Origin: Kiritimatiellaceae bacterium
GTDB taxonomy: Bacteria; Verrucomicrobiota; Kiritimatiellia; Kiritimatiellales; Tichowtungiaceae
Length of the DNA: 64,000 bases
Assembly (NCBI GenBank): GCA_013141415.1
Contig: JABFQY010000005.1
Coordinates: 1 to 64,000, forward strand
Reading direction: 5' to 3'
The first letter of the stretch is position 1; each line of letters opens with the position of its first letter. The position numbers and the translations under genes are program-made. A model generated the notes under the pieces. The model ran no database searches. It worked only from the letters and a program-made list of their open reading frames with translations, and had not been told where the DNA came from. Shown here piece by piece: positions 1 to 64,000 of the stretch.

Positions 1-193
1 ACGGATAGAAGGTTGTTCGTTCAGTCGAAATGAACGCACTTTTAAATCAGCCGGACAGTCTTTTGAAACAGAGAAAGGAATGGATTATAAGCAGAAGCGG
101 TTGACAGACTCCATAGAAGGCCCGGTCATCTACCCTGAGCGGAGTCGAAGGGCCGACCGGGCGTTCTCATACCGAATCTCATGCGGGATTGGC

Positions 194-243
194 TGGAGGG
201 TCGCCGGCCTCGGCGACTAGACGGCGAGGCCGCCGTCCCTCCA
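194..243. repeat. Palindromic element with TGGAGGG/CCCTCCA ends
   Basis: A 50-bp imperfect palindrome. The ends TGGAGGG and CCCTCCA are exact inverted repeats, and the interior arms (CGCCGGCCTCGGCG and CGGCGAGGCCGCCG) also pair. It looks like a REP-type intergenic element. Only one copy is seen in this window. Confidence 0.6.
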
Positions 244-248
244 TGTGA

Positions 249-285
249 GAAGCCGGATCTACGGGCGAATACGCCCTAAGTTCCG
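249..285. repeat. 37-bp direct repeat, copy 1
   Basis: Identical over 37 bp to 617-653. It contains a hairpin GGGCG-AATA-CGCCC with a four-base loop. The two copies bracket the TTGTAGGAC-ended element, so this may be another module of the same repeat system. Confidence 0.8.
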
Positions 286-358
286 ACATTACTATCTACG
301 GCGTATCATTCGTTACATGCTCTATAGCACTTAACAATTGAGATGCCGTGCGATTCGC

Positions 359-451
359 TTGTAGGACGCGCTTCCCGTATTCGGGAGCGTGTGTGCTCCT
401 GCCCGTGCATGGGACACAAGCTCTCTGGATACAGAGAAGCTCGTCCTACAA
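359..451. repeat. TTGTAGGAC-ended palindromic element, copy A
   Basis: A 93-bp element bounded by TTGTAGGACG and CGTCCTACAA. It contains three internal stem-loops: CCCG-TATT-CGGG, a TGTG...CACA stem around CCCGTGCATGGG, and CTCTG-GATA-CAGAG. Homology to copy B (61032-61124, opposite orientation) extends beyond the core to about 320-484. The extension includes the arm CTATAGCACTTAACAATTG on the left and a hairpin GCATTTCA-TTCG-TGAAATGC on the right. It carries no transposase gene, so it resembles a MITE or REPIN. Confidence 0.85.
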
Positions 452-616
452 AATATGGGTGCGGCATTTCATTCGTGAAATGCGCTAGTGTCTTCGCGGC
501 CTGCGGTGAGCTTGTCGAACTCGCTTTGCGAGAAACAATTCCACTCAAAGTAATTTTGTATAAGGCCAGTACAGCCGGAACTCAGGCGAAGCCGTGGATC
601 CGGCTATTAACGTCAG

Positions 617-653
617 GAAGCCGGATCTACGGGCGAATACGCCCTAAGTTCCG
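617..653. repeat. 37-bp direct repeat, copy 2
   Basis: Exact repeat of 249-285. It ends three bases before the stop codon of the DUF3047 gene (stop at 657-659, minus strand), so its GGGCG-AATA-CGCCC hairpin lies just downstream of that operon and could stabilise or end its transcript. Confidence 0.8.
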
Positions 654-656
654 GCT

Positions 657-1313
657 TTATCTGGATTCGCAGAACTCAATCCAGTCGAGCTGGGCTTCGG
701 CGTTTGAGCCGGTGTACTGGCTGTTGCAGGAAATTCCGATGCCGATGCGCTCCGGAATCGCGCCGAACGCTTTTTGGAAATCTTCGGCGAGGTTCCGCTC
801 TTCAACAAAAAAAGTTTTTCCATCGGCATGGCTTTCGTCGCGGAGCGCGAACCATTTAATCGAAACGGTTCCTGCGGCGTACCGCGCAACGCCGTCCGCG
901 CCGGACGGCGGCTGAGTTTCCCAGCGGTAGGCAATGGACTGTTGTTTGAACCGGCTTCCGGAGCTGATGTAGAGGCCGATGGCCTGGTCGTCCTTTTCCG
1001 GGTCGCGGCCGTCGGCTCCGGTCGGCAGAACGGTGACCCTCCAGCGCCAGCGCAGGATCGGCGTTTTTTTCAAATCAACATTCAGGGTGCTTCCCGATAA
1101 TAGCGAGGCGGTGGCTTTGCCGGCGGTCATCGAAAGCCAGCGGTGGCCGGGCTGTTCCGGGTCGTTCTGAATTTTGAAGACAGCTTCCCGGGTGAACGGC
1201 TTGCCCTGCACGTCCCAGCCGGACGGGATGGAATCGAACGTGATGCGCTGGGCGGAGGCGGGAGAGCAGAACAGCGCGCACCCGCAAAGTACAGAGTATG
1301 CTGCTGTTTTCAT
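657..1313 (-). CDS. Secreted DUF3047 family protein
   Basis: A 218-residue protein with a clear signal peptide (MKTAAYSVLCGCALFCSPASA), so it is probably periplasmic. The rest matches the DUF3047 pattern: an early 'F-D-x-I-x-x-G-W' start, a central 'L-K-K-T-P-I-L-R-W-R-W-R-V' strand, the acidic 'DPEKDDQAIGLYI' and a late 'IGIGISCNSQYTGSNAEA' segment. The biochemical function of the family is unknown; the fold is predicted to be a beta-sandwich. The gene starts 7 bases after the pssA stop and is the last gene of the minus-strand phospholipid operon, so it may be expressed with lipid synthesis. Whether it acts on the envelope is inference. Confidence 0.8.
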   Translation of the reverse strand: MKTAAYSVLCGCALFCSPASAQRITFDSIPSGWDVQGKPFTREAVFKIQNDPEQPGHRWLSMTAGKATASLLSGSTLNVDLKKTPILRWRWRVTVLPTGADGRDPEKDDQAIGLYISSGSRFKQQSIAYRWETQPPSGADGVARYAAGTVSIKWFALRDESHADGKTFFVEERNLAEDFQKAFGAIPERIGIGISCNSQYTGSNAEAQLDWIEFCESR

Positions 1314-1320
1314 TCCGGAC

Positions 1321-2145
1321 TCAGGTTCGGGAGGAGCGCTTTCTGCCGACGGAACGGAAGAGGAATGCCAGAACGGGCCGTCCGGCTCTTTTCCGCACCA
1401 GCAGTTCGGCCAGCGGGGCGATCAGAAAATAGATGTAGGCCCAGATCACCATGGCGGTCAGACCGAAAACGACAACGGAGCCGACCACGACGCAGACAAA
1501 AACAAAACTGAGTATGCGCGGTTCGCCGGATACACAGCGGCGTACATGCGGGTAGGGGACGTCGCTGATCATCAGCAGTCCGGTGAGGAAGGCGTATCCC
1601 AGCGAGCAGTAAAAAAGCAGGTGCGGGCCGAGGGCGAGTCCGGGGAGAATCAGGCCTGCGCTGTAAATCATGCTGGCGCCGGCCGGCGACGGAAGGCCCA
1701 TAAAACAGCCGTCATCTTTTCTGCCGGTGACAGCCAGTGAGTTGTAGCGCGCCAGCCGCCACAGGGTGCATCCAAGATAAAACAGGGCGACGGCCCAGAT
1801 CATCAGTACTCCGCCGGGAGACGCTTCGGAACAGTTGCGGCGGATGAAAACGAAAACCGTCACCGCCGGAGCCGCGCCGAACGAAATGGCGTCCGCCAGA
1901 GAATCCAGATTGGCGCCGTGCAGGCTTTTGGCGTTCAGCAGCCGTGCCGACAATCCGTCGAGGGTGTCGAACAGCATGGCGCCCAGCAACAGCCAGATGC
2001 AGGCTTCCGGCAGCGCTTCGCCGCGGGCATAGCTGGCAATCGCATAGACAATGGATGCGAATCCGCAGAAGGCATTGCACAGCGTGATCAGGCTCGGTAT
2101 CGGGTTGAACCGGCGGGCGTCAGATTCAGTAAGAGGTTCGTTCAT
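1321..2145 (-). CDS. pssA: CDP-diacylglycerol--serine O-phosphatidyltransferase
   Basis: Forms phosphatidylserine from CDP-diacylglycerol and serine at the inner membrane, the first committed step to phosphatidylethanolamine. The 274-residue protein carries the complete CDP-alcohol phosphotransferase motif DG-x2-AR-x8-G-x3-D-x3-D at about residues 63-85 (DGLSARLLNAKSLHG...D...D). Several hydrophobic segments follow. The start is taken as ATG at 2145; a TTG two codons upstream is also in frame but less likely. It lies 9 bases after the psd stop, so substrate production and use are encoded side by side. Other CDP-alcohol transferases share the motif, but adjacency to psd makes serine the expected acceptor. 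Confidence 0.92.
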   Translation of the reverse strand: MNEPLTESDARRFNPIPSLITLCNAFCGFASIVYAIASYARGEALPEACIWLLLGAMLFDTLDGLSARLLNAKSLHGANLDSLADAISFGAAPAVTVFVFIRRNCSEASPGGVLMIWAVALFYLGCTLWRLARYNSLAVTGRKDDGCFMGLPSPAGASMIYSAGLILPGLALGPHLLFYCSLGYAFLTGLLMISDVPYPHVRRCVSGEPRILSFVFVCVVVGSVVVFGLTAMVIWAYIYFLIAPLAELLVRKRAGRPVLAFLFRSVGRKRSSRT

Positions 2146-2154
2146 AATCAAAAA

Positions 2155-2844
2155 TCAATTTTCAATCCGGCCCATCAGGGTGCTTCCGGACCGGACCTTG
2201 TCACCGATCCGGACGCAGACGGTTATGCCGCTTTCGCCGGGGAAATACAACTCGGTACGCGATCCGAATTTGATCATTCCGTAAATCTCACCTTTCTTCA
2301 AAACGGCGCCGGGTTGCGGAATGCAGACAATCCGCCGGGCGATTGCGCCGGAAATCTGCCGGATGGCGACCGGAAATTTCCTGCCGCCAGCCGAACCGGT
2401 TCCGGCGATGAGGAGAGATTCGTTTTCTTTGGCGCACCGGTTGTCGCGCGCATCCAGAAACCGGCCTTCTTTATACTTCCGGTATTTCACTTCCATGTCG
2501 CACGGCGCACGGTTTACATGTACGTCCAGCACGGAGAGGAAAATCCCGATGCGTGTCAGTTTCTGTCCGGCGAAAATTTCAATGCCGTGATCTTCGACCT
2601 CTTCGATGTCGCGCACCACGCCGTCGGCCGGCGAAACCAGTGCCGCCGGATCGGCAATGATTTTGCGATCCGGAACGCGGAAGAAGGCCGCGACGGCCAG
2701 CCATAGAAGCCAGGTGATTCCCAGCAGAACGCACCCCGCCGTCCGGCTGACATTTATGGCCAGCCAGCCCCAGGCCAGCGACAGCAGCAACGCAATCACC
2801 GCGCCGCCCAGCCATTCTCTTAATCCATGTTTTGTTAGTTTCAT
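2155..2844 (-). CDS. psd: Phosphatidylserine decarboxylase proenzyme
   Basis: Decarboxylates phosphatidylserine to phosphatidylethanolamine using a pyruvoyl group made by self-cleavage. At 229 residues this is the short, non-proteobacterial type. The cleavage site is the Gly-Ser in FGSRTELYFPG; Ser195 would become the pyruvoyl of a 35-residue alpha chain. An N-terminal hydrophobic region (about residues 12-55) anchors it, followed by 'SPADGVV' and 'FLSVLDVHVNRAP', both conserved in the family. The ATG at 2844 overlaps the DUF2062 stop as ATGA, suggesting translational coupling. The in-frame extension upstream to 3021 only overlaps that gene and was not used. Confidence 0.93.
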   Translation of the reverse strand: MKLTKHGLREWLGGAVIALLLSLAWGWLAINVSRTAGCVLLGITWLLWLAVAAFFRVPDRKIIADPAALVSPADGVVRDIEEVEDHGIEIFAGQKLTRIGIFLSVLDVHVNRAPCDMEVKYRKYKEGRFLDARDNRCAKENESLLIAGTGSAGGRKFPVAIRQISGAIARRIVCIPQPGAVLKKGEIYGMIKFGSRTELYFPGESGITVCVRIGDKVRSGSTLMGRIEN

Positions 2845-3359
2845 CTTAAAATCTCCTCTGTTTTCCGGCGGTTCATTCTCAACTCTTTTCGCCCGGCCCG
2901 TCGCGCCCGGTAGCGCCGCGCCATTTCTGTTGTGAGAAAATATCCCGGCACCGCCGACAATAGGCCAAAAAGTATGCCGCCCGCCAAAAAGCAGGCAACC
3001 AGTTCGCCGCCCAGCGCCCACGCCGTTTTCATAGACGGATTATGAAGAGCGTCCAAAACCATCCGTTTAATCAGCTCATACGACAGCGGATTTCCGATGA
3101 TGAAGCTGCCCAAGTAACACTGGACGGGATAAACCACGGGCATGTTGAGGGGATTGGTGACCCATGTAGCCAGTAGTGCCGAACCTTTTGCGCCGCGAAA
3201 CAACAAGGCCAGCAGAAGGGCCAGCGGCATCTGACCGATGGGCGTTATGAAGGCTGAAAACAAACCGGACGCGACACCGCGTCCAACACTTTCAGGAGTG
3301 CCCGGATGCCGCATCAATCGCAGGTAGAATTTTAACGATTTTCCCGACCGTTTACGCAT
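2841..3359 (-). CDS. DUF2062 membrane protein (copy 1)
   Basis: A 172-residue protein with the DUF2062 layout: a basic start (MRKRSGKSLKFYLRLMRH), 'GTPESVGRGVASGLFSAF', a hydrophobic segment 'PIGQMPLALLLALLF', 'TWVTNPLNMPVVYPVQCYLGSFIIGNPL' and a C-terminal membrane segment, ending in a very basic tail. DUF2062 proteins are membrane proteins of unknown biochemistry, often near glycosyltransferase or lipid genes. This copy overlaps psd by ATGA and follows a second DUF2062 gene (3457-3930). Positions 1-150 align almost without gaps between the two, so they are a tandem duplication with a diverged tail. Confidence 0.85.
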   Translation of the reverse strand: MRKRSGKSLKFYLRLMRHPGTPESVGRGVASGLFSAFITPIGQMPLALLLALLFRGAKGSALLATWVTNPLNMPVVYPVQCYLGSFIIGNPLSYELIKRMVLDALHNPSMKTAWALGGELVACFLAGGILFGLLSAVPGYFLTTEMARRYRARRAGRKELRMNRRKTEEILR

Positions 3360-3456
3360 AACCCTCTCTCTGAAAAACAGCGTAGCGAGTTTTTAGAATA
3401 TTGGAACTTCGCACTTCGTTTTTCGCCCGGTTCGCTGGTGTTGTAAGTTTCCGATC

Positions 3457-3930
3457 TTAGTCATTGCTTCGCCGTGCCCGGTAGCGCCGCGCCATTTCCG
3501 TTGTGCAAAAATAGCCAATGACCGCCGCCAGAGAGCCCAAAAGCAGTCCGCCTGCCAAAAACGAAGCCAGCAGTTCGCCACCCAGAGCCGCCGCCGTTTT
3601 CCAGGACAGATTGTCAAAAAAATCCATGACCAGCTTCTTAATCAGCGCATACGACAGAGGATTTCCGACGATGAAGCTGCCCAGATAGCATTGGACGGGA
3701 TAAACCACAGAAAGCGTGAGCGGATTGATAATCCAGGTCGAGAGGACAGCGGAGCCGCGCGCTCCGCGCACCAGCATGGCCAGCAGAAATGCCAGCGGCA
3801 TATGACCGGCCGGGATGATGAAGGCTGAAAACAGCCCCGCCGCAACGCCGCGACCGACACTCTCAGGAGTGCCCGGATGCCGCACCAACCGCAAAAAAAA
3901 CATCAACCACTTTCCCGGCCGCTTACGCAT
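3457..3930 (-). CDS. DUF2062 membrane protein (copy 2)
   Basis: A 157-residue paralogue of 2841-3359, sharing 'RHPGTPESVGRGVA', 'NPLSYALIKK' and the second membrane segment, but ending shortly after 'EMARRYRARR'. It is the promoter-proximal gene of the minus-strand operon. Sequences just upstream of both copies (around 3380 and 3955) resemble each other (AGCG-AGTTTTTA), so the duplicated unit probably included some leader DNA. The function is unknown, but position places both copies with phosphatidylethanolamine synthesis. Confidence 0.85.
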   Translation of the reverse strand: MRKRPGKWLMFFLRLVRHPGTPESVGRGVAAGLFSAFIIPAGHMPLAFLLAMLVRGARGSAVLSTWIINPLTLSVVYPVQCYLGSFIVGNPLSYALIKKLVMDFFDNLSWKTAAALGGELLASFLAGGLLLGSLAAVIGYFCTTEMARRYRARRSND

Positions 3931-4058
3931 AACGCTCTTTCAAAACGGGGAACATAGCGGAGTTTTTATCCTCCTGCAACGTCGTAGCATGGCGGATGGA
4001 AACATTTGGAACCTTCCGTCGCAGAAAAAGGTTCCAATATTCGGGGAAACCGGTTCTT

Positions 4059-4982
4059 ATGGTTTCCATGGATGAAGCAATCAGCAGCGAAATGCGCACC
4101 GGCGTGGTGGCGGTGGTCGGGCGGACGAACGTCGGCAAGTCCACACTGCTCAACGCGCTGGTCGGGGAAAAGGTGAGCATTGTCAGCGATACGGTGCAAA
4201 CCACGCGCAATATTATCCGCGCCATCCTGACGGAGCCGCGCGGACAGCTTGTCTTTCTCGACACGCCCGGTGTTCACAAGGCGATGGGCGAGCTGGGGAA
4301 AAACCTCAACAAGATGGCGCGTTCCTCGGTGAACGGCGCCGACGCCGTACTGCTGGTGCTGGACGCTTCGTCCAAACCCTGGCAGGAAGACGACGGCTGG
4401 ATGCGTCGCCTCGCCGCCGAAGCAACTCCCTGCCTGATTCTGCTCAATAAAACCGACATGGGTACGGCGTTCGTTGAGGAATACCGGGCGCTATGGAAAG
4501 CGATTGCGGCAGAAAAAAATACGACGATTCAACCGGTCTGGATTGAAGGTTCGGCGCTCAAAGGCGGCGGAATGCCGGAGCTGACCGCCGCGCTGTTTGC
4601 CATGGTTCCGCAAGGGCCGCCGCTTTTTCCGGAAGATATTCTCACCGACTATCCGCGCAAACTGAACATGGCCGACGTCATCCGCGAAAAACTTTTCGAG
4701 CGGCTCCACGACGAACTGCCGCACTGCGTCGCCGTCTGGGTCGAGACGATTACCGAAGGAGAAACCGAGTGGAAGGTTGATGCCGATATTTATATTGAGC
4801 GCCATTCCCAGAAAGGCATCGTCATCGGAGAAAAAGGCCGTCTGCTCAAGTCGGTGAAACATCACGCCGAAAAAGAGCTGGCGGAAATGTACGGTCTGCC
4901 GGTTCGCCTGAGTCTCTGGGTGAAAGTCGAAAAAGACTGGCGGAAGAACTTCTGGATTCTCAAGAAGCTCGGGTACGCATAA
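4059..4982 (+). CDS. era: GTPase Era
   Basis: A GTPase that binds 16S rRNA and helps 30S subunit maturation. The 307-residue protein has G1 GRTNVGKS (residues 21-28; most Era have Pro where this has Thr), G3 DTPG, G4 NKTD, then a C-terminal KH RNA-binding domain with 'IVIGEKGRLLKSVKHHAEKEL'. ATG at 4059 was chosen because the upstream extension to 3996 has no homology; ATG at 4068 is also possible. A degenerate palindrome GTTCCAATATTCGGGGAA lies about 10 bases upstream. The gene is divergent from the DUF2062-psd-pssA operon and ends at a strong hairpin. Confidence 0.96.
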   Translation: MVSMDEAISSEMRTGVVAVVGRTNVGKSTLLNALVGEKVSIVSDTVQTTRNIIRAILTEPRGQLVFLDTPGVHKAMGELGKNLNKMARSSVNGADAVLLVLDASSKPWQEDDGWMRRLAAEATPCLILLNKTDMGTAFVEEYRALWKAIAAEKNTTIQPVWIEGSALKGGGMPELTAALFAMVPQGPPLFPEDILTDYPRKLNMADVIREKLFERLHDELPHCVAVWVETITEGETEWKVDADIYIERHSQKGIVIGEKGRLLKSVKHHAEKELAEMYGLPVRLSLWVKVEKDWRKNFWILKKLGYA

Positions 4983-5013
4983 AAAAGCCGCCCCGGATTT
5001 CGAGGCGGCTTTC
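4983..5013. terminator. Bidirectional hairpin terminator after era
   Basis: Arms AAAGCCGCC and GGCGGCTTT enclose an 11-base loop. A-rich and T-rich flanks make it work in both directions, serving era (plus) and the convergent AsmA-like gene (minus). Confidence 0.85.
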
Positions 5014-5033
5014 TGAACAAATTTGCGGGAAGT

Positions 5034-5828
5034 TTATTTTCCCAGCAGTCCGCCGATACCTTTTTTGATGGAGTCTGCTGCGCCTTTAGCAGCATCCGTG
5101 GCGCCTTTGGCGGCGTCGGTGGCGACTCCGCCAGCGTCTTTGAGCGCTTTTCCGGCGGCGTCACCGACGGAAGAGGCGGCTTCAACAACGGCTTTGGTGA
5201 TGGAGTCGAATACTTCCGAGATCACTTCGGCCGGATTGGCTCCGCCGGACTGTTTGCCGATATCTTTCATTTTAATATCCGGCAGCGGCAGGGTCATCGT
5301 CTTTCCGCCCAGCGCGGTGATGGTCATATTGACTTTGGCTCCGTTGAGCTGGAAGTCTTCGATGATGACTTTCTTGGCGGCGCCTTTTTTCTTTTCCGGA
5401 GCCGGAGCGGCTTCGGCTTTCGGGGCGGCGGCCTGCTTCGGCGCAAGATTTTCCTGAAGGGTGCTCAAGTTGCTGGATTTCAGACCCTTTTCGTAAGTGA
5501 TCTGCGGCGCATTGATCAGAATCTGCTTGATGACGATGGTGTCGCTGAGGAGCGAAGACATGGCGATATCTACTTTGAATTCGCTAAGCTCCATGGCGCT
5601 CGGCGTATTGAATCCCTGCGGATTGCCGATGACGAGGCCTTTGATATGCACCAGTCCGCTAAACGGATTGACTGTGACTTTGGCAAGCTGGATTGGAACT
5701 CCGGCCAGTTTCGGCCCCGCCGTCGTCACGGCTGTTTTGATGATCGCTCCGAGGGAGAGCATCAGGACAACAATCAGAACCAGAATAACCGCACCTGTGA
5801 TCAGTAGAATTTTCTTCACTTTCTTCAT
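5034..5828 (-). CDS. AsmA-like membrane-anchored protein
   Basis: A 264-residue protein with one N-terminal membrane segment (about residues 7-28) and an exposed beta-rich domain: 'GVPIQLAKVTVNPFSGLVHIKGLVIGNPQGF'. This is typical of AsmA/DUF748-type proteins of the cell envelope. An Ala/Pro/Lys-rich linker (about 153-177) splits the domain. The C-terminus (about 220-264) is an amphipathic repeat of DAAKGATDAAKGAADSIKKG type that could lie on a membrane. ATG at 5828 has AAAGGA 9 bases upstream; the longer frame to 5885 lacks such a site. The exact role is unknown; large AsmA relatives are implicated in lipid transport, and this is a short relative. Confidence 0.6.
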   Translation of the reverse strand: MKKVKKILLITGAVILVLIVVLMLSLGAIIKTAVTTAGPKLAGVPIQLAKVTVNPFSGLVHIKGLVIGNPQGFNTPSAMELSEFKVDIAMSSLLSDTIVIKQILINAPQITYEKGLKSSNLSTLQENLAPKQAAAPKAEAAPAPEKKKGAAKKVIIEDFQLNGAKVNMTITALGGKTMTLPLPDIKMKDIGKQSGGANPAEVISEVFDSITKAVVEAASSVGDAAGKALKDAGGVATDAAKGATDAAKGAADSIKKGIGGLLGK

Positions 5829-5905
5829 CTCCGCAATTCCTTTCTTTGCTGGGTGCATTTTGAAGTTCTTTATCCGTCCGGACAAGCCTGAACTCCGGAC
5901 AAAAT

Positions 5906-5935
5906 AAAAGCCGCCCCGGATCCGGAGCGGCTTTT
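5906..5935 (-). terminator. Hairpin terminator after the small lipoprotein gene
   Basis: Perfectly paired arms AAAAGCCGC and GCGGCTTTT with CCCGGATCCGG between, 22 bases past the lipoprotein stop. The run of T on either strand fits an intrinsic terminator. Confidence 0.8.
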
Positions 5936-5956
5936 CCTGTGAGGAGGAATCAAGGG

Positions 5957-6304
5957 CTACTTGTTGTACTCCTGACCGTTGTAATAGACGATTTCGTCAT
6001 TGACGGCAAACAGCTTGGCCTTGGTGAAAACCAGATGTTTTTTGCGGGCCTTATCGCACTTTATGGCGGCATTCTCTGCGGCCTCTGCAAGAGTTGTGCG
6101 GCTGTGGTCATAACCGAAAGCCCACTGTCCGTTCGGATCCACAGCAAGGACCATTACTTTCTGGCCGGGCAGTTCTTTGTATTGAAGGAAAACCGGGTTG
6201 AACGCGGTTGGCGGGGCAAGGCGGGTTTCGTACGTTTTGGAAGCACAGCCGCAAACCGTCGCAAGCAGTGCGGATAAAAGAGCAAACCGGATGAGTGTTT
6301 TCAT
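5957..6304 (-). CDS. Small lipoprotein of unknown function
   Basis: A 115-residue protein with signal peptide MKTLIRFALLSALLATVCGC; the lipobox V-C-G-C puts the lipidated Cys at residue 20. The mature part is about 95 residues and contains 'PGQKVMVLAVDPNGQWAFGYD' followed by an Ala-rich helix 'TLAEAAENAAIKCDKAR', the pattern of small envelope proteins with a DUF4156/YjfO-like fold, but I do not recognise a defined family. It is a single-gene unit with its own terminator. Confidence 0.75.
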   Translation of the reverse strand: MKTLIRFALLSALLATVCGCASKTYETRLAPPTAFNPVFLQYKELPGQKVMVLAVDPNGQWAFGYDHSRTTLAEAAENAAIKCDKARKKHLVFTKAKLFAVNDEIVYYNGQEYNK

Positions 6305-6392
6305 GAATTTCTCCCGTTGAGTTGACAGCCCGAAGCAAAACTTAAAACGGCTTTGGAGTCAACGCTAAAGCCGGTTAGAGGCGGGTCAAACG

Positions 6393-9300
6393 CTATTGCT
6401 TCTCAATGACTGCGGCACCGAAGGTGAAGCCGCCGCCGAACGCGGTGAGGCCGACGAGCGCGTCTTTTTTCATTTGCGGCATCAGCTCAACCAGCGCGAA
6501 CGGGATGGTGTTCGACGAGGTGTTGGCGTATTTGCGGATGTGGTTGAACATTTTTTCCGGCGGGCAGTGGATCGTTTTGCGGATCGCCTCGATAATCCGC
6601 TCGTTGGCCTGATGCGGCACAATCTTATCGAGCTGTTCGACGGAAATGTTCCGGTTTTTGCAGGCTTCAGCCAGAATATCGATCATCTTGCGCACGGCGA
6701 TTTTGAAGACGGTAAGGCCTTCCATTTCAATTTTTTCGCCGGTTCCCATGTGCGGAACATAGAGCACCTTCTGATCGACGCCGACGGCTGAAAGAACGGG
6801 ACGGTTGACCAGTACGTTGACGTTGCCGCCGCGCGGTTCGCAGGAAACGAGCGAAGCCGTTGCGGCGTCGCCGAAGAGCGCGAGCGTCTTCTGGTCTTCA
6901 TGATTGATCATCGGTGACAGCGTTTCGGCTGAGATGATGAGGACTTTCTTCGACGGATCATCGCGCAGAATATCGACTGCGTTCTGCAAAGCGTACATAT
7001 AGCCGGCGCAGGCGGCGCTGACATCGTGCGCCTGCATCTGAACTTCGCCCTTTGGCGGGCTGAGTTCTTTGAGAACGCGGCAGGCGAGCGACGGGGTCAT
7101 CATCAGCGGTGTGCCGGTCGAGCAGACGATGGCGTCGATATCGGCCAGCACCAGTTTTTCCATTTCCAGCAGGTCGCGGACGGCTTTGACGGCCAGCGTT
7201 TCGACGTTTTCGTCGCCGGTAATCCAGTAGCGGTTTTCGCAGCCGGTGCGTGAACGGATTGCTTCGGAATCCCACTCGCCATGTCCCTGTAACAGCTCTT
7301 CGTTTTTTATGTGGCGCGAGCCGAGTACCGTGGCGATAGAGGAGATGATCGCCGGCTTATGTTCAACCGCCGCCCGTTTTTCCAGAACGGCCGCCGCCCG
7401 TTTTTCCAGAACCGGTGTACCGGGATCGTCCTTGGTGACCGGTTTTTTGATCAGGCTGACTTCTTTGGTGACGATACGGGCGAGCGGCGTGCCGACATCG
7501 ACCGAATCGCCTTCGGCAAGGAACAACTCCTCGACCGTGCCGCTGACCGGCGATGAAATTTCCATCGTTGCTTTATCGGCTTCAACGGAGGCGAGCAGTT
7601 CGCCAGCCTCGACCGCCTGTCCCGCTTTAATGTGCAGTTCGGTGACTTTGACCGTTTTATCGGACGGGCTGGAGCCGATGGCGTTGACGGTGACGGAGCC
7701 TTCGGCTTCTTCGACCGGCTTCTGCCACGTCAGCGAATAGCCGAGCAGTTCGGCGGCTTTGCCGAGCACGGTGCGGAAGGAAGGCAGGACTTCAATCTGC
7801 GTTTCAAAAAGGTAGGGGATGTAGGTGTCGTGCCGCGTGACGCGCGCCATCTGCACCGGTACGTTCGCTTTTTCGGCGACGGTGGCCAGCACTTCACCGC
7901 CGAACCCGCAGGTGTGATTATCTTCGTGGACGACGAGCAGTCGGCCGGTTTTCTGTGCGGAGGCGATGACGGCGTCCTGATCCCACGGAACCAGCGAGCG
8001 CAGATCAATCACTTCGACAGATGCTCCAGCGACTTGAAGCGCTTCGGCAGTTTTTTCGCACAGCGGAACCGTACTGCCCCAGCTGACAATCGTCAGGTCG
8101 CGGCCCGGACGGGTGACGCGCGCCTTGCCGATCGGCACGAACTGTTTTGATGCGTCGGCAGCGGCGGTGACGGAACGGTCGTTGATCAGATTTTTCGGGA
8201 AGAGAAAAACGGTCGGACGTCCGGATTCAAACGCGGCGTTGAGCAGTCCGGCGGCATCCGGCGCGGTGGACGGCATAAAGACGTCGAGGCCGGGAATGTG
8301 CGCGAATGTGGCGTCGAAGGTTTGCGCATGATACGGGCCGAGACCGGGGCGGTAGGCGCCGCAAATCGCCATCAGGATCACGGGGCATTCCCACTGTCCG
8401 TTGGTACGCCACCACATCGCGCCGAGTTCGGCGGCGATTTGATTGAAAGCGGGCAGCATGAAGTCGGCGAACTGAATACAGGCGACCGGTTTTTTGCCGA
8501 CCAGCGCCTGGCCGATAGCCGCGCCGACAATCGTGGATTCGCTGAGCGGCGCGTTGATGACCTGTCCGGGGAACGCGGTGCTCAGTCCGCGCGTCAGGCC
8601 GAACACATCGCCCTTCGGATCTTCGATATCTTCGCCGTAGAGGTAAACATCGGCGTCGGTGCCGAGGCGGTTGCGGAGTACGGCGCGCATCGCTTCGAGC
8701 ATGGTGAGCGCGTCGCCGTCAGCGCGGGTTTCGTTTTTCGCGTTGGTCAGTTTTGCCGGCAGCGGCCTTTTGGCGCTAAGTTCCGTTTTGGCGTTCTTCG
8801 CTTTGCGGGCGTCGTCGAAAGCGACACTGAGTTCCTGATTTACTTCGTGCTCAATGGCCTTGAGCTGGGTTTCTGGAATTCCTGCGGCGATCAGTTTTTC
8901 CGCCAGAATCAGAATCGGGTCGGCCTTTTCGCGCATTTCGCGGATGTCGGCGGCGGAACGGTAAAGCGTGTGGTCGTCGGCGTTGGTGTGGCTGGTCAGC
9001 CGCTCGACGTCCAGAACGACGATTTGCGGGCCGCGGGTTTTCCGAATCTTGGAAATCGCGTCGCCGAATACGCGGTGTGTCTCGACGGCATCGGTACCGT
9101 CGGCGCGCAGAATCGGCAGACCGTAAAATTCCTTGGCATCGCCGTCCGGCAGAGAGAAAAAGGTGCGGCCCTTGGACGGAGTCGAAAGCGCGTAGCGGTT
9201 GTTCTGAACGACGAAGAGAACCGGAAGCTGTGAGCGGACGGCTTCGGCGATCGCTTCAAAAAATTCACCTTCCTGTGTACCGCCGTCACCGATGCCGCAA

Positions 9301-9710
9301 TAGACGATGTCTTTGCCGGTTTTGATGGCTTGCGCCACGCCGACGGCTTGCAGCGTGTTGCTGCCGACGCCGGTCGGCGCGCCGAACAAATTCAGTTTCC
9401 GGTTGCAGGCGAAGCCGGGCATATTGCGGCCTTCGGTCGGCGAGCCGGTTTTGCCGAGCAGGTCGAGAAGCAGATCTTTCTGGGTGATGCCGCGGGCAAG
9501 CATTAGGGCGCGGTCGCGGTAGTGGCAGTGGAGCCAGTCGGTCGGCGTCAGATGGGGCGCGAGCGCCGCCATGGATTCGTGGCCGGACGAAGGAATATAG
9601 AAAAAGGCCTCGCCGCGCTGGGCGGCGTCTTCCTGAACGGCGTCGGCTTTACGCGACGCGAGCATGTGACGGTAGAGGCCGAGAAAAAGTTGGGTGTCTA
9701 AAGTTTGCAT
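6393..9710 (-). CDS. Fused 2-oxoacid dehydrogenase E1alpha-E1beta, lipoyl domain and FabH-like ketoacyl synthase
   Basis: One 1105-residue polypeptide with four domains. Residues about 1-320 are a thiamine-diphosphate E1alpha ([13 protein letters not shown]...QNNRYA). Residues about 330-670 are E1beta ([38 protein letters not shown]). Residues about 685-760 are a lipoyl domain with lipoylation motif [10 protein letters not shown] (Lys713). Residues about 790-1105 are a KAS III with the full triad: Cys901 (SAACAGYMY), His1033 (PHQANERI) and Asn1067 (SSNTIPF). No E2 acyltransferase motif (HxxxDG) is seen. A period-8 repeat ([16 protein letters not shown]) links the lipoyl and KAS parts. The E1 part resembles branched-chain enzymes. 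I infer that an acyl group is passed from lipoyl to the KAS cysteine. ATG at 9710 is used because the extension to 9893 is not homologous and overlaps ygiQ. Confidence 0.9.
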
Positions 9711-9770
9711 GTTTTTTAGAGTTAAATCAGGTCGGCATAGTAGGTTGCCGCTCCGGTCAGGTCGAATAAA

Positions 9771-9790
9771 TTTTCCAAGGATTGGGAAAT
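9771..9790. promoter_or_regulatory. Interrupted palindrome between the E1-KAS fusion and ygiQ
   Basis: TTTTCCAAGGATTGGGAAAT: arms TTTTCCAA and TTGGGAAA around a 3-base spacer. It sits in the 97-base divergent promoter region, 18 bases before the ygiQ ATG. Similar motifs occur at 37009-37027, 44021-44039, 52074-52094 and 4031-4049. It may be an operator or a structured leader. Confidence 0.4.
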
Positions 9791-9807
9791 TTGAGACTGT
9801 TGGCCCA

Positions 9808-11646
9808 ATGGCTGAAACCAAACAATTTTTACCGATGACGCGGGCGGAGATGAAGGTGCGCGGCTGGGACGAGCTGGATGTACTGATTATCACCGGCGAC
9901 GCCTATATTGATCATCCGGCGTTCGGCGCGGCGGTGATCGGCCGTGTTCTTGAAGCCGACGGCTGGCGGGTCGGCATTATCGCCCAGCCGGACTGGACGG
10001 ATGCGGCGTCGCTGACCGTGATGGGCCGTCCGCGCCTGTTTTGCGGAATCACGGCGGGCAATCTTGATTCGATGCTGTCGCATTACACCGCCGCGCGGCG
10101 CAAGCGCAAAGAAGATTCCTACACGCCGGGCGGCGCGACCGGCAAGCGCCCCAATCTGGCGGGGATGGTTTATACGCAGCTGGCGAAAAAGGCATTTCCG
10201 GGTGTGGTGACGGTGCTCGGCGGAATCGAAGCGAGTCTGCGGCGCACGGCGCATTACGATTATTGGCAGGACAAGCTGCGTCCGTCGATTTTGCAGGATT
10301 CCAAGGCCGACCTTCTGGTGTACGGAATGGGCGAGCGGGCGATCCGTGAGGTCGCGAAGCGGCTTGTAGGACAGGGTTGCCGTTCATTGCAGTCACTGCC
10401 CCATAATAATGGGGCCACTCTCCCGGCGGTCGAGTCTCTGTATCCAGAGAGCCTGTGCGGCGATAGACACACGCTCCCGAATACGGGAAGCGCGTCCTAC
10501 AATGCCATTTTGTCGGGAATCCCTGGAACGGCGCGGTTGCTCGGTGGTAAGGAGTCGGTGGAGCAGGACTTTTTAAAATGCATCAAGCTACCGTCGTTTG
10601 AGGAATGTCAGGCGGATAAGAAGGCGGTGCTGGAGCTGACGCGGCTGACGGAGCGCGAGCAGAATCCGTTTACCGGAAAACCGCTGATCCAGTTTCATGG
10701 CGCGCGGGCTGTACTGATTGAGCCGCCCGCTCAACCGCTGACCTCGGCGGAAATGGATCGCGTTTATGAACTTCCATATCTGCGCTTGCCGCATCCTTCC
10801 TATAAAGAGCCGGTTCCGGCGTTCACGATGATCAAGGAATCGGTGACGGTGGTGCGCGGTTGCGGCGGCGGATGCGCTTTTTGCGGACTCGGATTGCATC
10901 AGGGCCGTTTCCTGACCAGCCGTTCGGAGGATTCGGTCGTCCGCGAAGTGAATACGATGACGGCGATGCCGTCATTTTCCGGCACGATCACCGATCTGGG
11001 CGGGCCGACGGCGAATCTGTACGGCTGCGCCAACGGCGTTTGTGAGGCGTGTAAAGTCTGCCGCCGGGCGAGCTGTCTCTTTCCGAAAATCTGCCCGAAC
11101 CTTGAGTTGGATGCTGAGTCGGCGATTCATCTGATGAAGCGTGTCCGCGAACTGGCGAAGGTGAAGCATGTTTTCATTCAGTCCGGCATCCGCATGGATG
11201 TGGCGCTGCGGAATCCGAAATATATCCGCGAGCTGGCGAAGCACCATGTGTCCGGCCATCTGAAAGTGGCGCCGGAACACATGCATCCGAACGTGCTGAA
11301 AAAAATGCGTAAGCCGGGGCCGGAAACATTCTGTGAATTCCAGAAGGTGTTTGATGAAGAAAACCGCGCGGCGGGCAAAAAGCAGTATCTGGTGCCGTAC
11401 TTCATTTCAAACTTCCCTGGCTCGACCGAGGGCGAGATGAAGGCGGTCGAAAAGTTTGTCCGCGCCGAGGAATGGAAACTTCAGCAGGTGCAGGATTTTA
11501 TTCCGCTACCGATGACGCCTGCCGCTGCCGTTTATTATACCGGCCTCGACTACGAAACTGGGGAGCCGGTTCCGGTTATTCGCGGGCTGGCGGAACGCCG
11601 AACCCAGATGAAACAGCTTCGTCCGCATAGCCGGAAAAATAGATAA
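9808..11646 (+). CDS. ygiQ: YgiQ family radical SAM protein with an in-frame palindromic element
   Basis: A 612-residue member of the YgiQ (UPF0313) family. It begins '[43 protein letters not shown]', a cobalamin-binding-like fold, then has the [4Fe-4S] cysteines C352-GGG-C356-AF-C359. The family function is not established. ATG at 9808 matches the usual family start; the frame extends upstream without homology. Residues about 186-232 (10364-10502) are translated from a TTGTAGGAC-ended repeat placed between '[15 protein letters not shown]' and '[10 protein letters not shown]', which are normally close together. The frame stays open through the insert, so the gene is probably still functional. 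Confidence 0.9.
10364..10502. repeat. TTGTAGGAC-ended palindromic element, copy C, inside ygiQ
   Basis: A 139-bp element with TTGTAGGAC and GTCCTACAA ends. Its right two thirds match copy B: TCTCTGTATCCAGAGAGCC, then ACACACGCTCCCGAATACGG. Its left part carries other hairpins, including CCCCAT-AATA-ATGGGG. It contributes 46 codons without a stop or frameshift. Confidence 0.88.
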
Positions 11647-11656
11647 TCTCCGCTGG

Positions 11657-13819
11657 TCAGACGACTGTCAAAGTGTGGGTGAAGGGAGCCGAAGAATCGG
11701 TGCCGATCGCGAGCCGGAATTCGCCGGGCTCAACTTCCCATTTACAGTTAGCCGTGTAGAAGCGCAGTTCTTTTGCGGTAATCTGGAAGCTCACTTCGGC
11801 ACTGGCGCCCGGAGCGAGTTCAATACGCTGAAAGCCTTTCAGTTCGCGCGCCGGACGTCCGGTTGACGCAACGGGGTCGCCGATGTAGAGCTGGACAACT
11901 TCCGCCCCGGCATATTTTCCAGTGTTGGTCAGTGTCGCGGAGAAGGTCGCTTCGCCGTCGGCCGCCATGGTTGTGGCGGAGAGGCAGGCGTTGGTGAGAC
12001 TCAATGTGGTGTAGCTGAGGCCGTAGCCGAAACGGTAGAGCGGAGTGAGTCGTTCGTCTTCGTAGCCGCGGTAGCGGTCGAGGAAGGTAGCGGTTTTGCC
12101 GACGGTCTTGCGGTTGTAATAGATCGGAATCTGGCCGGTACAGCGCGGCACGGTGATCGGCAGTTTTCCGGATGGGCTGGCCTGACCCAGCAGGACGCGG
12201 GCAATGGCGGTTCCGGCTTCGGTGCCGAGACATCCGGCATGAAGAATCGCGGCGGCGTAGATTTCTGCGGCGGGCGACGGCAGGTAGCGGCCGGAGCAAT
12301 CGACCACAACAAAAGGAAGGCCGAGTTTTCCAAGCGCGGCGATCAGTTCTTCCTGTCCGGGCGGGAGGGCGAGTTCGACGATAGATTTGTTTTCGCCGTT
12401 GCGCAGGTGGCTTTCGCCGAGGCAGAGGATGGTGAGTTCGGCCTGACGGGCGGCGTCGATCGTCGCGTCGCTGAAGGCTGCGTTGGCGGTAATGAATTCG
12501 ATGTTCGGCGCGGCGGCGCGCAGACCGTCGAGGATCGAAGTCACATCGCCCGGGCGTCCGTCAAGGCACCACGATCCGAGGTGTTCGCGGCGGGCTTCGG
12601 CGTATGGGCCGAGGACGGCGACTTTTTTCACATCCGGCGCCAGCGGGAGAATCTGCCGCTCGTTTTTCAGAAGAACGACGGACTGAGTGGCGAGTTCGGC
12701 GGCCAGTTTTATATGATCGGGGTGGCGCATGACGGTTGCGGCGCGGGCGGGATCGGTGTAGGGATGTTCGAACAGACCGGCGCGGAACTTGGCGCGCAGA
12801 ATGCGGGCGACGGCCTCGTCGAGCCATTCGACGGGAATCTCGCCGGAGTCGATGAGTTTACCGATTTCACGTTCATAAATGCCGGCGGTCATTTCCATGT
12901 CGATGCCTGCGGTGAAAGCGCGGAGTGCGGCCTCGCGCTGATCCTTGGCGACTCCGTGGCCGATCAGATCGAAGATAGAGCCCCAGTCAGAGACGATAAA
13001 GCCGTCCCAGCCCAGTTCGGTTTTCAACCAGTCGCGCATTAGAGTGCGGCTGGCGCTGACAGGCGTTCCGCCCAAGTCATTGAATCCGGCCATCATGGTG
13101 GCGACGCCCGCTTCGGCGGCGGCGCGGAACGGCGGGAGAATCATGTTGTGGAGCGTGTTGTCCGTCCATTCGGTGGTGTCGTAGTCGCGCCCGCCTTCAG
13201 AACCGCCGTACCCGGCGAAATGTTTGGCGCAGGCGAGCAGACGTCCGGGCTCGGCGGGGTTGTCGCCTTGAAAGCCGCGGACAGCGGCTTTTCCCATTTC
13301 TGAAATAAGAAACGGATCTTCGCCGAAGCTTTCGATGACGCGGCCCCAGCGCGGGTCGCGGACAAGGTCGAGCATCGGGGAAAACGTCCAGTGGATGCCT
13401 TCGCTGGAGGCTTCGGCGGCGACGGCGGTCATAGCGCGCTCGATCAGTTTCGGATTAAAACTGGCGGCCTGACTGTGAGGAATAGGGAATACGGTGCGGT
13501 GTCCATAGATCACGTCACGGCCCAGAATCAGCGGGATTCCGAGGCGGGACTCTTCGATGGCGACGCGCTGCATGGCGTTACACTCTTCAAGATCAAGCGC
13601 AGATCCGTTGTCGTTGCCGGCCCAGGCGGTTTCCGCGCCGATGCGCGAACCCCAGCGGCCTTTGCGGAGACCTTGCGTCAACTTTTCCGGGTCGTGTTTG
13701 AAAGAATCTTTAAACAACTGGACGATTTGTCCGAGTTTTTCCTCGCGGGTCATGCGTGCGAGCAGGTCGGTGACGCGAGTTTTAACAGGAAGACCAGAAT
13801 TCTTATAGGGTGCGCTCAT
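11657..13819 (-). CDS. GH3 family beta-glycosidase
   Basis: A 720-residue enzyme of glycoside hydrolase family 3, probably a beta-glucosidase or beta-xylosidase. The (beta/alpha)8 domain carries 'VRDPRWGRVIESFGEDPFL', 'KHFAGYGGSEGGRDYD' and the nucleophile Asp278 in GFIVSDWGS. The alpha/beta sandwich domain follows (about 385-600), then a C-terminal Fn3-like domain ('GAEVVQLYIGD', 'RELKGFQRIEL'). There is no signal peptide, so it is expected in the cytoplasm and would act on imported oligosaccharides. It is convergent with ygiQ, with only 10 bases between stops. Substrate cannot be assigned from sequence alone. Confidence 0.93.
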   Translation of the reverse strand: MSAPYKNSGLPVKTRVTDLLARMTREEKLGQIVQLFKDSFKHDPEKLTQGLRKGRWGSRIGAETAWAGNDNGSALDLEECNAMQRVAIEESRLGIPLILGRDVIYGHRTVFPIPHSQAASFNPKLIERAMTAVAAEASSEGIHWTFSPMLDLVRDPRWGRVIESFGEDPFLISEMGKAAVRGFQGDNPAEPGRLLACAKHFAGYGGSEGGRDYDTTEWTDNTLHNMILPPFRAAAEAGVATMMAGFNDLGGTPVSASRTLMRDWLKTELGWDGFIVSDWGSIFDLIGHGVAKDQREAALRAFTAGIDMEMTAGIYEREIGKLIDSGEIPVEWLDEAVARILRAKFRAGLFEHPYTDPARAATVMRHPDHIKLAAELATQSVVLLKNERQILPLAPDVKKVAVLGPYAEARREHLGSWCLDGRPGDVTSILDGLRAAAPNIEFITANAAFSDATIDAARQAELTILCLGESHLRNGENKSIVELALPPGQEELIAALGKLGLPFVVVDCSGRYLPSPAAEIYAAAILHAGCLGTEAGTAIARVLLGQASPSGKLPITVPRCTGQIPIYYNRKTVGKTATFLDRYRGYEDERLTPLYRFGYGLSYTTLSLTNACLSATTMAADGEATFSATLTNTGKYAGAEVVQLYIGDPVASTGRPARELKGFQRIELAPGASAEVSFQITAKELRFYTANCKWEVEPGEFRLAIGTDSSAPFTHTLTVV

Positions 13820-13993
13820 AGTCGGGTCGTACTCCAGAGGTTGGTGCTGATAGTGCCGGTAAGCTACGCAAAAGGAATTTCGCAGGCAAGGCTTCGTTTC
13901 TCAGCAATCACCGGAACAGTTTATGGAGATGTTGGCGCTTTTAAACACCGGAAAAACAGGGTACAACAAGCCTGTTTTTACAGGGGATTTTTT

Positions 13994-16252
13994 ATGGGCA
14001 AAGCCAATGTTAATTTGATCTGCGATATCGCCGAGCTGTCGTCGCTCTTTGAGAAGAGCAGCAGTCTCGACGATTTCCTGCAAGCCGCCGTGAGTGTGGT
14101 GGCTTATCACATGCAGTCGGCGGTTTGCTCGATTTATATCTATGACGACAAGGAACGGATGCTTACGTTGCGTGCTACGCAAGGGCTAAGTCCGGATTCG
14201 GTCGGCAAGGTGAAGCTGCGGCTTGGACAGGGTTTGACCGGGCTCGCCCTTAAGGAATTGCGCGCAATCCGCGAAGCTCGCGGATATCTCAGCCCGAAAT
14301 ACCAGCCGGTTTCCGGGATCAACGAGGAAAAATTTCAGGCGTTTCTTGCCGTGCCGATCCGGCGCGGGTTGACCCGCGTCGGCGTGCTGGCTGTACAGGA
14401 TCCGGAGCCGGACTACTTTGATAAAAAAGACGAGCGGGCACTTGGCGCTATTGCGGCCCAGCTTGCCGCCGTGATCGAGAACGCCACGTTATTGCAGGAA
14501 TTGCACCGGCGGGACGAAGTTGTTGTAAAGCCGCAGACGAAAACGGTGCCGAAGATGATAAAGGGCCGTCCGGCCAGCGGCGGCGTGGCGAAGGGCAAGG
14601 CGACTTTTATTATTTCAGGACGCGGCGGATCGTTTCAGGTTCCGTCCGGCGTTCCGGAAGGGTTGACCGTTCAAAATTTTGACCTCGCACTGGAACAGAC
14701 CGAGCAGCAGCTTAAGGATCTGCAACGCAAAGCGGACGAAGAGCTTTCCGATGTGGCTCAGCTGATTTTCAGCGCGCACCTGCTGATTCTGGCGGACGAC
14801 GAGTTTTCCGGAGAAATCCGGCGGCGCATCGAGAATGGCAAGCCGCCGGTCGAAGCGATCGTTGAGCTGGTGAACCGCTACATTCAGATTTTTTCCGCCA
14901 GCTCGAATCCCCGGCTGCAGGAAAAGGTGCATGACCTCAAAGATCTGGGTCACCGCCTGCTCGAAAATCTGATCGGCGGCGGACGTGTTCACGGTGATTA
15001 CAGCGGACAGATCATTGTGGCGGACACATTGTTGCCGTCGGATATCCTTAAGCTGGCCACGGAAAAAGCCGAAGGCTTCATCGTGCAGGGCGGGGTGACT
15101 TCGCATAACGCCATCATCTGCCGCTCACTGCAGAAGCCGATGGTGATGATTGATCCGCAACAGCTCGAACTTCTCTGCGAATCGTGCGAACTGCTGATGG
15201 ACGGCGATCAGGGGTCTATTTATGTCCGCCCGTCGGACGACGTACTGAAAGAATATGCCGAACACAGCCGCACGGTTGAAGCGCTGGAAAAAGCCCCGTC
15301 AGTCAAAGCGGAAACCTTTACGGCGGACGGCACGCGTATTCAGCTTTTCGCCAATATCAACCTGCTGAGCGATTTGAAGCTGGCGGAAAAGTTCCGTACC
15401 GAGGGAATCGGGCTTTATCGCAGTGAATTTCCGTTCATCATTCGCAATGCGTTTCCGTCTGAGGAGGAGCAGTATCAGGTGTATGGCCGGATCGTAGAAG
15501 CGATGGGCGGGCGCGAGGTGACGTTCCGGACACTGGATATCGGCGGCGATAAAGTCCTTTCCTATCAGGGCGAAGCGGAAGAGGCCAACCCGTTTCTTGG
15601 TTTGCGCGCCATCCGTTTTTCACTGCTGCACAAAGATATTTTTTCGGAACAGCTGCGCGCGTTTCTGCGCGCCGGGGTCGGCGGCAATACGCGGATCATG
15701 TTTCCGCTGATTTCGTCGCTCGACGAATTTATTGAAGCCCGCGATGTGCTTTATAGCTGTATGCGGGAGCTGGATGAGCGCGGCGTGGTGTATAATCGCA
15801 GTACAAAGATCGGCATTATGGTGGAACTGCCGTCGGCGGTCGAATTGATCGAGGATCTTGCCCGCGAGGTCGATTTTGTGTCGATCGGTACCAACGACCT
15901 GATTCAGTATATGCTGGCGGTTGACCGGACGAACGATCAGGTGTCCAAGCTCTATCTGTCGCATCATCCGGCTATTCTGCGCGCGATCGAGCGGGTTGTT
16001 TCCGTGGTGAAAAAACACGGGAAAGATGTTTCCATCTGCGGCGACATCGCCATGGATGCTAAGATGATACCGTTTCTGCTAGGAGTGGGCATTACGAAGT
16101 TGAGCTTGGCACCGCGCCGGGCGCACGACGTTCAGCAGGTGATCGAAAAGGTCAGTATGGAGAAAGCTGTTTATACAGCCCGCCGCATGTTGGTCGCCGG
16201 TCGTGTCAGCGAAGTTGAGGCTATTATTAACAGATACAATTTCGCTCCTTAG
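13994..16252 (+). CDS. ptsP: Phosphoenolpyruvate-protein phosphotransferase with GAF domain (EI-Ntr)
   Basis: A 752-residue enzyme I of the nitrogen-related phosphotransferase system. Residues about 15-165 form a GAF domain. Enzyme I follows, with the phosphorylated His371 in GGVTSHNAIICRS and the PEP-binding barrel: 'FRTEGIGLYRSEFPF', 'RTLDIGGDKVLSY', 'MVELPSAVELI', 'SIGTNDLIQYMLAVDR' and the Cys of 'VSICGDIA'. It would pass phosphate from PEP to a NPr-like HPr. ATG at 13994 is preceded by GGGG; the frame extends far upstream without homology. It lies just before the sigma-54-type amtB promoter, which fits a nitrogen-signalling neighbourhood, though no NPr or EIIA-Ntr gene is here. Confidence 0.94.
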   Translation: MGKANVNLICDIAELSSLFEKSSSLDDFLQAAVSVVAYHMQSAVCSIYIYDDKERMLTLRATQGLSPDSVGKVKLRLGQGLTGLALKELRAIREARGYLSPKYQPVSGINEEKFQAFLAVPIRRGLTRVGVLAVQDPEPDYFDKKDERALGAIAAQLAAVIENATLLQELHRRDEVVVKPQTKTVPKMIKGRPASGGVAKGKATFIISGRGGSFQVPSGVPEGLTVQNFDLALEQTEQQLKDLQRKADEELSDVAQLIFSAHLLILADDEFSGEIRRRIENGKPPVEAIVELVNRYIQIFSASSNPRLQEKVHDLKDLGHRLLENLIGGGRVHGDYSGQIIVADTLLPSDILKLATEKAEGFIVQGGVTSHNAIICRSLQKPMVMIDPQQLELLCESCELLMDGDQGSIYVRPSDDVLKEYAEHSRTVEALEKAPSVKAETFTADGTRIQLFANINLLSDLKLAEKFRTEGIGLYRSEFPFIIRNAFPSEEEQYQVYGRIVEAMGGREVTFRTLDIGGDKVLSYQGEAEEANPFLGLRAIRFSLLHKDIFSEQLRAFLRAGVGGNTRIMFPLISSLDEFIEARDVLYSCMRELDERGVVYNRSTKIGIMVELPSAVELIEDLAREVDFVSIGTNDLIQYMLAVDRTNDQVSKLYLSHHPAILRAIERVVSVVKKHGKDVSICGDIAMDAKMIPFLLGVGITKLSLAPRRAHDVQQVIEKVSMEKAVYTARRMLVAGRVSEVEAIINRYNFAP

Positions 16253-16378
16253 CAATAAAAAGGAACAAAATTGTTTGTTATAAGGCGGCTGTTTCCATAA
16301 TAGGTATTACGGAATAAATTTCATTATCAATTAATATCGAATGAGTTACATTAAAATCTGTCTCCAATAAATAATATC

Positions 16379-16392
16379 GGCATAACTTTTGC
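16379..16392 (+). promoter_or_regulatory. Sigma-54 type -24/-12 promoter for amtB-glnK
   Basis: GGCATAACTTTTGC has the invariant GG and GC spaced by ten bases and the TTGC of the -12 box; the consensus is TGGCAC-N5-TTGCW. It lies in an AT-rich leader, 40 bases before the amtB ATG, and AGGAG (16421-16425) provides the ribosome site. A clear NtrC enhancer was not found upstream. Confidence 0.7.
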
Positions 16393-16431
16393 TTTAAGGC
16401 ATACCGAAGTACAAACAGATAGGAGTGTTGT

Positions 16432-17805
16432 ATGAGGAAGAAAGTTATGTTTGGCAGAGCCGGTCTGCTCTGCGGTTTATTCGGCATCATGATGATGCTT
16501 GCGGGAAGTGGATACAGTCAGGATGTGGTGGCTGAAGCAGTTAGCGCTGTTGCTCCGCCGGCGGTGGTCAATACGGGTGATACGGCGTGGATGCTGATAA
16601 GCACGGCGCTGGTTTTCCTGATGATCCCTGGTTTGGCCTTCTTTTACGGCGGTCTGGTCCGCAAAAAGAATGTCCTTTCAATCCTGATGCAATGTTTCGT
16701 GGTCATCTGTCTGATCACGCTGCAATGGGTGCTGTTCGGGTACAGCCTGGCCTTCGGCCCGGATGTGAAAGGGTGGATTGGCAATCTGAGCTGGTCTTTC
16801 CTGAAGGGAGTCGGTGTGGAGCCGTTCACCGGTTATGCCGCGACGATTCCGCATTCGGTGTTCATGATCTTCCAAGCCATGTTTGCCATCATTACACCCG
16901 CGCTGATTCTCGGCGCCTTTGCGGAACGGATGAAGTTTTCGGCGTTCTGCGTGTTCATGCTGCTGTGGTCGACACTGGTGTACGATCCGGTTGCTCACTG
17001 GGTCTGGGGTCTGGGCGGATTCCTGTCGCGCTTTGACGCGGCTGGCAATGCCGTGGCTGGAGCGCTGGACTTCGCTGGCGGTACCGTGGTGCATGTTAAC
17101 GCAGGGATCGCTGCCCTCGTAGCTGCGCTGATGCTAGGAAAGCGCGTTGGATCGATGTCTCCGCCGCACAACCTTCCGTTCGCTGTATTGGGCGCGGGGC
17201 TGTTGTGGTTCGGTTGGTTCGGGTTTAATGCCGGCAGCGCGCTGGGGGCCAACGGACTGGCAGGAAATGCCTTCGTAGCGACTCATGTGGCCGCCGCTGT
17301 CGCCGGGCTGACCTGGGCAATCTGCGATTGGATCTATCACAAGAAGGCTACAACGCTGGGTATGATCACCGGTGCGGTTGCAGGGCTTGTGGCCATTACA
17401 CCGGCTTGCGGATTCGTATCGCCGATGAGCGCCATCTGGATCGGTGCAGGCGCTTCGCTCATCTGCTTCATCGCCGTTACGTTCATCAAAGCTGTATTCA
17501 AATATGACGACACATTGGACGCCTTTGGTGTCCACGGTGTGGGCGGTATCTGGGGCGCGCTGGCAACCGGTATCTGGGCTGAGAAATCGGTCGGCGGATT
17601 CGACGGTCTGCTGCACGGCAACCCGGGACAGTTCCTGATTCAGCTCAAAGCCGTTGCGATCACGGTGGCTTATTCGCTCGTCGTGTCGTTTATCCTGCTG
17701 AAGCTGGTGGACAAATTCATGGGTCTGCGTGTTACCGAACACGAAGAACGGGTGGGGCTGGACCTGACTCAGCATAAAGAAGCCGGCTACACAACAATCG
17801 ACTAA
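16432..17805 (+). CDS. amtB: Ammonium transporter
   Basis: A 457-residue Amt/MEP/Rh channel for ammonium uptake across the inner membrane. A cleavable leader-like start is followed by 11 hydrophobic segments. The pore histidines are seen in GGTVVHVNAG and in AFGVHGVGGIWGA, and the signature 'FAERMKFSAFCVFMLLWSTLVYDPVAHWVW' region is present. It is followed after 17 bases by glnK, as in most bacteria, so PII is expected to dock on the cytoplasmic face and close the channel when nitrogen is sufficient. The sigma-54-type promoter upstream indicates induction under nitrogen limitation. Confidence 0.97.
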   Translation: MRKKVMFGRAGLLCGLFGIMMMLAGSGYSQDVVAEAVSAVAPPAVVNTGDTAWMLISTALVFLMIPGLAFFYGGLVRKKNVLSILMQCFVVICLITLQWVLFGYSLAFGPDVKGWIGNLSWSFLKGVGVEPFTGYAATIPHSVFMIFQAMFAIITPALILGAFAERMKFSAFCVFMLLWSTLVYDPVAHWVWGLGGFLSRFDAAGNAVAGALDFAGGTVVHVNAGIAALVAALMLGKRVGSMSPPHNLPFAVLGAGLLWFGWFGFNAGSALGANGLAGNAFVATHVAAAVAGLTWAICDWIYHKKATTLGMITGAVAGLVAITPACGFVSPMSAIWIGAGASLICFIAVTFIKAVFKYDDTLDAFGVHGVGGIWGALATGIWAEKSVGGFDGLLHGNPGQFLIQLKAVAITVAYSLVVSFILLKLVDKFMGLRVTEHEERVGLDLTQHKEAGYTTID

Positions 17806-17822
17806 CGGAAAGGAATATAACC

Positions 17823-18164
17823 ATGAAATACATAGTCGCAATTATTCAACCCGACCGGCTGGACCCGGTTCTGGACGCGCTTGAGAAAGCAGAAATTCAT
17901 CTGGTGACCGTTTCGACAGTGATGGGCCGCGGCCGGCAGAAAGGCATTGCCGCAGTTTACCGCAGTCACAAGGAGGCGGGCAGCCTGCTGAAAAAAGTGA
18001 AGCTGGAAATCGTCGTCAACGAGGACTTCGTAAAGCCGACGCTGGATGCCATTACCGAAGGTGCGCGCACCGGAGAGATCGGGGACGGAAAAATATTCGT
18101 TCTGGATCTGAAGGACTGCATGCGCATACGGACCGGCGAAACCGGCGCAGTAGCGATCGGCTGA
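17823..18164 (+). CDS. glnK: PII nitrogen regulatory protein lacking the uridylylated tyrosine
   Basis: A 113-residue PII signal protein, trimeric, binding ATP/ADP and 2-oxoglutarate and controlling AmtB. The core 'GRGRQKG', 'KVKLEIVV' and the C-terminal 'TGEIGDGKIFVL' with 'RIRTGETG' are intact. In the T-loop the usual 'LYRGAEY' reads 'VYRSHKE', so Tyr51, the uridylylation site, is replaced by Glu while Tyr46 remains. Control is therefore likely through ligand binding only. It sits 17 bases after amtB and ahead of an outer-membrane protein gene. Confidence 0.95.
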   Translation: MKYIVAIIQPDRLDPVLDALEKAEIHLVTVSTVMGRGRQKGIAAVYRSHKEAGSLLKKVKLEIVVNEDFVKPTLDAITEGARTGEIGDGKIFVLDLKDCMRIRTGETGAVAIG

Positions 18165-18180
18165 TGAAGTTGTAAAAGAA

Positions 18181-18223
18181 TGCGCCCGTGCGGCCGGCAC
18201 GGGGAAAGAGGCCGACGGGCGCA
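18181..18223 (+). promoter_or_regulatory. Strong hairpin between glnK and the porin gene
   Basis: Arms TGCGCCCGTGCGGCC and GGCCGACGGGCGCA pair with one bulged base around a GGCACGGGGAAAGA loop. No T-run follows, so it is more likely an RNA-stability or processing element, or a partial attenuator, than a full terminator. Confidence 0.6.
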
Positions 18224-18257
18224 TCGGAAAAAATTGAAAGAAAAGGAAAACAGGAAC

Positions 18258-19007
18258 ATGAAAAAAAGAATAATGATGATAATGGCTGCGGGGCTTGCCG
18301 CAGGGGTTGTTCATGCGGCTGATGTGAGCGCTACGGCAGACTTTGCCAGCGCTTATATCTTCCGCGGAGTAACGCTCAATGACGGACTCGTATTTCAACC
18401 CGGAGCAAAAATTTCCGGGTTCCCGATTCCGGCAGAATATGGATCCATCGCGGTCGGCACCTGGGCGAACTACGACATCGGCGACTACGGTGGAACGTTG
18501 GAGAAAAAGTTCTCGGAAATCGACTACTACGCAACTTACACGTTGCCGGTCAAAGTGGTTGATCTGAGCGCAACCTACACCGAGTACACATACCCCGGCG
18601 GCGCGGCTACCGACAAAGAAGTTGCGTTGAGCGTCGGCAAGGGGATTGGTGATACCGGTCTGTACACCTCGCTGACCGCTAACTACGGTCTGGGCGGTGC
18701 GGTGGATCAGAACTGGTACATTCAAGGCGCTCTCGGTTACACGAAAGCTCTGACCGAAACGCTGACATTCACATCAGGAGTCACGGTTGGCTATGCCATC
18801 AAAGACGTCGGGGATGACGGTTTTCAGGACGGCGTCGGCAAAGTCGGCCTGAGCTATGCGCTGACCAAGAACTGGGCGATCAACGGTTCACTGAACTATG
18901 TTGCTCAGCTGGACGACAATGTACTGCCGGATGCCACTAGCGGCGTTCCCGGTTCAGGATACGACACGCCGGTCTATGGAACGCTCGGCCTCTCCTGTAC
19001 CTTCTAA
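18258..19007 (+). CDS. Outer-membrane beta-barrel protein, TorF/Gcw_chp family
   Basis: A 249-residue protein with signal peptide MKKRIMMIMAAGLAAGVVHA. The mature part begins 'ADVSATADFASAYIFRGVTLNDG', the hallmark of the Gcw_chp (TorF putative porin) family, continues as alternating strands and ends in Phe (GTLGLSCTF), as outer-membrane barrels do. These genes commonly sit beside amtB-glnB, and here it is third in that unit after a hairpin. A role in passage of small nitrogen compounds across the outer membrane is inference. ATG at 18258 has AAAGGA upstream. Confidence 0.85.
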   Translation: MKKRIMMIMAAGLAAGVVHAADVSATADFASAYIFRGVTLNDGLVFQPGAKISGFPIPAEYGSIAVGTWANYDIGDYGGTLEKKFSEIDYYATYTLPVKVVDLSATYTEYTYPGGAATDKEVALSVGKGIGDTGLYTSLTANYGLGGAVDQNWYIQGALGYTKALTETLTFTSGVTVGYAIKDVGDDGFQDGVGKVGLSYALTKNWAINGSLNYVAQLDDNVLPDATSGVPGSGYDTPVYGTLGLSCTF

Positions 19008-19032
19008 GATCGCAGAAGGTTCTCACAGAAAG

Positions 19033-19066
19033 AACCCGCCCCGGATTTCCGGGGCGGGTTTGTTTT
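19033..19066 (+). terminator. Terminator of the amtB-glnK-porin unit
   Basis: Arms AACCCGCCCCGG and CCGGGGCGGGTT with a four-base loop, followed by TGTTTTTT. It also lies at the 3' side of the convergent sulfatase gene. Confidence 0.9.
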
Positions 19067-19105
19067 TTACTCGGAGCGCGGATCTTTGCGGAACGGTTTG
19101 TCCTG

Positions 19106-20431
19106 CTATATTTCCGGCATGGTGAAGGTATCGCCGGTTTCTCTGATCCACTGCACCAGCCGGTCGTGCAGACGTTTGCGTTCCACTTTATACCGTGTGT
19201 TATGAGCCATATTGGCCAGCTCATAGGGATCGTCGTTCAGGTTGAACATGAGCCACGGCTGGTGTTCCAGCACGACGTACTTCCAGCCGTCGGTCGTGAC
19301 AATTCCCCGCCATGCGCGATCTGTGCTGTCCGCATGACAAGTGGGGACGACAATTTGAAGAAAAGCCGAATCGGGCATTTCCGGCAGCTGTTCCCGGTCG
19401 TCCAGATAGATAGGGGAATAGTCGTAGCCGCGCATCCATGTCGGAACTGTTAATCCGCAAAGACCCAGCGTTGTCGGCGCGATATCCACATGGTTGATCA
19501 CCGCGTCCGATTTCCGTCCACCCTGCTGTGTAAGCCGGGCGGGGCCGCTGATGATGAAGGGGACCCGGACAGACTCTTCCCACGGGCACGTCTTGTAATG
19601 CTGGCCGTGAGATCCATGCATATCGCCGTGGTCGGAGAAGAACAGAATCACAGTGTCTTTATCCAATCCGGTTTCTTCAAGAGCCTTGCGAATCCGCCCG
19701 ACATTCCAGTCGAGGTTTTCGATTTGTGCGTAAGCTCCCGACAGATCGCGACGGGTACGTTCGAGAACGCCGGGTATGTTCGGAACATTCGGCCGCAGCT
19801 TTAGGTCTTCGGGTTTGTGTTTTTCCATATATTCCGGCGGAGCCACGTTCGGATTGTGCGGAGGCTGCACCGACAGTACGGCAAAGAACGGTTTGTTCTG
19901 TTTGGAATCTCTTTGCTTGAGGAAATCAATCATGTAGTCGGTCAGACAGTCCGATTCGTAGCCGGGGAGCAGATGGTGTTCGACGTTGGAGCCGTCTTCC
20001 ATATGGCCGTGAACCCAGCAGTCCCACTGGCTGTTGTTATTTTCGTATCCGATCCACGTATCGAATCCTCCGCGCCGTTCCCGCGGAATAATGTGCATTG
20101 CGCCGCGCCGGTCGAAGTTTTCCTTGAATCCGTCGAGGTGCCACTTGCCGAAGTACGCGGTCTCATATCCTTCTGCGGCAAAAGCATTCGCTACGGTCGG
20201 TACATTTTGCGGCATAGGATCCTGATGGCCCGGCACGCACTCGTGGGGGTAAAGACTGGTAATCAAAGAGCCGCGGAACGGACAGCAAAGAGGAGACCCG
20301 GACACGGCCCGCGTGAAATTCACTCCCTCTGCGGCCAGCCGGTCTATTTCAGGCGTTTGAAGGTTCACGTTGCCGTTACAGCTCAACGCATGAGCCGGAT
20401 GCTGATCGCCGAAAATCCAGATTGCATTCAC
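19106..20431 (-). CDS. Sulfatase (formylglycine-dependent)
   Basis: A 441-residue type I sulfatase/alkaline-phosphatase-fold enzyme. Metal ligands Asp9-Gln10 lie in 'IWIFGDQHPAHAL', and the catalytic site is Cys49-Cys-Pro-Phe-Arg53. Cys49 fits the C-x-P-x-R pattern to be converted to formylglycine by a maturase encoded elsewhere. Later come 'ILFFSDHGDMHGSHGQHYKTCPWEESVRVPFII', typical of sulfatases. There is no signal peptide. The start is GTG at 20431, seven bases after AAGGAG; the in-frame extension upstream lacks such a site. The substrate is unknown; the divergent GH38 mannosidase gene suggests sulfated glycans. Confidence 0.93.
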   Translation of the reverse strand: MNAIWIFGDQHPAHALSCNGNVNLQTPEIDRLAAEGVNFTRAVSGSPLCCPFRGSLITSLYPHECVPGHQDPMPQNVPTVANAFAAEGYETAYFGKWHLDGFKENFDRRGAMHIIPRERRGGFDTWIGYENNNSQWDCWVHGHMEDGSNVEHHLLPGYESDCLTDYMIDFLKQRDSKQNKPFFAVLSVQPPHNPNVAPPEYMEKHKPEDLKLRPNVPNIPGVLERTRRDLSGAYAQIENLDWNVGRIRKALEETGLDKDTVILFFSDHGDMHGSHGQHYKTCPWEESVRVPFIISGPARLTQQGGRKSDAVINHVDIAPTTLGLCGLTVPTWMRGYDYSPIYLDDREQLPEMPDSAFLQIVVPTCHADSTDRAWRGIVTTDGWKYVVLEHQPWLMFNLNDDPYELANMAHNTRYKVERKRLHDRLVQWIRETGDTFTMPEI

Positions 20432-20633
20432 GGGAATCTCCTTGGTTTGAACTAAAAGCAATGGCGCGAAGGCTATCTATTTCCCGTTGACCGTAGAAGT
20501 CCAAATTTTTCCGGCGATAAAACAAGCGGAAGAAGTTTGCCGTCCGGTTCCGGCATGACATATCTTTTCCGCCGTCGGGGCGATGGCCCAAACATTAGAT
20601 TCCGCAAAACATCCGCAGTTTAGGGAAAACAAA

Positions 20634-23378
20634 ATGGACAAAAAGCCGGTTCTTGTCATGCCAACCACACACTGGGATCGCGCCTGGTACTGGACGTTTC
20701 AGCGCTTCCGTGTTCGTTTGATTGATCTGATACAGGCCATGCTCACCCAGTTCCGGCTGCACCCGGACTACCGGTTCGTGATGGACGGACAGACCGTCCC
20801 GCTGGAGGACTATCTGGAAGCCTGCCCGGAAGACCGGAAAGAGATTGAGCAGCTCGTCAAATCGGGCCGCCTGCAACTGGGGCCGATGTACACGCTTCCC
20901 GACCACTACTGCACCGGCGGCGAGTCGCTCATTCGGAACCTGCTGACCGGCAGCGAACTGGTTCGCCAGCTCGGCGGCACTCCTCCGCGGATGCTTTACC
21001 TGCCCGACTCTTTTGGATTTCCGGCGGACCTGCCGACGGTCGCCGCCGGCGCCGGGTTCCAGCAAATCAGTTTTATGCGCGGAACTTCCGGCTGCGTGCC
21101 GCATGAACTGCGCATGTTCATCTGGGAAGGTTCCGACGGCAGTCCGGTGCAGGTATTCCGCCTGCGCGACGGCTACGCCAACGCGGCCCACCTCGGCAGT
21201 GCGCTGCCCGGCCGGATTCAATGGGCTTACGATCATGAAAAAGCAGTCGAGCGGCTGATTGCCGCCGCGACACAGCAGGATGACGCTCAGGGTTCGCCCC
21301 GGCTTCTGCTGGCGGGCGTCGACCACATGATTCCTCAGCCGCAACTGGATCAGGCGATGAAAGACGCCACCGCCCGCAGCGGGTTTAATTTCACCTACGC
21401 CGTGCTGGACGATCTGGCTTCGGGCGTAGAGAAAAAGGAATCAGGCGACTGGTTGCGTTATCGCGGAGAATTCCGCGGCACCGGGTGCAGTCACATTCTG
21501 GGCGGCACGGTGTCTACGCGCATTCATCTTAAACAGACCAATGCGGATGTGGAGCGTCTGCTGACTCATGTGGCGGAACCCGCAGATGCACATTGCGCTC
21601 TGCTGGGACGGCTCGACTCAACCGGCAGCGTATTGCGCACCGCCTGGAAACATCTGCTCAAGACGCATCCCCACGATGATATCACCGGATGCAGTGTCGA
21701 TAAGGTGCACGAGGACGACGAATACCAGATGGATGAAGCGTTTGACGCGGCCGATGCCGTGCGCCGCCGGATGTCCGATGTTCTCCAGCACCGTTTTGGC
21801 GGACGGCGCGAAGGCGACCGCCGGTACGGATTCATACTGGTCAATCAGCAGCCGTTTCGTCGCCTGTGTCAGGCCCGTATCACGATGGATTTCGAAGGCT
21901 TCGAAAAATGGGGCGACGCTCCGCCGCCGGAATTTTACGCCGTTGTGGACGAAGCGGGCCGGGAGATTCCGTTTGTTGAACTGCGCCGGGGCCGCTCGAT
22001 TGAACATCCTCACCGGTTCGCCGAGATTGAGCTGATGACGGAGCTGGATCCGTTTGCACCGATCCGCTTTTTTATGGAGCCTCGCGAAGTCTGGCCGCTG
22101 ACGGCCATGACACCGGACATGCTTGAAAACGATCTGGTGCGTATTGATGTTCACGGAAACGGCTCGTTCGATGTGACCGATAAAGTCACCGGACAGGTTC
22201 TGCGGCATGCCGGACTTTTTTCAGATCAGGGCGACTGCGGCGACAGCTATGACTTTTCGGATATCGCCGATGACACCGAGCGGATCTTCGACGGAATCCA
22301 TTTCGAGCGAAAAATTCTTCCGGGCTGTTCGGGCTGTCAGTGCATGGAGCTGAGAGGAACGCTGCCGGTGCCGGAAGATTCTGACCGGTACGGACGGAGC
22401 GGCAAAACGGTTGACCTTCCGGTAACCATTCGCCTGACGCTTTTTCGCGGCGACCGCGAATTGCGCATCAATATGATCATGCTGAATACGGCAAAGAGTC
22501 ATCGGCTGCGCTGGAATCTGGAACTTCCGTTTCGCACGGATCATACGCGGGCCGGTCAGAAGTTCTGCGAAGTCCGGCACGAAGTGCGCCCTCAGCCGCC
22601 GCCAGCGGCGGCCTGCAGCACGCAGGATAACGGAGCATTCAACGCGGCGGAAATGGGGCAGGAGCTGAAAGAGTTCCGGGTGCATCCCGAGTTTACTGCC
22701 GACCAGTTTATCGCCGCCGAAAACGCGCAGGGCGGAGCCGCCCTGTTGATTGGTCTGCCGGTGAACTATGAAGTTGTGGACAACGGCGAATCACAGCGGC
22801 TGGCTGTTTGCGTCCTGCGGTCAATCGGACTCCTTTCCCGCCGCCGCAACGAAATGAACACCCGCCCGACCATGGCCGGGCCTGACACACCGGTGCCCGG
22901 CGCCCAGCTGATCGGACGGCAGATCAATCTCTCATTCGGATTGAGACTGTTCGCGTCAGCGGAATCGGGCGGAGTGTTGCGGGCGGCGTTTCTTGATCGC
23001 GCTATCGCGTTCCACGGCCAGATTTCACCGCGTGCTCCGGCATGGGACGGACAAACGGCGGCTCCGGCCGTTCAGTGCAATAACGACGCGCTGATGTTGT
23101 CCGCGCTGAAAGTGAGCCACGACCGCAAACACATCGTTGTGCGCCTGCTCAATCCGACAGATTGTGCGCAGACCGGCATCTTAAAAATTGCCGGAGCGCG
23201 GCAGCTTGTTCCCTGTCTGCACACCGAGCGGATCGAAGAAGGTGCCGCTCCGGTCAAACGGGCGCGCGGCGGCTTTGCGATTGAAGTTCCGCCGATGGGA
23301 TTAAACAGTTATCTGGTTCGCATAAAGAAACCGGAATACCGTTACGATTACGAATACGGTTTAACGCTTCCGGTCTAG
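20634..23378 (+). CDS. GH38 family alpha-mannosidase
   Basis: A 914-residue retaining alpha-mannosidase. The zinc-binding His13 and Asp15 lie in 'MPTTHWDRAW'; the nucleophile is expected to be Asp125 in LPDSFGFPADLP; a later His-Asp-Asp occurs in 'HPHDDITGCSVDKVHEDDE'. The C-terminal half is the family's beta-sandwich region, with 'RVHPEFTADQF' and 'NDALMLSALK'. There is no signal peptide, so it is probably cytoplasmic and works on imported mannosides. It is divergent from the sulfatase gene, which is consistent with shared use in breakdown of sulfated, mannose-containing glycans. ATG at 20634 was chosen over 20583 because of AGGGAA upstream. Confidence 0.93.
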   Translation: MDKKPVLVMPTTHWDRAWYWTFQRFRVRLIDLIQAMLTQFRLHPDYRFVMDGQTVPLEDYLEACPEDRKEIEQLVKSGRLQLGPMYTLPDHYCTGGESLIRNLLTGSELVRQLGGTPPRMLYLPDSFGFPADLPTVAAGAGFQQISFMRGTSGCVPHELRMFIWEGSDGSPVQVFRLRDGYANAAHLGSALPGRIQWAYDHEKAVERLIAAATQQDDAQGSPRLLLAGVDHMIPQPQLDQAMKDATARSGFNFTYAVLDDLASGVEKKESGDWLRYRGEFRGTGCSHILGGTVSTRIHLKQTNADVERLLTHVAEPADAHCALLGRLDSTGSVLRTAWKHLLKTHPHDDITGCSVDKVHEDDEYQMDEAFDAADAVRRRMSDVLQHRFGGRREGDRRYGFILVNQQPFRRLCQARITMDFEGFEKWGDAPPPEFYAVVDEAGREIPFVELRRGRSIEHPHRFAEIELMTELDPFAPIRFFMEPREVWPLTAMTPDMLENDLVRIDVHGNGSFDVTDKVTGQVLRHAGLFSDQGDCGDSYDFSDIADDTERIFDGIHFERKILPGCSGCQCMELRGTLPVPEDSDRYGRSGKTVDLPVTIRLTLFRGDRELRINMIMLNTAKSHRLRWNLELPFRTDHTRAGQKFCEVRHEVRPQPPPAAACSTQDNGAFNAAEMGQELKEFRVHPEFTADQFIAAENAQGGAALLIGLPVNYEVVDNGESQRLAVCVLRSIGLLSRRRNEMNTRPTMAGPDTPVPGAQLIGRQINLSFGLRLFASAESGGVLRAAFLDRAIAFHGQISPRAPAWDGQTAAPAVQCNNDALMLSALKVSHDRKHIVVRLLNPTDCAQTGILKIAGARQLVPCLHTERIEEGAAPVKRARGGFAIEVPPMGLNSYLVRIKKPEYRYDYEYGLTLPV

Positions 23379-23381
23379 AGT

Positions 23382-23975
23382 TTATGCGGGCTGCAGAAAA
23401 TGTGCCCATACATTGGAAGCGGCGTTGAGGGCGCGGGCGCGGTGCGAGATTTTATTTTTCACTTCCGCCGGAAGTTCGGCGAAGGTCTGGTTGTAGCCGT
23501 CCGGAACAAACAGCGGATCGTAGCCGAAGCCCTGATCGCCACGCAGTTCTTCGATAATCCGGCCTTGCACCGAGCCTTCGACCGTCAGCGGTTCTTCGCC
23601 GGGCAGGGCGAGGGCGATGACGGTACGGAATTGTGCATGACGGTTTTTCTTCCCGGCCAGTTCGCGCAGCAGCTTCAAGTTGTTGTCGTGGTAAGAGCAG
23701 CCTTCCCCGGACCAGCGGGCCGAATAAACGCCCGGCTCGCCGTTCAGCGCTTCGACTTCCAGTCCGGAATCGTCGGCCAGCGCGGGCAGTCCGGTGGCTT
23801 TGCAAATCTCAACCGCTTTTTTAATCGCGTTGGCTTCCAGTGTGGTGCCGTCTTCCACGACGTCGGGGATATCCGGAAAATCAAACGCGGAACAGACTTC
23901 CAACCCTTGGAAATCAAAGATGGCGTGGATCTCTTCGAGCTTATGCCGGTTGCGTGTGGCGATAACGAGTTTCAT
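23382..23975 (-). CDS. rdgB: XTP/dITP diphosphatase (RdgB/HAM1)
   Basis: A 197-residue housecleaning pyrophosphatase that removes non-canonical purine triphosphates. All family blocks are present: 'LVIATRNRHKLEEI', 'LADDSGLEVEALNGEPGVYSARW', 'FGYDPLFVPDGYNQTFAEL' and 'KNKISHRARAL'. ATG at 23975 overlaps the stop of the upstream epimerase gene as ATGA, so the two are co-translated. It is convergent with the GH38 gene with 3 bases between stops. A TTCCAACCCTTGGAA palindrome happens to lie in its 5' coding part. Confidence 0.95.
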   Translation of the reverse strand: MKLVIATRNRHKLEEIHAIFDFQGLEVCSAFDFPDIPDVVEDGTTLEANAIKKAVEICKATGLPALADDSGLEVEALNGEPGVYSARWSGEGCSYHDNNLKLLRELAGKKNRHAQFRTVIALALPGEEPLTVEGSVQGRIIEELRGDQGFGYDPLFVPDGYNQTFAELPAEVKNKISHRARALNAASNVWAHFLQPA

Positions 23976-24976
23976 AGAGCAGACAATCCACGGTGCCATG
24001 CCGCCAGAACGCGGTCGACGGCTGCTTCAGCTTTCAGCTCCCATACCAACGATTCTTTGCGCTTCGGGTCGGCATCGAACCATTGGCGCGTCATCTGCAT
24101 CCCCTCGCGGAAGGAAATTGTCGCTTTAAAATCCGGCACGAAGCGTTTGATTTTGCTGTTGTCGAAAATAACGCTGTGCGTTTTGTCGCCCAGCAGGCTC
24201 GGCCCGTTGATCTCGGGGTCGATCTTTGCAATAAAATCACTCGGGATGTGCACGAAGTTTGGCTTGCACTCAAAAACGTCGGCGATGGTTTCGTAAATCT
24301 GATTCCACGTTAGAACTTCATCGGTCGTAATGTGAAACGCTTCGCCGATTGTGTCCGCCCGGCCCAGCAGTCCGACAAATCCTTTGGCGAAATCGTGTGC
24401 GTGCGTCACAACCCAGAGCGACGAACCGTCGCCGTGAATCACGGCCGGGCCGCCGGCCTTGAGGCGGCGCACAACGGCGTAGTCCCAGGATCCTGCGCCG
24501 GTCGGGATGCAGTTGCGGTAAGTATGGGAAGGCCGCACGACGACGCCCGGAAAATCGGTGGTGCCGAGAAGCAGTTTTTCGCAGGCGATTTTATTGCGGG
24601 AATATTCCCAAAACGGATTGTCGAGCGGCGTCTCTTCCGTAATGAACGGTGAAGCCGGTGGCGTCTGGTAGGCCGAGGCCGAGCTGATGAAAATATACTG
24701 TTTCGTCCGGCCGCGGAACAAATCAATGTCCTGCTGCACCTGATCCGGCAAAAAAGTGATCCAGTTGACCACGCAGTCCCAGTCATGTCCTTTTATTGCC
24801 GCCGCGACGTCCGCCTTGTTACGAATGTCGGCATGAATCGTCTTTACGCCCGCCGGCACCGGAAAGGATGCCGCATGACCGCGATTGAGATGCCACAATT
24901 CGATTCCCTTTTTAACCGCCAGTTCTGTGACTGCTGAACTGATGTTGCCTGTCCCGCCGATAAACAAAACTTTCAT
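23972..24976 (-). CDS. NAD-dependent epimerase/dehydratase family protein
   Basis: A 334-residue extended short-chain dehydrogenase. The nucleotide-binding motif GGTGNIS is at residues 7-13, followed by 'LNRGH', 'WDCVVNWITFLPDQV' and 'YIFISSASAYQ'. The usual YxxxK appears as 'WEYSRNKIACEKLL' (Tyr-Ser-Arg-Asn-Lys). This resembles sugar-nucleotide epimerases and reductases; the substrate cannot be set. The start at 24976 follows GGAGGAG. It is divergent from the large GH94-type gene and overlaps rdgB by four bases. Confidence 0.85.
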   Translation of the reverse strand: MKVLFIGGTGNISSAVTELAVKKGIELWHLNRGHAASFPVPAGVKTIHADIRNKADVAAAIKGHDWDCVVNWITFLPDQVQQDIDLFRGRTKQYIFISSASAYQTPPASPFITEETPLDNPFWEYSRNKIACEKLLLGTTDFPGVVVRPSHTYRNCIPTGAGSWDYAVVRRLKAGGPAVIHGDGSSLWVVTHAHDFAKGFVGLLGRADTIGEAFHITTDEVLTWNQIYETIADVFECKPNFVHIPSDFIAKIDPEINGPSLLGDKTHSVIFDNSKIKRFVPDFKATISFREGMQMTRQWFDADPKRKESLVWELKAEAAVDRVLAAWHRGLSAL

Positions 24977-25110
24977 AAAGGCTCCTCCAAGCCGCCAGAC
25001 AGTACATAAAAAAATCCGCCGCGCCACTTTGTTTTTCAGAACACGGCTATCTGGTTCGGCATTATATCTGGAGTGTTGCACAAAACGGCGGGAACGGGCA
25101 GGGTTTACGC

Positions 25111-28100
25111 ATGGCAAAAAGTCTCGGACGGTATGGAATTTTTCTGGCGGCTTGGATGTCCGCTTTTTTTGTGCAGGCGGTGCCGCTTTGTTTCATGGAT
25201 GCAAAGCAGCAGGGCAGTTTTAATATCGGTGCGGCGCAGGCAACTGTTTCCCGCGAGTTTGAAGAAGCGCCGATCAACCGCGACCTGCTGATTATCAGTT
25301 ATTCCATTCCCGACCAGACCGCCGCCGGAGTCTGGGCCAAGGAATATCCCGCCGCGCTGGCCGCCGGTTCCGTTGATGTCGTCGAACTCGGCATCTATGT
25401 TCCTGAAGAGAGCGCCTCGGCGATTGCTCTGGCGTTCGAGATTAAAGGCTCAGCCGGTACGCAGCGCTTTCCTGTGCAATTGCATCCAGGCTGGAGCACA
25501 ACGCGCGAGCTGATTGACTGGAATAAAATCGGCACGATCAGTGAAACGGTTCTCTTGATTAAGCGCATTGGCGGCGATAACCCCGCGACCGGCCGCATCC
25601 GGCTGGACATGACATTTCAAAAACTTCCGTTTTGGGAAAAACTGCGCGCCACGCTTTGGGGCCGGCTCGGCGGCATTACCATGTTCAGTCTGTTGCTGAG
25701 TCTGCTGGTCGCGGTGATCCGGCGGAAAATGAAGGTTGCAGTGAAAGGGTTCGCCCGCGATCTGTCTTTCGGTGTCGCCGCCGTGCTGATCGTTTCCTCG
25801 GTGCTCGGCGTTTACTCGCTCGGCAAATCGAACCCGCTCGATTCCGGCTGGTTCTGTTTTTACGTCGCGGGTGCCGGCATGCTCGCCAGTCTGCTGATTA
25901 AACTTCCGCTGGCTGGGCGTCCGGTTTTTTCCGGCGAAACGTTGATCAGCGCGCTCTGTCCCGGCCTGCTGGCCGCCGCCGCCAGCAAAGAAGTCCTCTG
26001 GCAGGCACCGGATTCACTGACCGGTTTTTTCCAGCTCAGCGGATTCGGCGCGGCGCTGTTCATTCTGATTTTTCATATCACCAATATCTATCGCCTCAAC
26101 CTGCGGAAAAAACATATCGGCATCATCAGCGGCGGTATCATCACCGCCGCGCCGTTCGTTTTCGGACTGCTGCTGGCGATGCAGTCGTTTCACTATTTCA
26201 TAGTTCAGGCTTTGCTGATTTTCTGCGTCGGCGAATTTATCGCCAACGCCTCATCCTTGATCAACCGCGAGCGGCCTCTTCTCTCGCTCAAAGTTCACCG
26301 TGCGCTGTTTGTGCTCTCCGTGCTGGCAACCGCTTCGCCGATGATTGCCGATCTCGGTTCCGGCGAATCCGCCGCCGCGCTTCCGGCACTGCTTCGCCCG
26401 TTCGCCGCGGTTCTCGCCACGATGTTTTCACAGGCTCCGCTGTGGGGAATTGTTTATCTGTTCACTGGACTGATTCTCGGCGCAATGCACGGCAACGCGC
26501 CCTCCGGCACGGTGGCGCAGGACGACGCCATTCGCGGAATGAAAAAAGGAATGGTCTTTAGCGGCGTGCTGATGGGCCTGCTCCAGCTGTTTCATGCAGT
26601 GGCCGGAGCGTCCTGGTTGCAGAATTTTTACACAGCCTCTCCGGCGCTTCTTCTCACGCTGGCGGGCGTCGCGGTTTTTCCGCTGTTCAAAACCGTCATC
26701 GAAACCTTTGACGGCAGTCAGTCATTTTTCGGGCGCGCTTCCTGTGCCTACAAAGATCCGGTGCTCTACCTGCGCGGACTGGTTCTCGGTGTCGCGTTCG
26801 CCGTCGGCCTGAATATGAACTTTGCCGGTCTGCCGACAGCGCAGCGCGTCGGGTTCGGCTTCGCGGCAGGCGCGGCGGCCTTTGGCGGCGTGAGCATTTT
26901 GCGCGACCTGCTGTTCGGCGCGCGCGGCATCGGCGGTGTCAAATCGTGGCGCTATTATTTAGTCGAAAGCGGACTCGGCGCATTTATCGGCGCGGGCATC
27001 GGCTTCTATCTCGACGCTTCTCAGCTTCCGATTATCGGAACCAAGTTTGAACTCTATAACAGCTTCGGCCTGAATCCGGCGGAGATCGTCACGCGCTGTC
27101 AGCAACTGCGCACCACCGCGCCGAACGAATACACCGCGCTGATCAGCCGCTGGGGCCATATCAAACTTTCCGCCGCGTCCGGCGGCGCGAAGATTCTGTT
27201 CAACGAAGCGCTGATGGGTGTGATCGGCTGGGGAATTGCCGCGCCGCTTTTCGCGATCAACAAAGCATTTCTTTCCGCGCTGCTCAACCGCGATGCGTCT
27301 TCGATCAAGCGGATTGCGACCCGCCCCGGCCTGATCGAGCTGGCCGACGGCACCGTTTATGTTCTGCGCTGGGGCCTTTGGATGGCGCCGCTGATCTTCA
27401 CCTTCCTGCGCCCGATGGCCGAAGCCGCCTGGTACAATCAGGACGGACTCATCCGCACCTTCTTCGCGATTTTCAACAGCATGACCCGCGATGCCGCCGG
27501 CTTTACCGCGTGGAGCCTGACGGTGTTCAGCTGGATCATCGGCTACGCCTGGTTCCAGATTCTGATCTGGATTGATCACATGGGACTGCGCGTTGCGACG
27601 CTGGTTAATCTTTCGTTCCTCGGCGTTGACCGGCTCGACGAACGCTGCGCCACCTTTGTCGGCGCGGAAGCCACTGCCCGGTTTATTCCGGAAGGAGTAA
27701 AACGGTTCACCACCTGGGCGCCGCTACTGATTCCGTTCTATCTGCCGAAGGGCGAACAGTGGGCGCAGGTCTTCAGCGCCGGTGCCGCTATTCAGGCGCG
27801 GCAGGCCGGTGCCGCGCCGGGACTGGTTACGCGGATTCTCATCGCCGTTGCGGCGGCGGGCATCACGACGCTGCTGTTCACACTGCGGCGGAAACGGCGC
27901 GAGCGCCGCGCGGAAGAAGCCGAAGAGACCTTTGGTTTGATTAACAACAAATACGAAGTGGAGCTGAAGAAGAGCGGCGAGATCAATTCATTCCTGACGT
28001 CGAACGGATTCGGTATCAGCCGCTGCGCGTTTGAAAACGTCGATCCGTCCGGGCGCATTCTGTTTATCGTAGAGGTCGGCGAAAACGGCGCGGCGAATAA

Positions 28101-31100
28101 AGCGTGGCCGGTTCTCGGAAATTTTCCGGCGGAACTTTTTACGCCGTCCGTTCATGAAGGCAATAGCGACCGGATCCGGGTGGTTAACACCGCCAACGAA
28201 GTTCGCGTTACGGTCACCATCAAACTGCCGGGGCGCAACGACGCGGTGGAGCTGTGGACGATCGAGCTCGAAGACCTCAGTGGTAAGGCTCGTAATCTGA
28301 AAGTGGTTCCATACCTTGAATGGATGCTGAACCGCGCGGATGCCGACCGCAATCACACGCAGTATAACCGGCTTTATCCGGAAATGTCGTATCGCGCAGA
28401 AATCAACGCGATGCTGGCGTTTCACCGCAGCACCAAACTCTACGGCATTCTGGCTTCGTCCGACACGCCTTCCGGCGTGCTGACGGGGCGCATCGATTTT
28501 ATCGGCCGGGCCGGAAGCATCTGGACTCCGCGCGCACTCGAAACACTTGCCTTTCGGAAGGCGTGTGATGCGGAAGCCTGTCCGACATTCGATCCGATCG
28601 GTTCTCTATTGCTCGACGCGCCGCTCCCCGCGAACGGCAGACTGTCTCACCGGGTTTTGATCGGCGGATGCGAGCATAAGGCGCGCGCCGAGCAGATGAT
28701 CGTGAAATATCTCCGGCCGCAAACGGTTTCGCCGCTGTGCGGACAGAAAGAGCCGGAGCGTCCGTTAAAAATCGGGCACGGCGAAATTCCTGTCGGCACG
28801 CCGGAGCGCTACACGGAATATACCGACGACGGCAACACCCTGCGTGTGCTGACCCCGTTTACGCCGCGACCGTTCGACCACGAAATGGCGAATCCGCTGG
28901 GTCACGTTGTCGCCGTTACGAACCACGGACTGCATTCGTCGGCCAGCGGCAACGCGCAGCAGAACCGGCTGACGCCCGACTGGGCCGACCTGATCGGCGA
29001 TCAGATTCCGTCCGAGGCGATTTATCTCTACGACGAACAGACCGGCGACTGGTTTTCGCCGTGCTACGATCCGCTCAAAGATCGCACCGCCGCGCACGAT
29101 GTGTTCTTCAGTCTCGACGGCAGCGCGCTTTTCAAAATGCAGAAGGGCGGACTCGAAACCGAACTTTCTGTGCATGTGCCGCTCGACGAACCGGCTGGCG
29201 TTTATTTGTTAACAATCCGCAACACCGGCATTGCGCCGCGCCGGTTGCGCGTTGCGCCGTATTTCCAGATTGCGCTGGCGCACAGTCCGGAATATGCGGG
29301 CTCGCTGCTCATTTCGCGCGACGCCAAAACCGGCGCGCTCTATTTTGAAAATCCGCGCAACCGTTTCCGTACCGGCTCCTGCTTCGCCGCCATAAGCGAA
29401 CCGGTTGAACAGTTCGCTACGCGCCGCGACCGTTTCTTCGGCGCGGGCCGCACGTTTGCCCGTCCGCTGTTTGTCGAATCCGGCGCGCCCGCTCCGGCGG
29501 CAGACGACTGCCTGCCGGTCGCGGCACTGCTGACGACCGTTGAAATTCCGGCGGGCGGCGAAAAAATAATTTCCATTGTGCTGGGCGAAGCGGACAGCCG
29601 TAAGCAGGCTGAAGCCTGTGTGAAAAAATTTCAGGTTCCGGAAAATGCCGGACAGAGTTTGCAGGCCACCCGCGACTGGTGGATGGCATTGCAGTCCACG
29701 CTCAAGGTGGAAACGGACGACCCGGAATTTGATGCCTATGTGAAGTGGATGAAATACCAGACACTCAGCGAACGCATCTGGGCGCGCAAAGGATTCTATC
29801 AGGCCTCCGGCGCATTCGGTTTCCGCGATCAGTTGCAGGATACCGTCAACATGATCTGGGTTGATCCGTCGCTGGCGCGTGCCCAGCTCATTCTGCATGC
29901 GGCCCAGCAGTTTCCCGAGGGCGATACGGCCCACTGGTTTTTCCTCCAGCAGGACGGACGTACCGGATTCCTGAGCCGTTCGCATGCCAGCGATAATCTG
30001 ATCTGGCTCGGCTGGGGCGTGGCGGAATATGTCCGCATGACCGGCGACACGACACTGCTCGACGAAAAGGTCAGTTATCTCAAAGCCGAAACGCCGCTTG
30101 CGCCGTTGCCTGCCGGTAAGCACGGCATGGGTTTCTTTCCGTTGCGTTCGCCGCGCAGTGACTCTGTTTATAATCACGTCATGCGCGCCGTGGATCTGGT
30201 GTTGAATAAACGGATGGGCCGCCACGGACTTCCGCTGATGGGAACCGGCGATTGGAATGACGGGCTTGACGAAATCGGCAGTAAAGGGCGCGGCGAATCG
30301 GTCTGGATGGCTTTTTTCCTGACGTACGCGCTGAAAAATCTTCTGCCGATTATCGGGGAACGCAGCGGAAAAAAACGGCGCCATCACTATGAACAGCAGT
30401 TGCGGATCCTGGGCCGGAATATTGAAAAGGTCTGGCGCGGCGACCGCTACCTGCGCGCGATTCACGACGACGGCACCGAAATCGGTGTGGCGGGCGCGGG
30501 CTACTGGGAAACCGACGCGCTCGGTGCGGCGTGGGCTGTTTTTTCCGGCGTCAACCCGTTGCGCAGCCGCATCGCGCTTGATACGGCGCTGAAAATTCTG
30601 GAAGGCGGAAAAACCATTTGTCTTGGCTGGCCCGCACTGCGCGAAAACACCAGACCGTATCTTGGACGCAGCAGCACGTATCCGGAAGGGGTGCGCGAGA
30701 ACGGAATGTATTCGCACGGCGTCCAGTGGCTGACACGCGCCTGCCGCCTGCTCGCCGAGCGCTTCGCCGCGCAGGGCGACGAAGTCACCGCGCAGCACTA
30801 CCGCGATGCCGCCGTCCGGCTCTGGTATAAAATTTCCGCCATTCCGCACACCCGTGGCGCAGAAATTGAAAACTACGGCGGACAGCCGAATAAGCAGTGT
30901 GCCGACTATCTTACCGTCCACGATCCGGGTCGCATGATCTGGAGCGGTTACACCGGCGCGGCGGGCTGGATGCTGCGGCAGGCGTGTGAAAGCGTCGTCG
31001 GCGCAACACTGGAAAACAATCAGGTGATTTTGCCGGATGATTTGGCCTTGCCTCGCGGCGGGCTCACCGTTAAACGTGTCCGCCGTAATCTGATTAAAAG

Positions 31101-31116
31101 TCCGCTTAAAGAATGA
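25111..31116 (+). CDS. Giant multi-pass membrane protein with C-terminal GH94 (NdvB-like) module
   Basis: A 2001-residue protein in three parts. Residues 1-180 are a signal-like start and a beta-rich extracytoplasmic domain. Residues about 185-925 hold some 14 hydrophobic segments ending at the basic stretch LRRKRRERR. Residues about 945-2001 are a glycosyltransferase-36/GH94 module: a first sandwich domain, a second one from about 1228 ('GNAQQNRLTPDWADL', 'EAIYLYDEQTGDWFSP') and an (alpha/alpha)6 barrel with the catalytic Asp region GTGDWNDGLDEIG near 1710. The module is close to that of cyclic beta-1,2-glucan synthases, but I see no GT84 synthase motifs such as QxxRW in the membrane part. 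It may phosphorolyse or trim beta-glucans at the membrane. Confidence 0.85.
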   Translation: MAKSLGRYGIFLAAWMSAFFVQAVPLCFMDAKQQGSFNIGAAQATVSREFEEAPINRDLLIISYSIPDQTAAGVWAKEYPAALAAGSVDVVELGIYVPEESASAIALAFEIKGSAGTQRFPVQLHPGWSTTRELIDWNKIGTISETVLLIKRIGGDNPATGRIRLDMTFQKLPFWEKLRATLWGRLGGITMFSLLLSLLVAVIRRKMKVAVKGFARDLSFGVAAVLIVSSVLGVYSLGKSNPLDSGWFCFYVAGAGMLASLLIKLPLAGRPVFSGETLISALCPGLLAAAASKEVLWQAPDSLTGFFQLSGFGAALFILIFHITNIYRLNLRKKHIGIISGGIITAAPFVFGLLLAMQSFHYFIVQALLIFCVGEFIANASSLINRERPLLSLKVHRALFVLSVLATASPMIADLGSGESAAALPALLRPFAAVLATMFSQAPLWGIVYLFTGLILGAMHGNAPSGTVAQDDAIRGMKKGMVFSGVLMGLLQLFHAVAGASWLQNFYTASPALLLTLAGVAVFPLFKTVIETFDGSQSFFGRASCAYKDPVLYLRGLVLGVAFAVGLNMNFAGLPTAQRVGFGFAAGAAAFGGVSILRDLLFGARGIGGVKSWRYYLVESGLGAFIGAGIGFYLDASQLPIIGTKFELYNSFGLNPAEIVTRCQQLRTTAPNEYTALISRWGHIKLSAASGGAKILFNEALMGVIGWGIAAPLFAINKAFLSALLNRDASSIKRIATRPGLIELADGTVYVLRWGLWMAPLIFTFLRPMAEAAWYNQDGLIRTFFAIFNSMTRDAAGFTAWSLTVFSWIIGYAWFQILIWIDHMGLRVATLVNLSFLGVDRLDERCATFVGAEATARFIPEGVKRFTTWAPLLIPFYLPKGEQWAQVFSAGAAIQARQAGAAPGLVTRILIAVAAAGITTLLFTLRRKRRERRAEEAEETFGLINNKYEVELKKSGEINSFLTSNGFGISRCAFENVDPSGRILFIVEVGENGAANKAWPVLGNFPAELFTPSVHEGNSDRIRVVNTANEVRVTVTIKLPGRNDAVELWTIELEDLSGKARNLKVVPYLEWMLNRADADRNHTQYNRLYPEMSYRAEINAMLAFHRSTKLYGILASSDTPSGVLTGRIDFIGRAGSIWTPRALETLAFRKACDAEACPTFDPIGSLLLDAPLPANGRLSHRVLIGGCEHKARAEQMIVKYLRPQTVSPLCGQKEPERPLKIGHGEIPVGTPERYTEYTDDGNTLRVLTPFTPRPFDHEMANPLGHVVAVTNHGLHSSASGNAQQNRLTPDWADLIGDQIPSEAIYLYDEQTGDWFSPCYDPLKDRTAAHDVFFSLDGSALFKMQKGGLETELSVHVPLDEPAGVYLLTIRNTGIAPRRLRVAPYFQIALAHSPEYAGSLLISRDAKTGALYFENPRNRFRTGSCFAAISEPVEQFATRRDRFFGAGRTFARPLFVESGAPAPAADDCLPVAALLTTVEIPAGGEKIISIVLGEADSRKQAEACVKKFQVPENAGQSLQATRDWWMALQSTLKVETDDPEFDAYVKWMKYQTLSERIWARKGFYQASGAFGFRDQLQDTVNMIWVDPSLARAQLILHAAQQFPEGDTAHWFFLQQDGRTGFLSRSHASDNLIWLGWGVAEYVRMTGDTTLLDEKVSYLKAETPLAPLPAGKHGMGFFPLRSPRSDSVYNHVMRAVDLVLNKRMGRHGLPLMGTGDWNDGLDEIGSKGRGESVWMAFFLTYALKNLLPIIGERSGKKRRHHYEQQLRILGRNIEKVWRGDRYLRAIHDDGTEIGVAGAGYWETDALGAAWAVFSGVNPLRSRIALDTALKILEGGKTICLGWPALRENTRPYLGRSSTYPEGVRENGMYSHGVQWLTRACRLLAERFAAQGDEVTAQHYRDAAVRLWYKISAIPHTRGAEIENYGGQPNKQCADYLTVHDPGRMIWSGYTGAAGWMLRQACESVVGATLENNQVILPDDLALPRGGLTVKRVRRNLIKSPLKE

Positions 31117-31138
31117 CCGGTTAATAATAAGGAGCGCA

Positions 31139-31819
31139 ATGAAGCAGGGTTCCATTCCAAAAACATTGGTGAGGGGTGTGTTTGTGACGATGCTGTTGTC
31201 AGGCCTGATAACAGCAGCACACGGAGCTGACGGAGAGAGTCAGGCCTGGGTGCAGTTCTGGGCGTCGGCGAATATTACGGACAGGGTTGGCGTCAAGCTG
31301 GTTCGTGAAGACCGGTTCCGGGATTCGGATGAAGACAAATATTATTACGGTTACACTGAACTCGGTTTTCCGGTGAAGTTGAATGACCATTGGAGTGTTG
31401 CTCCCGCTATCCGGGCTGTTCGCGCGCTGCGCGGCGGCGAATGGCGCGATGATTTGATGCCGCAGGGTAATTTGATGCACAAAACCGCGCTTGGGCCGGT
31501 TACGCTTAAGAACCGGGCGAGGCTGGCGAAAACATACAAGGAAGCGGCGGATGTTGATCCGGTTGAATATCAACACAAGACCGATCTCGTGCTGACTAAA
31601 GGCTGGGGATCATGGAATGTCCGTCCATATGCTGCCGAGGAGGTCTTTTACGATTTTGATGAGCATGACCTGACTCGGTTCCGTACGTACGGCGGTCTGC
31701 TGGTTTCTCCGGTCAAGAAGGTGTCCGTTGACCTGTATGTTATGCGGGAGGATACAAAAGCTGCCGGAGGGTGGACTGATATTCTAGTTTTCGGTCTGGC
31801 CGGCGGGTATGAGTTCTAA
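31139..31819 (+). CDS. DUF2490-like outer-membrane beta-barrel protein
   Basis: A 226-residue protein with an N-terminal signal peptide ending 'GLITAAHGA'. The mature sequence starts 'ESQAWVQFWASANITDRVGVKLVREDRFRD', as DUF2490 proteins do, and continues as alternating strands to a terminal Phe (FGLAGGYEF), indicating an outer-membrane barrel. GGAG lies just before the ATG. It is 22 bases after the GH94-type gene and ahead of a glycan-active lipoprotein, so it could provide an outer-membrane passage or anchor for that locus; this is inference. Confidence 0.7.
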   Translation: MKQGSIPKTLVRGVFVTMLLSGLITAAHGADGESQAWVQFWASANITDRVGVKLVREDRFRDSDEDKYYYGYTELGFPVKLNDHWSVAPAIRAVRALRGGEWRDDLMPQGNLMHKTALGPVTLKNRARLAKTYKEAADVDPVEYQHKTDLVLTKGWGSWNVRPYAAEEVFYDFDEHDLTRFRTYGGLLVSPVKKVSVDLYVMREDTKAAGGWTDILVFGLAGGYEF

Positions 31820-31870
31820 CTGCCGGGACTGTGCATTAACTGAATCCTTCTGTTGTAATAAGAGTGCCGC

Positions 31871-33937
31871 ATGATGAAAAAAATAATTGTTACCGCCGGG
31901 TTGAGTGTTTTGCTGGGCGCAGGATGTGCGCATGTTCCACCGCCGTCTCTGCCGGAGACGCCGGACGCGAAGCCGTCGGTTGATGCATTTAATTTCCCGC
32001 TGGTGAATCCGGAGCATGAAAACATGCAACGGCTGCTGGCCAATGCGATGGGATATCTTAAACCAGAGCATGAGTTGGTTGATTCGGCATCCGGTTATCC
32101 GGTTGAAGGCTGGAATCAGGAGCCGGAGCGTGGACTCTATCTGCGCTCATTCACTCAGCTGACGGCGATCGGCGAGCGGGTTGAACTGCTGGCGAACATC
32201 GCGGCGGGGTATGCGGACAATCCGTACATTTCACGCGAAGAGGCGCTTCGTCAGCTTAAGCGGATGACATCGAGTCTGCTGTCCGATCAGACCGATCCCA
32301 AGGTGAGCGCCAAAGGATTGCTCGGAAATTTTCTAGGGTTCAGTCCGGCTGGACGGATCGGCCCGCTGAGCGAGGAAGTAGAGAAGCAGAAGTTTATTGA
32401 TGCATTCGGCGGGGAACAGGCTGTCCAAATCTGGGACGCGCTGGTTGCCCGTAAGTGGATTGTTCCGCAGCAGGACGGTTCGTTCGCCAAGATTCCGCGC
32501 AAAGGGGAGTATGGTGACAAATTTTTTACCGGCGAGCTGACGCCGTTTGCCGAGAGCAACACCTGCGCGAAAATTATGGCGGTGCTGGACATGCGCGTGG
32601 TGCAGATTATTTTCGGCGACAACGCCAACCTGACGGCGTCGGCGGCCAAAGCAATCGGTGCGCTGCACCATTCGACGTTGCGCAACGAATCGCTGGCGGC
32701 GGAACTGTGCGAACAGCTGGAGCAATTCATCGCACAGCAGGAAGAAGGATACCGCTATCTCTACGATGAAAAGTCGGGCTCGTTTATTTTCGGCTGGAAC
32801 GCGACGAAAGACCGTTTCACCGGCTGGGAAGACAGCAACGGCAAATGGATCGTCGGGCACATGGATTATTTTGTGAACGAGTTCCGCGGCCCGCTTTGCT
32901 TTGTGGTGCAGCGTTTCAATCTGCCAGCGGATGCGGTTAAAAATTCCGGTTTCAAAATCAAGCCGTACCGGATGACGGACGGGTGTGATCTTTATACGCT
33001 GGCGACGTGGCACGGTTCGTCGTTTCAGTCGCTCGGCCTTTCGCTGTTCATGCAGGAGCTGGACACACCGGGCTGGCGGGAAAATCTGGAGAACTCGGTG
33101 GCAATCGAACTCGATTATTCAACCCGGCATAAACTGCCCGGATTTCTGAGCGAAGCGTACAGCGGTCACGGCGTGGAATATACCGGTGATATCGGTATTC
33201 CCGATGTCGCGGTGACCGATCAGCCGCGTATCACCAATGCACCGTCATTGTACACGCTGGGGGTCGCCTATGAAGTGGCGCCGGATAAAATCGAAAAGTT
33301 TCTCGCGGCCAACCGGCGAAAGATCGAACGGCTTTTCACCGACCACGGGCCGTGGGAAGGATACAACGCGACGAAAGACGAAGTGATTCAGTTTCAGACG
33401 ACGGCGCATACACTGGCGCTGATTCTGGGAGGCATTGGTTCCGCTGAAGAAAATATGCAGCGTTATCTGACGTGGCAGGGCATCACGTCGCTATCGAAAG
33501 TTCAAGGCAACGAATCCGTTGCTGTTGATCTGCTGGGCAATGCACAATGGATTTCATGGAGTCCGGGCGGCGACAGTCTGGAAGGACTGCATTGGCGCAA
33601 CGGCTTCCGGGTTCGCGGCGATGCGGTGCGCAACGGCGCGGTAACCGTCAAACTGCCGAAGGCGGCGAGCCTGTCGAACGGGGCTCTGCTGATCCGTTAC
33701 AGAGCGGCAAAGCCGCTGAATACCGTCATGACGCTGACCGGCGGGCCGACGGTGTTTCAGAACGAAATGACTATGCGCTTCGATGTGACCGCTGCGGAAA
33801 AAGAAATTCGGATACCGATGCCCGCAACGCCGGGACTGGAAAGCGTCAGTGAACTGGTGATCCGCTTTGGCGATCCACGCGCTCCGCTTCCGGTCGATTT
33901 GACGCTCTCCGGTTTTGAGTTTTCTCCGGCGAAATAA
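31871..33937 (+). CDS. Large lipoprotein, probable (alpha/alpha)6-type glycoside hydrolase
   Basis: A 688-residue lipoprotein; lipobox L-G-A-G-C19. The body resembles glycoamylase/GH144-type proteins: 'RSFTQLTAIGERVELLANIAAG' near the start, then 'GYRYLYDEKSGSFIFGW', 'HMDYFVNEFRGPL', 'TWHGSSFQSLGLSLFMQEL', 'PGFLSEAYSGHGVEYTGDIGIP' and 'YNATKDEVIQFQTTAHTLALILGG'. A C-terminal beta-sandwich domain (about 560-688) could bind carbohydrate. Position behind a GH94 module often linked to beta-1,2-glucan makes an endo-beta-glucanase an attractive guess, but family and substrate are not proven. Catalytic acids probably lie in the FVNEFRG and FLSEAYSG segments. Confidence 0.6.
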   Translation: MMKKIIVTAGLSVLLGAGCAHVPPPSLPETPDAKPSVDAFNFPLVNPEHENMQRLLANAMGYLKPEHELVDSASGYPVEGWNQEPERGLYLRSFTQLTAIGERVELLANIAAGYADNPYISREEALRQLKRMTSSLLSDQTDPKVSAKGLLGNFLGFSPAGRIGPLSEEVEKQKFIDAFGGEQAVQIWDALVARKWIVPQQDGSFAKIPRKGEYGDKFFTGELTPFAESNTCAKIMAVLDMRVVQIIFGDNANLTASAAKAIGALHHSTLRNESLAAELCEQLEQFIAQQEEGYRYLYDEKSGSFIFGWNATKDRFTGWEDSNGKWIVGHMDYFVNEFRGPLCFVVQRFNLPADAVKNSGFKIKPYRMTDGCDLYTLATWHGSSFQSLGLSLFMQELDTPGWRENLENSVAIELDYSTRHKLPGFLSEAYSGHGVEYTGDIGIPDVAVTDQPRITNAPSLYTLGVAYEVAPDKIEKFLAANRRKIERLFTDHGPWEGYNATKDEVIQFQTTAHTLALILGGIGSAEENMQRYLTWQGITSLSKVQGNESVAVDLLGNAQWISWSPGGDSLEGLHWRNGFRVRGDAVRNGAVTVKLPKAASLSNGALLIRYRAAKPLNTVMTLTGGPTVFQNEMTMRFDVTAAEKEIRIPMPATPGLESVSELVIRFGDPRAPLPVDLTLSGFEFSPAK

Positions 33938-33940
33938 TCC

Positions 33941-34000
33941 GCCGGGTGAGGGCACCCGGCCCACAAAAGAAGAACTGTAGGCCCGGTCACCTGACCGGGC
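33941..34000. terminator. Pair of palindromes between convergent genes
   Basis: Two hairpins fill the gap between the lipoprotein and ppnP stops: GCCGGGTGAGGGCACCCGGC (33941-33960) and GCCCGGTCACCTGACCGGGC (33981-34000). The second is preceded by TGTAG, like the other repeats in this window, and resembles the stem at 121-160. They may act as a bidirectional stop or be repeat-derived. Confidence 0.55.
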
Positions 34001-34001
34001 G

Positions 34002-34316
34002 TCATTTTAAATAAGAGCAGCAATAGTCGGCGACGACCGGAACCTTGAGCTTGAATTTGCTGTTGGCCGGAACCTGGTAGGACTCGCCCGCCTTGAACGT
34101 TTTCCATTTGGTTTCGCCGGGAAGCAGGACATCCATCTGGCCGCCGAGCATCTCCATGATTTCAGCGGCTTCGGTGCCGAATTCATAGTCGCCGGGCATC
34201 ATGATGCCGAGGGTTTTCTTGGTGCCGTCGGCGAATAGAACGGTGCGGCTGGTGACTTTGCCGTCAAAATAGACATTCGCTTTTTTTACTACGGTTACGT
34301 TTTTGAATTCAGACAT
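34002..34316 (-). CDS. ppnP: Pyrimidine/purine nucleoside phosphorylase
   Basis: A 104-residue cupin-fold enzyme of the PpnP (formerly DUF1255) family, which splits several nucleosides to base and ribose 1-phosphate. Seen are the family blocks '[21 protein letters not shown]', '[21 protein letters not shown]' and '[15 protein letters not shown]'. Full length. GGAG lies before the ATG (AAGGAGAAATTC). It follows the aldo/keto reductase gene by 17 bases and may be co-transcribed with it. Confidence 0.95.
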
Positions 34317-34333
34317 GAATTTCTCCTTGGTGT

Positions 34334-35521
34334 TTATGATTCTGAAAGTCGTTTTTTCGGGGCTTCGAAAAGCAGGGTGTGGGCTTCGCGCAGGATGCCG
34401 GGAATGCGGTCGGCAAAGGGACTGTTTTTAAGAAACGGTTTGAGCGTCTTGTCGTCCACAGCGGCGGCGGGCTGTCCGGGGAACCAGTGTCCGGCGTTGC
34501 CCATGAGGTTGTAGCGCATTTTTCCGAACTCAACCATGTCGAGTCCTTTGGCGTAGGTCCAGAGCCGCAGAATTTCCGGGATGTTGATTTCTCCGGGAGT
34601 ATCAACCTGACGCGGGAGTCCTTCATGCCAGTGGTGAGTCCAGTCGGCACCGAGAGATTTTTCCAAGGCCTGAAAAAGGCGCGCTTCAATTTTTTCGATG
34701 ATTGGAAACTTTTCTTCCATTTTCTGAACGGCGGCGACGTGCTCAACCAAATCGGACGGTCGCGCGGCGCCGATGGAAAGAGTGTGAACACTTGGATCGC
34801 GCAGACAGTAGAGATCATTGAAGGCCATCGGCGTCAGTGGCTGGCAGAGGTCGATAAGTTTCGCTGGCGGCTCGTAGAGTCTGCCGCCTTTATCAACCGG
34901 GCTGATGATGAAAACGCCCATATCGCGTTTGATTGCGGCGTCAACTGGCGCGCGGTTGATCGGGTGATAGACAAAGTACCAGTGCAGGTTGACGTATTCA
35001 AAAAATCCGGTTTCGATGGCCTTAACGACAAGGTCGGCCGGGCCGTGTGTGGAAAATCCGATGTGCCGGCAGCGACCTTCTTTTTTGAGCCGCTCAAGCG
35101 CCGGAAAAGTCCGGATGGCTTGTTGCAATGTTTCTTCGTTATTGATGCCGTGAACGGAGAGCAGATCAACATGGTCGAGCTTGAGCGTGGCCATGGACAG
35201 TTCAAACGTTTCGAGAAATTCAGCCGGAGTCTCCTTGGTGTTGACCTTAGTCTGGACGATCATTTTGTCGCGCGGAAGCGCCGACAGAAATTTTCCGAGT
35301 TGGTATTCAGAGGTTCCGTAGCCGCGGGCGGTTTCGATGTGGTTAATGCCGAGGTCGAGCGCATATCGGACCGTGGCTTCGAGGTTCTTTTGATTTTCTT
35401 CTGTGACGGAATTGCGGGCCGCTTCATCGTCCTGCCACGATTGCTGATAGCGCATGCCGCCGCAGGTGATGACGGATAGTTGCAGTTCTGTTTTTCCAAA
35501 ACGACGTCTTGGTACGCTCAT
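34334..35521 (-). CDS. Aldo/keto reductase
   Basis: A 395-residue NAD(P)H-dependent reductase: TIM-barrel with '[19 protein letters not shown]', '[22 protein letters not shown]' (catalytic Tyr/Asp region), '[10 protein letters not shown]' and the cofactor segment '[16 protein letters not shown]'. The Lys block reads 'MIVQTKVN'. The C-terminus (about 295-395) is longer than in standard members and carries '[23 protein letters not shown]', but I do not see the Cys cluster of ferredoxin-like AKR fusions. Substrate unknown. It starts 3 bases after the upstream AEC gene's stop, so the two form an operon. Confidence 0.9.
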
Positions 35522-35524
35522 AGA

Positions 35525-36460
35525 TTAACCTCCGAAGGCAACGATGATGCTCAGTGAAATCGCCGAGAGCAACGTGCTCACGACGATGATATGCGCGGCC
35601 ATCTCGCGGTCGCTGTCAAAAATATCGGCGAGTACATAGCTGGCCACAGCGGTCGGGCAGGCCAGATAGATGAGCAGCATCTGCCGCTCAACCGGCGGAA
35701 TATTCCAGAGCAGCGCAAGGCCGAGTCCAATCAGCGGCTGAATGAAAACTTTGATGCTGGATGCAGTGAAGGAGTGAAGTAACCCATTTCCAATTCCCTT
35801 AAAGGAAAGAGAGGAGCCGATGCTCAGCAAAGCCAGCGCAAGCGACGCGTCGCCCAGCGCGGAAAGAGAGCGCTGTATGGCCATCGGGAACCGGATCCCG
35901 TAAAAATTCAGCAGAAGGCCGGCGGCGCAGGCGATCAGCAGCGGGTTGCTTGCCAGTTGTTTAAAAAACAGCCGGATGGTTTGACTGTGGCTTTGCTGCT
36001 TCCGGTCGCTGTGTGCGAGCAGAACGGTGACAGACAGAACATTGTAGAAGACAATGGCCGGGGCCAGAGCAACGGTTGCCAGCGCTTCAACTCCGGGAGT
36101 GAGGCCGGACATGGAATAAAGGATGACCGGCAAACCGATGAAAGCGTTATTGGAACGAGCTGCGCCCTGAACAAAAGCACCGGCTGACCGGGGCTTTAGT
36201 CGCAACAGGAACACGGCACCATAACTGACCAGCACGGATCCGCAAGTTGCCGCAATCAAGAGTACGGACATTTGTGTGATATCACCGGAGTCGAAGGTGG
36301 CGTTGGTTACTTTATCAAGCAGCAGGGCGGGCAGGGCGACCCAATAGGTCAGCCGGTTCAGGCCCTTGGCGAGATCGTCAGAAAAAAAACCGGTGCGGCA
36401 GAGCAGGTTGCCGAGTGCAATAATCAGGAAGACTGGCATCAGGCTGTTGAGTACGTACAT
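35525..36460 (-). CDS. AEC family transporter (auxin efflux carrier-like)
   Basis: A 311-residue inner-membrane carrier with about ten hydrophobic segments: 'LMPVFLIIALGNLLCRTGFF', 'LTYWVALPALLLDKV', 'SNNAFIGLPVILYSM', 'LNFYGIRFPMAIQRSLSALGDASLALALLSIGSSL' and 'LIYLACPTAVASYVLADIF', matching the Mem_trans (AEC) family. Members export organic acids or auxin-like compounds; the substrate here is not known. ATG at 36460 is preferred over a TTG at 36496. No strong ribosome site is visible. Confidence 0.88.
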   Translation of the reverse strand: MYVLNSLMPVFLIIALGNLLCRTGFFSDDLAKGLNRLTYWVALPALLLDKVTNATFDSGDITQMSVLLIAATCGSVLVSYGAVFLLRLKPRSAGAFVQGAARSNNAFIGLPVILYSMSGLTPGVEALATVALAPAIVFYNVLSVTVLLAHSDRKQQSHSQTIRLFFKQLASNPLLIACAAGLLLNFYGIRFPMAIQRSLSALGDASLALALLSIGSSLSFKGIGNGLLHSFTASSIKVFIQPLIGLGLALLWNIPPVERQMLLIYLACPTAVASYVLADIFDSDREMAAHIIVVSTLLSAISLSIIVAFGG

Positions 36461-36566
36461 GGCGGAAAGAGTAGAGAGGAGCGGGGGTTGAAACAAGTGG
36501 AAAGGCGGCGAACAGTTCCGTTTGACATCACTGAGCTTTTACGTAGAATGCGCGCTTCTTTTTCAA

Positions 36567-36642
36567 GGCGGGATAGCTCAGTTGGTAGAGCAGGGGACTG
36601 AAAATCCCCGTGTCCTCGGTTCGATTCCGAGTCTCGCCACCA
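36567..36642 (+). tRNA. tRNA-Phe (GAA)
   Basis: A 76-nt cloverleaf: acceptor GGCGGGA pairs with TCTCGCC (one G-U), the D-arm contains AGCTCAGTTGGTAGAGC, anticodon stem GGGGA-CTGAAAA-TCCCC with GAA at 36600-36602, T-arm CTCGG-TTCGATT-CCGAG, and CCA is encoded. Confidence 0.97.
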
Positions 36643-36647
36643 AATTT

Positions 36648-36680
36648 AAAAACCGCTCTCCATCCAGAGGGCGGTTTTTT
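36648..36680 (+). terminator. Terminator of tRNA-Phe
   Basis: Arms AAACCGC and GCGGTTT with inner TCT/AGA pairing around CCATCC, followed by six T. It begins 6 bases after the tRNA. Confidence 0.88.
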
Positions 36681-36707
36681 TATATCGCAACATAACCGTA
36701 AACAAAA

Positions 36708-36740
36708 AGGCACCCCGCCGAAGCGGAGTGCCTTTTAAAT
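36708..36740 (-). terminator. Terminator of the 46-residue protein gene
   Basis: Arms AAGGCAC and GTGCCTT with CCCGC/GCGGA pairing inside; T-rich on the minus strand. A second A/T-rich hairpin (GAAAATACG / CGTATTTTC, 36745-36767) lies between it and the gene. Confidence 0.75.
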
Positions 36741-36809
36741 CCTGAAAATACGATTTTGCGTATTTTCGTTTATGGTGCCCTGCTGGAGGGCCTCCCGCGA
36801 CGGCGGGGG

Positions 36810-36950
36810 TTATTTCTGTTTTTTGTGAACTTTACGACCGAGTTTCTTGGCGAAGGCTTTGCAATTACGCCCCAGCGCCTTGAAGTCAATCTGAAGATCA
36901 AGCATTGCCTGATAGTCGTTCGGTTCGATTCCGAATCCGTATGGGAACAT
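36810..36950 (-). CDS. Small basic protein, 46 residues
   Basis: Begins MFPYGFGIEPNDYQAMLD, continues with a helix and ends in a very basic tail (AFAKKLGRKVHKKQK). ATG at 36950 has AAAGGAG nine bases upstream; the longer frame to 37157 lacks a ribosome site and runs through AT-rich non-coding DNA. A perfect palindrome TTTCCCAACCATTGGGAAA lies 59 bases upstream and a terminator follows, so it is a complete transcription unit. I do not recognise the family. The charge would suit nucleic-acid or ribosome binding, but that is a guess. Confidence 0.65.
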   Translation of the reverse strand: MFPYGFGIEPNDYQAMLDLQIDFKALGRNCKAFAKKLGRKVHKKQK

Positions 36951-37008
36951 CTTGATTTCTCCTTTCTTTCTTCTTGGAGGAAACCTTGCGGCGGCCTCCG
37001 TGGATATC

Positions 37009-37027
37009 TTTCCCAACCATTGGGAAA
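37009..37027. promoter_or_regulatory. Perfect 19-bp interrupted palindrome
   Basis: TTTCCCAACCATTGGGAAA: eight-base arms pair exactly around CCA. It lies upstream of the 46-residue protein gene in an AT-rich promoter-like region. Best of a group of similar sites in the window (4031, 9771, 44021, 52074). Confidence 0.5.
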
Positions 37028-37226
37028 GTAAATCTTGCTGCCTTTTTACTCTTACTGGAGGGGAAGTCAATAGGACAAATGTTAAATTTTTGTTAGAACA
37101 GATTGTGATATTAAAACATACACTGCTGTTCGTTAGCGTATTTCGCATAAACAGCAACTAAAACCATCCCATTTAAAGAGTTTTGTAGTTGATCCGAATA
37201 GTACTGAAATTTGTCGGGGAAACAGG

Positions 37227-38990
37227 CTACCAAGTCAGTGTAAGTGACGCGCCCGCAAATCGTTCCGGAGGGCGCTGGCCGGGGAAGGCTTGGAAGTCGT
37301 CGTTCCAGGCATTGTTCAGCAGGAGCGATAGTGTGGCGTAATCGGCCTTTGGCGGGGTGAAGCGGACGACGAACGAACTGTCGGCACCGAAACTTCCATT
37401 TTGGCGCACGTTGTTATCCGTCTGCCAGCGGAGCGACTGCACCGTGCCGATCTCGACCGGCTTGATCGGCCGCCAGAGCAGAGAGGCCTGCGCAAGATGT
37501 TCGGGATAATCAAGGGCGTAGCGCGAGGCGTAATTCCCAAAATCGGCCGCTGTGAGGTCTTTGTATATCCAGGTATAGGCAAACTGCATTTCGATATTTT
37601 GCGCCGGATACCAGCCGAGGCGCGTTTCGGTGCCGAATACGTCCAGATCGCCGATGTTTGTGGCAGTCCATCGGGCTGCGGAGTTGGCTTTCATCCAGTC
37701 CACGGTGTTTTGCGAGTGGCGGTGAAATGCGGCGACTTTCCAGTCGGTATGTTCCGACGGCGTTCCCTTGAATCCGGTCTCCGTCTGCTGTTCGATTTGC
37801 GGTTGCAAGCCGGTATTGCCAAGACTGAAGGGAGAGTTGTAGTTCAGTTCCGTGTAAGAAGGCTGGCGGACGGTTTCGGTATAAGAAATAAACGTGGTCA
37901 GGTTGTCGGAAAGAAGATATTCAGCGCCGGCCTGCGGAAGCCAGTATGGCGAATCGCCGGAGAAGAATTCACTGCGCGCTCCGGCGGTTACTTTCAGCCG
38001 GTCGCCGCGCCATCGCGGCAGCAGTGAAACGCCGCCGCGAGTGCGGCTGAAGTGACCGAGCGGTCCGGATCCGTCACTGGCAATACGTTCTTCGTCTGCA
38101 TCGGCGCGCCAGCCGAGCGCCCAGCCGTTGACTTCCAGCGTACGGCCGTCGAAGAAGGCTGAGCTGACCTGAGAACGGTGTTGATTGAGATAGGAATAGG
38201 TCGGCAAAGAGTAATCATCTTTGAATTCGTGCCATGAGATTCCGCCGCGCAGATAGTCTTCGTCCGGATTGCCTTTGCGGGCGGCGAGATAAAGCAGGGT
38301 ATCCTCGGTTTTTTCGTTCGCCGGAACTGTATCGCTCACACCGTAATAACCGCGCGCGCCGAATTTCTTTTCCTGCCGGGCGGCCAGAAGATCGACCTGC
38401 ACATCGTCTGCACGGTGCTGGAGGTGGGCTCCGGCATAGTCGCGGTCGTAATTGTTATCGGGATAGTCAACGCCTTCAGCTGACTCGCGGCCGGCGAAGA
38501 CGCCGATGCCGAGGTGATCAGTGAGCATTTGCTGCACCAGCGCGCTCTGCCAGTCGCGGTGATCCGAGCCGACACCCGCTTCCAGCTGTCTTTTTCCAAT
38601 GATTGGAAGCAGACCGAAGCCGACCGTGCCGGTGAGATGTCCGCCCTGATTGTCGAGGCCGGTCAGCACCGCCGGACGCGAAAGCATCACGGCGGGCACC
38701 GGCAGTTCAGCGTTAAAATGTTCGGTCTGCGGATTACGCAACGTCAGCCCGCCTAGCGAAAGACCTGCGCCGCTGAAGGAACTGCCGCGTACGGAAAGGT
38801 CGTTTTGCGAACCGCCCTGCGAATTGAGTACCACGCCAGGTTCGGCGCGCAGCACTTCATGAATTGCCGCGTTTCCGGCGGTTTGGGCCGCGGCCGTCAC
38901 CACAATCGGCGGAATATTGGTGGCAAGCTCTTCGGCATAGAGAGAGCTGACTGTGAGAAGAAGCGCAGTTGCGATAAAATTTGTCTTCAT
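37227..38990 (-). CDS. TonB-dependent outer-membrane receptor (BtuB-like)
   Basis: A 587-residue receptor. Signal peptide MKTNFIATALLLTVSSLYA, then a TonB-box-like PPIVVTAA, a plug domain (about 35-135, with 'SQNDLSVRGSSFSGAGLSLGGLTLRNPQTEHFNAELP') and a 22-strand-type barrel ending 'FAGASLTLTW'. It would take up a metal chelate, vitamin or oligosaccharide using TonB energy. The plug resembles that of cobalamin/siderophore receptors, but I found no cobalamin riboswitch in the roughly 100-base leader, and no neighbouring uptake genes. ATG at 38990 gives the signal peptide; the frame to 39041 adds only a charged stretch. Confidence 0.9.
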   Translation of the reverse strand: MKTNFIATALLLTVSSLYAEELATNIPPIVVTAAAQTAGNAAIHEVLRAEPGVVLNSQGGSQNDLSVRGSSFSGAGLSLGGLTLRNPQTEHFNAELPVPAVMLSRPAVLTGLDNQGGHLTGTVGFGLLPIIGKRQLEAGVGSDHRDWQSALVQQMLTDHLGIGVFAGRESAEGVDYPDNNYDRDYAGAHLQHRADDVQVDLLAARQEKKFGARGYYGVSDTVPANEKTEDTLLYLAARKGNPDEDYLRGGISWHEFKDDYSLPTYSYLNQHRSQVSSAFFDGRTLEVNGWALGWRADADEERIASDGSGPLGHFSRTRGGVSLLPRWRGDRLKVTAGARSEFFSGDSPYWLPQAGAEYLLSDNLTTFISYTETVRQPSYTELNYNSPFSLGNTGLQPQIEQQTETGFKGTPSEHTDWKVAAFHRHSQNTVDWMKANSAARWTATNIGDLDVFGTETRLGWYPAQNIEMQFAYTWIYKDLTAADFGNYASRYALDYPEHLAQASLLWRPIKPVEIGTVQSLRWQTDNNVRQNGSFGADSSFVVRFTPPKADYATLSLLLNNAWNDDFQAFPGQRPPERFAGASLTLTW

Positions 38991-39093
38991 AATATTTTTC
39001 CGGAACGTATTCTCTCCCCGTTCAGGTTTTGAGCCGGACAAGCTACCGGAATATCCGATGAAGTCGATCGTTTTTTAAGGAAAGGAATTCGTT

Positions 39094-40785
39094 ATGAACA
39101 GTGACAGAGTAAAAAAAGGAATGGAACGCGCGCCCCACCGCAGTCTGATGCATGCCACCGGACTAACCGACGCCGACATCCAGAAACCATTCATCGCCGT
39201 CTGCAACTCCTTCAACGAAGTGATTCCCGGCCATGTTCATCTCAATCAGGTTGGACGCCTCATCTGTGAAGCGGTCCGCGAAGCCGGCGGAACGCCGCGC
39301 GAGTTCAATGTCATCGGCGTTTGCGACGGAATTGCCATGGGCCACGAAGGGATGAAATATTCTCTGCCGAGCCGCGAACTGATCGCCGACAGCGTGGAAA
39401 CGATGGTTCAGGCTCACGCCTTTGACGCCATGATCTGTATTCCCAACTGCGACAAAATCGTTCCCGGTATGCTGATGGGCGCGGTTCGTTGCAATATCCC
39501 GACGATTTTCGCCAGCGGCGGCCCGATGGCGGCCGGTCGGCTGGAAGACGGTCGCGTCGTTGACCTCATCAGTGTTTTCGAAGGCGTGGCGCAGTGCAAG
39601 GCCGGTAAAATGAGCGAAGAAGATTTGTTGAAGCTTGAATGTGCTGCATGTCCCGGCGCTGGTTCGTGCTCCGGTATGTTCACGGCCAACTCGATGAACT
39701 GTCTGTGCGAAGCGATCGGTATGGCGCTGCCCGGCAACGGTACTTTGCTGGCGATTGAACCGGCTCGCCGCGAACTCTGGAAAGAAGCCGCGCGTCGCGC
39801 CGTCGCCATGGCCAAAGCCAACGGCCCGAAGCCGCGCGATATCGTCACGCACGATTCCATCGACAATGCCTTCGTGCTCGATATGGCGATGGGCGGCAGC
39901 ACCAACACCGTTCTGCATACGCTCGCCGTCGCCAACGAAGCGGGCGTCGACTACAACCTCGAACGCATCAACCAGCTTTCCAAAACCACGCCGAACATTT
40001 GCAAGGTTTCGCCGTCGTCGAATTTCCATATCGAAGACGTGCGCGACGCCGGCGGCATCAGCGCAATCCTTGGCGAAATCAGCAAAATCAAAGGACTGCT
40101 CAAGTTAGATTGCCCGACGGTCAGCGGCAAAACGCTCGGACAGAATATCGCCGGAGCTGTCAGCAAAAACGAAAAGTGCATTCATAAAGTCGAAAACGCC
40201 TACAGCAAAGAAGGCGGACTCGCCATCCTGCGCGGCAATATTGCCGAAGCGGGTGCTGTTGTGAAGAGCGCGGGCGTTGATCCGAAGATGCTGGTTCATA
40301 AAGGCCCGGCGGTTATTTTTGAATCGCAGGAAGAAGCCTGCGAAGGAATTCTCGGCGGCAAAGTCAAAGCGGGCGACGTCGTCGTTATCCGCTACGAAGG
40401 CCCGAAAGGCGGACCCGGTATGCAGGAAATGCTCGCGCCCACCAGCTACATCATGGGGCAGGGACTTGGCGACAAAGTCGCGCTCATCACCGACGGACGG
40501 TTCAGCGGCGGAACGCGCGGCGCCTGCATCGGCCATATTTCGCCCGAAGCGGCGGAAGGCGGACCGATCGGTCTGCTGAAGACCGGCGACATCATCGAAA
40601 TCGATATTCCGAACCGCAAACTGCACGCCGAAGTTTCCGACAAGGAATTCGCCACGCGCAAAAAATCGTGGAAGAAGCCCGCGCCGCGCTACACCACCGG
40701 CTGGCTCGCCCGCTACGCCTCGCTCGCCACCAACGCCAGCAACGGCGCGGTGCTGAAATCCCAGTGCGACGTCTGCGACGTATAA
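39094..40785 (+). CDS. ilvD: Dihydroxy-acid dehydratase
   Basis: A 563-residue Fe-S dehydratase that forms 2-oxoisovalerate and 2-oxo-3-methylvalerate in branched-chain amino-acid synthesis. Seen are the cluster cysteines in '[17 protein letters not shown]' and '[20 protein letters not shown]', and the C-terminal '[32 protein letters not shown]'. Full length. AAGGAAAGGA lies before the ATG. Other ilv genes are not in the window. Its products are the kind of substrate expected for the E1 part of the 6393-9710 fusion. Confidence 0.97.
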
Positions 40786-40791
40786 GCGGAA

Positions 40792-41541
40792 ATGAAGAAA
40801 AGACAAAAAATCGGTTGGGGTGTCGTCGTCATAGCGTTGGCGGTTGTGGCCTACAAATACTTTTTCGGCTATCAAACCAGCTTCGCAATTCTCGTTCGGC
40901 ACAATCGGGAACCATGGATGGATATTGTGCCAAAACCGATGGCAGTCGGTCTGTATACAGAGCCGGTGACAAAACTTAAGGCCTTCGACTACAGTTTTTC
41001 CGTGCCGTGGCCGGACTGTTCTCAGCCCGCATGGATGGTAAGAACATCTCTTGTGGCATGGGCTTGTTCAGGATCAAATGTCACAGTTGTGTGCTTTGCT
41101 CCGACCGAAGGGTTGTGCAGTTCAATTATTCCTGACACGTCGAGTGAAAGTGCTGAATACAGACAAGCGATGATAAAGTGGTTGGGGATGGAGAATGTTA
41201 CACTCACAAATTCTCACATATTCGCAAAAGCAATGGAGGTGACTCCTGGGGATTTTTCCCCGTTTGGCCCAAGACGCGAGGCTGCATTTAAATTCATGCT
41301 GTTTCTTATAAAAACGATGTGCATGTCGCCAAAAGCGCACGAAATTTATTCCTTTGATCAAGGTGATATAAAAGGGTTCCAGTTCGGGAATCCTTCAATA
41401 GATCGCCGTGTTAATCTTTGTCTTTTTGATCGGATGGATCGCGAGGTAGAGATAACCATCGGAACGCGCACCAACTCACCGGTTCGGCTGACGCAGGCGG
41501 ACATCAACACAATCATCACGACGTTTTCGAGCGAGCCGTAA
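40792..41541 (+). CDS. Hypothetical membrane-anchored protein
   Basis: A 249-residue protein with one N-terminal membrane segment (KIGWGVVVIALAVVAYKYFFG) and an outward domain with six cysteines, including 'VPWPDCSQPAW' and 'AWACSGSNVTVVCFAPTEGLC'. It is 6 bases after ilvD. Its middle part is poorer in GC and uses rarer codons than its neighbours, which may indicate acquired or relaxed sequence. I do not recognise the family. Confidence 0.65.
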   Translation: MKKRQKIGWGVVVIALAVVAYKYFFGYQTSFAILVRHNREPWMDIVPKPMAVGLYTEPVTKLKAFDYSFSVPWPDCSQPAWMVRTSLVAWACSGSNVTVVCFAPTEGLCSSIIPDTSSESAEYRQAMIKWLGMENVTLTNSHIFAKAMEVTPGDFSPFGPRREAAFKFMLFLIKTMCMSPKAHEIYSFDQGDIKGFQFGNPSIDRRVNLCLFDRMDREVEITIGTRTNSPVRLTQADINTIITTFSSEP

Positions 41542-41562
41542 AGAGGTTCGACGTATAAAAGT

Positions 41563-41602
41563 AAACGGCGGCTTCCGTGTGGAAAGCCGCCGTTTGTTTT
41601 TC
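41563..41602. terminator. Bidirectional terminator
   Basis: Arms AAACGGCGGCTTCC and GGAAAGCCGCCGTTT around GTGT, then GTTTTT. It lies between the plus-strand hypothetical gene and the convergent acetylesterase gene. Confidence 0.88.
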
Positions 41603-41614
41603 AGTTCCGGAGAA

Positions 41615-43033
41615 CTATTTGACGGTTGCGCGGAAGGCGGAGGCAGGCAGTCCGGTTCCATTCGCCAGGTTCGGCATAGCGAGTTTGTGCCAGGCAAAGC
41701 GCATGGCGACCGGCTCGGCGACTTCGGGTGAACGGATGATGATGCCATTGTCTTTAATTACCGCCTGCGCCGGTTTGAACACGCCGTCGGCTCCGGCGAT
41801 TTCAAACCAGTCCGGCGATTTTCCGTCGCGGGTGGTGAGGCCTTCGGCTGAATCGAATGTAACTTTCAGTCCGCCGGGAGTTTTCTCCAATGCCTTGAAG
41901 GTCGGGCCGGAGCAGACGTTTTTCTTGTTGTAGTTGCGGGCTTCTGCCAGCAATGCAAGGCGGGTGCCGGGAATTTCTTTATTCGGCGGGTGGATGTTAT
42001 TGGTCGTGGCGTAATCACTGACGACCGCCATGCCGGTGTTCGGAATATTTTTTTCAATGGCGGCCTGCGCTTCCCAGAAGGTCGGCAGGACGGAAGGCTC
42101 TTCGTTTTTATAGTGGAACGGAGCGATCTGCACGAAATAGAACGGGAAGTTGTAGCCCCATAACGCCCGCCAGCCGTTCACCAGCGCTCTGGTTTTATCC
42201 ACGTACAGCATGCCGTCCGTGCGGTTTGCTTCGCCCTGATACCAGATGGCTCCGCGAATTGCGAAAGGAATGTGGGCGGCGATCATGCCGTTATAAAGAG
42301 CGGTCGGAGTTTGCTGCGGGCCCTTTTCATTCAGTTGCAGTGCGTTCTGTGTGCGCTGGTAGATATCCTGCAGAGACGCCACGTTTTTAAATCCGCGCGG
42401 CGGCGTCCACGGTTCAATCCGGGTTCCGCCCCATGCGCTCAGCAGAAGTCCAACCGGCACATTTAGATCCTGATGCAGTTTGCGCCCGAAGTAATAAGCG
42501 GTGGCGGAAAAAGATTTTACAGTTTCGGACGTGCAGATGTTCCATTCCGCCTTAACGGTTTCGAGCGGCGTTGCGGAGGGAACCAACGGAGTGTTGAAAA
42601 GCCGTATCTGCGGATAGTTCGCTGCGGCGATGGATGCTTCTGCATTTTCACAGGGCGAGTTTGACCATCCTTCCATCGGCATCTGCATGTTGGACTGGCC
42701 GGAACAGAGCCAGACTTCGCCGACCAAGACATCGTTGAATGTCGATTTCTGATTGCCGATTGAAGAGGAGACGATCAATTCGCGGGATTCGGAAGAGGCC
42801 GGCATCGGAGCCAGATTCGCCCGCCATTTTCCATTGGTCGCGGCGACGACGGTTTTTGTTTGGTCGGCAAACTGAATCGTAATCGTTGCTCCGGGATCGG
42901 CTTTGCCCCAGACCGGCACACTCAGCTCGCGCTGGAGCACCATGTGGTCCGAAAAGACAGCAGGCAGGCTTAACTCAGCCGCAAGACAACTGTTCGACAG
43001 GATGGCGATGAACAGGATGAGACGCTTGATCAT
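41615..43033 (-). CDS. Sialate O-acetylesterase family protein
   Basis: A 472-residue secreted SGNH-fold esterase that would remove acetyl groups from sialic acid or other sugars. Signal peptide MIKRLILFIAILSNSCLAA, an N-terminal beta domain ('LPAVFSDHMVLQRELSVPVWG'), then block I 'WLCSGQSNMQMPM' (catalytic Ser), 'IRGAIWYQGEANR' and the His block 'TNNIHPPNKEIPGTRLA'. GGAGG precedes the ATG at 43033. It is one of four such esterases within 10.5 kb; this copy lacks the C-terminal repeats found in 47480-52057. Confidence 0.93.
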   Translation of the reverse strand: MIKRLILFIAILSNSCLAAELSLPAVFSDHMVLQRELSVPVWGKADPGATITIQFADQTKTVVAATNGKWRANLAPMPASSESRELIVSSSIGNQKSTFNDVLVGEVWLCSGQSNMQMPMEGWSNSPCENAEASIAAANYPQIRLFNTPLVPSATPLETVKAEWNICTSETVKSFSATAYYFGRKLHQDLNVPVGLLLSAWGGTRIEPWTPPRGFKNVASLQDIYQRTQNALQLNEKGPQQTPTALYNGMIAAHIPFAIRGAIWYQGEANRTDGMLYVDKTRALVNGWRALWGYNFPFYFVQIAPFHYKNEEPSVLPTFWEAQAAIEKNIPNTGMAVVSDYATTNNIHPPNKEIPGTRLALLAEARNYNKKNVCSGPTFKALEKTPGGLKVTFDSAEGLTTRDGKSPDWFEIAGADGVFKPAQAVIKDNGIIIRSPEVAEPVAMRFAWHKLAMPNLANGTGLPASAFRATVK

Positions 43034-43096
43034 AAAACCTCCAGATGTTGAATGTTCGGAAATATACACGGCTTTCGTCAGAAGGCAATCGCGGCC

Positions 43097-43966
43097 CTAC
43101 AGACTCCACGGAAGCCGTCCGGGAGATTTCGTGTCGAGCTGTCCGGAACCGAGCAGGGTGTCGAGTTGCGCCAGCAGTCGCTCTTTATCTTTCGGGAAGC
43201 GCGCTTCAAGCGGAACAATGTTTGACGAATGGTCGGCGCGAAAAACGGTCTGCTCCAATTCTAAGCCTTGAATCATTTCGCGCGTTTCCGCTACGGCATC
43301 GTGTTCCGTAATCATTTTAAAACCGCTGTGGTAAAGAGACGTGTCGGGTGTGGTCACCAGCCGCAAAGCCGACAGCAGGCGCGGCTGCATTTTGTTTAAC
43401 GCCGTCGCAGTGGCCAGAGCATGCTGGCTGGAACGCAGTTCCCCGGCGAGGCCGATCAGCACCATCACCGACATCCGCAGTCCCGCTGTTTGTGCGCGGA
43501 GCCCCGCTTCAATCATCTCTTCAGCAGACTCGCGTTTGTTGACGGCACGGAGCGTTTCGTTGTTGCCGCTTTCCAGCCCCATGTAGAGCGTATGCAGTTT
43601 CAGCTCTTTCAGACGGCGCAGTTCCGCATCGGTCTTGGCGAGAATCGACGCGCCGTTGGCGTAAATGCTGACGCGTGCCAGCCCGACGAACTTTTCATTT
43701 AACGAAATCAGCATCGTTTCCAGAGTTTGAAAATCGAGATTCATTACATCGCCGTCGGCCAGAAAAATCCGCCGTGCGTCAGGCCAATGCTTCCAGGCTT
43801 TGGCGAATTCCTTTTCGGCGTGTTCGGCTCCGTGAAATTTATACGGCACGCCTTTGTACATTCCGCAGAAGGTGCAGCCGTTCCATGGGCATCCGTCCGC
43901 TACGCGGAGAATCAGACTGTCGGCCTCCGCCGGTGGACGGAACAGAGTATGTGAGGTTCCAAACAT
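43097..43966 (-). CDS. Radical SAM protein with CX4CX2C cluster motif
   Basis: A 289-residue radical SAM enzyme. The Fe-S motif reads 'DGCPWNGCTFCGMY', that is Cys-x4-Cys-x2-Cys rather than the common Cys-x3-Cys-x2-Cys, a variant seen in the small COG1032-like subfamily. After it come 'RRIFLADGDVM', 'RVSIYANGASIL', 'LHTLYMGLESGN' and 'SVMVLIGLAG', the usual barrel strands. No accessory cluster is evident. The reaction is unknown. It is 63 bases upstream of the acetylesterase gene on the same strand. Confidence 0.88.
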   Translation of the reverse strand: MFGTSHTLFRPPAEADSLILRVADGCPWNGCTFCGMYKGVPYKFHGAEHAEKEFAKAWKHWPDARRIFLADGDVMNLDFQTLETMLISLNEKFVGLARVSIYANGASILAKTDAELRRLKELKLHTLYMGLESGNNETLRAVNKRESAEEMIEAGLRAQTAGLRMSVMVLIGLAGELRSSQHALATATALNKMQPRLLSALRLVTTPDTSLYHSGFKMITEHDAVAETREMIQGLELEQTVFRADHSSNIVPLEARFPKDKERLLAQLDTLLGSGQLDTKSPGRLPWSL

Positions 43967-44020
43967 GGCTCAACAAGATAACAGGTTTCTATGGATTGGG
44001 AATTCTTAGCCGAGAAAACC

Positions 44021-44039
44021 TTTTCCGAACCTTGGAAAT
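44021..44039. promoter_or_regulatory. Interrupted palindrome before the small acetylesterase gene
   Basis: TTTTCCGAACCTTGGAAAT: arms TTTCC(G)AA and TTGGAAA around CC, 55 bases before the ATG at 44094. It belongs to the TTTCCAA-N3-TTGGAAA group. Confidence 0.4.
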
Positions 44040-44093
44040 CCCGGAGCGGTTTAGTAGCCTCTCGGCCATTGTTAAACAACGAAGGAGTTCTTT

Positions 44094-44795
44094 ATGAAAT
44101 ACTTACTGACGATCGGATTGATTGCCTTGGCCGCAGAGCTGTATGCCGCAGACGGGAAACACCTTTTCATTCTTTCCGGCCAGTCGAATATGGCAAGTCT
44201 CGATCCGAATTTATCGTTTGTTCCGGCGGTGGAGGCTGAGTTTGGCAAGGACAACGTGATTGTCGTAAAAGATGCGATGGGTGGTCAGCCGATACGCCGC
44301 TGGTATAAGAAGTGGGAGTTGGCGGCAGGCAATAATCCGAAAGAGGTTGGCGACTTGTATGACCGTCTAATGAAGAAAGTAACCACTGCGACCGATGGGC
44401 GGAAAATACAGACCGTGACGTTTGTCTGGATGCAGGGCGAGCGGGATGCAAAGGAGAAATACGGGCCGGTGTATGCCGCCGCACTGAAGGGAATTGTTGA
44501 TCAGCTCAGCACGGATATCGGGCGCAAGGATATCAACGTTGTGATCGGGCGGCTGAGCGACTACGACATGGGAAATGTCAGGTACGCTCACTGGACAATG
44601 ATTCGCGACATTCAGGTTGAGATGGCCGGAAACTCTCCGCGTTATGCCTGGGTGGACACCGACGATTTGAATGACGGGGTGAACGCCGCCGGGAAAGAAA
44701 TCAAAAACGATCTGCATCTTTCCGTGGAAGGATATAAAACGCTCGGCCAGCGCTTCGCCGACAAGGCGATTGCCCTAATCAAGCAACAGCCGTAA
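44094..44795 (+). CDS. Single-domain SASA-type acetylesterase
   Basis: A 233-residue secreted carbohydrate esterase with only the SGNH domain. Signal peptide MKYLLTIGLIALAAELYA, block I 'HLFILSGQSNMA', 'FVWMQGERDA' and the His block 'NDLHLSVEGYKTLGQRFA'. It resembles the SASA domain (PF03629) of acetyl-xylan and sialate esterases. GAAGGAG precedes the ATG. The stop is 15 bases from the convergent hrpB stop. Confidence 0.9.
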   Translation: MKYLLTIGLIALAAELYAADGKHLFILSGQSNMASLDPNLSFVPAVEAEFGKDNVIVVKDAMGGQPIRRWYKKWELAAGNNPKEVGDLYDRLMKKVTTATDGRKIQTVTFVWMQGERDAKEKYGPVYAAALKGIVDQLSTDIGRKDINVVIGRLSDYDMGNVRYAHWTMIRDIQVEMAGNSPRYAWVDTDDLNDGVNAAGKEIKNDLHLSVEGYKTLGQRFADKAIALIKQQP

Positions 44796-44810
44796 CCACG
44801 TTTCGCCGGA

Positions 44811-47345
44811 TTATTCCCACTTATGGCGCGGATATTTCCGCGAAAGCGCCTTGCGCAGTTCGGGATAAGCGGTGCTCCAGAAGGATTCTAAATCTTCGGT
44901 GATTTGAACCGGTCGGCGGTTCGGCGCGAGCAGTTCGACGACGAGCGGAATTCTTCCAAACGCAATACACGGCGTTTTGGTCATGCCGAAGAAGTCCTGA
45001 ATCATGGCGGAGAGTACCGGTTTGTGCCCGGCTTCGTAGCGGACGCGGGCGCGGTGTCCGCCCGGCATCGCGAACCGGTCGGGCATTTGCTTTTCAATCC
45101 ACTGCTGCTGTTCATACGTCAGCCAGTCGCGGACGACAGCCTTGACGTTCGCTTCGCGCAAATCTTTGCGGCAGACCGCGCCGAGACAAAGTTCTTCAAG
45201 CATGGTGCGTCGCGCCGCTTCGTCGATCACCGGAATGTTTTTATCGGGACACCATTCCGCCAGCAGGTTGACGCGCAGAATCCAGTTTTCGATTTCATCG
45301 TCCCAGCCGGGAATATCGAGATTGCCTTTGAGCACTTCGGTGGCGAGGACGGCGGCGGCTTCGTCCGGTTTCGGATCGTGGGTGATGGAGGAGTCGAGCG
45401 CGAGGTCGCGGAACATTCTGCGCCGTTCGACGACGACCCGTTTGATTGACGTGTCGTAAAGCGGTACGCGGACTTCGCTGAAATCTTCGGGGAACAGCTC
45501 TTCGAGCCATTCTTCTTTTACGGTGGTGGCGAGGTTGAGTAGTACGCCGGTCTGTCCGCGCGTCTGGCCGATCTCGGTAATCTCGGCGGCGACCAGCAGG
45601 TCGGCGTCGCGAATTACGCTTTCGCGCGCCAGCTCGGCGGTGCGGCCATGAACGAGATCGCAACGCAGTGTACCTTTGTCGCACCGTTTGGCGAGTTGGT
45701 CGGAGAAAGCAGTCAGAATGCATTTTTGCAGAAACTCATCTTCCGGCGCGGCGCGGTTGATTTTCAGTCCCTGCTGTTCGGCGATTTGCAGGAAGCGTTC
45801 GTAGAGCGGTTTTACCTGCCGCGCCGCGGCGGCGTGGATGCCGAGTTCGCGGCAGGCTCCGGTGTTGTAGTTGTTTTTATCGGCGAACAGCCACGCCCGC
45901 ATGAGCCGCTTAAAGTCGGAACAGTCGTCGTCGCCCAGCAGATCGTCACGCTGTCCGCGCACTTCTTTCCCTTTATTGCGCTCAAGGATTCCTTTGCCTT
46001 GCGTCAGCGCGGCGATCAGGCAGGCCTGCCGGACGCAATGGTACTGGTCGGCGGCGAGTAGCATCCGGGCATAACGCGGATGCATCGGAAACTGCACCAT
46101 CCGTTCGCCGGTCTTCGTCAGCTTGCCGTGATGGTCGAGCGCGCCGAGATCGGTGAGCAACGTGAGTGTGCGCGCCAGCGAAACCGGATCGGGTTTTTCC
46201 AGCCACGCAAAATTTTCTACATCGTCGATGCCGCCCGCCTTGAGCGTGAGGACAACTTCCGACAAATCATGCCGCAGAATTTCCGGCAGCTCCTGCGCTT
46301 TGCGTGTGCTTTGCTCCTGAAGCGTCCAGAGGCGATGACAAACGCCCGGCGCGGTGCGTCCGGCACGTCCGGTACGCTGGTCGGCGGAGGCGCGGCTGAT
46401 TCGTTCGACCATCAGCGTGTCGATGCCGCGCGCCGGGTCATAGCGCGCGATTCGGGCGAGTCCGCTGTCGATCACGGTGCGGATGCCGGCGATGGTGATC
46501 GACGTTTCCGCGACGTTGGTGGCGACGACCACTTTGCGATAGTTGCCCGGCTCGACGGCGACGTCCTGGTCGCGCGGCGAAAGCTCGCCGTGCAACGGCA
46601 GAACGGCGAATTCTTTGGCGCAGGATTTGGCGCGGACGGCTTCGACGGTGCGGGAAATTTCATACGCGCCGGGCATAAAGATCAGCACGTCGCCTTCCGC
46701 GCCGGAGCGGGCCGCGTTTTCAAACGCATCGGCGGCGGCCTCCCAGACGGGATGGTGATCGAAGTCGATTTTTTTGGCGGCGTAGGAAATCTCGACCGGA
46801 AACATGCGGCCTTCGGATTTAAGCTCGCGGCACGGCGCGAGATAGTCGCGGAGCGGCGCGGCATCGAGCGTGGCTGACATGACGATAATTTTCAGGTCGG
46901 GCCGTGTCTGCTGAAGGTGAAGCGCGCGGGCGAGGGTGATGTCGCCGTAAAGGTGGCGTTCGTGAAATTCGTCGAAGCAGATCGCGCTGACGGCTTGCAG
47001 TTGCGGATCGTCGAGAAGCTGGCGGAGCAGAATTCCTTCGGTGACGTAGCGGATACGGGTTTTGTTCGAGATGCAGTTTTCAAAACGAACCTGATAGCCG
47101 ACTTCGCCGCCGGTTTCGCCGCCGCGCTCCTGCGCCACACGGCGCGCCAGCATCCGTGCCGCGATGCGGCGCGGCTGGAGGACGACGATGTTGCCGTCGC
47201 AGAGGCCGGAATCGAGGAGCATCTGCGGAACCTGCGTGGATTTACCGGAGCCAGTCGGCGCTTCGATGATGAGTCGGGTCTCGCTCTTCAGTGCCGCGAT
47301 CAGCTCATCGCGCAGTTCATAGATTGGAAGGTTTGCCGGGTTCAT
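44811..47345 (-). CDS. hrpB: ATP-dependent helicase HrpB
   Basis: An 844-residue DExH helicase. Walker A APTGSGKST (Lys35), DEFHER box, 'MSATLDA' (motif III) and 'QRTGRAGRTAPGVCHRLW' (motif VI) are followed by the helicase-associated domain and the HrpB-specific C-terminus 'LLAPNRRPVQITEDLESFWSTAYPELRK'. HrpB's cellular role is unclear; related proteins act on RNA. DEFH rather than DEAH is normal for HrpB. ATG at 47345 is used; the frame to 47396 adds residues without homology. Confidence 0.95.
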   Translation of the reverse strand: MNPANLPIYELRDELIAALKSETRLIIEAPTGSGKSTQVPQMLLDSGLCDGNIVVLQPRRIAARMLARRVAQERGGETGGEVGYQVRFENCISNKTRIRYVTEGILLRQLLDDPQLQAVSAICFDEFHERHLYGDITLARALHLQQTRPDLKIIVMSATLDAAPLRDYLAPCRELKSEGRMFPVEISYAAKKIDFDHHPVWEAAADAFENAARSGAEGDVLIFMPGAYEISRTVEAVRAKSCAKEFAVLPLHGELSPRDQDVAVEPGNYRKVVVATNVAETSITIAGIRTVIDSGLARIARYDPARGIDTLMVERISRASADQRTGRAGRTAPGVCHRLWTLQEQSTRKAQELPEILRHDLSEVVLTLKAGGIDDVENFAWLEKPDPVSLARTLTLLTDLGALDHHGKLTKTGERMVQFPMHPRYARMLLAADQYHCVRQACLIAALTQGKGILERNKGKEVRGQRDDLLGDDDCSDFKRLMRAWLFADKNNYNTGACRELGIHAAAARQVKPLYERFLQIAEQQGLKINRAAPEDEFLQKCILTAFSDQLAKRCDKGTLRCDLVHGRTAELARESVIRDADLLVAAEITEIGQTRGQTGVLLNLATTVKEEWLEELFPEDFSEVRVPLYDTSIKRVVVERRRMFRDLALDSSITHDPKPDEAAAVLATEVLKGNLDIPGWDDEIENWILRVNLLAEWCPDKNIPVIDEAARRTMLEELCLGAVCRKDLREANVKAVVRDWLTYEQQQWIEKQMPDRFAMPGGHRARVRYEAGHKPVLSAMIQDFFGMTKTPCIAFGRIPLVVELLAPNRRPVQITEDLESFWSTAYPELRKALSRKYPRHKWE

Positions 47346-47479
47346 GTTTTCAGGACGTAAACCATATGGTTTCCGGCGCAACTCTTCGAGACCCAAGTTG
47401 AATTGGAAAACACGGCAGAATGAGCTATATTATCCATGCAGATTTTGTATACTGGATTACTTTTTATTAGGAGAACCCC

Positions 47480-49768
47480 ATGAAGAAATATGTTGTAGTT
47501 TTCGGACTGTTGCTTTGCTTTTCTGGACTTGCTCAAGCGGCTCCTATGAGGGCGCACGTTTTGTTCAGTGATCACATGGTACTTCAGCGGGATATGGACG
47601 TTCCGGTCTGGGGATACGCAACGGTCGGCACCGTGGTGACGGTTAAGCTCGACGGCGTCACGGTCGGAACGGCAACGACCGACTCCGCTGGCCAATGGAT
47701 GGCGAGAATCGGATCGCATCCGAATGACGGCGGCGTGTCACATGTTCTGCTGATCTCTGCGCCCAGCGAAACAAGTGTTCAAATCAACGACGTAGTTTTT
47801 GGAGATGTTTATCTCGCTTCCGGGCAGTCCAACATGGCCTTGCTGATGGACACCAGAGTAGGGGTTGGTCCTAATCCCTACCATGCCGCCGGGGTAACTG
47901 GTTATGCGGATGAAATCATAGCATCTGCCGCCTATTCGAAGATTCGTCAGGTTACGGTTTTCTACTCCGGGACATCAGCCACTGAGCTGAAAGAACCGCA
48001 GTTGACTGAGAGCTGGACAAACTGCAATCCTTCATCAATCAGCAATTTCACAGCCGTCGGCTATTTTTTCGCAAAAAATATTTATTTGGAAACAGGAGCA
48101 CCCGTCGGGCTGATTCTTTCCGTCAAGGGCGGTCAAGTTATCGGAGGCTTTTTAAATTCAGCCGGATGCGTGAAGGTACCTCAGCTTTCCGGCATGCTGC
48201 AAAATAAGGAACAGGGCGGACTTCCAGACCATTTTAAAAAATATAACGCCATGATTGCTCCGCTGATGCCCTACGGTTTGCGCGGTGCCATCTGGTATCA
48301 AGGGGAAGCTAATGTCAGTGACAACAACCTCTATCAGCATGAACTGCGGGCGCTGATCCGTGGCTGGCGGCAGAGTTGGGGGCAGGGAGATTTTCCGTTT
48401 TACTATGTTCAACTGCCGACCTTGAGCGAGGCGCTCGGGGGCATTCCTTGGCCGGGGCTACGCCAGGCACAGTTCAATGTTCTCTCGGAAACCAATGTCG
48501 GCATGGCGGTGAATATAGATGCATCAGAAAACTCGCTTCATCCGGCCAACAAGACTGATCTGGGATATCGTCTGGCGCAATGGGCGCTGGGGAGAGATCT
48601 GCGCCGCGACGACAGGGTGTACAGCGGCCCGCTGTACCGGAGTTCGACCGTGGAAGGCGCACAAATCCGGATTCTTTTTGATTATGCCGACACCGGATTG
48701 ATGGTTGGCTGGAAAAAAGGAACCAATTCAGTGGTGCCTTCCGGAACATTGCAGAACTTCGAAATTGCCGGAACGAACAGAGCCTTTTTCAGCGCAACGG
48801 CTGTGATCGATAAAGATACTGTAGTCGTCTCCAGTCCGAGTGTGCCGGCCCCGGCCTATGTGCGGTATTGCTACGCTGCGGTGCCGTCCGGCACCAACAA
48901 GCTTTATAACAGCGCCCGGCTCACAGCGTCGCCGTTCCGCACCGACGAGGACTATCCGCTGTTTGTGATTTCCGGAACCGCCGCCAGTCTGACGAATATT
49001 CCCGGTTCCGTGGTGACCATTACCGCCGACGCCGCACCCAGCGGAAAAGTTTTCGACCGCTGGATCGGTGCCGCCTCTGAGATTGATGATCTTAATGCCG
49101 CGACGGCTCAGGTGACCATGCCGTCGTACGCGCTCTACCTGCTGGCGACCTATCGTGATACTGCGGCGTCAGTTTACACGCTTTCTGTCAGCAATGGCTT
49201 CGGCAGCGGGACTTCGCAAACCAATTCCATCCTGAACATAGAAGCCGCCGCGCCGCCGACCGGTAAGGTGTTTGATCATTGGGCCGGGAACACGCAAACC
49301 GTGGTGGATGTTTCCGCCGCGGTCACCACGTTGCGGATGCCCGCCAGTGACGTATCCGTCACGGCGGTTTACCGCACGATCGACAGCGTGGGCGACGGCG
49401 TCAGCGATGTCTGGCGTACGCTTTATTTCGGCGGCGACGGCACAACCACCAACAGTCAGTCCGCCGCCAGCGCCGATCCTGACGGCGACGGCGCAAGCAA
49501 CCTGAAAGAATATCTGGACGGAACCTCACCGCAGGACGGGCAGTCCGCTTTGCATATCGGGAGAACCTTTTCCGGCTCAGGCGGAGCGTTGAATTTCCGG
49601 AGCGTTACCGGATACCGGTACCGGCTCGAAACAACCGCCAGCCTCACAGCTCCGTCCTGGACGACGATGATTTACAACATCACCGGCGACGGACTGCAAA
49701 AGCAGACCAGCTTTACACTCGGAACCGCCTCCAACGGATTTTACCGACTCCGCCAGATCACAGAATAG
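47480..49768 (+). CDS. Secreted sialate O-acetylesterase with C-terminal repeats (copy 1)
   Basis: A 762-residue protein. Signal peptide MKKYVVVFGLLLCFSGLAQA; SASA esterase domain with 'YLASGQSNMAL', 'AIWYQGEANVS' and 'NSLHPANKT'; two InlB-type B-repeats (about 497-560 'GKVFDRWIGAASEID' and 565-635 'GKVFDHWAGNTQTV'); a calcium-binding-like stretch 'SADPDGDGASNLKEYLDG'; and a C-terminal beta module with 'YRLETTASL' and 'NGFYRLRQITE'. The last module recurs in secreted proteins of PVC bacteria and may be an export or surface-attachment domain (inference). AGGAGA precedes the ATG. It is followed after 15 bases by a close paralogue. Confidence 0.93.
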   Translation: MKKYVVVFGLLLCFSGLAQAAPMRAHVLFSDHMVLQRDMDVPVWGYATVGTVVTVKLDGVTVGTATTDSAGQWMARIGSHPNDGGVSHVLLISAPSETSVQINDVVFGDVYLASGQSNMALLMDTRVGVGPNPYHAAGVTGYADEIIASAAYSKIRQVTVFYSGTSATELKEPQLTESWTNCNPSSISNFTAVGYFFAKNIYLETGAPVGLILSVKGGQVIGGFLNSAGCVKVPQLSGMLQNKEQGGLPDHFKKYNAMIAPLMPYGLRGAIWYQGEANVSDNNLYQHELRALIRGWRQSWGQGDFPFYYVQLPTLSEALGGIPWPGLRQAQFNVLSETNVGMAVNIDASENSLHPANKTDLGYRLAQWALGRDLRRDDRVYSGPLYRSSTVEGAQIRILFDYADTGLMVGWKKGTNSVVPSGTLQNFEIAGTNRAFFSATAVIDKDTVVVSSPSVPAPAYVRYCYAAVPSGTNKLYNSARLTASPFRTDEDYPLFVISGTAASLTNIPGSVVTITADAAPSGKVFDRWIGAASEIDDLNAATAQVTMPSYALYLLATYRDTAASVYTLSVSNGFGSGTSQTNSILNIEAAAPPTGKVFDHWAGNTQTVVDVSAAVTTLRMPASDVSVTAVYRTIDSVGDGVSDVWRTLYFGGDGTTTNSQSAASADPDGDGASNLKEYLDGTSPQDGQSALHIGRTFSGSGGALNFRSVTGYRYRLETTASLTAPSWTTMIYNITGDGLQKQTSFTLGTASNGFYRLRQITE

Positions 49769-49783
49769 GAATTGGAAAGTCAC

Positions 49784-52057
49784 ATGAAGAAATTTGCTGT
49801 AATCGTTGGGTTATTTGTTTGTTTTTCAGGACTTGCTCAAGCGGCTCCGATGCGGGCGCATGTTCTGTTCAGTGATCACATGGTACTTCAGCGGGATATG
49901 GACGTTCCGGTCTGGGGATACGCAACGGTCGGCACCGTGGTGACGGTTAAGCTGGATGGAGTTACCGTCGGAACGGCAACGACCGACTCCGCTGGCCAAT
50001 GGATGGCGAGAATCGGATCGCATCCGAATGACGGCGGCGTGTCACATGTTCTGCTGATCTCTGCGCCCAGCGAAACAAGTGTTCAAATCAACGACGTAGT
50101 TTTTGGAGATGTTTATCTCGCTTCCGGGCAGTCCAACATGGCCATGACCATGGACGGTATGGGTGACGGGGGGGGCATCCTTGCTGCGGGCGGAGTGACC
50201 GGCTATGCGGATGAAATCACAGCATCTGCCGCCTATTCAAAGATTCGTCAGGTCACAGTCCTCTATACAGCGTCATCAGCCACCGAGCTAAAAGAACCGC
50301 CTCTGTCTGAGAGTTGGACAAACTGCAATCCTGCATCGATCAGCAACTTCACTGCCTCCGGCTATTTTTTCGCAAAAAATATTTATTTGGAAACCGGCGT
50401 ACCCGTCGGGCTGATTTTTTCCGCCAAGGGCGGTCAGTCAATCGATGGTTTCTTAAATTCCGCCGGATGCGCGAAGGTATCTCAGCTTTCAGGAATGTTG
50501 CAAAATAAGGAGCAGGGCGGACTTCCCAATCATTTTAAAAAATATAACGCCATGATTGCTCCGCTGATGCCTTACGGCTTGCGCGGCGCCATTTGGTATC
50601 AAGGAGAATATAATACCAGCGACGATGACCTTTATCGGCATGAACTGCGGGCACTGATCCGGGGCTGGCGGCAGAGCTGGGGACAGGGAGATTTTCCGTT
50701 TTACTATGTTCAGCTGCCGAACTATACGGCCGTTAATTACTCTGGGATACGTCGGGCACAGTTTAACGTTCTGTCAGAAACTAACGTCGGTATGGCGGTG
50801 ACCATTGATACTTCAAATAATACGCTTCATCCGCCTAACAAAAAGGATCCTGGATATCGTCTGGCACAATGGGCGCTGGGGAGAGATATGCTTCGTGACG
50901 GCAGGGTCTATAGCGGCCCGCTGTACCGGAGTTCAATCGTGGAAGGCTCTCAGATCCGGATTCTATTTGATTATGCCGAAACCGGATTGCTGGCGGGCAC
51001 AAAGAGCGGAACCAATCCGGTGGTATCTGTCGGAACGTTACAGAATTTTGAGATTGCCGGAACGAACAGAACCTTTTTCAGCGCAACCGCTGTGATCGAT
51101 AAAGATACTGTAGTTGTCTCCAGTCCGAGTGTGTCGGCCCCAGCCTATATTCGGTATTGTTATGCTTTATCATTCAGTGCCAACAAGCTTTATAACAGCG
51201 CACTGCTTCCGGCGTCGCCATTCCGTACCGACGAGGACTATCCTTTATCTGTAATTTCAGGAACCGCTTCCAGTCAGACTAACATTGTTCCCGGCTCCGT
51301 GGTGACCATTACCGCCGACGCCGCACCCAGCGGAAAAGTTTTCGACCGTTGGATCGGTGCCGCTTCAGAGATAGACAATCTTAATGCCGCGACAGCCCAG
51401 GTGACGATGCCGTCCTATGCGCTCTACCTGCTGGCAACCTATCGTGATACTGCGGCGTCAGTTTACACGCTTTCTGTCAGCAACGGTTTCGGCAGCGGAA
51501 CATCAAAGACCGGCTCTGTCTTAAATATTGAGGCTTATGCCGCGCCCGCAGGGAAGGTGTTTGATCATTGGGCCGGCAACACGCAAACCGTGGTGGACGT
51601 TTCCGCCGCGGTCACCACCTTGCGGATGCCCGCCAGCGATGTATCTGTGACGGCGGTTTACCGCACGATCGACAGTGTGGGCGACGGCGTCAGCGATGCA
51701 TGGCGCGCCCTTTATTTCGGTGGCGACGGCACAACCACTAACGGTCAGTCCGCCGCCAGCGCCGATCCTGACGGCGACGGCGCAAGCAACCTGAAGGAAT
51801 ATCTGGACGGAACCTCACCGCAGGACGGGCAGTCCGCTTTGCATATCGGGAGAACCTTTTCCGGCTCAGGCGGAGCGTTGAATTTCCGGAGCGTTACCGG
51901 ATTCCGGTACCGGCTCGAAACAACCGCCAGCCTCACCTCTCCATCCTGGACGACGATGATTTACAACATCACCGGCGACGGACTGCAAAAGCAGACCAGC
52001 TTTACACTCGGAACCGCCTCCAACGGGTTCTACCGCCTCCGCCAGATCACGGAATAA
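49784..52057 (+). CDS. Secreted sialate O-acetylesterase with C-terminal repeats (copy 2)
   Basis: A 757-residue tandem paralogue of 47480-49768 with the same domain order. Residues about 22-122 and the last 250 are almost identical at DNA level to copy 1; the catalytic middle has diverged. The GEAN block reads 'IWYQGEYNTS' here, with Tyr for Ala next to the conserved Gln-Gly-Glu, which may change specificity. The catalytic Ser (ASGQSNMAM) and His (NTLHPPNKK) blocks are kept. ATG at 49784 was chosen over a TTG at 49772. Probably co-transcribed with copy 1. Confidence 0.93.
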   Translation: MKKFAVIVGLFVCFSGLAQAAPMRAHVLFSDHMVLQRDMDVPVWGYATVGTVVTVKLDGVTVGTATTDSAGQWMARIGSHPNDGGVSHVLLISAPSETSVQINDVVFGDVYLASGQSNMAMTMDGMGDGGGILAAGGVTGYADEITASAAYSKIRQVTVLYTASSATELKEPPLSESWTNCNPASISNFTASGYFFAKNIYLETGVPVGLIFSAKGGQSIDGFLNSAGCAKVSQLSGMLQNKEQGGLPNHFKKYNAMIAPLMPYGLRGAIWYQGEYNTSDDDLYRHELRALIRGWRQSWGQGDFPFYYVQLPNYTAVNYSGIRRAQFNVLSETNVGMAVTIDTSNNTLHPPNKKDPGYRLAQWALGRDMLRDGRVYSGPLYRSSIVEGSQIRILFDYAETGLLAGTKSGTNPVVSVGTLQNFEIAGTNRTFFSATAVIDKDTVVVSSPSVSAPAYIRYCYALSFSANKLYNSALLPASPFRTDEDYPLSVISGTASSQTNIVPGSVVTITADAAPSGKVFDRWIGAASEIDNLNAATAQVTMPSYALYLLATYRDTAASVYTLSVSNGFGSGTSKTGSVLNIEAYAAPAGKVFDHWAGNTQTVVDVSAAVTTLRMPASDVSVTAVYRTIDSVGDGVSDAWRALYFGGDGTTTNGQSAASADPDGDGASNLKEYLDGTSPQDGQSALHIGRTFSGSGGALNFRSVTGFRYRLETTASLTSPSWTTMIYNITGDGLQKQTSFTLGTASNGFYRLRQITE

Positions 52058-52073
52058 AAATCCGTCCCTGCCG

Positions 52074-52094
52074 TCTTCCAATGTTCCGAGAAAC
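52074..52094. promoter_or_regulatory. Degenerate palindrome before the GH13 gene
   Basis: TCTTCCAATGTTCCGAGAAAC, 34 bases before the ATG at 52128. With its following CGG it closely resembles the site before era (GTTCCAATATTCGGGGAAAC, then CGG). Confidence 0.35.
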
Positions 52095-52127
52095 CGGCAT
52101 AATGCGCGTTTTCAAAAAGGAGACGGT

Positions 52128-53723
52128 ATGGCGAAAAATCTAGGGCCGGAGTGGGTGAAGGATGCGGTGTTTTATCAGATTTATCCGCAGTCATTTTGCG
52201 ACACCAACGGCGACGGTATTGGCGACTTGCCGGGCATTATCAAGAAACTCGACTACATCGAGAGTCTGGGCGTCAGCGCGATCTGGGTGAATCCCTGTTT
52301 TATTTCGCCGTTTTTGGACGCGGGTTATGACGTGGCCGACTACTATCACGTCGCGCCGCGCTACGGCACCGACGCGGACCTCGAAAAACTTTTCCGCGAA
52401 GCGAAGAAGCGCGGCATTCGCGTGCTGCTGGATCTGGTTCCGGGGCACACGTCGATTCAGCATCCGTGGTTCCAAGCCTCCTGCGCGCCGGAGAAGAATG
52501 AATTTTCCAACCGGTATATCTGGACCGGCAGTGCCTGGCATAACGGCGGCGCGAAGTGGTCCAGCAAAATGATTCAAGGGTTCTGCGACCGCGACGGAAG
52601 CTACATGATCAACTATTTCTGTTCGCAGCCCGCGCTCAATTTCGGCTTCGCCAAACCGGATCAACCGTGGCAGTTGCCGACGACGCATCCGGACGCGCAG
52701 GCGACCTGGCAGGAAATGCGCAATATCATGCGCTACTGGCTGGATAAGGGCGCGAGCGGTTTCCGTGTCGATATGGCCGGTTCCATTATTCGCAACGATC
52801 CGGGCGCGAAAGAAGCCAAGCGGTTCTGGCGCGAAACGCGCGAAATGCTCGACAGCGATTATCCCGAAGCGTTTATCGTTTCCGAATGGTCTTGGCCGCA
52901 AAACGCGCTCGACGCCGGTTTCCACGCCGACTTTTTCCATTTCAGCAAAGGCTACTACGGAATGTTCCGCGGCGAGGCGTTTCGCGCCGGGCCCGGTTCA
53001 GAACACTTTCAGACCGGCGCGAGTTTCTTCGACGAAGACGGGGAAGGCGACGCCTCGTTCTTCATTGAGCAGTACATGGAGCATTACCGGAAAACCAAAA
53101 ACAAAGGCTACATCGCCATTCCGGTCGGCAACCATGACATCGGACGAATCAACAACCGGCGCTCGAAGAAAGACCTCGAAATCATCATGGCGTTCCTGAT
53201 GACGTTCCCCGGTACGCCGTTCCTGTATTACGGCGACGAAATTGGCATGCGCCAGATGGATGAAGTACAAAGTGTCGAAGGCGCTTATGCTCCGCGCAAA
53301 GGCGCCCGCACACCGATGCAGTGGACCGCCGGGCGCAACGCCGGATTTTCTGCGGGCCGGAAAGCCGACCTGTATCTGCCGGTGGATGAAACGAAAAATG
53401 CGCCGAATGTCGCCGCGCAGGAAAAGCGCAAAGACTCGTTGCTTAACGTCACTCGCGAGCTGGTAAAACTGCGCCGCACCGAACCGGCGCTGGCGGCGGA
53501 CGCCAAATTCGAAGTTCTTTACGTTAAGAAGAACAAGTTCCCGCTGATTTTCCAGCGCTCGAAAGGCCGCAGTAAAATCCTGGTTGCTTTCAATCCGTCA
53601 AAAAGCGATGTTTCCGCCCCGCTTGCAGTCGGCGACGGCCTTTTACTGGCTGGCTCCGGCGCAAAACTCGAAAAAGGCCGTTGCGTCATGCAGGGCCGTT
53701 CGTACGGAATCTGGAAACTTTAA
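52128..53723 (+). CDS. GH13 alpha-glucosidase / oligo-1,6-glucosidase
   Basis: A 531-residue cytoplasmic enzyme of glycoside hydrolase family 13. It starts 'WVKDAVFYQIYPQSFCDTNGDGIGDLPGI', and the catalytic residues are Asp215 (GFRVDMAGS), Glu253 (IVSEWSW) and Asp337 (VGNHDIGRIN). The small C-terminal beta domain is present. This matches oligo-1,6-glucosidases, trehalose-6-phosphate hydrolases and related alpha-glucosidases; exact substrate is open. AAGGAG precedes the ATG. Its stop codon overlaps the rsmB start as TAATG. Confidence 0.93.
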   Translation: MAKNLGPEWVKDAVFYQIYPQSFCDTNGDGIGDLPGIIKKLDYIESLGVSAIWVNPCFISPFLDAGYDVADYYHVAPRYGTDADLEKLFREAKKRGIRVLLDLVPGHTSIQHPWFQASCAPEKNEFSNRYIWTGSAWHNGGAKWSSKMIQGFCDRDGSYMINYFCSQPALNFGFAKPDQPWQLPTTHPDAQATWQEMRNIMRYWLDKGASGFRVDMAGSIIRNDPGAKEAKRFWRETREMLDSDYPEAFIVSEWSWPQNALDAGFHADFFHFSKGYYGMFRGEAFRAGPGSEHFQTGASFFDEDGEGDASFFIEQYMEHYRKTKNKGYIAIPVGNHDIGRINNRRSKKDLEIIMAFLMTFPGTPFLYYGDEIGMRQMDEVQSVEGAYAPRKGARTPMQWTAGRNAGFSAGRKADLYLPVDETKNAPNVAAQEKRKDSLLNVTRELVKLRRTEPALAADAKFEVLYVKKNKFPLIFQRSKGRSKILVAFNPSKSDVSAPLAVGDGLLLAGSGAKLEKGRCVMQGRSYGIWKL

Positions 53724-54994
53724 TGAGAAAAACAAACAGCCGGGAAGTCGCCGCCGAAATTATTTACCACTGGCTGGAAAGCGAAAGCTTTCCGGATCGC
53801 CAGCTGGCCGAGGTCAAAGACGATCGCGCCTTCATCACCGAACTGGTTTACGGCATCGTCCGCCGCAAACTGGCGTTGGAATACATCGAACAGAAATTTA
53901 TTCCGCGCCGTCCGGAAACCTACATTCTGGCCGCGCTACACGTCGGTGTGTACCAGCTTTGCTTCATGGACAACGTCGAAGAATTTGCCGCCGTCCACGA
54001 AACCGTGGAAGCCGTCAAGAGCCGCCGCCATAAAGACGCCATCCGCGCGGCGGGGATGATCAACGCCGTTCTGCGCAACATTCAGGAAGAAAAAGCCGCC
54101 ATTCTGCAGAATCTTAAAAAGCAGTCCGACGAAATCCGTCTTTCCCATCCCGAGTCGCTCATCAACCGCTGGGTCAAACAGTACGGCGAGCGCGATACGC
54201 TCCAGCTTTGCGAATGGAACAACCAGCCAGCCGAAACGATTCTGCGCGTCGAACCGGTTCGCATTGCACCGGATGAATTTATCAAAGCGCTGGAAGCCGC
54301 CGGAATTGATGCCAAGCCGCACCCGTTTCCGAGCGCGGAAACTTTTCTGATTCTTCCGCGCGGCGTCGCCGTGCCGAAAGTTCCCGGCTACAAAGAAGGC
54401 TGGTTCACCGTGCAGGATCCGGCCACGTCGGTTTCCGTCGAACTGCTCGATCCGCGCCCCGGCGAATCGGTGCTGGATGCCTGTGCCGCGCCCGGCGGCA
54501 AGACCGCCATGATGGCCGGCATGATGGAAGGGAAGGGCGAGCTGATCGCCATGGATGTTCACGATGACCGGCTCGATACGCTGCAAGACACCATCAAACG
54601 CACCGGCTGGGACTTTGTAAAAATTCTGAAAGGCGACGCCGCCAAAGGGTTTCCGGAGAAGAGTAAACAGTTCGACGCCATTCTGCTCGACGTGCCGTGC
54701 CTGAATACCGGCGTACTGCGCCGCCGCGTCGATGCCCGCTGGCGCTTCACCCGCGACCGCATTGAAATGATCAAAAAGACCCAGCGCCAGATTCTCAACG
54801 CCATGTCCAAGCATGTGAAACCCGGCGGACGGCTGGTTTACAGCACATGCAGTTTGGAAGTGGAAGAGAACGAAGAAATGGTCAGCCGCTGGGCGCGCGA
54901 TCAGAAAGATTTCCGCCTCGTCAAAGCCAAACGCCTCTTCCCGCCGAAATCCGGCACCGACGGCGCCTATGCCGCGCTGCTCGTCAGGGATTAA
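53723..54994 (+). CDS. rsmB: 16S rRNA m5C967 methyltransferase (RsmB)
   Basis: A 423-residue enzyme. The N-terminal NusB-like domain (about 1-140: 'REVAAEIIYHWLE', 'AALHVGVYQLCFM') is followed by the Rossmann methyltransferase domain with the SAM motif 'VLDACAAPGGKTAMMAGMM', 'LLDVPCLNTGVLRRRVDARW' and the catalytic 'VYSTCSLEVEENE'. The two conserved cysteines of m5C enzymes (PC and TC) are both present. ATG at 53723 overlaps the GH13 stop by one base, so it relies on coupling. Confidence 0.95.
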   Translation: MRKTNSREVAAEIIYHWLESESFPDRQLAEVKDDRAFITELVYGIVRRKLALEYIEQKFIPRRPETYILAALHVGVYQLCFMDNVEEFAAVHETVEAVKSRRHKDAIRAAGMINAVLRNIQEEKAAILQNLKKQSDEIRLSHPESLINRWVKQYGERDTLQLCEWNNQPAETILRVEPVRIAPDEFIKALEAAGIDAKPHPFPSAETFLILPRGVAVPKVPGYKEGWFTVQDPATSVSVELLDPRPGESVLDACAAPGGKTAMMAGMMEGKGELIAMDVHDDRLDTLQDTIKRTGWDFVKILKGDAAKGFPEKSKQFDAILLDVPCLNTGVLRRRVDARWRFTRDRIEMIKKTQRQILNAMSKHVKPGGRLVYSTCSLEVEENEEMVSRWARDQKDFRLVKAKRLFPPKSGTDGAYAALLVRD

Positions 54995-55047
54995 ACTTTC
55001 TGGAGTGCTCCGGCAAACGAAGTGCGACGGAGCTTTTCTTTATTGGC

Positions 55048-55098
55048 AGGAACAAAGCGGCCTCGCGCGTTGCTTGCGTCCGCACTCCAGAATTTTTC
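55048..55098 (+). repeat. 51-bp direct repeat, copy 1
   Basis: AGGAACAAAGCGGCCTCGCG... through GCACTCCAGAATTTTTC; matches 55467-55517 with one difference (ACAAAG/ACAGAG). The copies flank the 75-residue membrane protein gene. Confidence 0.85.
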
Positions 55099-55112
55099 TC
55101 GTTGAGATACGG

Positions 55113-55340
55113 TTATAACCACCAATCAAAAAGCCACGCTAAAAAACGCGCTCCAAAGATTGCTGCCAATCCGCCAGTAATAGCACCCCACACAGCGGCT
55201 TCAATCAGTAGAGCTTCGACATTTTGACTTTGTTGAAACGTAAAATCGAAAAGCAAAGTAGAAAGTACTCCGAAAATAAATCCCCCGATAAATCGACCAT
55301 ACCAAGAGAGGAAAAAGCTGTCTGTTGATTTTTGTTTCAC
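55113..55340 (-). CDS. Small membrane protein, 75 residues
   Basis: Two hydrophobic segments ('YGRFIGGFIFGVLSTLLFDF' and 'AAVWGAITGGLAAIFGARFL') with a Trp-rich end (WLFDWWL). The start is GTG at 55340, eight bases after AGGAAA. It is richer in A/T than its neighbours and is flanked by 51-bp direct repeats, so it may be a recently inserted or shuffled gene. The family is not recognised. Confidence 0.55.
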   Translation of the reverse strand: MKQKSTDSFFLSWYGRFIGGFIFGVLSTLLFDFTFQQSQNVEALLIEAAVWGAITGGLAAIFGARFLAWLFDWWL

Positions 55341-55406
55341 GATTTTTATTTCCTGTGACCGAGTGTGGAAACGGGGCTGGAGTCTGTCAAATTGAAAGCC
55401 GGGAAT

Positions 55407-55467
55407 TGTAGCCGAGGTCCGTGACCTCGGACTATTGTTTCATCCGCGATCGCGGATCGCGGCTACA
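55407..55467. repeat. TGTAGCCG-ended palindromic element
   Basis: A 61-bp element with exact TGTAGCCG and CGGCTACA ends and two inner palindromes: CCGAGGTCCGTGACCTCGG and CCGCGATCGCGGATCGCGG. The ends resemble those of the TTGTAGGAC group, suggesting a related family. Confidence 0.75.
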
Positions 55468-55517
55468 GGAACAGAGCGGCCTCGCGCGTTGCTTGCGTCC
55501 GCACTCCAGAATTTTTC
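55467..55517 (+). repeat. 51-bp direct repeat, copy 2
   Basis: Second copy of 55048-55098, starting at the last base of the TGTAGCCG-ended element. Confidence 0.85.
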
Positions 55518-55529
55518 CTGCCGGGCAGA

Positions 55530-55865
55530 TTAATTTTTTGGTGCGAGGCCGGGGGCCATGTTGAATGGAGCGGTGTTGGTGCGGACGAAGTTGGTGGATC
55601 CCGCGGCGGCCATACGCTTGCTCAGCCGGGCCTGTAACGGATCATCATCGGAGAGTTTGTTGATCTGTTCGAGCGGCTCTTTTTTTTCTGCCAGCGGATA
55701 GTCGATCAGGCTTACGGTGTACCGCTCGTCGCAATGGTCGCCGTGAATTCGGCACCGGTAATGGTCGCAGTACGTTTCAGAGAATCCGCCACGAACCGTT
55801 TGTGAAAAGCCCGCTCCGGCGGAGCAAAGCAGCACAATAATCAGTGGCTGGATTTTCAAATGCAT
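55530..55865 (-). CDS. Small secreted protein with a cysteine/histidine-rich start
   Basis: A 111-residue protein with signal peptide (MHLKIQPLIIVLLCSAGAGFS). The mature N-terminus has three Cys and several His close together ('YCDHYRCRIHGDHCDERY'), which could bind a metal or form disulfides. The rest is charged and without a known domain. It starts 7 bases after the DUF475 gene's stop, so it is probably co-transcribed. Confidence 0.65.
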   Translation of the reverse strand: MHLKIQPLIIVLLCSAGAGFSQTVRGGFSETYCDHYRCRIHGDHCDERYTVSLIDYPLAEKKEPLEQINKLSDDDPLQARLSKRMAAAGSTNFVRTNTAPFNMAPGLAPKN

Positions 55866-55872
55866 GGAACAT

Positions 55873-56781
55873 TCAGCGGAGCGCCGCTTTGGATTTAATG
55901 AAAAAGTAGGCGACTACGCCGCAGGTCATAAGCGGAGAGAGCCAGACGGGAATATGGATGCCGAAGCTTTCGAGCACCATGAAGAGGCCGAGGAATAGGA
56001 CGGAGTACATCGCGCCGTTTTTCAGGTAGAGATATTTTTTGATCCGCTCGACGTTGCCGACGGTGAGCTGGCGGACGACCAGCGCGCCGAGTCCGTTGCC
56101 GAGCAGAATGAGCGGCACGGAAAGCGTGAAGGCGAACGCGCCGAGTACGCCGTCGATCGAGAAGGTGGCGTCGATGACTTCGAGGTAGAGGATTTTGCTC
56201 CAGTCCGACAGACCGTTCTGCATTAGCGTTTTCTCGGCGTGTTCCGCCTGCTGGCGGAAGCCGTGGGTGATGAAGAAGGCGGTGGAGCCGACGACTGCGC
56301 CGAAGGCCATCGCCGGATTGATTTTCAGCGCGAGCCAGACGAGGACGGCAAGCAGGACGGCGACGATGGCAAAAAACCAAACGCCTTGTTTATGAAAGAA
56401 CTCTTCGCCGGCGAGGCCGTAGTTTTTCGGTTCGATGAAAAGCCAGTGAAAAAACAGAAACAGCAGGAACGTACCGCCGCCGATCAGGAGTGTCGGCGCC
56501 GCTTTTTCGACGGCTTCGATGACCGAAGCGTCGCCGCTGAACGTCGCGGTCAGAGCGCCGATCGGGCCGAGATCCGGCATGGAGGCCCAGACGATAATCC
56601 ACGGGAGCAGTCCGCGGACGAGAAATACGGCGATGAACAGTCCCCAGACAAGGAACCAGCGCCGTGCCTTGGCCTGCATGGTGGAGAGCACCTCGGCGTT
56701 GATAATGGCGTTGTCGATGCTGGTGATGGTTTCGAACAGGCATAGCCCGACGACGACAAAGATAAGAGAAAAGATGTCCAT
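55873..56781 (-). CDS. DUF475 membrane protein (TerC-like)
   Basis: A 302-residue integral membrane protein with about nine hydrophobic segments. It carries the acidic intramembrane motifs typical of DUF475 and TerC relatives: 'ETITSIDNAIINAEVL' in the first segment and 'LEVIDATFSIDGVLGAFAF' in the middle. Such proteins are linked to metal handling or metal-ion export for secreted enzymes; the exact substrate is unknown here. A small secreted Cys/His-rich protein is encoded just downstream. Confidence 0.88.
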   Translation of the reverse strand: MDIFSLIFVVVGLCLFETITSIDNAIINAEVLSTMQAKARRWFLVWGLFIAVFLVRGLLPWIIVWASMPDLGPIGALTATFSGDASVIEAVEKAAPTLLIGGGTFLLFLFFHWLFIEPKNYGLAGEEFFHKQGVWFFAIVAVLLAVLVWLALKINPAMAFGAVVGSTAFFITHGFRQQAEHAEKTLMQNGLSDWSKILYLEVIDATFSIDGVLGAFAFTLSVPLILLGNGLGALVVRQLTVGNVERIKKYLYLKNGAMYSVLFLGLFMVLESFGIHIPVWLSPLMTCGVVAYFFIKSKAALR

Positions 56782-56930
56782 AAGTTATGTGTTTCCGGTT
56801 TTGTGCGGCAGAGTGTGGAAACCGGACCCGGTTCTGTCAATTTGAAACCGGCGGCAGGCGTTCGCGCTTCAATTCTTTTCCATCATTCAGGTATTCCCTT
56901 CTTTAGTTTCCCCTCCTATACTCTGCCGCC

Positions 56931-57830
56931 ATGAAAGCAATGGATGCAAATTTACGCAGTGAAGTGGTTCGCTGGCAGGAAAAGCTGTTTAAGCGTTCTG
57001 TCCGGCGGCAGATTCGTTTCCGCACGATTAAAGAGCTGATCGGTATTACGACGAATCAGAACTGTCTTGAGATCACCGCCGGTGACGGCGTGATCAGTGC
57101 CCGGCTGCGTGAAGGCGGCGGACGCTGGAAAACGCTGGTGCTTTCCGGCGCGGCCAAATCCTCGCTCGACTGGTTTGTAGAGGATCAGGTCGAAATTCTG
57201 CAGGGCCCTGCGATCAAAGACCCCGACGGAACCTACGACGTGGTGGTGATCGTGGACGCGCTGGAGCGCGTCCGCGACGACTATGCCTTTATTAAGGAAT
57301 GCCACCGCGTTCTGAAGTCTGACGGGCGGCTGGTGATCACCGCCGCGCGCAAAGCCCTTTGCCTGGGGGCCTGTCCGCTTCGCTCGATGCTTGGACTTTC
57401 CTGGCGCGCAAAAGGACTTGAACGGCCCGGCTATACCAGCGGCGAACTGTTTGAAGTGCTCAAGGACGGGTTCGATGTGCCGGAAACCGATTCCTATTCC
57501 ACCGGGTGCATCGAAGTGCCCGGTTTGATCTGCGAGGCGATCGCCAACAAAATGACGCACGGGCTTTATAACATGCCTTCCGAAAACACCGGAACGGAGC
57601 AGTTTTACCAATATACCAAGCTCAACGTACTGGCCATGCTGGTTTATCCGCTGATGTGGCTGCTGGCGAAACTGGAAGATGAACTGCTTTTCTTCGCTTC
57701 CGGACATAATCTGGTCGCCAAAACCAAGCGGCGCGTCTGGCGCGCCCGCAAACAGCCGGTTCTGATTGACGGACGCTCCATCGCCGAAGCCGCCATTAAC
57801 ACCAAGATTGGATCCGCCGCGCCGTTTTAA
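56931..57830 (+). CDS. Class I SAM-dependent methyltransferase
   Basis: A 299-residue protein. Motif I reads 'CLEITAGDGVISARLREGG', a loosened form of the usual E/DxGxGxG. Motif II/post I 'YDVVVIVDALERVRDDYAFIKECHRVLKSDGRLVITA' is a good match to the Methyltransf_11 fold. A hydrophobic segment near 240-255 ('LNVLAMLVYPLMWLLAKL') may associate with the membrane. Substrate unknown. It is 75 bases upstream of rpmH and may be read with it. Confidence 0.82.
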   Translation: MKAMDANLRSEVVRWQEKLFKRSVRRQIRFRTIKELIGITTNQNCLEITAGDGVISARLREGGGRWKTLVLSGAAKSSLDWFVEDQVEILQGPAIKDPDGTYDVVVIVDALERVRDDYAFIKECHRVLKSDGRLVITAARKALCLGACPLRSMLGLSWRAKGLERPGYTSGELFEVLKDGFDVPETDSYSTGCIEVPGLICEAIANKMTHGLYNMPSENTGTEQFYQYTKLNVLAMLVYPLMWLLAKLEDELLFFASGHNLVAKTKRRVWRARKQPVLIDGRSIAEAAINTKIGSAAPF

Positions 57831-57905
57831 CGGCAAAGGGGTTGACAGCGGCGGACGAACTTGGCAGGGTTTGCGCTCTTTTTGAATTTCAGTGGAGATT
57901 GAACA

Positions 57906-58049
57906 ATGAAACGTACATGGCAGCCTTCGAAAATTAAACGCGCACGTAAACACGGTTTCCGTGCCCGTATGGAAACAGCGGATGGACGGAAAATCCTCGC
58001 CAACCGCCGCCGTAAAGGCCGCAAACGTCTGACCGTTTGTGATGCGTAA
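57906..58049 (+). CDS. rpmH: Ribosomal protein bL34
   Basis: A 47-residue, highly basic protein: '[22 protein letters not shown]...[16 protein letters not shown]', the standard L34 pattern with a short extra tail (TVCDA). TTGACA at 57842 could be a -35 box but the -10 match is weak. It opens the conserved rpmH-rnpA-yidD-yidC cluster; no dnaA gene is next to it. Confidence 0.98.
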
Positions 58050-58074
58050 GACGCTCTCGCCGGAGGATAACCCG

Positions 58075-58431
58075 GTGGACTCAAAAACGCTTTCTAAAGA
58101 ACAACGTCTGATTCAAGCCTCCCTCTTCGGGGAGGCTTTTGCGCAGAAAAATAACTTTGTCGGACGCTATATGGTTTTCTGGCTCCGCACCGGACAGAAC
58201 GCCGCCTTGCGGCTCGGCGTAGTGACCAGCAAGAAAGTCAGTAACCGCGCCGTTGACCGTAATCTGGCTCGCCGCCGCCTGCGCGAAATTTTCCGCCAGC
58301 ATCGCACGGAACTTTCCGGGCCGTTCGATCTCGTCATCATTGCCCGCCAGAACCTGCTCGCCGCGTCCTATGCCGACGTAGAGCGCGAATTCCTGCGGTT
58401 GGCGGAGAAGGCAGGGTTGCTGACCCAATGA
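58075..58431 (+). CDS. rnpA: Ribonuclease P protein component
   Basis: A 118-residue protein partner of RNase P RNA for 5' tRNA maturation. The RNR signature is 'NRAVDRNLARRRLREIFR', preceded by 'RLGVVTSKKVS'. GTG at 58075 with GGAGG eight bases upstream gives the usual N-terminus ('LSKEQRLIQASLFGEAF'). An ATG at 58042, overlapping the end of rpmH, is also in frame and would add 11 residues. The stop overlaps the yidD start as ATGA. Confidence 0.94.
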   Translation: MDSKTLSKEQRLIQASLFGEAFAQKNNFVGRYMVFWLRTGQNAALRLGVVTSKKVSNRAVDRNLARRRLREIFRQHRTELSGPFDLVIIARQNLLAASYADVEREFLRLAEKAGLLTQ

Positions 58432-58700
58432 GACGCCTATTCATAGCGCTGGTTCGGATTTATCAAAAAACCGCCTCACGGATGAAGCCGGCCTGCTGCC
58501 GCTTTTATCCCAGTTGTTCCGATTATACGATTGAAGCGCTTGAGAAGCATGGCATAGTTTACGGCCTTTGGCTGAGTTTCCGGCGCATATGCCGGTGTCA
58601 TCCGTGGAATCCCGGCGGGTGTGATCCCGTTCCGGAGGTCAGGGATCAGGGGTCAGGAGTCGGGAACCAGAAAAAAAACAGCGATCAGAGATCGGATTGA
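58428..58700 (+). CDS. yidD: Membrane protein insertion efficiency factor YidD
   Basis: A 90-residue protein with the family core 'LVRIYQKTASRMKPACCRFYPSCSDYTIEALEKHG' and 'RICRCHPWNPGGCDPVPE'. YidD helps YidC-dependent insertion. After the conserved 'DPVPE' the last 21 residues (from 'VRDQGSG') are low-complexity and appear to come from intergenic-like repeats of GGTCAGG type, so the ancestral stop was probably lost. Confidence 0.95.
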   Translation: MRRLFIALVRIYQKTASRMKPACCRFYPSCSDYTIEALEKHGIVYGLWLSFRRICRCHPWNPGGCDPVPEVRDQGSGVGNQKKNSDQRSD

Positions 58701-58757
58701 ACGGTTTCAGCGATTTGAACGAGGCGCATCACGCCGATTGAACGAAAGATACGGATT

Positions 58758-60479
58758 ATGAAGAAAAACGATTTTATTATTGTAGGTATCCTGGTGGCCC
58801 TGATGTTTGTCTGGATGAATTTCTATCCGGCAATCGAGCAGAAGTATTTTCCGAGGCCTGCACAACCTGCACCGCAGGTCGCTCCTGTTGCCGCAGAAAA
58901 ACCGGCAGTTTCGGTGACGGCTGAAAAATCCGCCGTCATTGCTGAAGCTGTATCCGCCAAAGTCCCGGAAGCGGTTCTGCCGTCTGCGCCCGAACAGACG
59001 ATGACGCTTTCCAATGACGACATCGAACTGACCGTTTCATCCTACGGCGGCGCGGTGGTTTCCGCGGTTCTCAGCAACTATCCCGCCGAAAACCGTAAAG
59101 GCAGCGGGCCGGTTATTCTCGATTTCACCAATGCTCCGGCTCTGCGTTATGCCGGCTTGCCGGTTCCTGCCGGAGTGCTTGAAAAAACCGCGGATGGACT
59201 GCGCTATGTCGCGGCGCTCGGCGATGGACGCTTTCTGGAGCGAACTCTCAAGCTCGAAGGTGAATACCTTCTGAAAGTCGAAGATTCTTTCGTCAACAGC
59301 GGCAAAACTCCGTGGGTTCTGCCGGAGCTGCGCCTGCCGACCGGCCCGATGTCTGAAGCCAAAGGAACCACCGCGATGGTGGGAGTGATCACGCTGGGCG
59401 TTGATACCTTCGCGCCCGCTGATGGCGTTCATCACTGGGGTAAGGAATTTAATAAACTGTTCAGTGACGCGACCAAAACCGGAATGCGGACGGCTACGCC
59501 AGAGCAGATTGCTCCGCGTTCAGTTGACTGGGTGGCCGCCAAAAATAAATTTTTCGTACAGATTCTGACGCCGGAACGTGCCGCCAGCGCCTTCGACCTT
59601 TCTGTCCGCCGTGCCGGTGAAGGCAAAAAGAACGTACCGGCGGAAGTTTCTGCCGCCATCAAGTTTAATTCCGAGCAGGTCGCGGCGAACGAAACGCTGA
59701 CCCGCAAAGCCAGTTTTTATATCGGCCCGAAAGACTATTCTTTCCTCAAGACGCAGGGTATGGAGCAGGTTGAGGTGATGGAATTCAAGAGCATGGGCTT
59801 CTGGAAATTCATGAACCCGATTATGTATCCGATCAAGACCGGTCTGTTATGGGGGTTAAAAGCGTTGCATGTCGTTGTGCATAACTACGGTGTGGCGATT
59901 CTGCTCCTGACCGTCATCGTCCGCATGATCTTCTGGCCGATCACCCATAAAGGCACCGAAAGCATGCGGAAAATGCAGGCACTTCAACCGCAGCTCAAAG
60001 AAATCCGTGAAAAGTTCAAAGACAATCCGCAGCGTATGCAGCAGGAAACCATGGCGTTCTACAAAGAGAACAAGGTTAATCCGCTGGGTGGCTGTCTGCC
60101 GATGCTTATTCAGATTCCGGTATTTATCGCGCTGTTTGTTGTGTTGCGCAGCGCCGTTGAATTGCGCTTTTCCAAGTTTCTTTGGATCAGCGACCTTTCC
60201 GAGCCGGAAAATCTCTTTGCCGGAATGATTCCGGTCGTCGGATCGCTCAATATCCTGCCGCTCCTGATGACCGTCACCACGATCTGGCAGCAGAAAATGA
60301 CGCCGAGCGCCGGGGATCCTCAGCAGCAGAAAATAATGGCGATTATGATGCCGCTGATGATGCTGTTCTTTTTCTACACCATGCCGTCCGGCCTTGTTCT
60401 CTACTGGACGACCAGCAATTTGATTATGATCGTTCAGATGATGATCAAAAAGCAGCCGCCGGTTGCGGTTGCAAAATAA
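58758..60479 (+). CDS. yidC: Membrane protein insertase YidC
   Basis: A 573-residue Oxa1/YidC insertase of the Gram-negative type. First membrane segment about 6-24, an Ala/Pro/Val-rich linker, the large periplasmic beta domain (to about 340), then the insertase core: 'NYGVAILLLTVIVRMIFWPITHKG' with the hydrophilic-groove Arg, the coiled-coil hairpin 'MQALQPQLKEIREKFKDNP', 'NPLGGCLPMLIQIPVFIALF' and the last two segments ('MPLMMLFFFYTMPSGLVLYW'). It ends in a short basic tail. Full length. Confidence 0.97.
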   Translation: MKKNDFIIVGILVALMFVWMNFYPAIEQKYFPRPAQPAPQVAPVAAEKPAVSVTAEKSAVIAEAVSAKVPEAVLPSAPEQTMTLSNDDIELTVSSYGGAVVSAVLSNYPAENRKGSGPVILDFTNAPALRYAGLPVPAGVLEKTADGLRYVAALGDGRFLERTLKLEGEYLLKVEDSFVNSGKTPWVLPELRLPTGPMSEAKGTTAMVGVITLGVDTFAPADGVHHWGKEFNKLFSDATKTGMRTATPEQIAPRSVDWVAAKNKFFVQILTPERAASAFDLSVRRAGEGKKNVPAEVSAAIKFNSEQVAANETLTRKASFYIGPKDYSFLKTQGMEQVEVMEFKSMGFWKFMNPIMYPIKTGLLWGLKALHVVVHNYGVAILLLTVIVRMIFWPITHKGTESMRKMQALQPQLKEIREKFKDNPQRMQQETMAFYKENKVNPLGGCLPMLIQIPVFIALFVVLRSAVELRFSKFLWISDLSEPENLFAGMIPVVGSLNILPLLMTVTTIWQQKMTPSAGDPQQQKIMAIMMPLMMLFFFYTMPSGLVLYWTTSNLIMIVQMMIKKQPPVAVAK

Positions 60480-60545
60480 TCCGGTTGGGCCAGTTCTCAG
60501 CCGACCGGATTTGAGATACAATGTGCCGCAAAAGAGGAGGCGTTT

Positions 60546-60998
60546 ATGAAATGGTTGCGTTTCTCCGCATCACTTGTTATCGGCGCTTTGATCGCCGGTT
60601 GTGCGTCCAGCGACTCTGGCGATGTCTATTCCCGCGATCAGGTGCGTCGCACACAGACCGTTCAGCTCGGCACGGTTCTGCAGATCAAGAACGTAAAAAT
60701 TGAAGGCACCAAATCCGGTGTCGGAACGGTTGCCGGTGCCGTGGCTGGCGGCGTGGCGGGCAGTACCATCGGTGCCGGCTCCGGCCGGACGCTGGCGGCG
60801 CTCGGCGGTGCGGCTCTTGGCGCGGTCGGCGGAACCGTCGCCGAAGAACAGCTCACCAAAAAGACCGGCATCGAAATCACCGTCAAACTCGACAGCGGTT
60901 CGACCATCGCCGTGGTACAGGAAGCCGACATTATGTTTTCTGTTGGCGAGCGCGTTCGCGTACTGACCTCTGGCGGAATCACCCGCGTCACCAAATAG
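60546..60998 (+). CDS. Glycine-zipper lipoprotein (SlyB-like)
   Basis: A 150-residue outer-membrane-type lipoprotein; lipobox LIAGC19. A glycine zipper of about 45 residues ('GTVAGAVAGGVAGSTIG' ... 'LGGAALGAVGGTVAEEQ') forms a 2TM-like hairpin, followed by a beta domain 'GIEITVKLDSGSTIAVVQEAD'. This is the SlyB/Pcp/Rick_17kDa_Anti layout, linked to envelope integrity. AGGAGG precedes the ATG. The gene ends two bases before repeat copy B. Confidence 0.88.
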   Translation: MKWLRFSASLVIGALIAGCASSDSGDVYSRDQVRRTQTVQLGTVLQIKNVKIEGTKSGVGTVAGAVAGGVAGSTIGAGSGRTLAALGGAALGAVGGTVAEEQLTKKTGIEITVKLDSGSTIAVVQEADIMFSVGERVRVLTSGGITRVTK

Positions 60999-60999
60999 A

Positions 61000-61159
61000 G
61001 CACTTCACGAATGAAATGCCGCACCCATATTTTGTAGGACGAGCTTCTCTGTATCCAGAGAGCCTGTGTCCCATGCACGGGCAGGAGCACACACGCTCCC
61101 GAATACGGGAAGCGCGTCCTACAAGAGAATCGGCATCTCAATTGTTAAGTGCTATAGCA
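61000..61159. repeat. TTGTAGGAC-ended palindromic element, copy B (with flanks)
   Basis: The 93-bp core (61032-61124) has TTGTAGGAC and GTCCTACAA ends and is the reverse complement of copy A with few changes. Homology includes the flanking hairpin GCACTTCA-CGAA-TGAAATGC (from 61000) and the arm CAATTGTTAAGTGCTATAG (to about 61157). It fills the entire gap between the convergent stops of the glycine-zipper lipoprotein gene and glgX, so it may also end transcription from both sides. Confidence 0.88.
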
Positions 61160-63061
61160 TCATTCGCCGAGTACGCAAACGGAGTGCGCCGGAACGAGGA
61201 ATACAGAATTACTGCTGGCGGAAGAACCTGCTAGCGGATCGGTTGAGAGAATAAGATTCCAATTCCCTTCCGGCAGCTCGAAGGAAAGATCGACCGCTTC
61301 ATTATTAATCAGAATGAGCAGTTCATCTTTGCCTTTGATGTGCATGCCAAGCGCGCGGTCATGCTGCCAGTCGACGGAGAGCCCTTCCTCGCCGATCCAT
61401 TCGACATCACCTTCGCCGGTGTAAAATTTTCCAGAACACAGCGCGGGATGTTTTTTGCGCAGGGCAATCAGCTGGCGAGTAAACTCGAACAGCTCCCGGT
61501 TTTTTTCAAGGAACGACCAATCCACCCGCGAAATCCCGTTGTCCTGACAGTAGGCGTTATTGTTGCCGGACTGGGTGCGACCGAATTCGTCGCCGGCGGT
61601 GAGCATTGGAACTCCGCGCGACAGAAACAGCGTGGCGAGCAGGTTTTTCTGCTGTTTAAGTCGCCGTGCGCAAATGGTCTCTTCATCAGTTGGCCCCTCA
61701 AAACCGAAGTTGACGCTGTTATTCTGTTTTTCGCCGTCGCGGTTTTCTTCGCCGTTGGCTTCGTTGTGCCGGATTGCGTAGCTGACAAGGTCGGCGAGAG
61801 TGAAGCCGTCGTGTGATGTGACGAAGTTGATGCTCTTGAGCGGTGAACCGCCGTTGTGCTGGTAGAGATCGGCGCTGCCAGCCAGACGCGTAGCAAGAAG
61901 GCCGATCGTTTCGCCTTCATTCCAGAAACGGCGGACGTCGTCGCGGAAGCGTCCGTTCCAGTCAGAAAAACGCTTGCCGGGAAAACTGCCGACCTGATAG
62001 CCGCCGAGAGCGTCCCATGCCTCGGCGATCAGTTTTATTTTTTTGAGTGCCGGTTCGGCCTCAATGGCTTTGATGACCGGCGGATGTTCCAGCAGTTCTC
62101 CGTCCGGGTCGCGGCACAGCACGGTGGCGAGGTCGAAGCGGAATCCGTCCACATGCATTTCCTGCGCCCAGTATTTGAGACAGTCAACGATCAGCTGTTT
62201 CGCAATCGGGTGGTTGCAGTTGAAGGTGTTGCCGCATCCACTCCAGTCGGGATAAGTGCCGTCCGGCTTGATCATATAATACGCCGGTTCATCCAGTCCG
62301 CGGAAGCTGTACACCGGACCGTTAAACGGCCCCTCGGCGGTGTGGTTGAAGACGATGTCGAGAATGACTTCAATCCCGGCATTATGCAGCGCTTTGACCA
62401 GCGTTTTGAATTCCGTGATTGCCGCGCCGGGCTCGCGCGAGGCGGCGTAACGGCTCATCGGCGCGAAAAAGGCGAGGGTGCTGTAGCCCCAGAAGTTGAG
62501 CAGATGTTTGCGCGCCGCGCCTTCGAGTAGGAATTCCAGCTCGTTAAATTCCATGACCGGCATAAATTCCACAGCGGTGATGCCGAGCGACTGCAGGTGC
62601 GGAATTTTTTCAATGAAGTCGAGATAGGTTCCGCCGCCGGTGAGGCCGCGCAGATGCGCTTCATAGATGATGGTTTTTTCGAGCGGAGTTTCCGGACGTT
62701 TTTCGCCGCGCCAGTCGAAGTGATCATCCGTGATGATGCCTTTCGGAAAGTGCCTGCCGGTGCGGATGTGCTGTCCCGGTTCGATCCCGGCTGATTCTCC
62801 CCAGCTCCGCGAAAAGTGAACGGCGCGGGCATACGGATCGAGCAGCCACTGTTCGGGAACGGCGTCGGTGCGGTAAAGATACAATGTGCCGGAATGAACG
62901 CCGGAAACGGTTGTATGCCAGAGCGGCCCGCCGGTCATTTCAATTTCGCGCGTTGGTGTTTCGGCGTCGGCGGAATCAAAGAGCAGCAGCCAGAGCCGGT
63001 TGGCACGGCTGTGTACGACGAATTGAGTTTCCTCTTTGCGGATGTGTACGCCGAGTTTCAT
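61160..63061 (-). CDS. glgX: Glycogen debranching enzyme GlgX (GH13 isoamylase type)
   Basis: A 633-residue enzyme splitting alpha-1,6 branches in glycogen. An N-terminal CBM48-like domain (about 1-110) is followed by the catalytic barrel: 'YEAHLRGLTGGGTYLDF', 'EVILDIVFNHTAEG', nucleophile Asp310 in VDGFRFDLATVL, acid Glu in 'KLIAEAWDALGGYQVG' and Asp in 'NFVTSHDGFTLADLVSY'. A C-terminal beta domain ends 'VFLVPAHSVCVLGE'. It is slightly shorter than E. coli GlgX. The stop codon adjoins repeat copy B. Confidence 0.94.
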   Translation of the reverse strand: MKLGVHIRKEETQFVVHSRANRLWLLLFDSADAETPTREIEMTGGPLWHTTVSGVHSGTLYLYRTDAVPEQWLLDPYARAVHFSRSWGESAGIEPGQHIRTGRHFPKGIITDDHFDWRGEKRPETPLEKTIIYEAHLRGLTGGGTYLDFIEKIPHLQSLGITAVEFMPVMEFNELEFLLEGAARKHLLNFWGYSTLAFFAPMSRYAASREPGAAITEFKTLVKALHNAGIEVILDIVFNHTAEGPFNGPVYSFRGLDEPAYYMIKPDGTYPDWSGCGNTFNCNHPIAKQLIVDCLKYWAQEMHVDGFRFDLATVLCRDPDGELLEHPPVIKAIEAEPALKKIKLIAEAWDALGGYQVGSFPGKRFSDWNGRFRDDVRRFWNEGETIGLLATRLAGSADLYQHNGGSPLKSINFVTSHDGFTLADLVSYAIRHNEANGEENRDGEKQNNSVNFGFEGPTDEETICARRLKQQKNLLATLFLSRGVPMLTAGDEFGRTQSGNNNAYCQDNGISRVDWSFLEKNRELFEFTRQLIALRKKHPALCSGKFYTGEGDVEWIGEEGLSVDWQHDRALGMHIKGKDELLILINNEAVDLSFELPEGNWNLILSTDPLAGSSASSNSVFLVPAHSVCVLGE

Positions 63062-63159
63062 GGCAGACAGTGTACGCCGCCCGGGCTGAATTTCAACAGT
63101 TCCATATCGATTGAAAAGCTTCGACAGCGCGGGGCGTTCCGTGGTTTAACTTCGCGCTC

Positions 63160-64000
63160 ATGTACAAAAAAGGACAGATCATCGAGACGGAGCTTTTCGA
63201 CACGGCGGACAAAAACCGCTGCGTCGGGAAGATGGAAGACGGCATCCGCGTATTTGTCGAAGGGACAGCCGCCGTCGGCGACACCGTCCGCGCCGAAGTT
63301 TATAAAATCAAAAAGCGTTATCTGGTCGCTCAGCTGAAAGAGATTCTGAAATTTTCCGACCGGCGCACGGAGCCGCGCTGTAAGTACTTTGGTGTGTGCG
63401 GCGGATGCAAATGGCAGCATCTCGACTATGCCGAACAGTTGCGCATCAAACGCAAACAGGTAGTCGATGCACTCGAACATCTCGGTAACTTTGAAAGCCC
63501 GGTCGTCGGCGAATGTATTCCAGCGGAAGAAGTTTTCGGCTACCGCAATAAGATCGATATGGATTTTACCGACCGGCGCTACCTGACCGCCGACGAGATG
63601 AATATCCCAGAGGCTGAGCTGAGTAAGCCGCTCGATTTCGCGCTCGGCTTTCATGCGCCGGGTTGCTTTGCCAAAGCCATCGACATCGACCATTGCGATC
63701 TGGCGTCGGAAGAAATGAATCTGGCGGTTGAAACGGTCCGCCGCTTCTGTCGCGACCGGAAGATTCCGGTCTATTCCACCTTCACGCACGAAGGCTTCCT
63801 GCGCAATCTGGTTGTCCGGCGCGGACAGCGCACCGGCGAGCTGATGGTGAATCTGATCACGCTGACGCACGATGCGGCGCTGATGGGCGAACTGTATGCG
63901 GAATTGAAGTCGGCACTCGGCGAAAAGCTGACGACGTTTATTAATGCCACGACCGACCGGAAAAACATGGTGGCGTTCGGCGATCAGGAATATGTGCTGT
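63160..64000 (+). CDS. 23S rRNA uracil-5 methyltransferase, RumA/TrmA family (partial)
   Basis: The frame is open from ATG at 63160 to the window end (280 codons), so the 3' part is missing. The N-terminal TRAM domain (about 1-60) is followed by the Fe-S cysteines 'CKYFGVCGGCKWQHLDYAEQLRIKRKQV' (Cys-x5-Cys-x2-Cys) and a fourth Cys in 'IDIDHCDLAS', as in RumA/RlmD. 'VFGYRNKIDMDF' and 'GFLRNLVVRRGQRTGELMVNLIT' are family blocks. The SAM-binding and catalytic Cys regions would lie beyond the window. RumA (U1939) and RlmCD-like enzymes cannot be separated here. Confidence 0.92.
   Translation, partial: MYKKGQIIETELFDTADKNRCVGKMEDGIRVFVEGTAAVGDTVRAEVYKIKKRYLVAQLKEILKFSDRRTEPRCKYFGVCGGCKWQHLDYAEQLRIKRKQVVDALEHLGNFESPVVGECIPAEEVFGYRNKIDMDFTDRRYLTADEMNIPEAELSKPLDFALGFHAPGCFAKAIDIDHCDLASEEMNLAVETVRRFCRDRKIPVYSTFTHEGFLRNLVVRRGQRTGELMVNLITLTHDAALMGELYAELKSALGEKLTTFINATTDRKNMVAFGDQEYVL

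Follow-up and report, generated by a model that had tools for sequence, protein, structure and literature searches.

A single-chain fusion of 2-oxoacid dehydrogenase E1, a lipoyl domain and ketoacyl synthase III as a candidate CoA-independent starter of fatty-acid synthesis

A gene in the 2.2 Mb genome of a Kiritimatiellales-type member of the Verrucomicrobiota joins, in one polypeptide, the E1alpha and E1beta parts of a 2-oxoacid dehydrogenase, a lipoyl domain and a FabH-like beta-ketoacyl-ACP synthase III (KAS III). Judged from its sequence, the protein is probably a single-chain, CoA-independent starter enzyme that would carry 2-oxoisovalerate through an acyl-lipoyl intermediate and the KAS to a 3-oxoacyl-ACP. 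It is also fairly likely that the protein stands for a widespread family in which the oxidative decarboxylation of a 2-oxoacid is coupled directly via the lipoyl arm to a Claisen condensation, with a 2-oxoacid and malonyl-ACP yielding a 3-oxoacyl-ACP and no CoA intermediate. Textbook bacterial fatty-acid synthesis begins from acyl-CoA. If the proposal is true, many bacteria possess an additional way in that avoids CoA and joins amino-acid catabolism directly to the ACP track, and ketosynthases must be counted among the enzymes that lipoyl arms are known to serve. It would then be clear why the iso-fatty acids of the Kiritimatiellae are strictly even, and E. coli could be made to produce iso-branched chains with a single gene. 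No paper describing this architecture was found in the open-access literature, which omits most subscription journals.

In the proposed mechanism, the E1 half would use thiamine diphosphate for the oxidative decarboxylation of a branched 2-oxoacid, of which 2-oxoisovalerate is the most likely, and for the reductive acylation of the lipoyl arm on Lys713. In place of a transfer to CoA by an E2, the arm would swing to the tethered KAS III and acylate Cys901. Condensation of the acyl group with malonyl-ACP would then release 3-oxo-4-methylpentanoyl-ACP, CO2 and dihydrolipoyl. The dihydrolipoyl would be re-oxidised in trans by the E3 of a PDH-type operon, and the product may enter membrane fatty acids. 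A separate, ordinary FabH would prime straight chains from acetyl-CoA.

Architecture and catalytic residues

The window, which is the whole stretch of 64,000 nucleotides that was analysed, carries the fusion gene on its minus strand (Table 1). Counted from a possible upstream start, GTG 9893, the whole open frame comprises 1166 residues. Two points favour ATG 9710 as the start: a gene extended to the GTG would overlap with ygiQ, which is divergent and starts at about 9808, and homologues start near 9710. A preliminary description of this DNA had read E1alpha, E1beta, lipoyl domain and KAS III from a single frame, and the order of the Pfam matches, running on the minus strand from 9710 to 6393, confirms it. 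The lack of the HxxxDG motif of E2, also claimed there, is borne out: the string is absent from the fusion protein, and Pfam finds no match in it to the E2 domain (2-oxoacid_dh, PF00198).

The C-terminal part scores 262.8 bits with the NCBIfam model PRK09352 (beta-ketoacyl-ACP synthase III) against a cut-off of 249. The E1beta part obtains scores with PDH E1 models, all of them under their cut-offs, and no model for the complete architecture is among the best NCBIfam matches. An AlphaFold model of the full chain has a mean pLDDT of 90.4 and drops below 50 only in the linker at 773-783. By Foldseek, the closest solved-structure match is the Thermus branched-chain (BCKDH) E1beta, with a TM of 0.93 by target length, and many FabHs are matched at a TM of about 0.9, among them the CoA-bound FabHs of E. 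coli and Vibrio.

Table 1. Features of the fusion gene in window coordinates. Conservation refers to an alignment of 54 fusions.
Feature	Position	Strand	Pfam match in the 1166-residue frame	Basis or remark
Fusion gene E1alpha - E1beta - lipoyl - KAS III	6393..9710	-		1105 aa from ATG 9710; open up to GTG 9893; kept in relatives
E1alpha, thiamine-diphosphate-binding subunit	8787..9674	-	E1_dh 74-369 (7e-46)	PF00676
E1beta pyrimidine-binding domain	8184..8708	-	Transket_pyr 396-570 (1.4e-22)	PF02779
E1beta transketolase C-terminal domain	7803..8129	-	Transketolase_C 589-697 (1.8e-30)	PF02780
Lipoyl domain	7473..7694	-	Biotin_lipoyl 747-807 (1.3e-17)	PF00364
KAS III (FabH-like) domain	6402..7352	-	ACP_syn_III 957-1019 (9e-18); ACP_syn_III_C 1079-1164 (4e-24)	Pfam; PRK09352; Foldseek
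His241, SHTNADD loop of E1alpha				invariant 54/54
Glu391 and His461, E1beta pyrimidine-binding domain				invariant 54/54
Lys713 codon, expected lipoyl-lysine	7572..7574	-		invariant 54/54
Ala817, at E. coli FabH Trp32 position (adenine stacking)	7260..7262	-		lost
Thr872, at E. coli FabH Phe87 position (acyl pocket)	7095..7097	-		
Catalytic Cys901	7008..7010	-		invariant 54/54
Gln940, at E. coli FabH Arg151 position (adenine stacking)	6891..6893	-		lost
Catalytic His1033	6612..6614	-		invariant 54/54
Catalytic Asn1063 (E. coli FabH Asn274)	6522..6524	-		54/54

The features of two enzymes are found side by side in the chain. From the 2-oxoacid dehydrogenases come a thiamine-dependent E1 with catalytic histidines in the alpha loop and in the beta subunit, and from FabH come the KAS III fold and a Cys-His-Asn triad. 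The lipoyl-lysine had been placed at Lys713, which proves to be the right residue and is predicted to be lipoylated. Of the triad first proposed, Cys901 and His1033 stand, whereas Asn1067 does not, as this position is an asparagine in only 13 of the 54 aligned fusions; the catalytic asparagine is Asn1063.

Distribution and origin of the fusion

Within the order, the fusion occurs in 41 of 43 genomes, at full length in 32 and as fragments, mostly at contig ends, in 9; the two genomes without it are 72% and 84% complete. A sample of the phylum contributed 18 further full-length fusions, and a scan of the E1beta alignment against 84,980 species found at least 80 loci. Among the matches listed, 76 of the 80 loci continue in frame into the KAS, and the remaining 4 end at a contig edge before the KAS. 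The matches listed span at least seven phyla by their annotation labels, which for MAGs may be wrong in single cases such as a bin named Borreliella garinii. Annotated carriers belong to the Verrucomicrobiota, Planctomycetota, Spirochaetota, Armatimonadota, Sumerlaeota, Pseudomonadota (Rhizobium, Devosia, Neisseriaceae, Marinobacter and Facilibium) and Cyanobacteriota (Xenococcus). Closer to the window, the Pontiellaceae strains B1224 and B12227 carry the fusion (L106, L107). The fusion-carrying genomes G003, G029 and G002 appear to be Pontiella desulfatans, P. sulfatireligans and P. agarivorans, and G030 appears to be Tichowtungia aerotolerans, of the same genus as the window.

Since the frame is intact across dozens of independent genomes, an assembly or frameshift artefact is ruled out, and the hidden frameshift or join that the preliminary description had asked about in related genomes is not there. 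Its question of whether relatives keep the fusion is answered by the counts above. The architecture, of which it knew no characterised example, is real, and the protein belongs to a widespread family; because the fusion occurs in so many phyla, a lineage-specific oddity is rejected as well. A viral origin is without support, as no relative was found in viral contigs. Among plasmids, the best matches were ordinary E1 operons and Streptomyces E1/NRPS clusters, with no copy of the KAS half.

The fusions share a single origin. In trees, the E1 parts, taken from 43 fusions, group as one clade (SH-aLRT 100), and so do the KAS parts (SH-aLRT 100), separate from the standalone FabHs. Distances among the E1 parts and among the KAS parts of 97 proteins are correlated with a mirror-tree r of 0.81; the highest value in 500 permutations was 0.12. 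Such trees and such a correlation are expected if the two halves fused once and were then inherited together. The clade that adjoins the fusion E1s contains E1alpha-E1beta-lipoyl-E2 chains of other Verrucomicrobiota along with Streptomyces E1s encoded beside NRPS/PKS genes. These E2-type relatives suggest a modular C-terminus behind a shared E1-lipoyl front, and the trees are silent on which form came first.

The CoA site, genome context and rival readings

In E. coli and Yersinia FabH, Thr28 binds the adenine of CoA, Trp32 and Arg151 sandwich it, and Arg36 contacts the pantetheine (PMC4606726). The KAS parts of 97 non-redundant fusions were compared at these positions with 44 ordinary FabHs, of which 14 (13 from the order plus E. 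coli) formed one group and 30 from the phylum the other. Thr28, Trp32 and Arg151 are retained in 0/97 fusions, as opposed to 14/14 and 30/30 ordinary FabHs. Cys112, His244, Asn274, Asn247, Ala246 and Arg249 (E. coli FabH numbering) are retained in all 97 fusions, and Arg36 is retained in 78. The CoA site has thus lost its nucleotide end and retains its pantetheine/ACP side, a residue pattern that fits a KAS which would meet malonyl-ACP and an acyl-lipoyl arm. The position of Phe87, which narrows the acyl pocket of E. coli FabH, is Thr in 82/97 and Ser in 13/97 fusions (95/97 together) and Phe in 13/14 standalone FabHs; the exchange would give the fusions a wider acyl pocket.

The loss of the CoA site was dropped as proof on its own, for divergent secondary KAS IIIs also lack Trp32 and Arg151. 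Fifteen such proteins of the phylum are likewise without the complete Thr28, Trp32 and Arg151 set and have lost most of these residues, and because they share the loss, it marks a KAS as not being a classical acyl-CoA FabH and does not per se mark it as lipoyl-primed. Loss of Trp32 and Arg151 can, on this comparison, accompany acyl donors other than lipoyl. The two groups differ at Arg249, which is Arg in 0/15 of the divergent proteins versus 97/97 fusions. At one locus (L207, G088:C89), two secondary KAS III genes whose CoA-site residues are altered stand in tandem (349 and 453 aa).

The source genome encodes exactly two KAS IIIs, the second being an ordinary FabH of the F87 type in a plsX-fabH-fabG-fabF arrangement. 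Its one E2 lies in an operon with a lipoyl-E3 and a PDH-like E1, and no separate branched-chain E2 was found in this genome; another genome with the fusion (G013, 94% complete) is without any detectable E2. The preliminary description had noted that an E3 would be needed from elsewhere, and the genome has one in a PDH-type operon at C5:112 kb, in trans to the fusion (TIGR01350 above cut-off). With this E3, the lipoyl synthase gene lipA and two LplA/LipB homologues, re-oxidation and lipoylation are therefore both available. A recurrent neighbour gene that could name the pathway was sought across phyla, where only generic families recur, such as an ABC-transporter ATPase.

Even iso acids require an isobutyryl primer, which derives from 2-oxoisovalerate, and C18:0 requires an acetyl primer. 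The cultured Kiritimatiellae on record make i-C12:0, i-C14:0, i-C16:0 and i-C18:0 in varying mixtures together with C18:0, and iso-even acids are major membrane acids in the class of the window (PMC7356697, PMC10880615). Kiritimatiella glycovorans is the richest i-C14:0 producer (42%). Such a profile matches one branched-chain starter enzyme working next to one acetyl-CoA FabH.

Against this background, four other readings of the fusion can be weighed. The KAS might still be primed by acyl-CoA, with the PDH-type E2 acting in trans to pass the acyl group from lipoyl to CoA and the tether raising the local concentration only. The source genome does have an E2 and most fusions keep the pantetheine-contacting Arg36, but the three adenine-site residues are gone from every fusion and kept in all 44 ordinary FabHs, the sole E2 belongs to its own E1/E3 operon and G013 manages without one, which makes this priming quite unlikely. 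The KAS could instead be an acyltransferase that replaces E2 and, with no decarboxylative condensation, shifts the acyl group off the lipoyl arm onto a carrier protein, forming acyl-ACP, or onto a different acceptor. Acyltransferases that resemble KAS III do exist (PMC4578411 names them), the KAS occupies the place of E2 in the related E1-lipoyl-E2 chains, and the Streptomyces relatives employ lipoyl-E2-ACP loading modules; such a role is nevertheless improbable for a domain in which the full condensing triad and the ACP-side Asn247, Ala246 and Arg249 are invariant. A start from pyruvate would make acetoacetyl-ACP and thereby an acetyl-CoA-independent straight-chain starter, to which the sub-threshold PDH E1 scores of the E1beta part might point. 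We consider it very improbable in view of the wider pocket predicted from Thr or Ser at the Phe87 position, the F87-type standalone FabH that already covers acetyl-CoA, the Thermus branched-chain E1 as nearest solved structure and the isobutyryl-primed acids made by cultured relatives.

A last alternative concerns the product and is compatible with the same lipoyl-to-KAS chemistry: in some lineages at least, it may be a specialised lipid or signal and not a membrane fatty acid. In an R. rhizogenes locus, a gene of the fatty-acid-hydroxylase family (PF04116; L163:3724-4719) immediately precedes the fusion in the same orientation, and homologues of it occur close to the fusion in five further loci of the Rhizobium type. 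Branched membrane lipids are not a known trait of proteobacterial carriers such as Rhizobium and Marinobacter, and for that reason the product may differ by lineage. A specialised product is nonetheless unlikely given that iso-even acids are major components of the membranes in the window's own class and that the fusion gene stands alone in the window, with no biosynthetic cluster around it. The hand-over from lipoyl to KAS, which the preliminary description had put forward, gains support as the probable chemistry, since every test run agrees with it, from the monophyly and conservation of the fusion to the missing E2 domain, the kept residues and the CoA-adenine loss.

Comparison with known systems

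With the BCKDH complex (E1/E2/E3), the fusion shares both E1 catalytic histidines, a lipoyl domain with an invariant lysine and the requirement for E3. It differs in being one chain without an E2 catalytic domain, and its acyl acceptor would be the tethered KAS III. In common with FabH it has the KAS III fold recovered by Foldseek, the invariant Cys-His-Asn and malonyl-ACP side and a score above the PRK09352 cut-off, but its KAS is devoid of Thr28, Trp32 and Arg151 (97/97) and is joined to its acyl source. The route of Bacillus, Staphylococcus and Listeria that combines Bkd with FabH, and bkdABC of Photorhabdus, correspond to what is proposed for the fusion in substrates and in logical product, iso-fatty acids, whereas the classical Bkd and FabH route uses separate proteins and an acyl-CoA intermediate. 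BkdB of Photorhabdus contains an ACP domain.

Other Verrucomicrobiota encode single chains of about 1030 aa (L048-L058) with the order E1alpha-E1beta-lipoyl-E2, which place a whole E1 and E2 in one polypeptide. Their first three modules follow the same order as in the fusion and they occupy the neighbouring clade of the E1 tree, but their C-terminal module is an E2 (PF00198) and not a KAS III. On Streptomyces plasmids (L170:7929-13962 and L171:7881-13910), an E1alpha-beta gene lies beside an NRPS/PKS gene beginning with lipoyl-E2-ACP-KS. This arrangement seems to be an acyl loading module that bypasses free acyl-CoA, and it is presumably comparable to the NapB/NapD ketose-to-ACP system. As proposed for the fusion, a lipoyl-borne acyl group derived from an oxoacid or ketose apparently enters the assembly line there without free acyl-CoA. 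The Streptomyces modules place E2 and ACP between lipoyl and ketosynthase, whereas the KAS of the fusion comes directly after the lipoyl arm.

Elsewhere in the window, a 688-aa open frame at 31871-33934 (+) has no Pfam match, and a 2001-aa protein encoded at 25111-31113 (+) has GH94 phosphorylase domains at its C-terminus and an N-terminal part of about 1260 residues that matches no Pfam family. The window also contains ilvD at 39094-40785 (+; TIGR00110 above cut-off), the gene for the step that yields 2-oxoisovalerate, the proposed substrate of the fusion.
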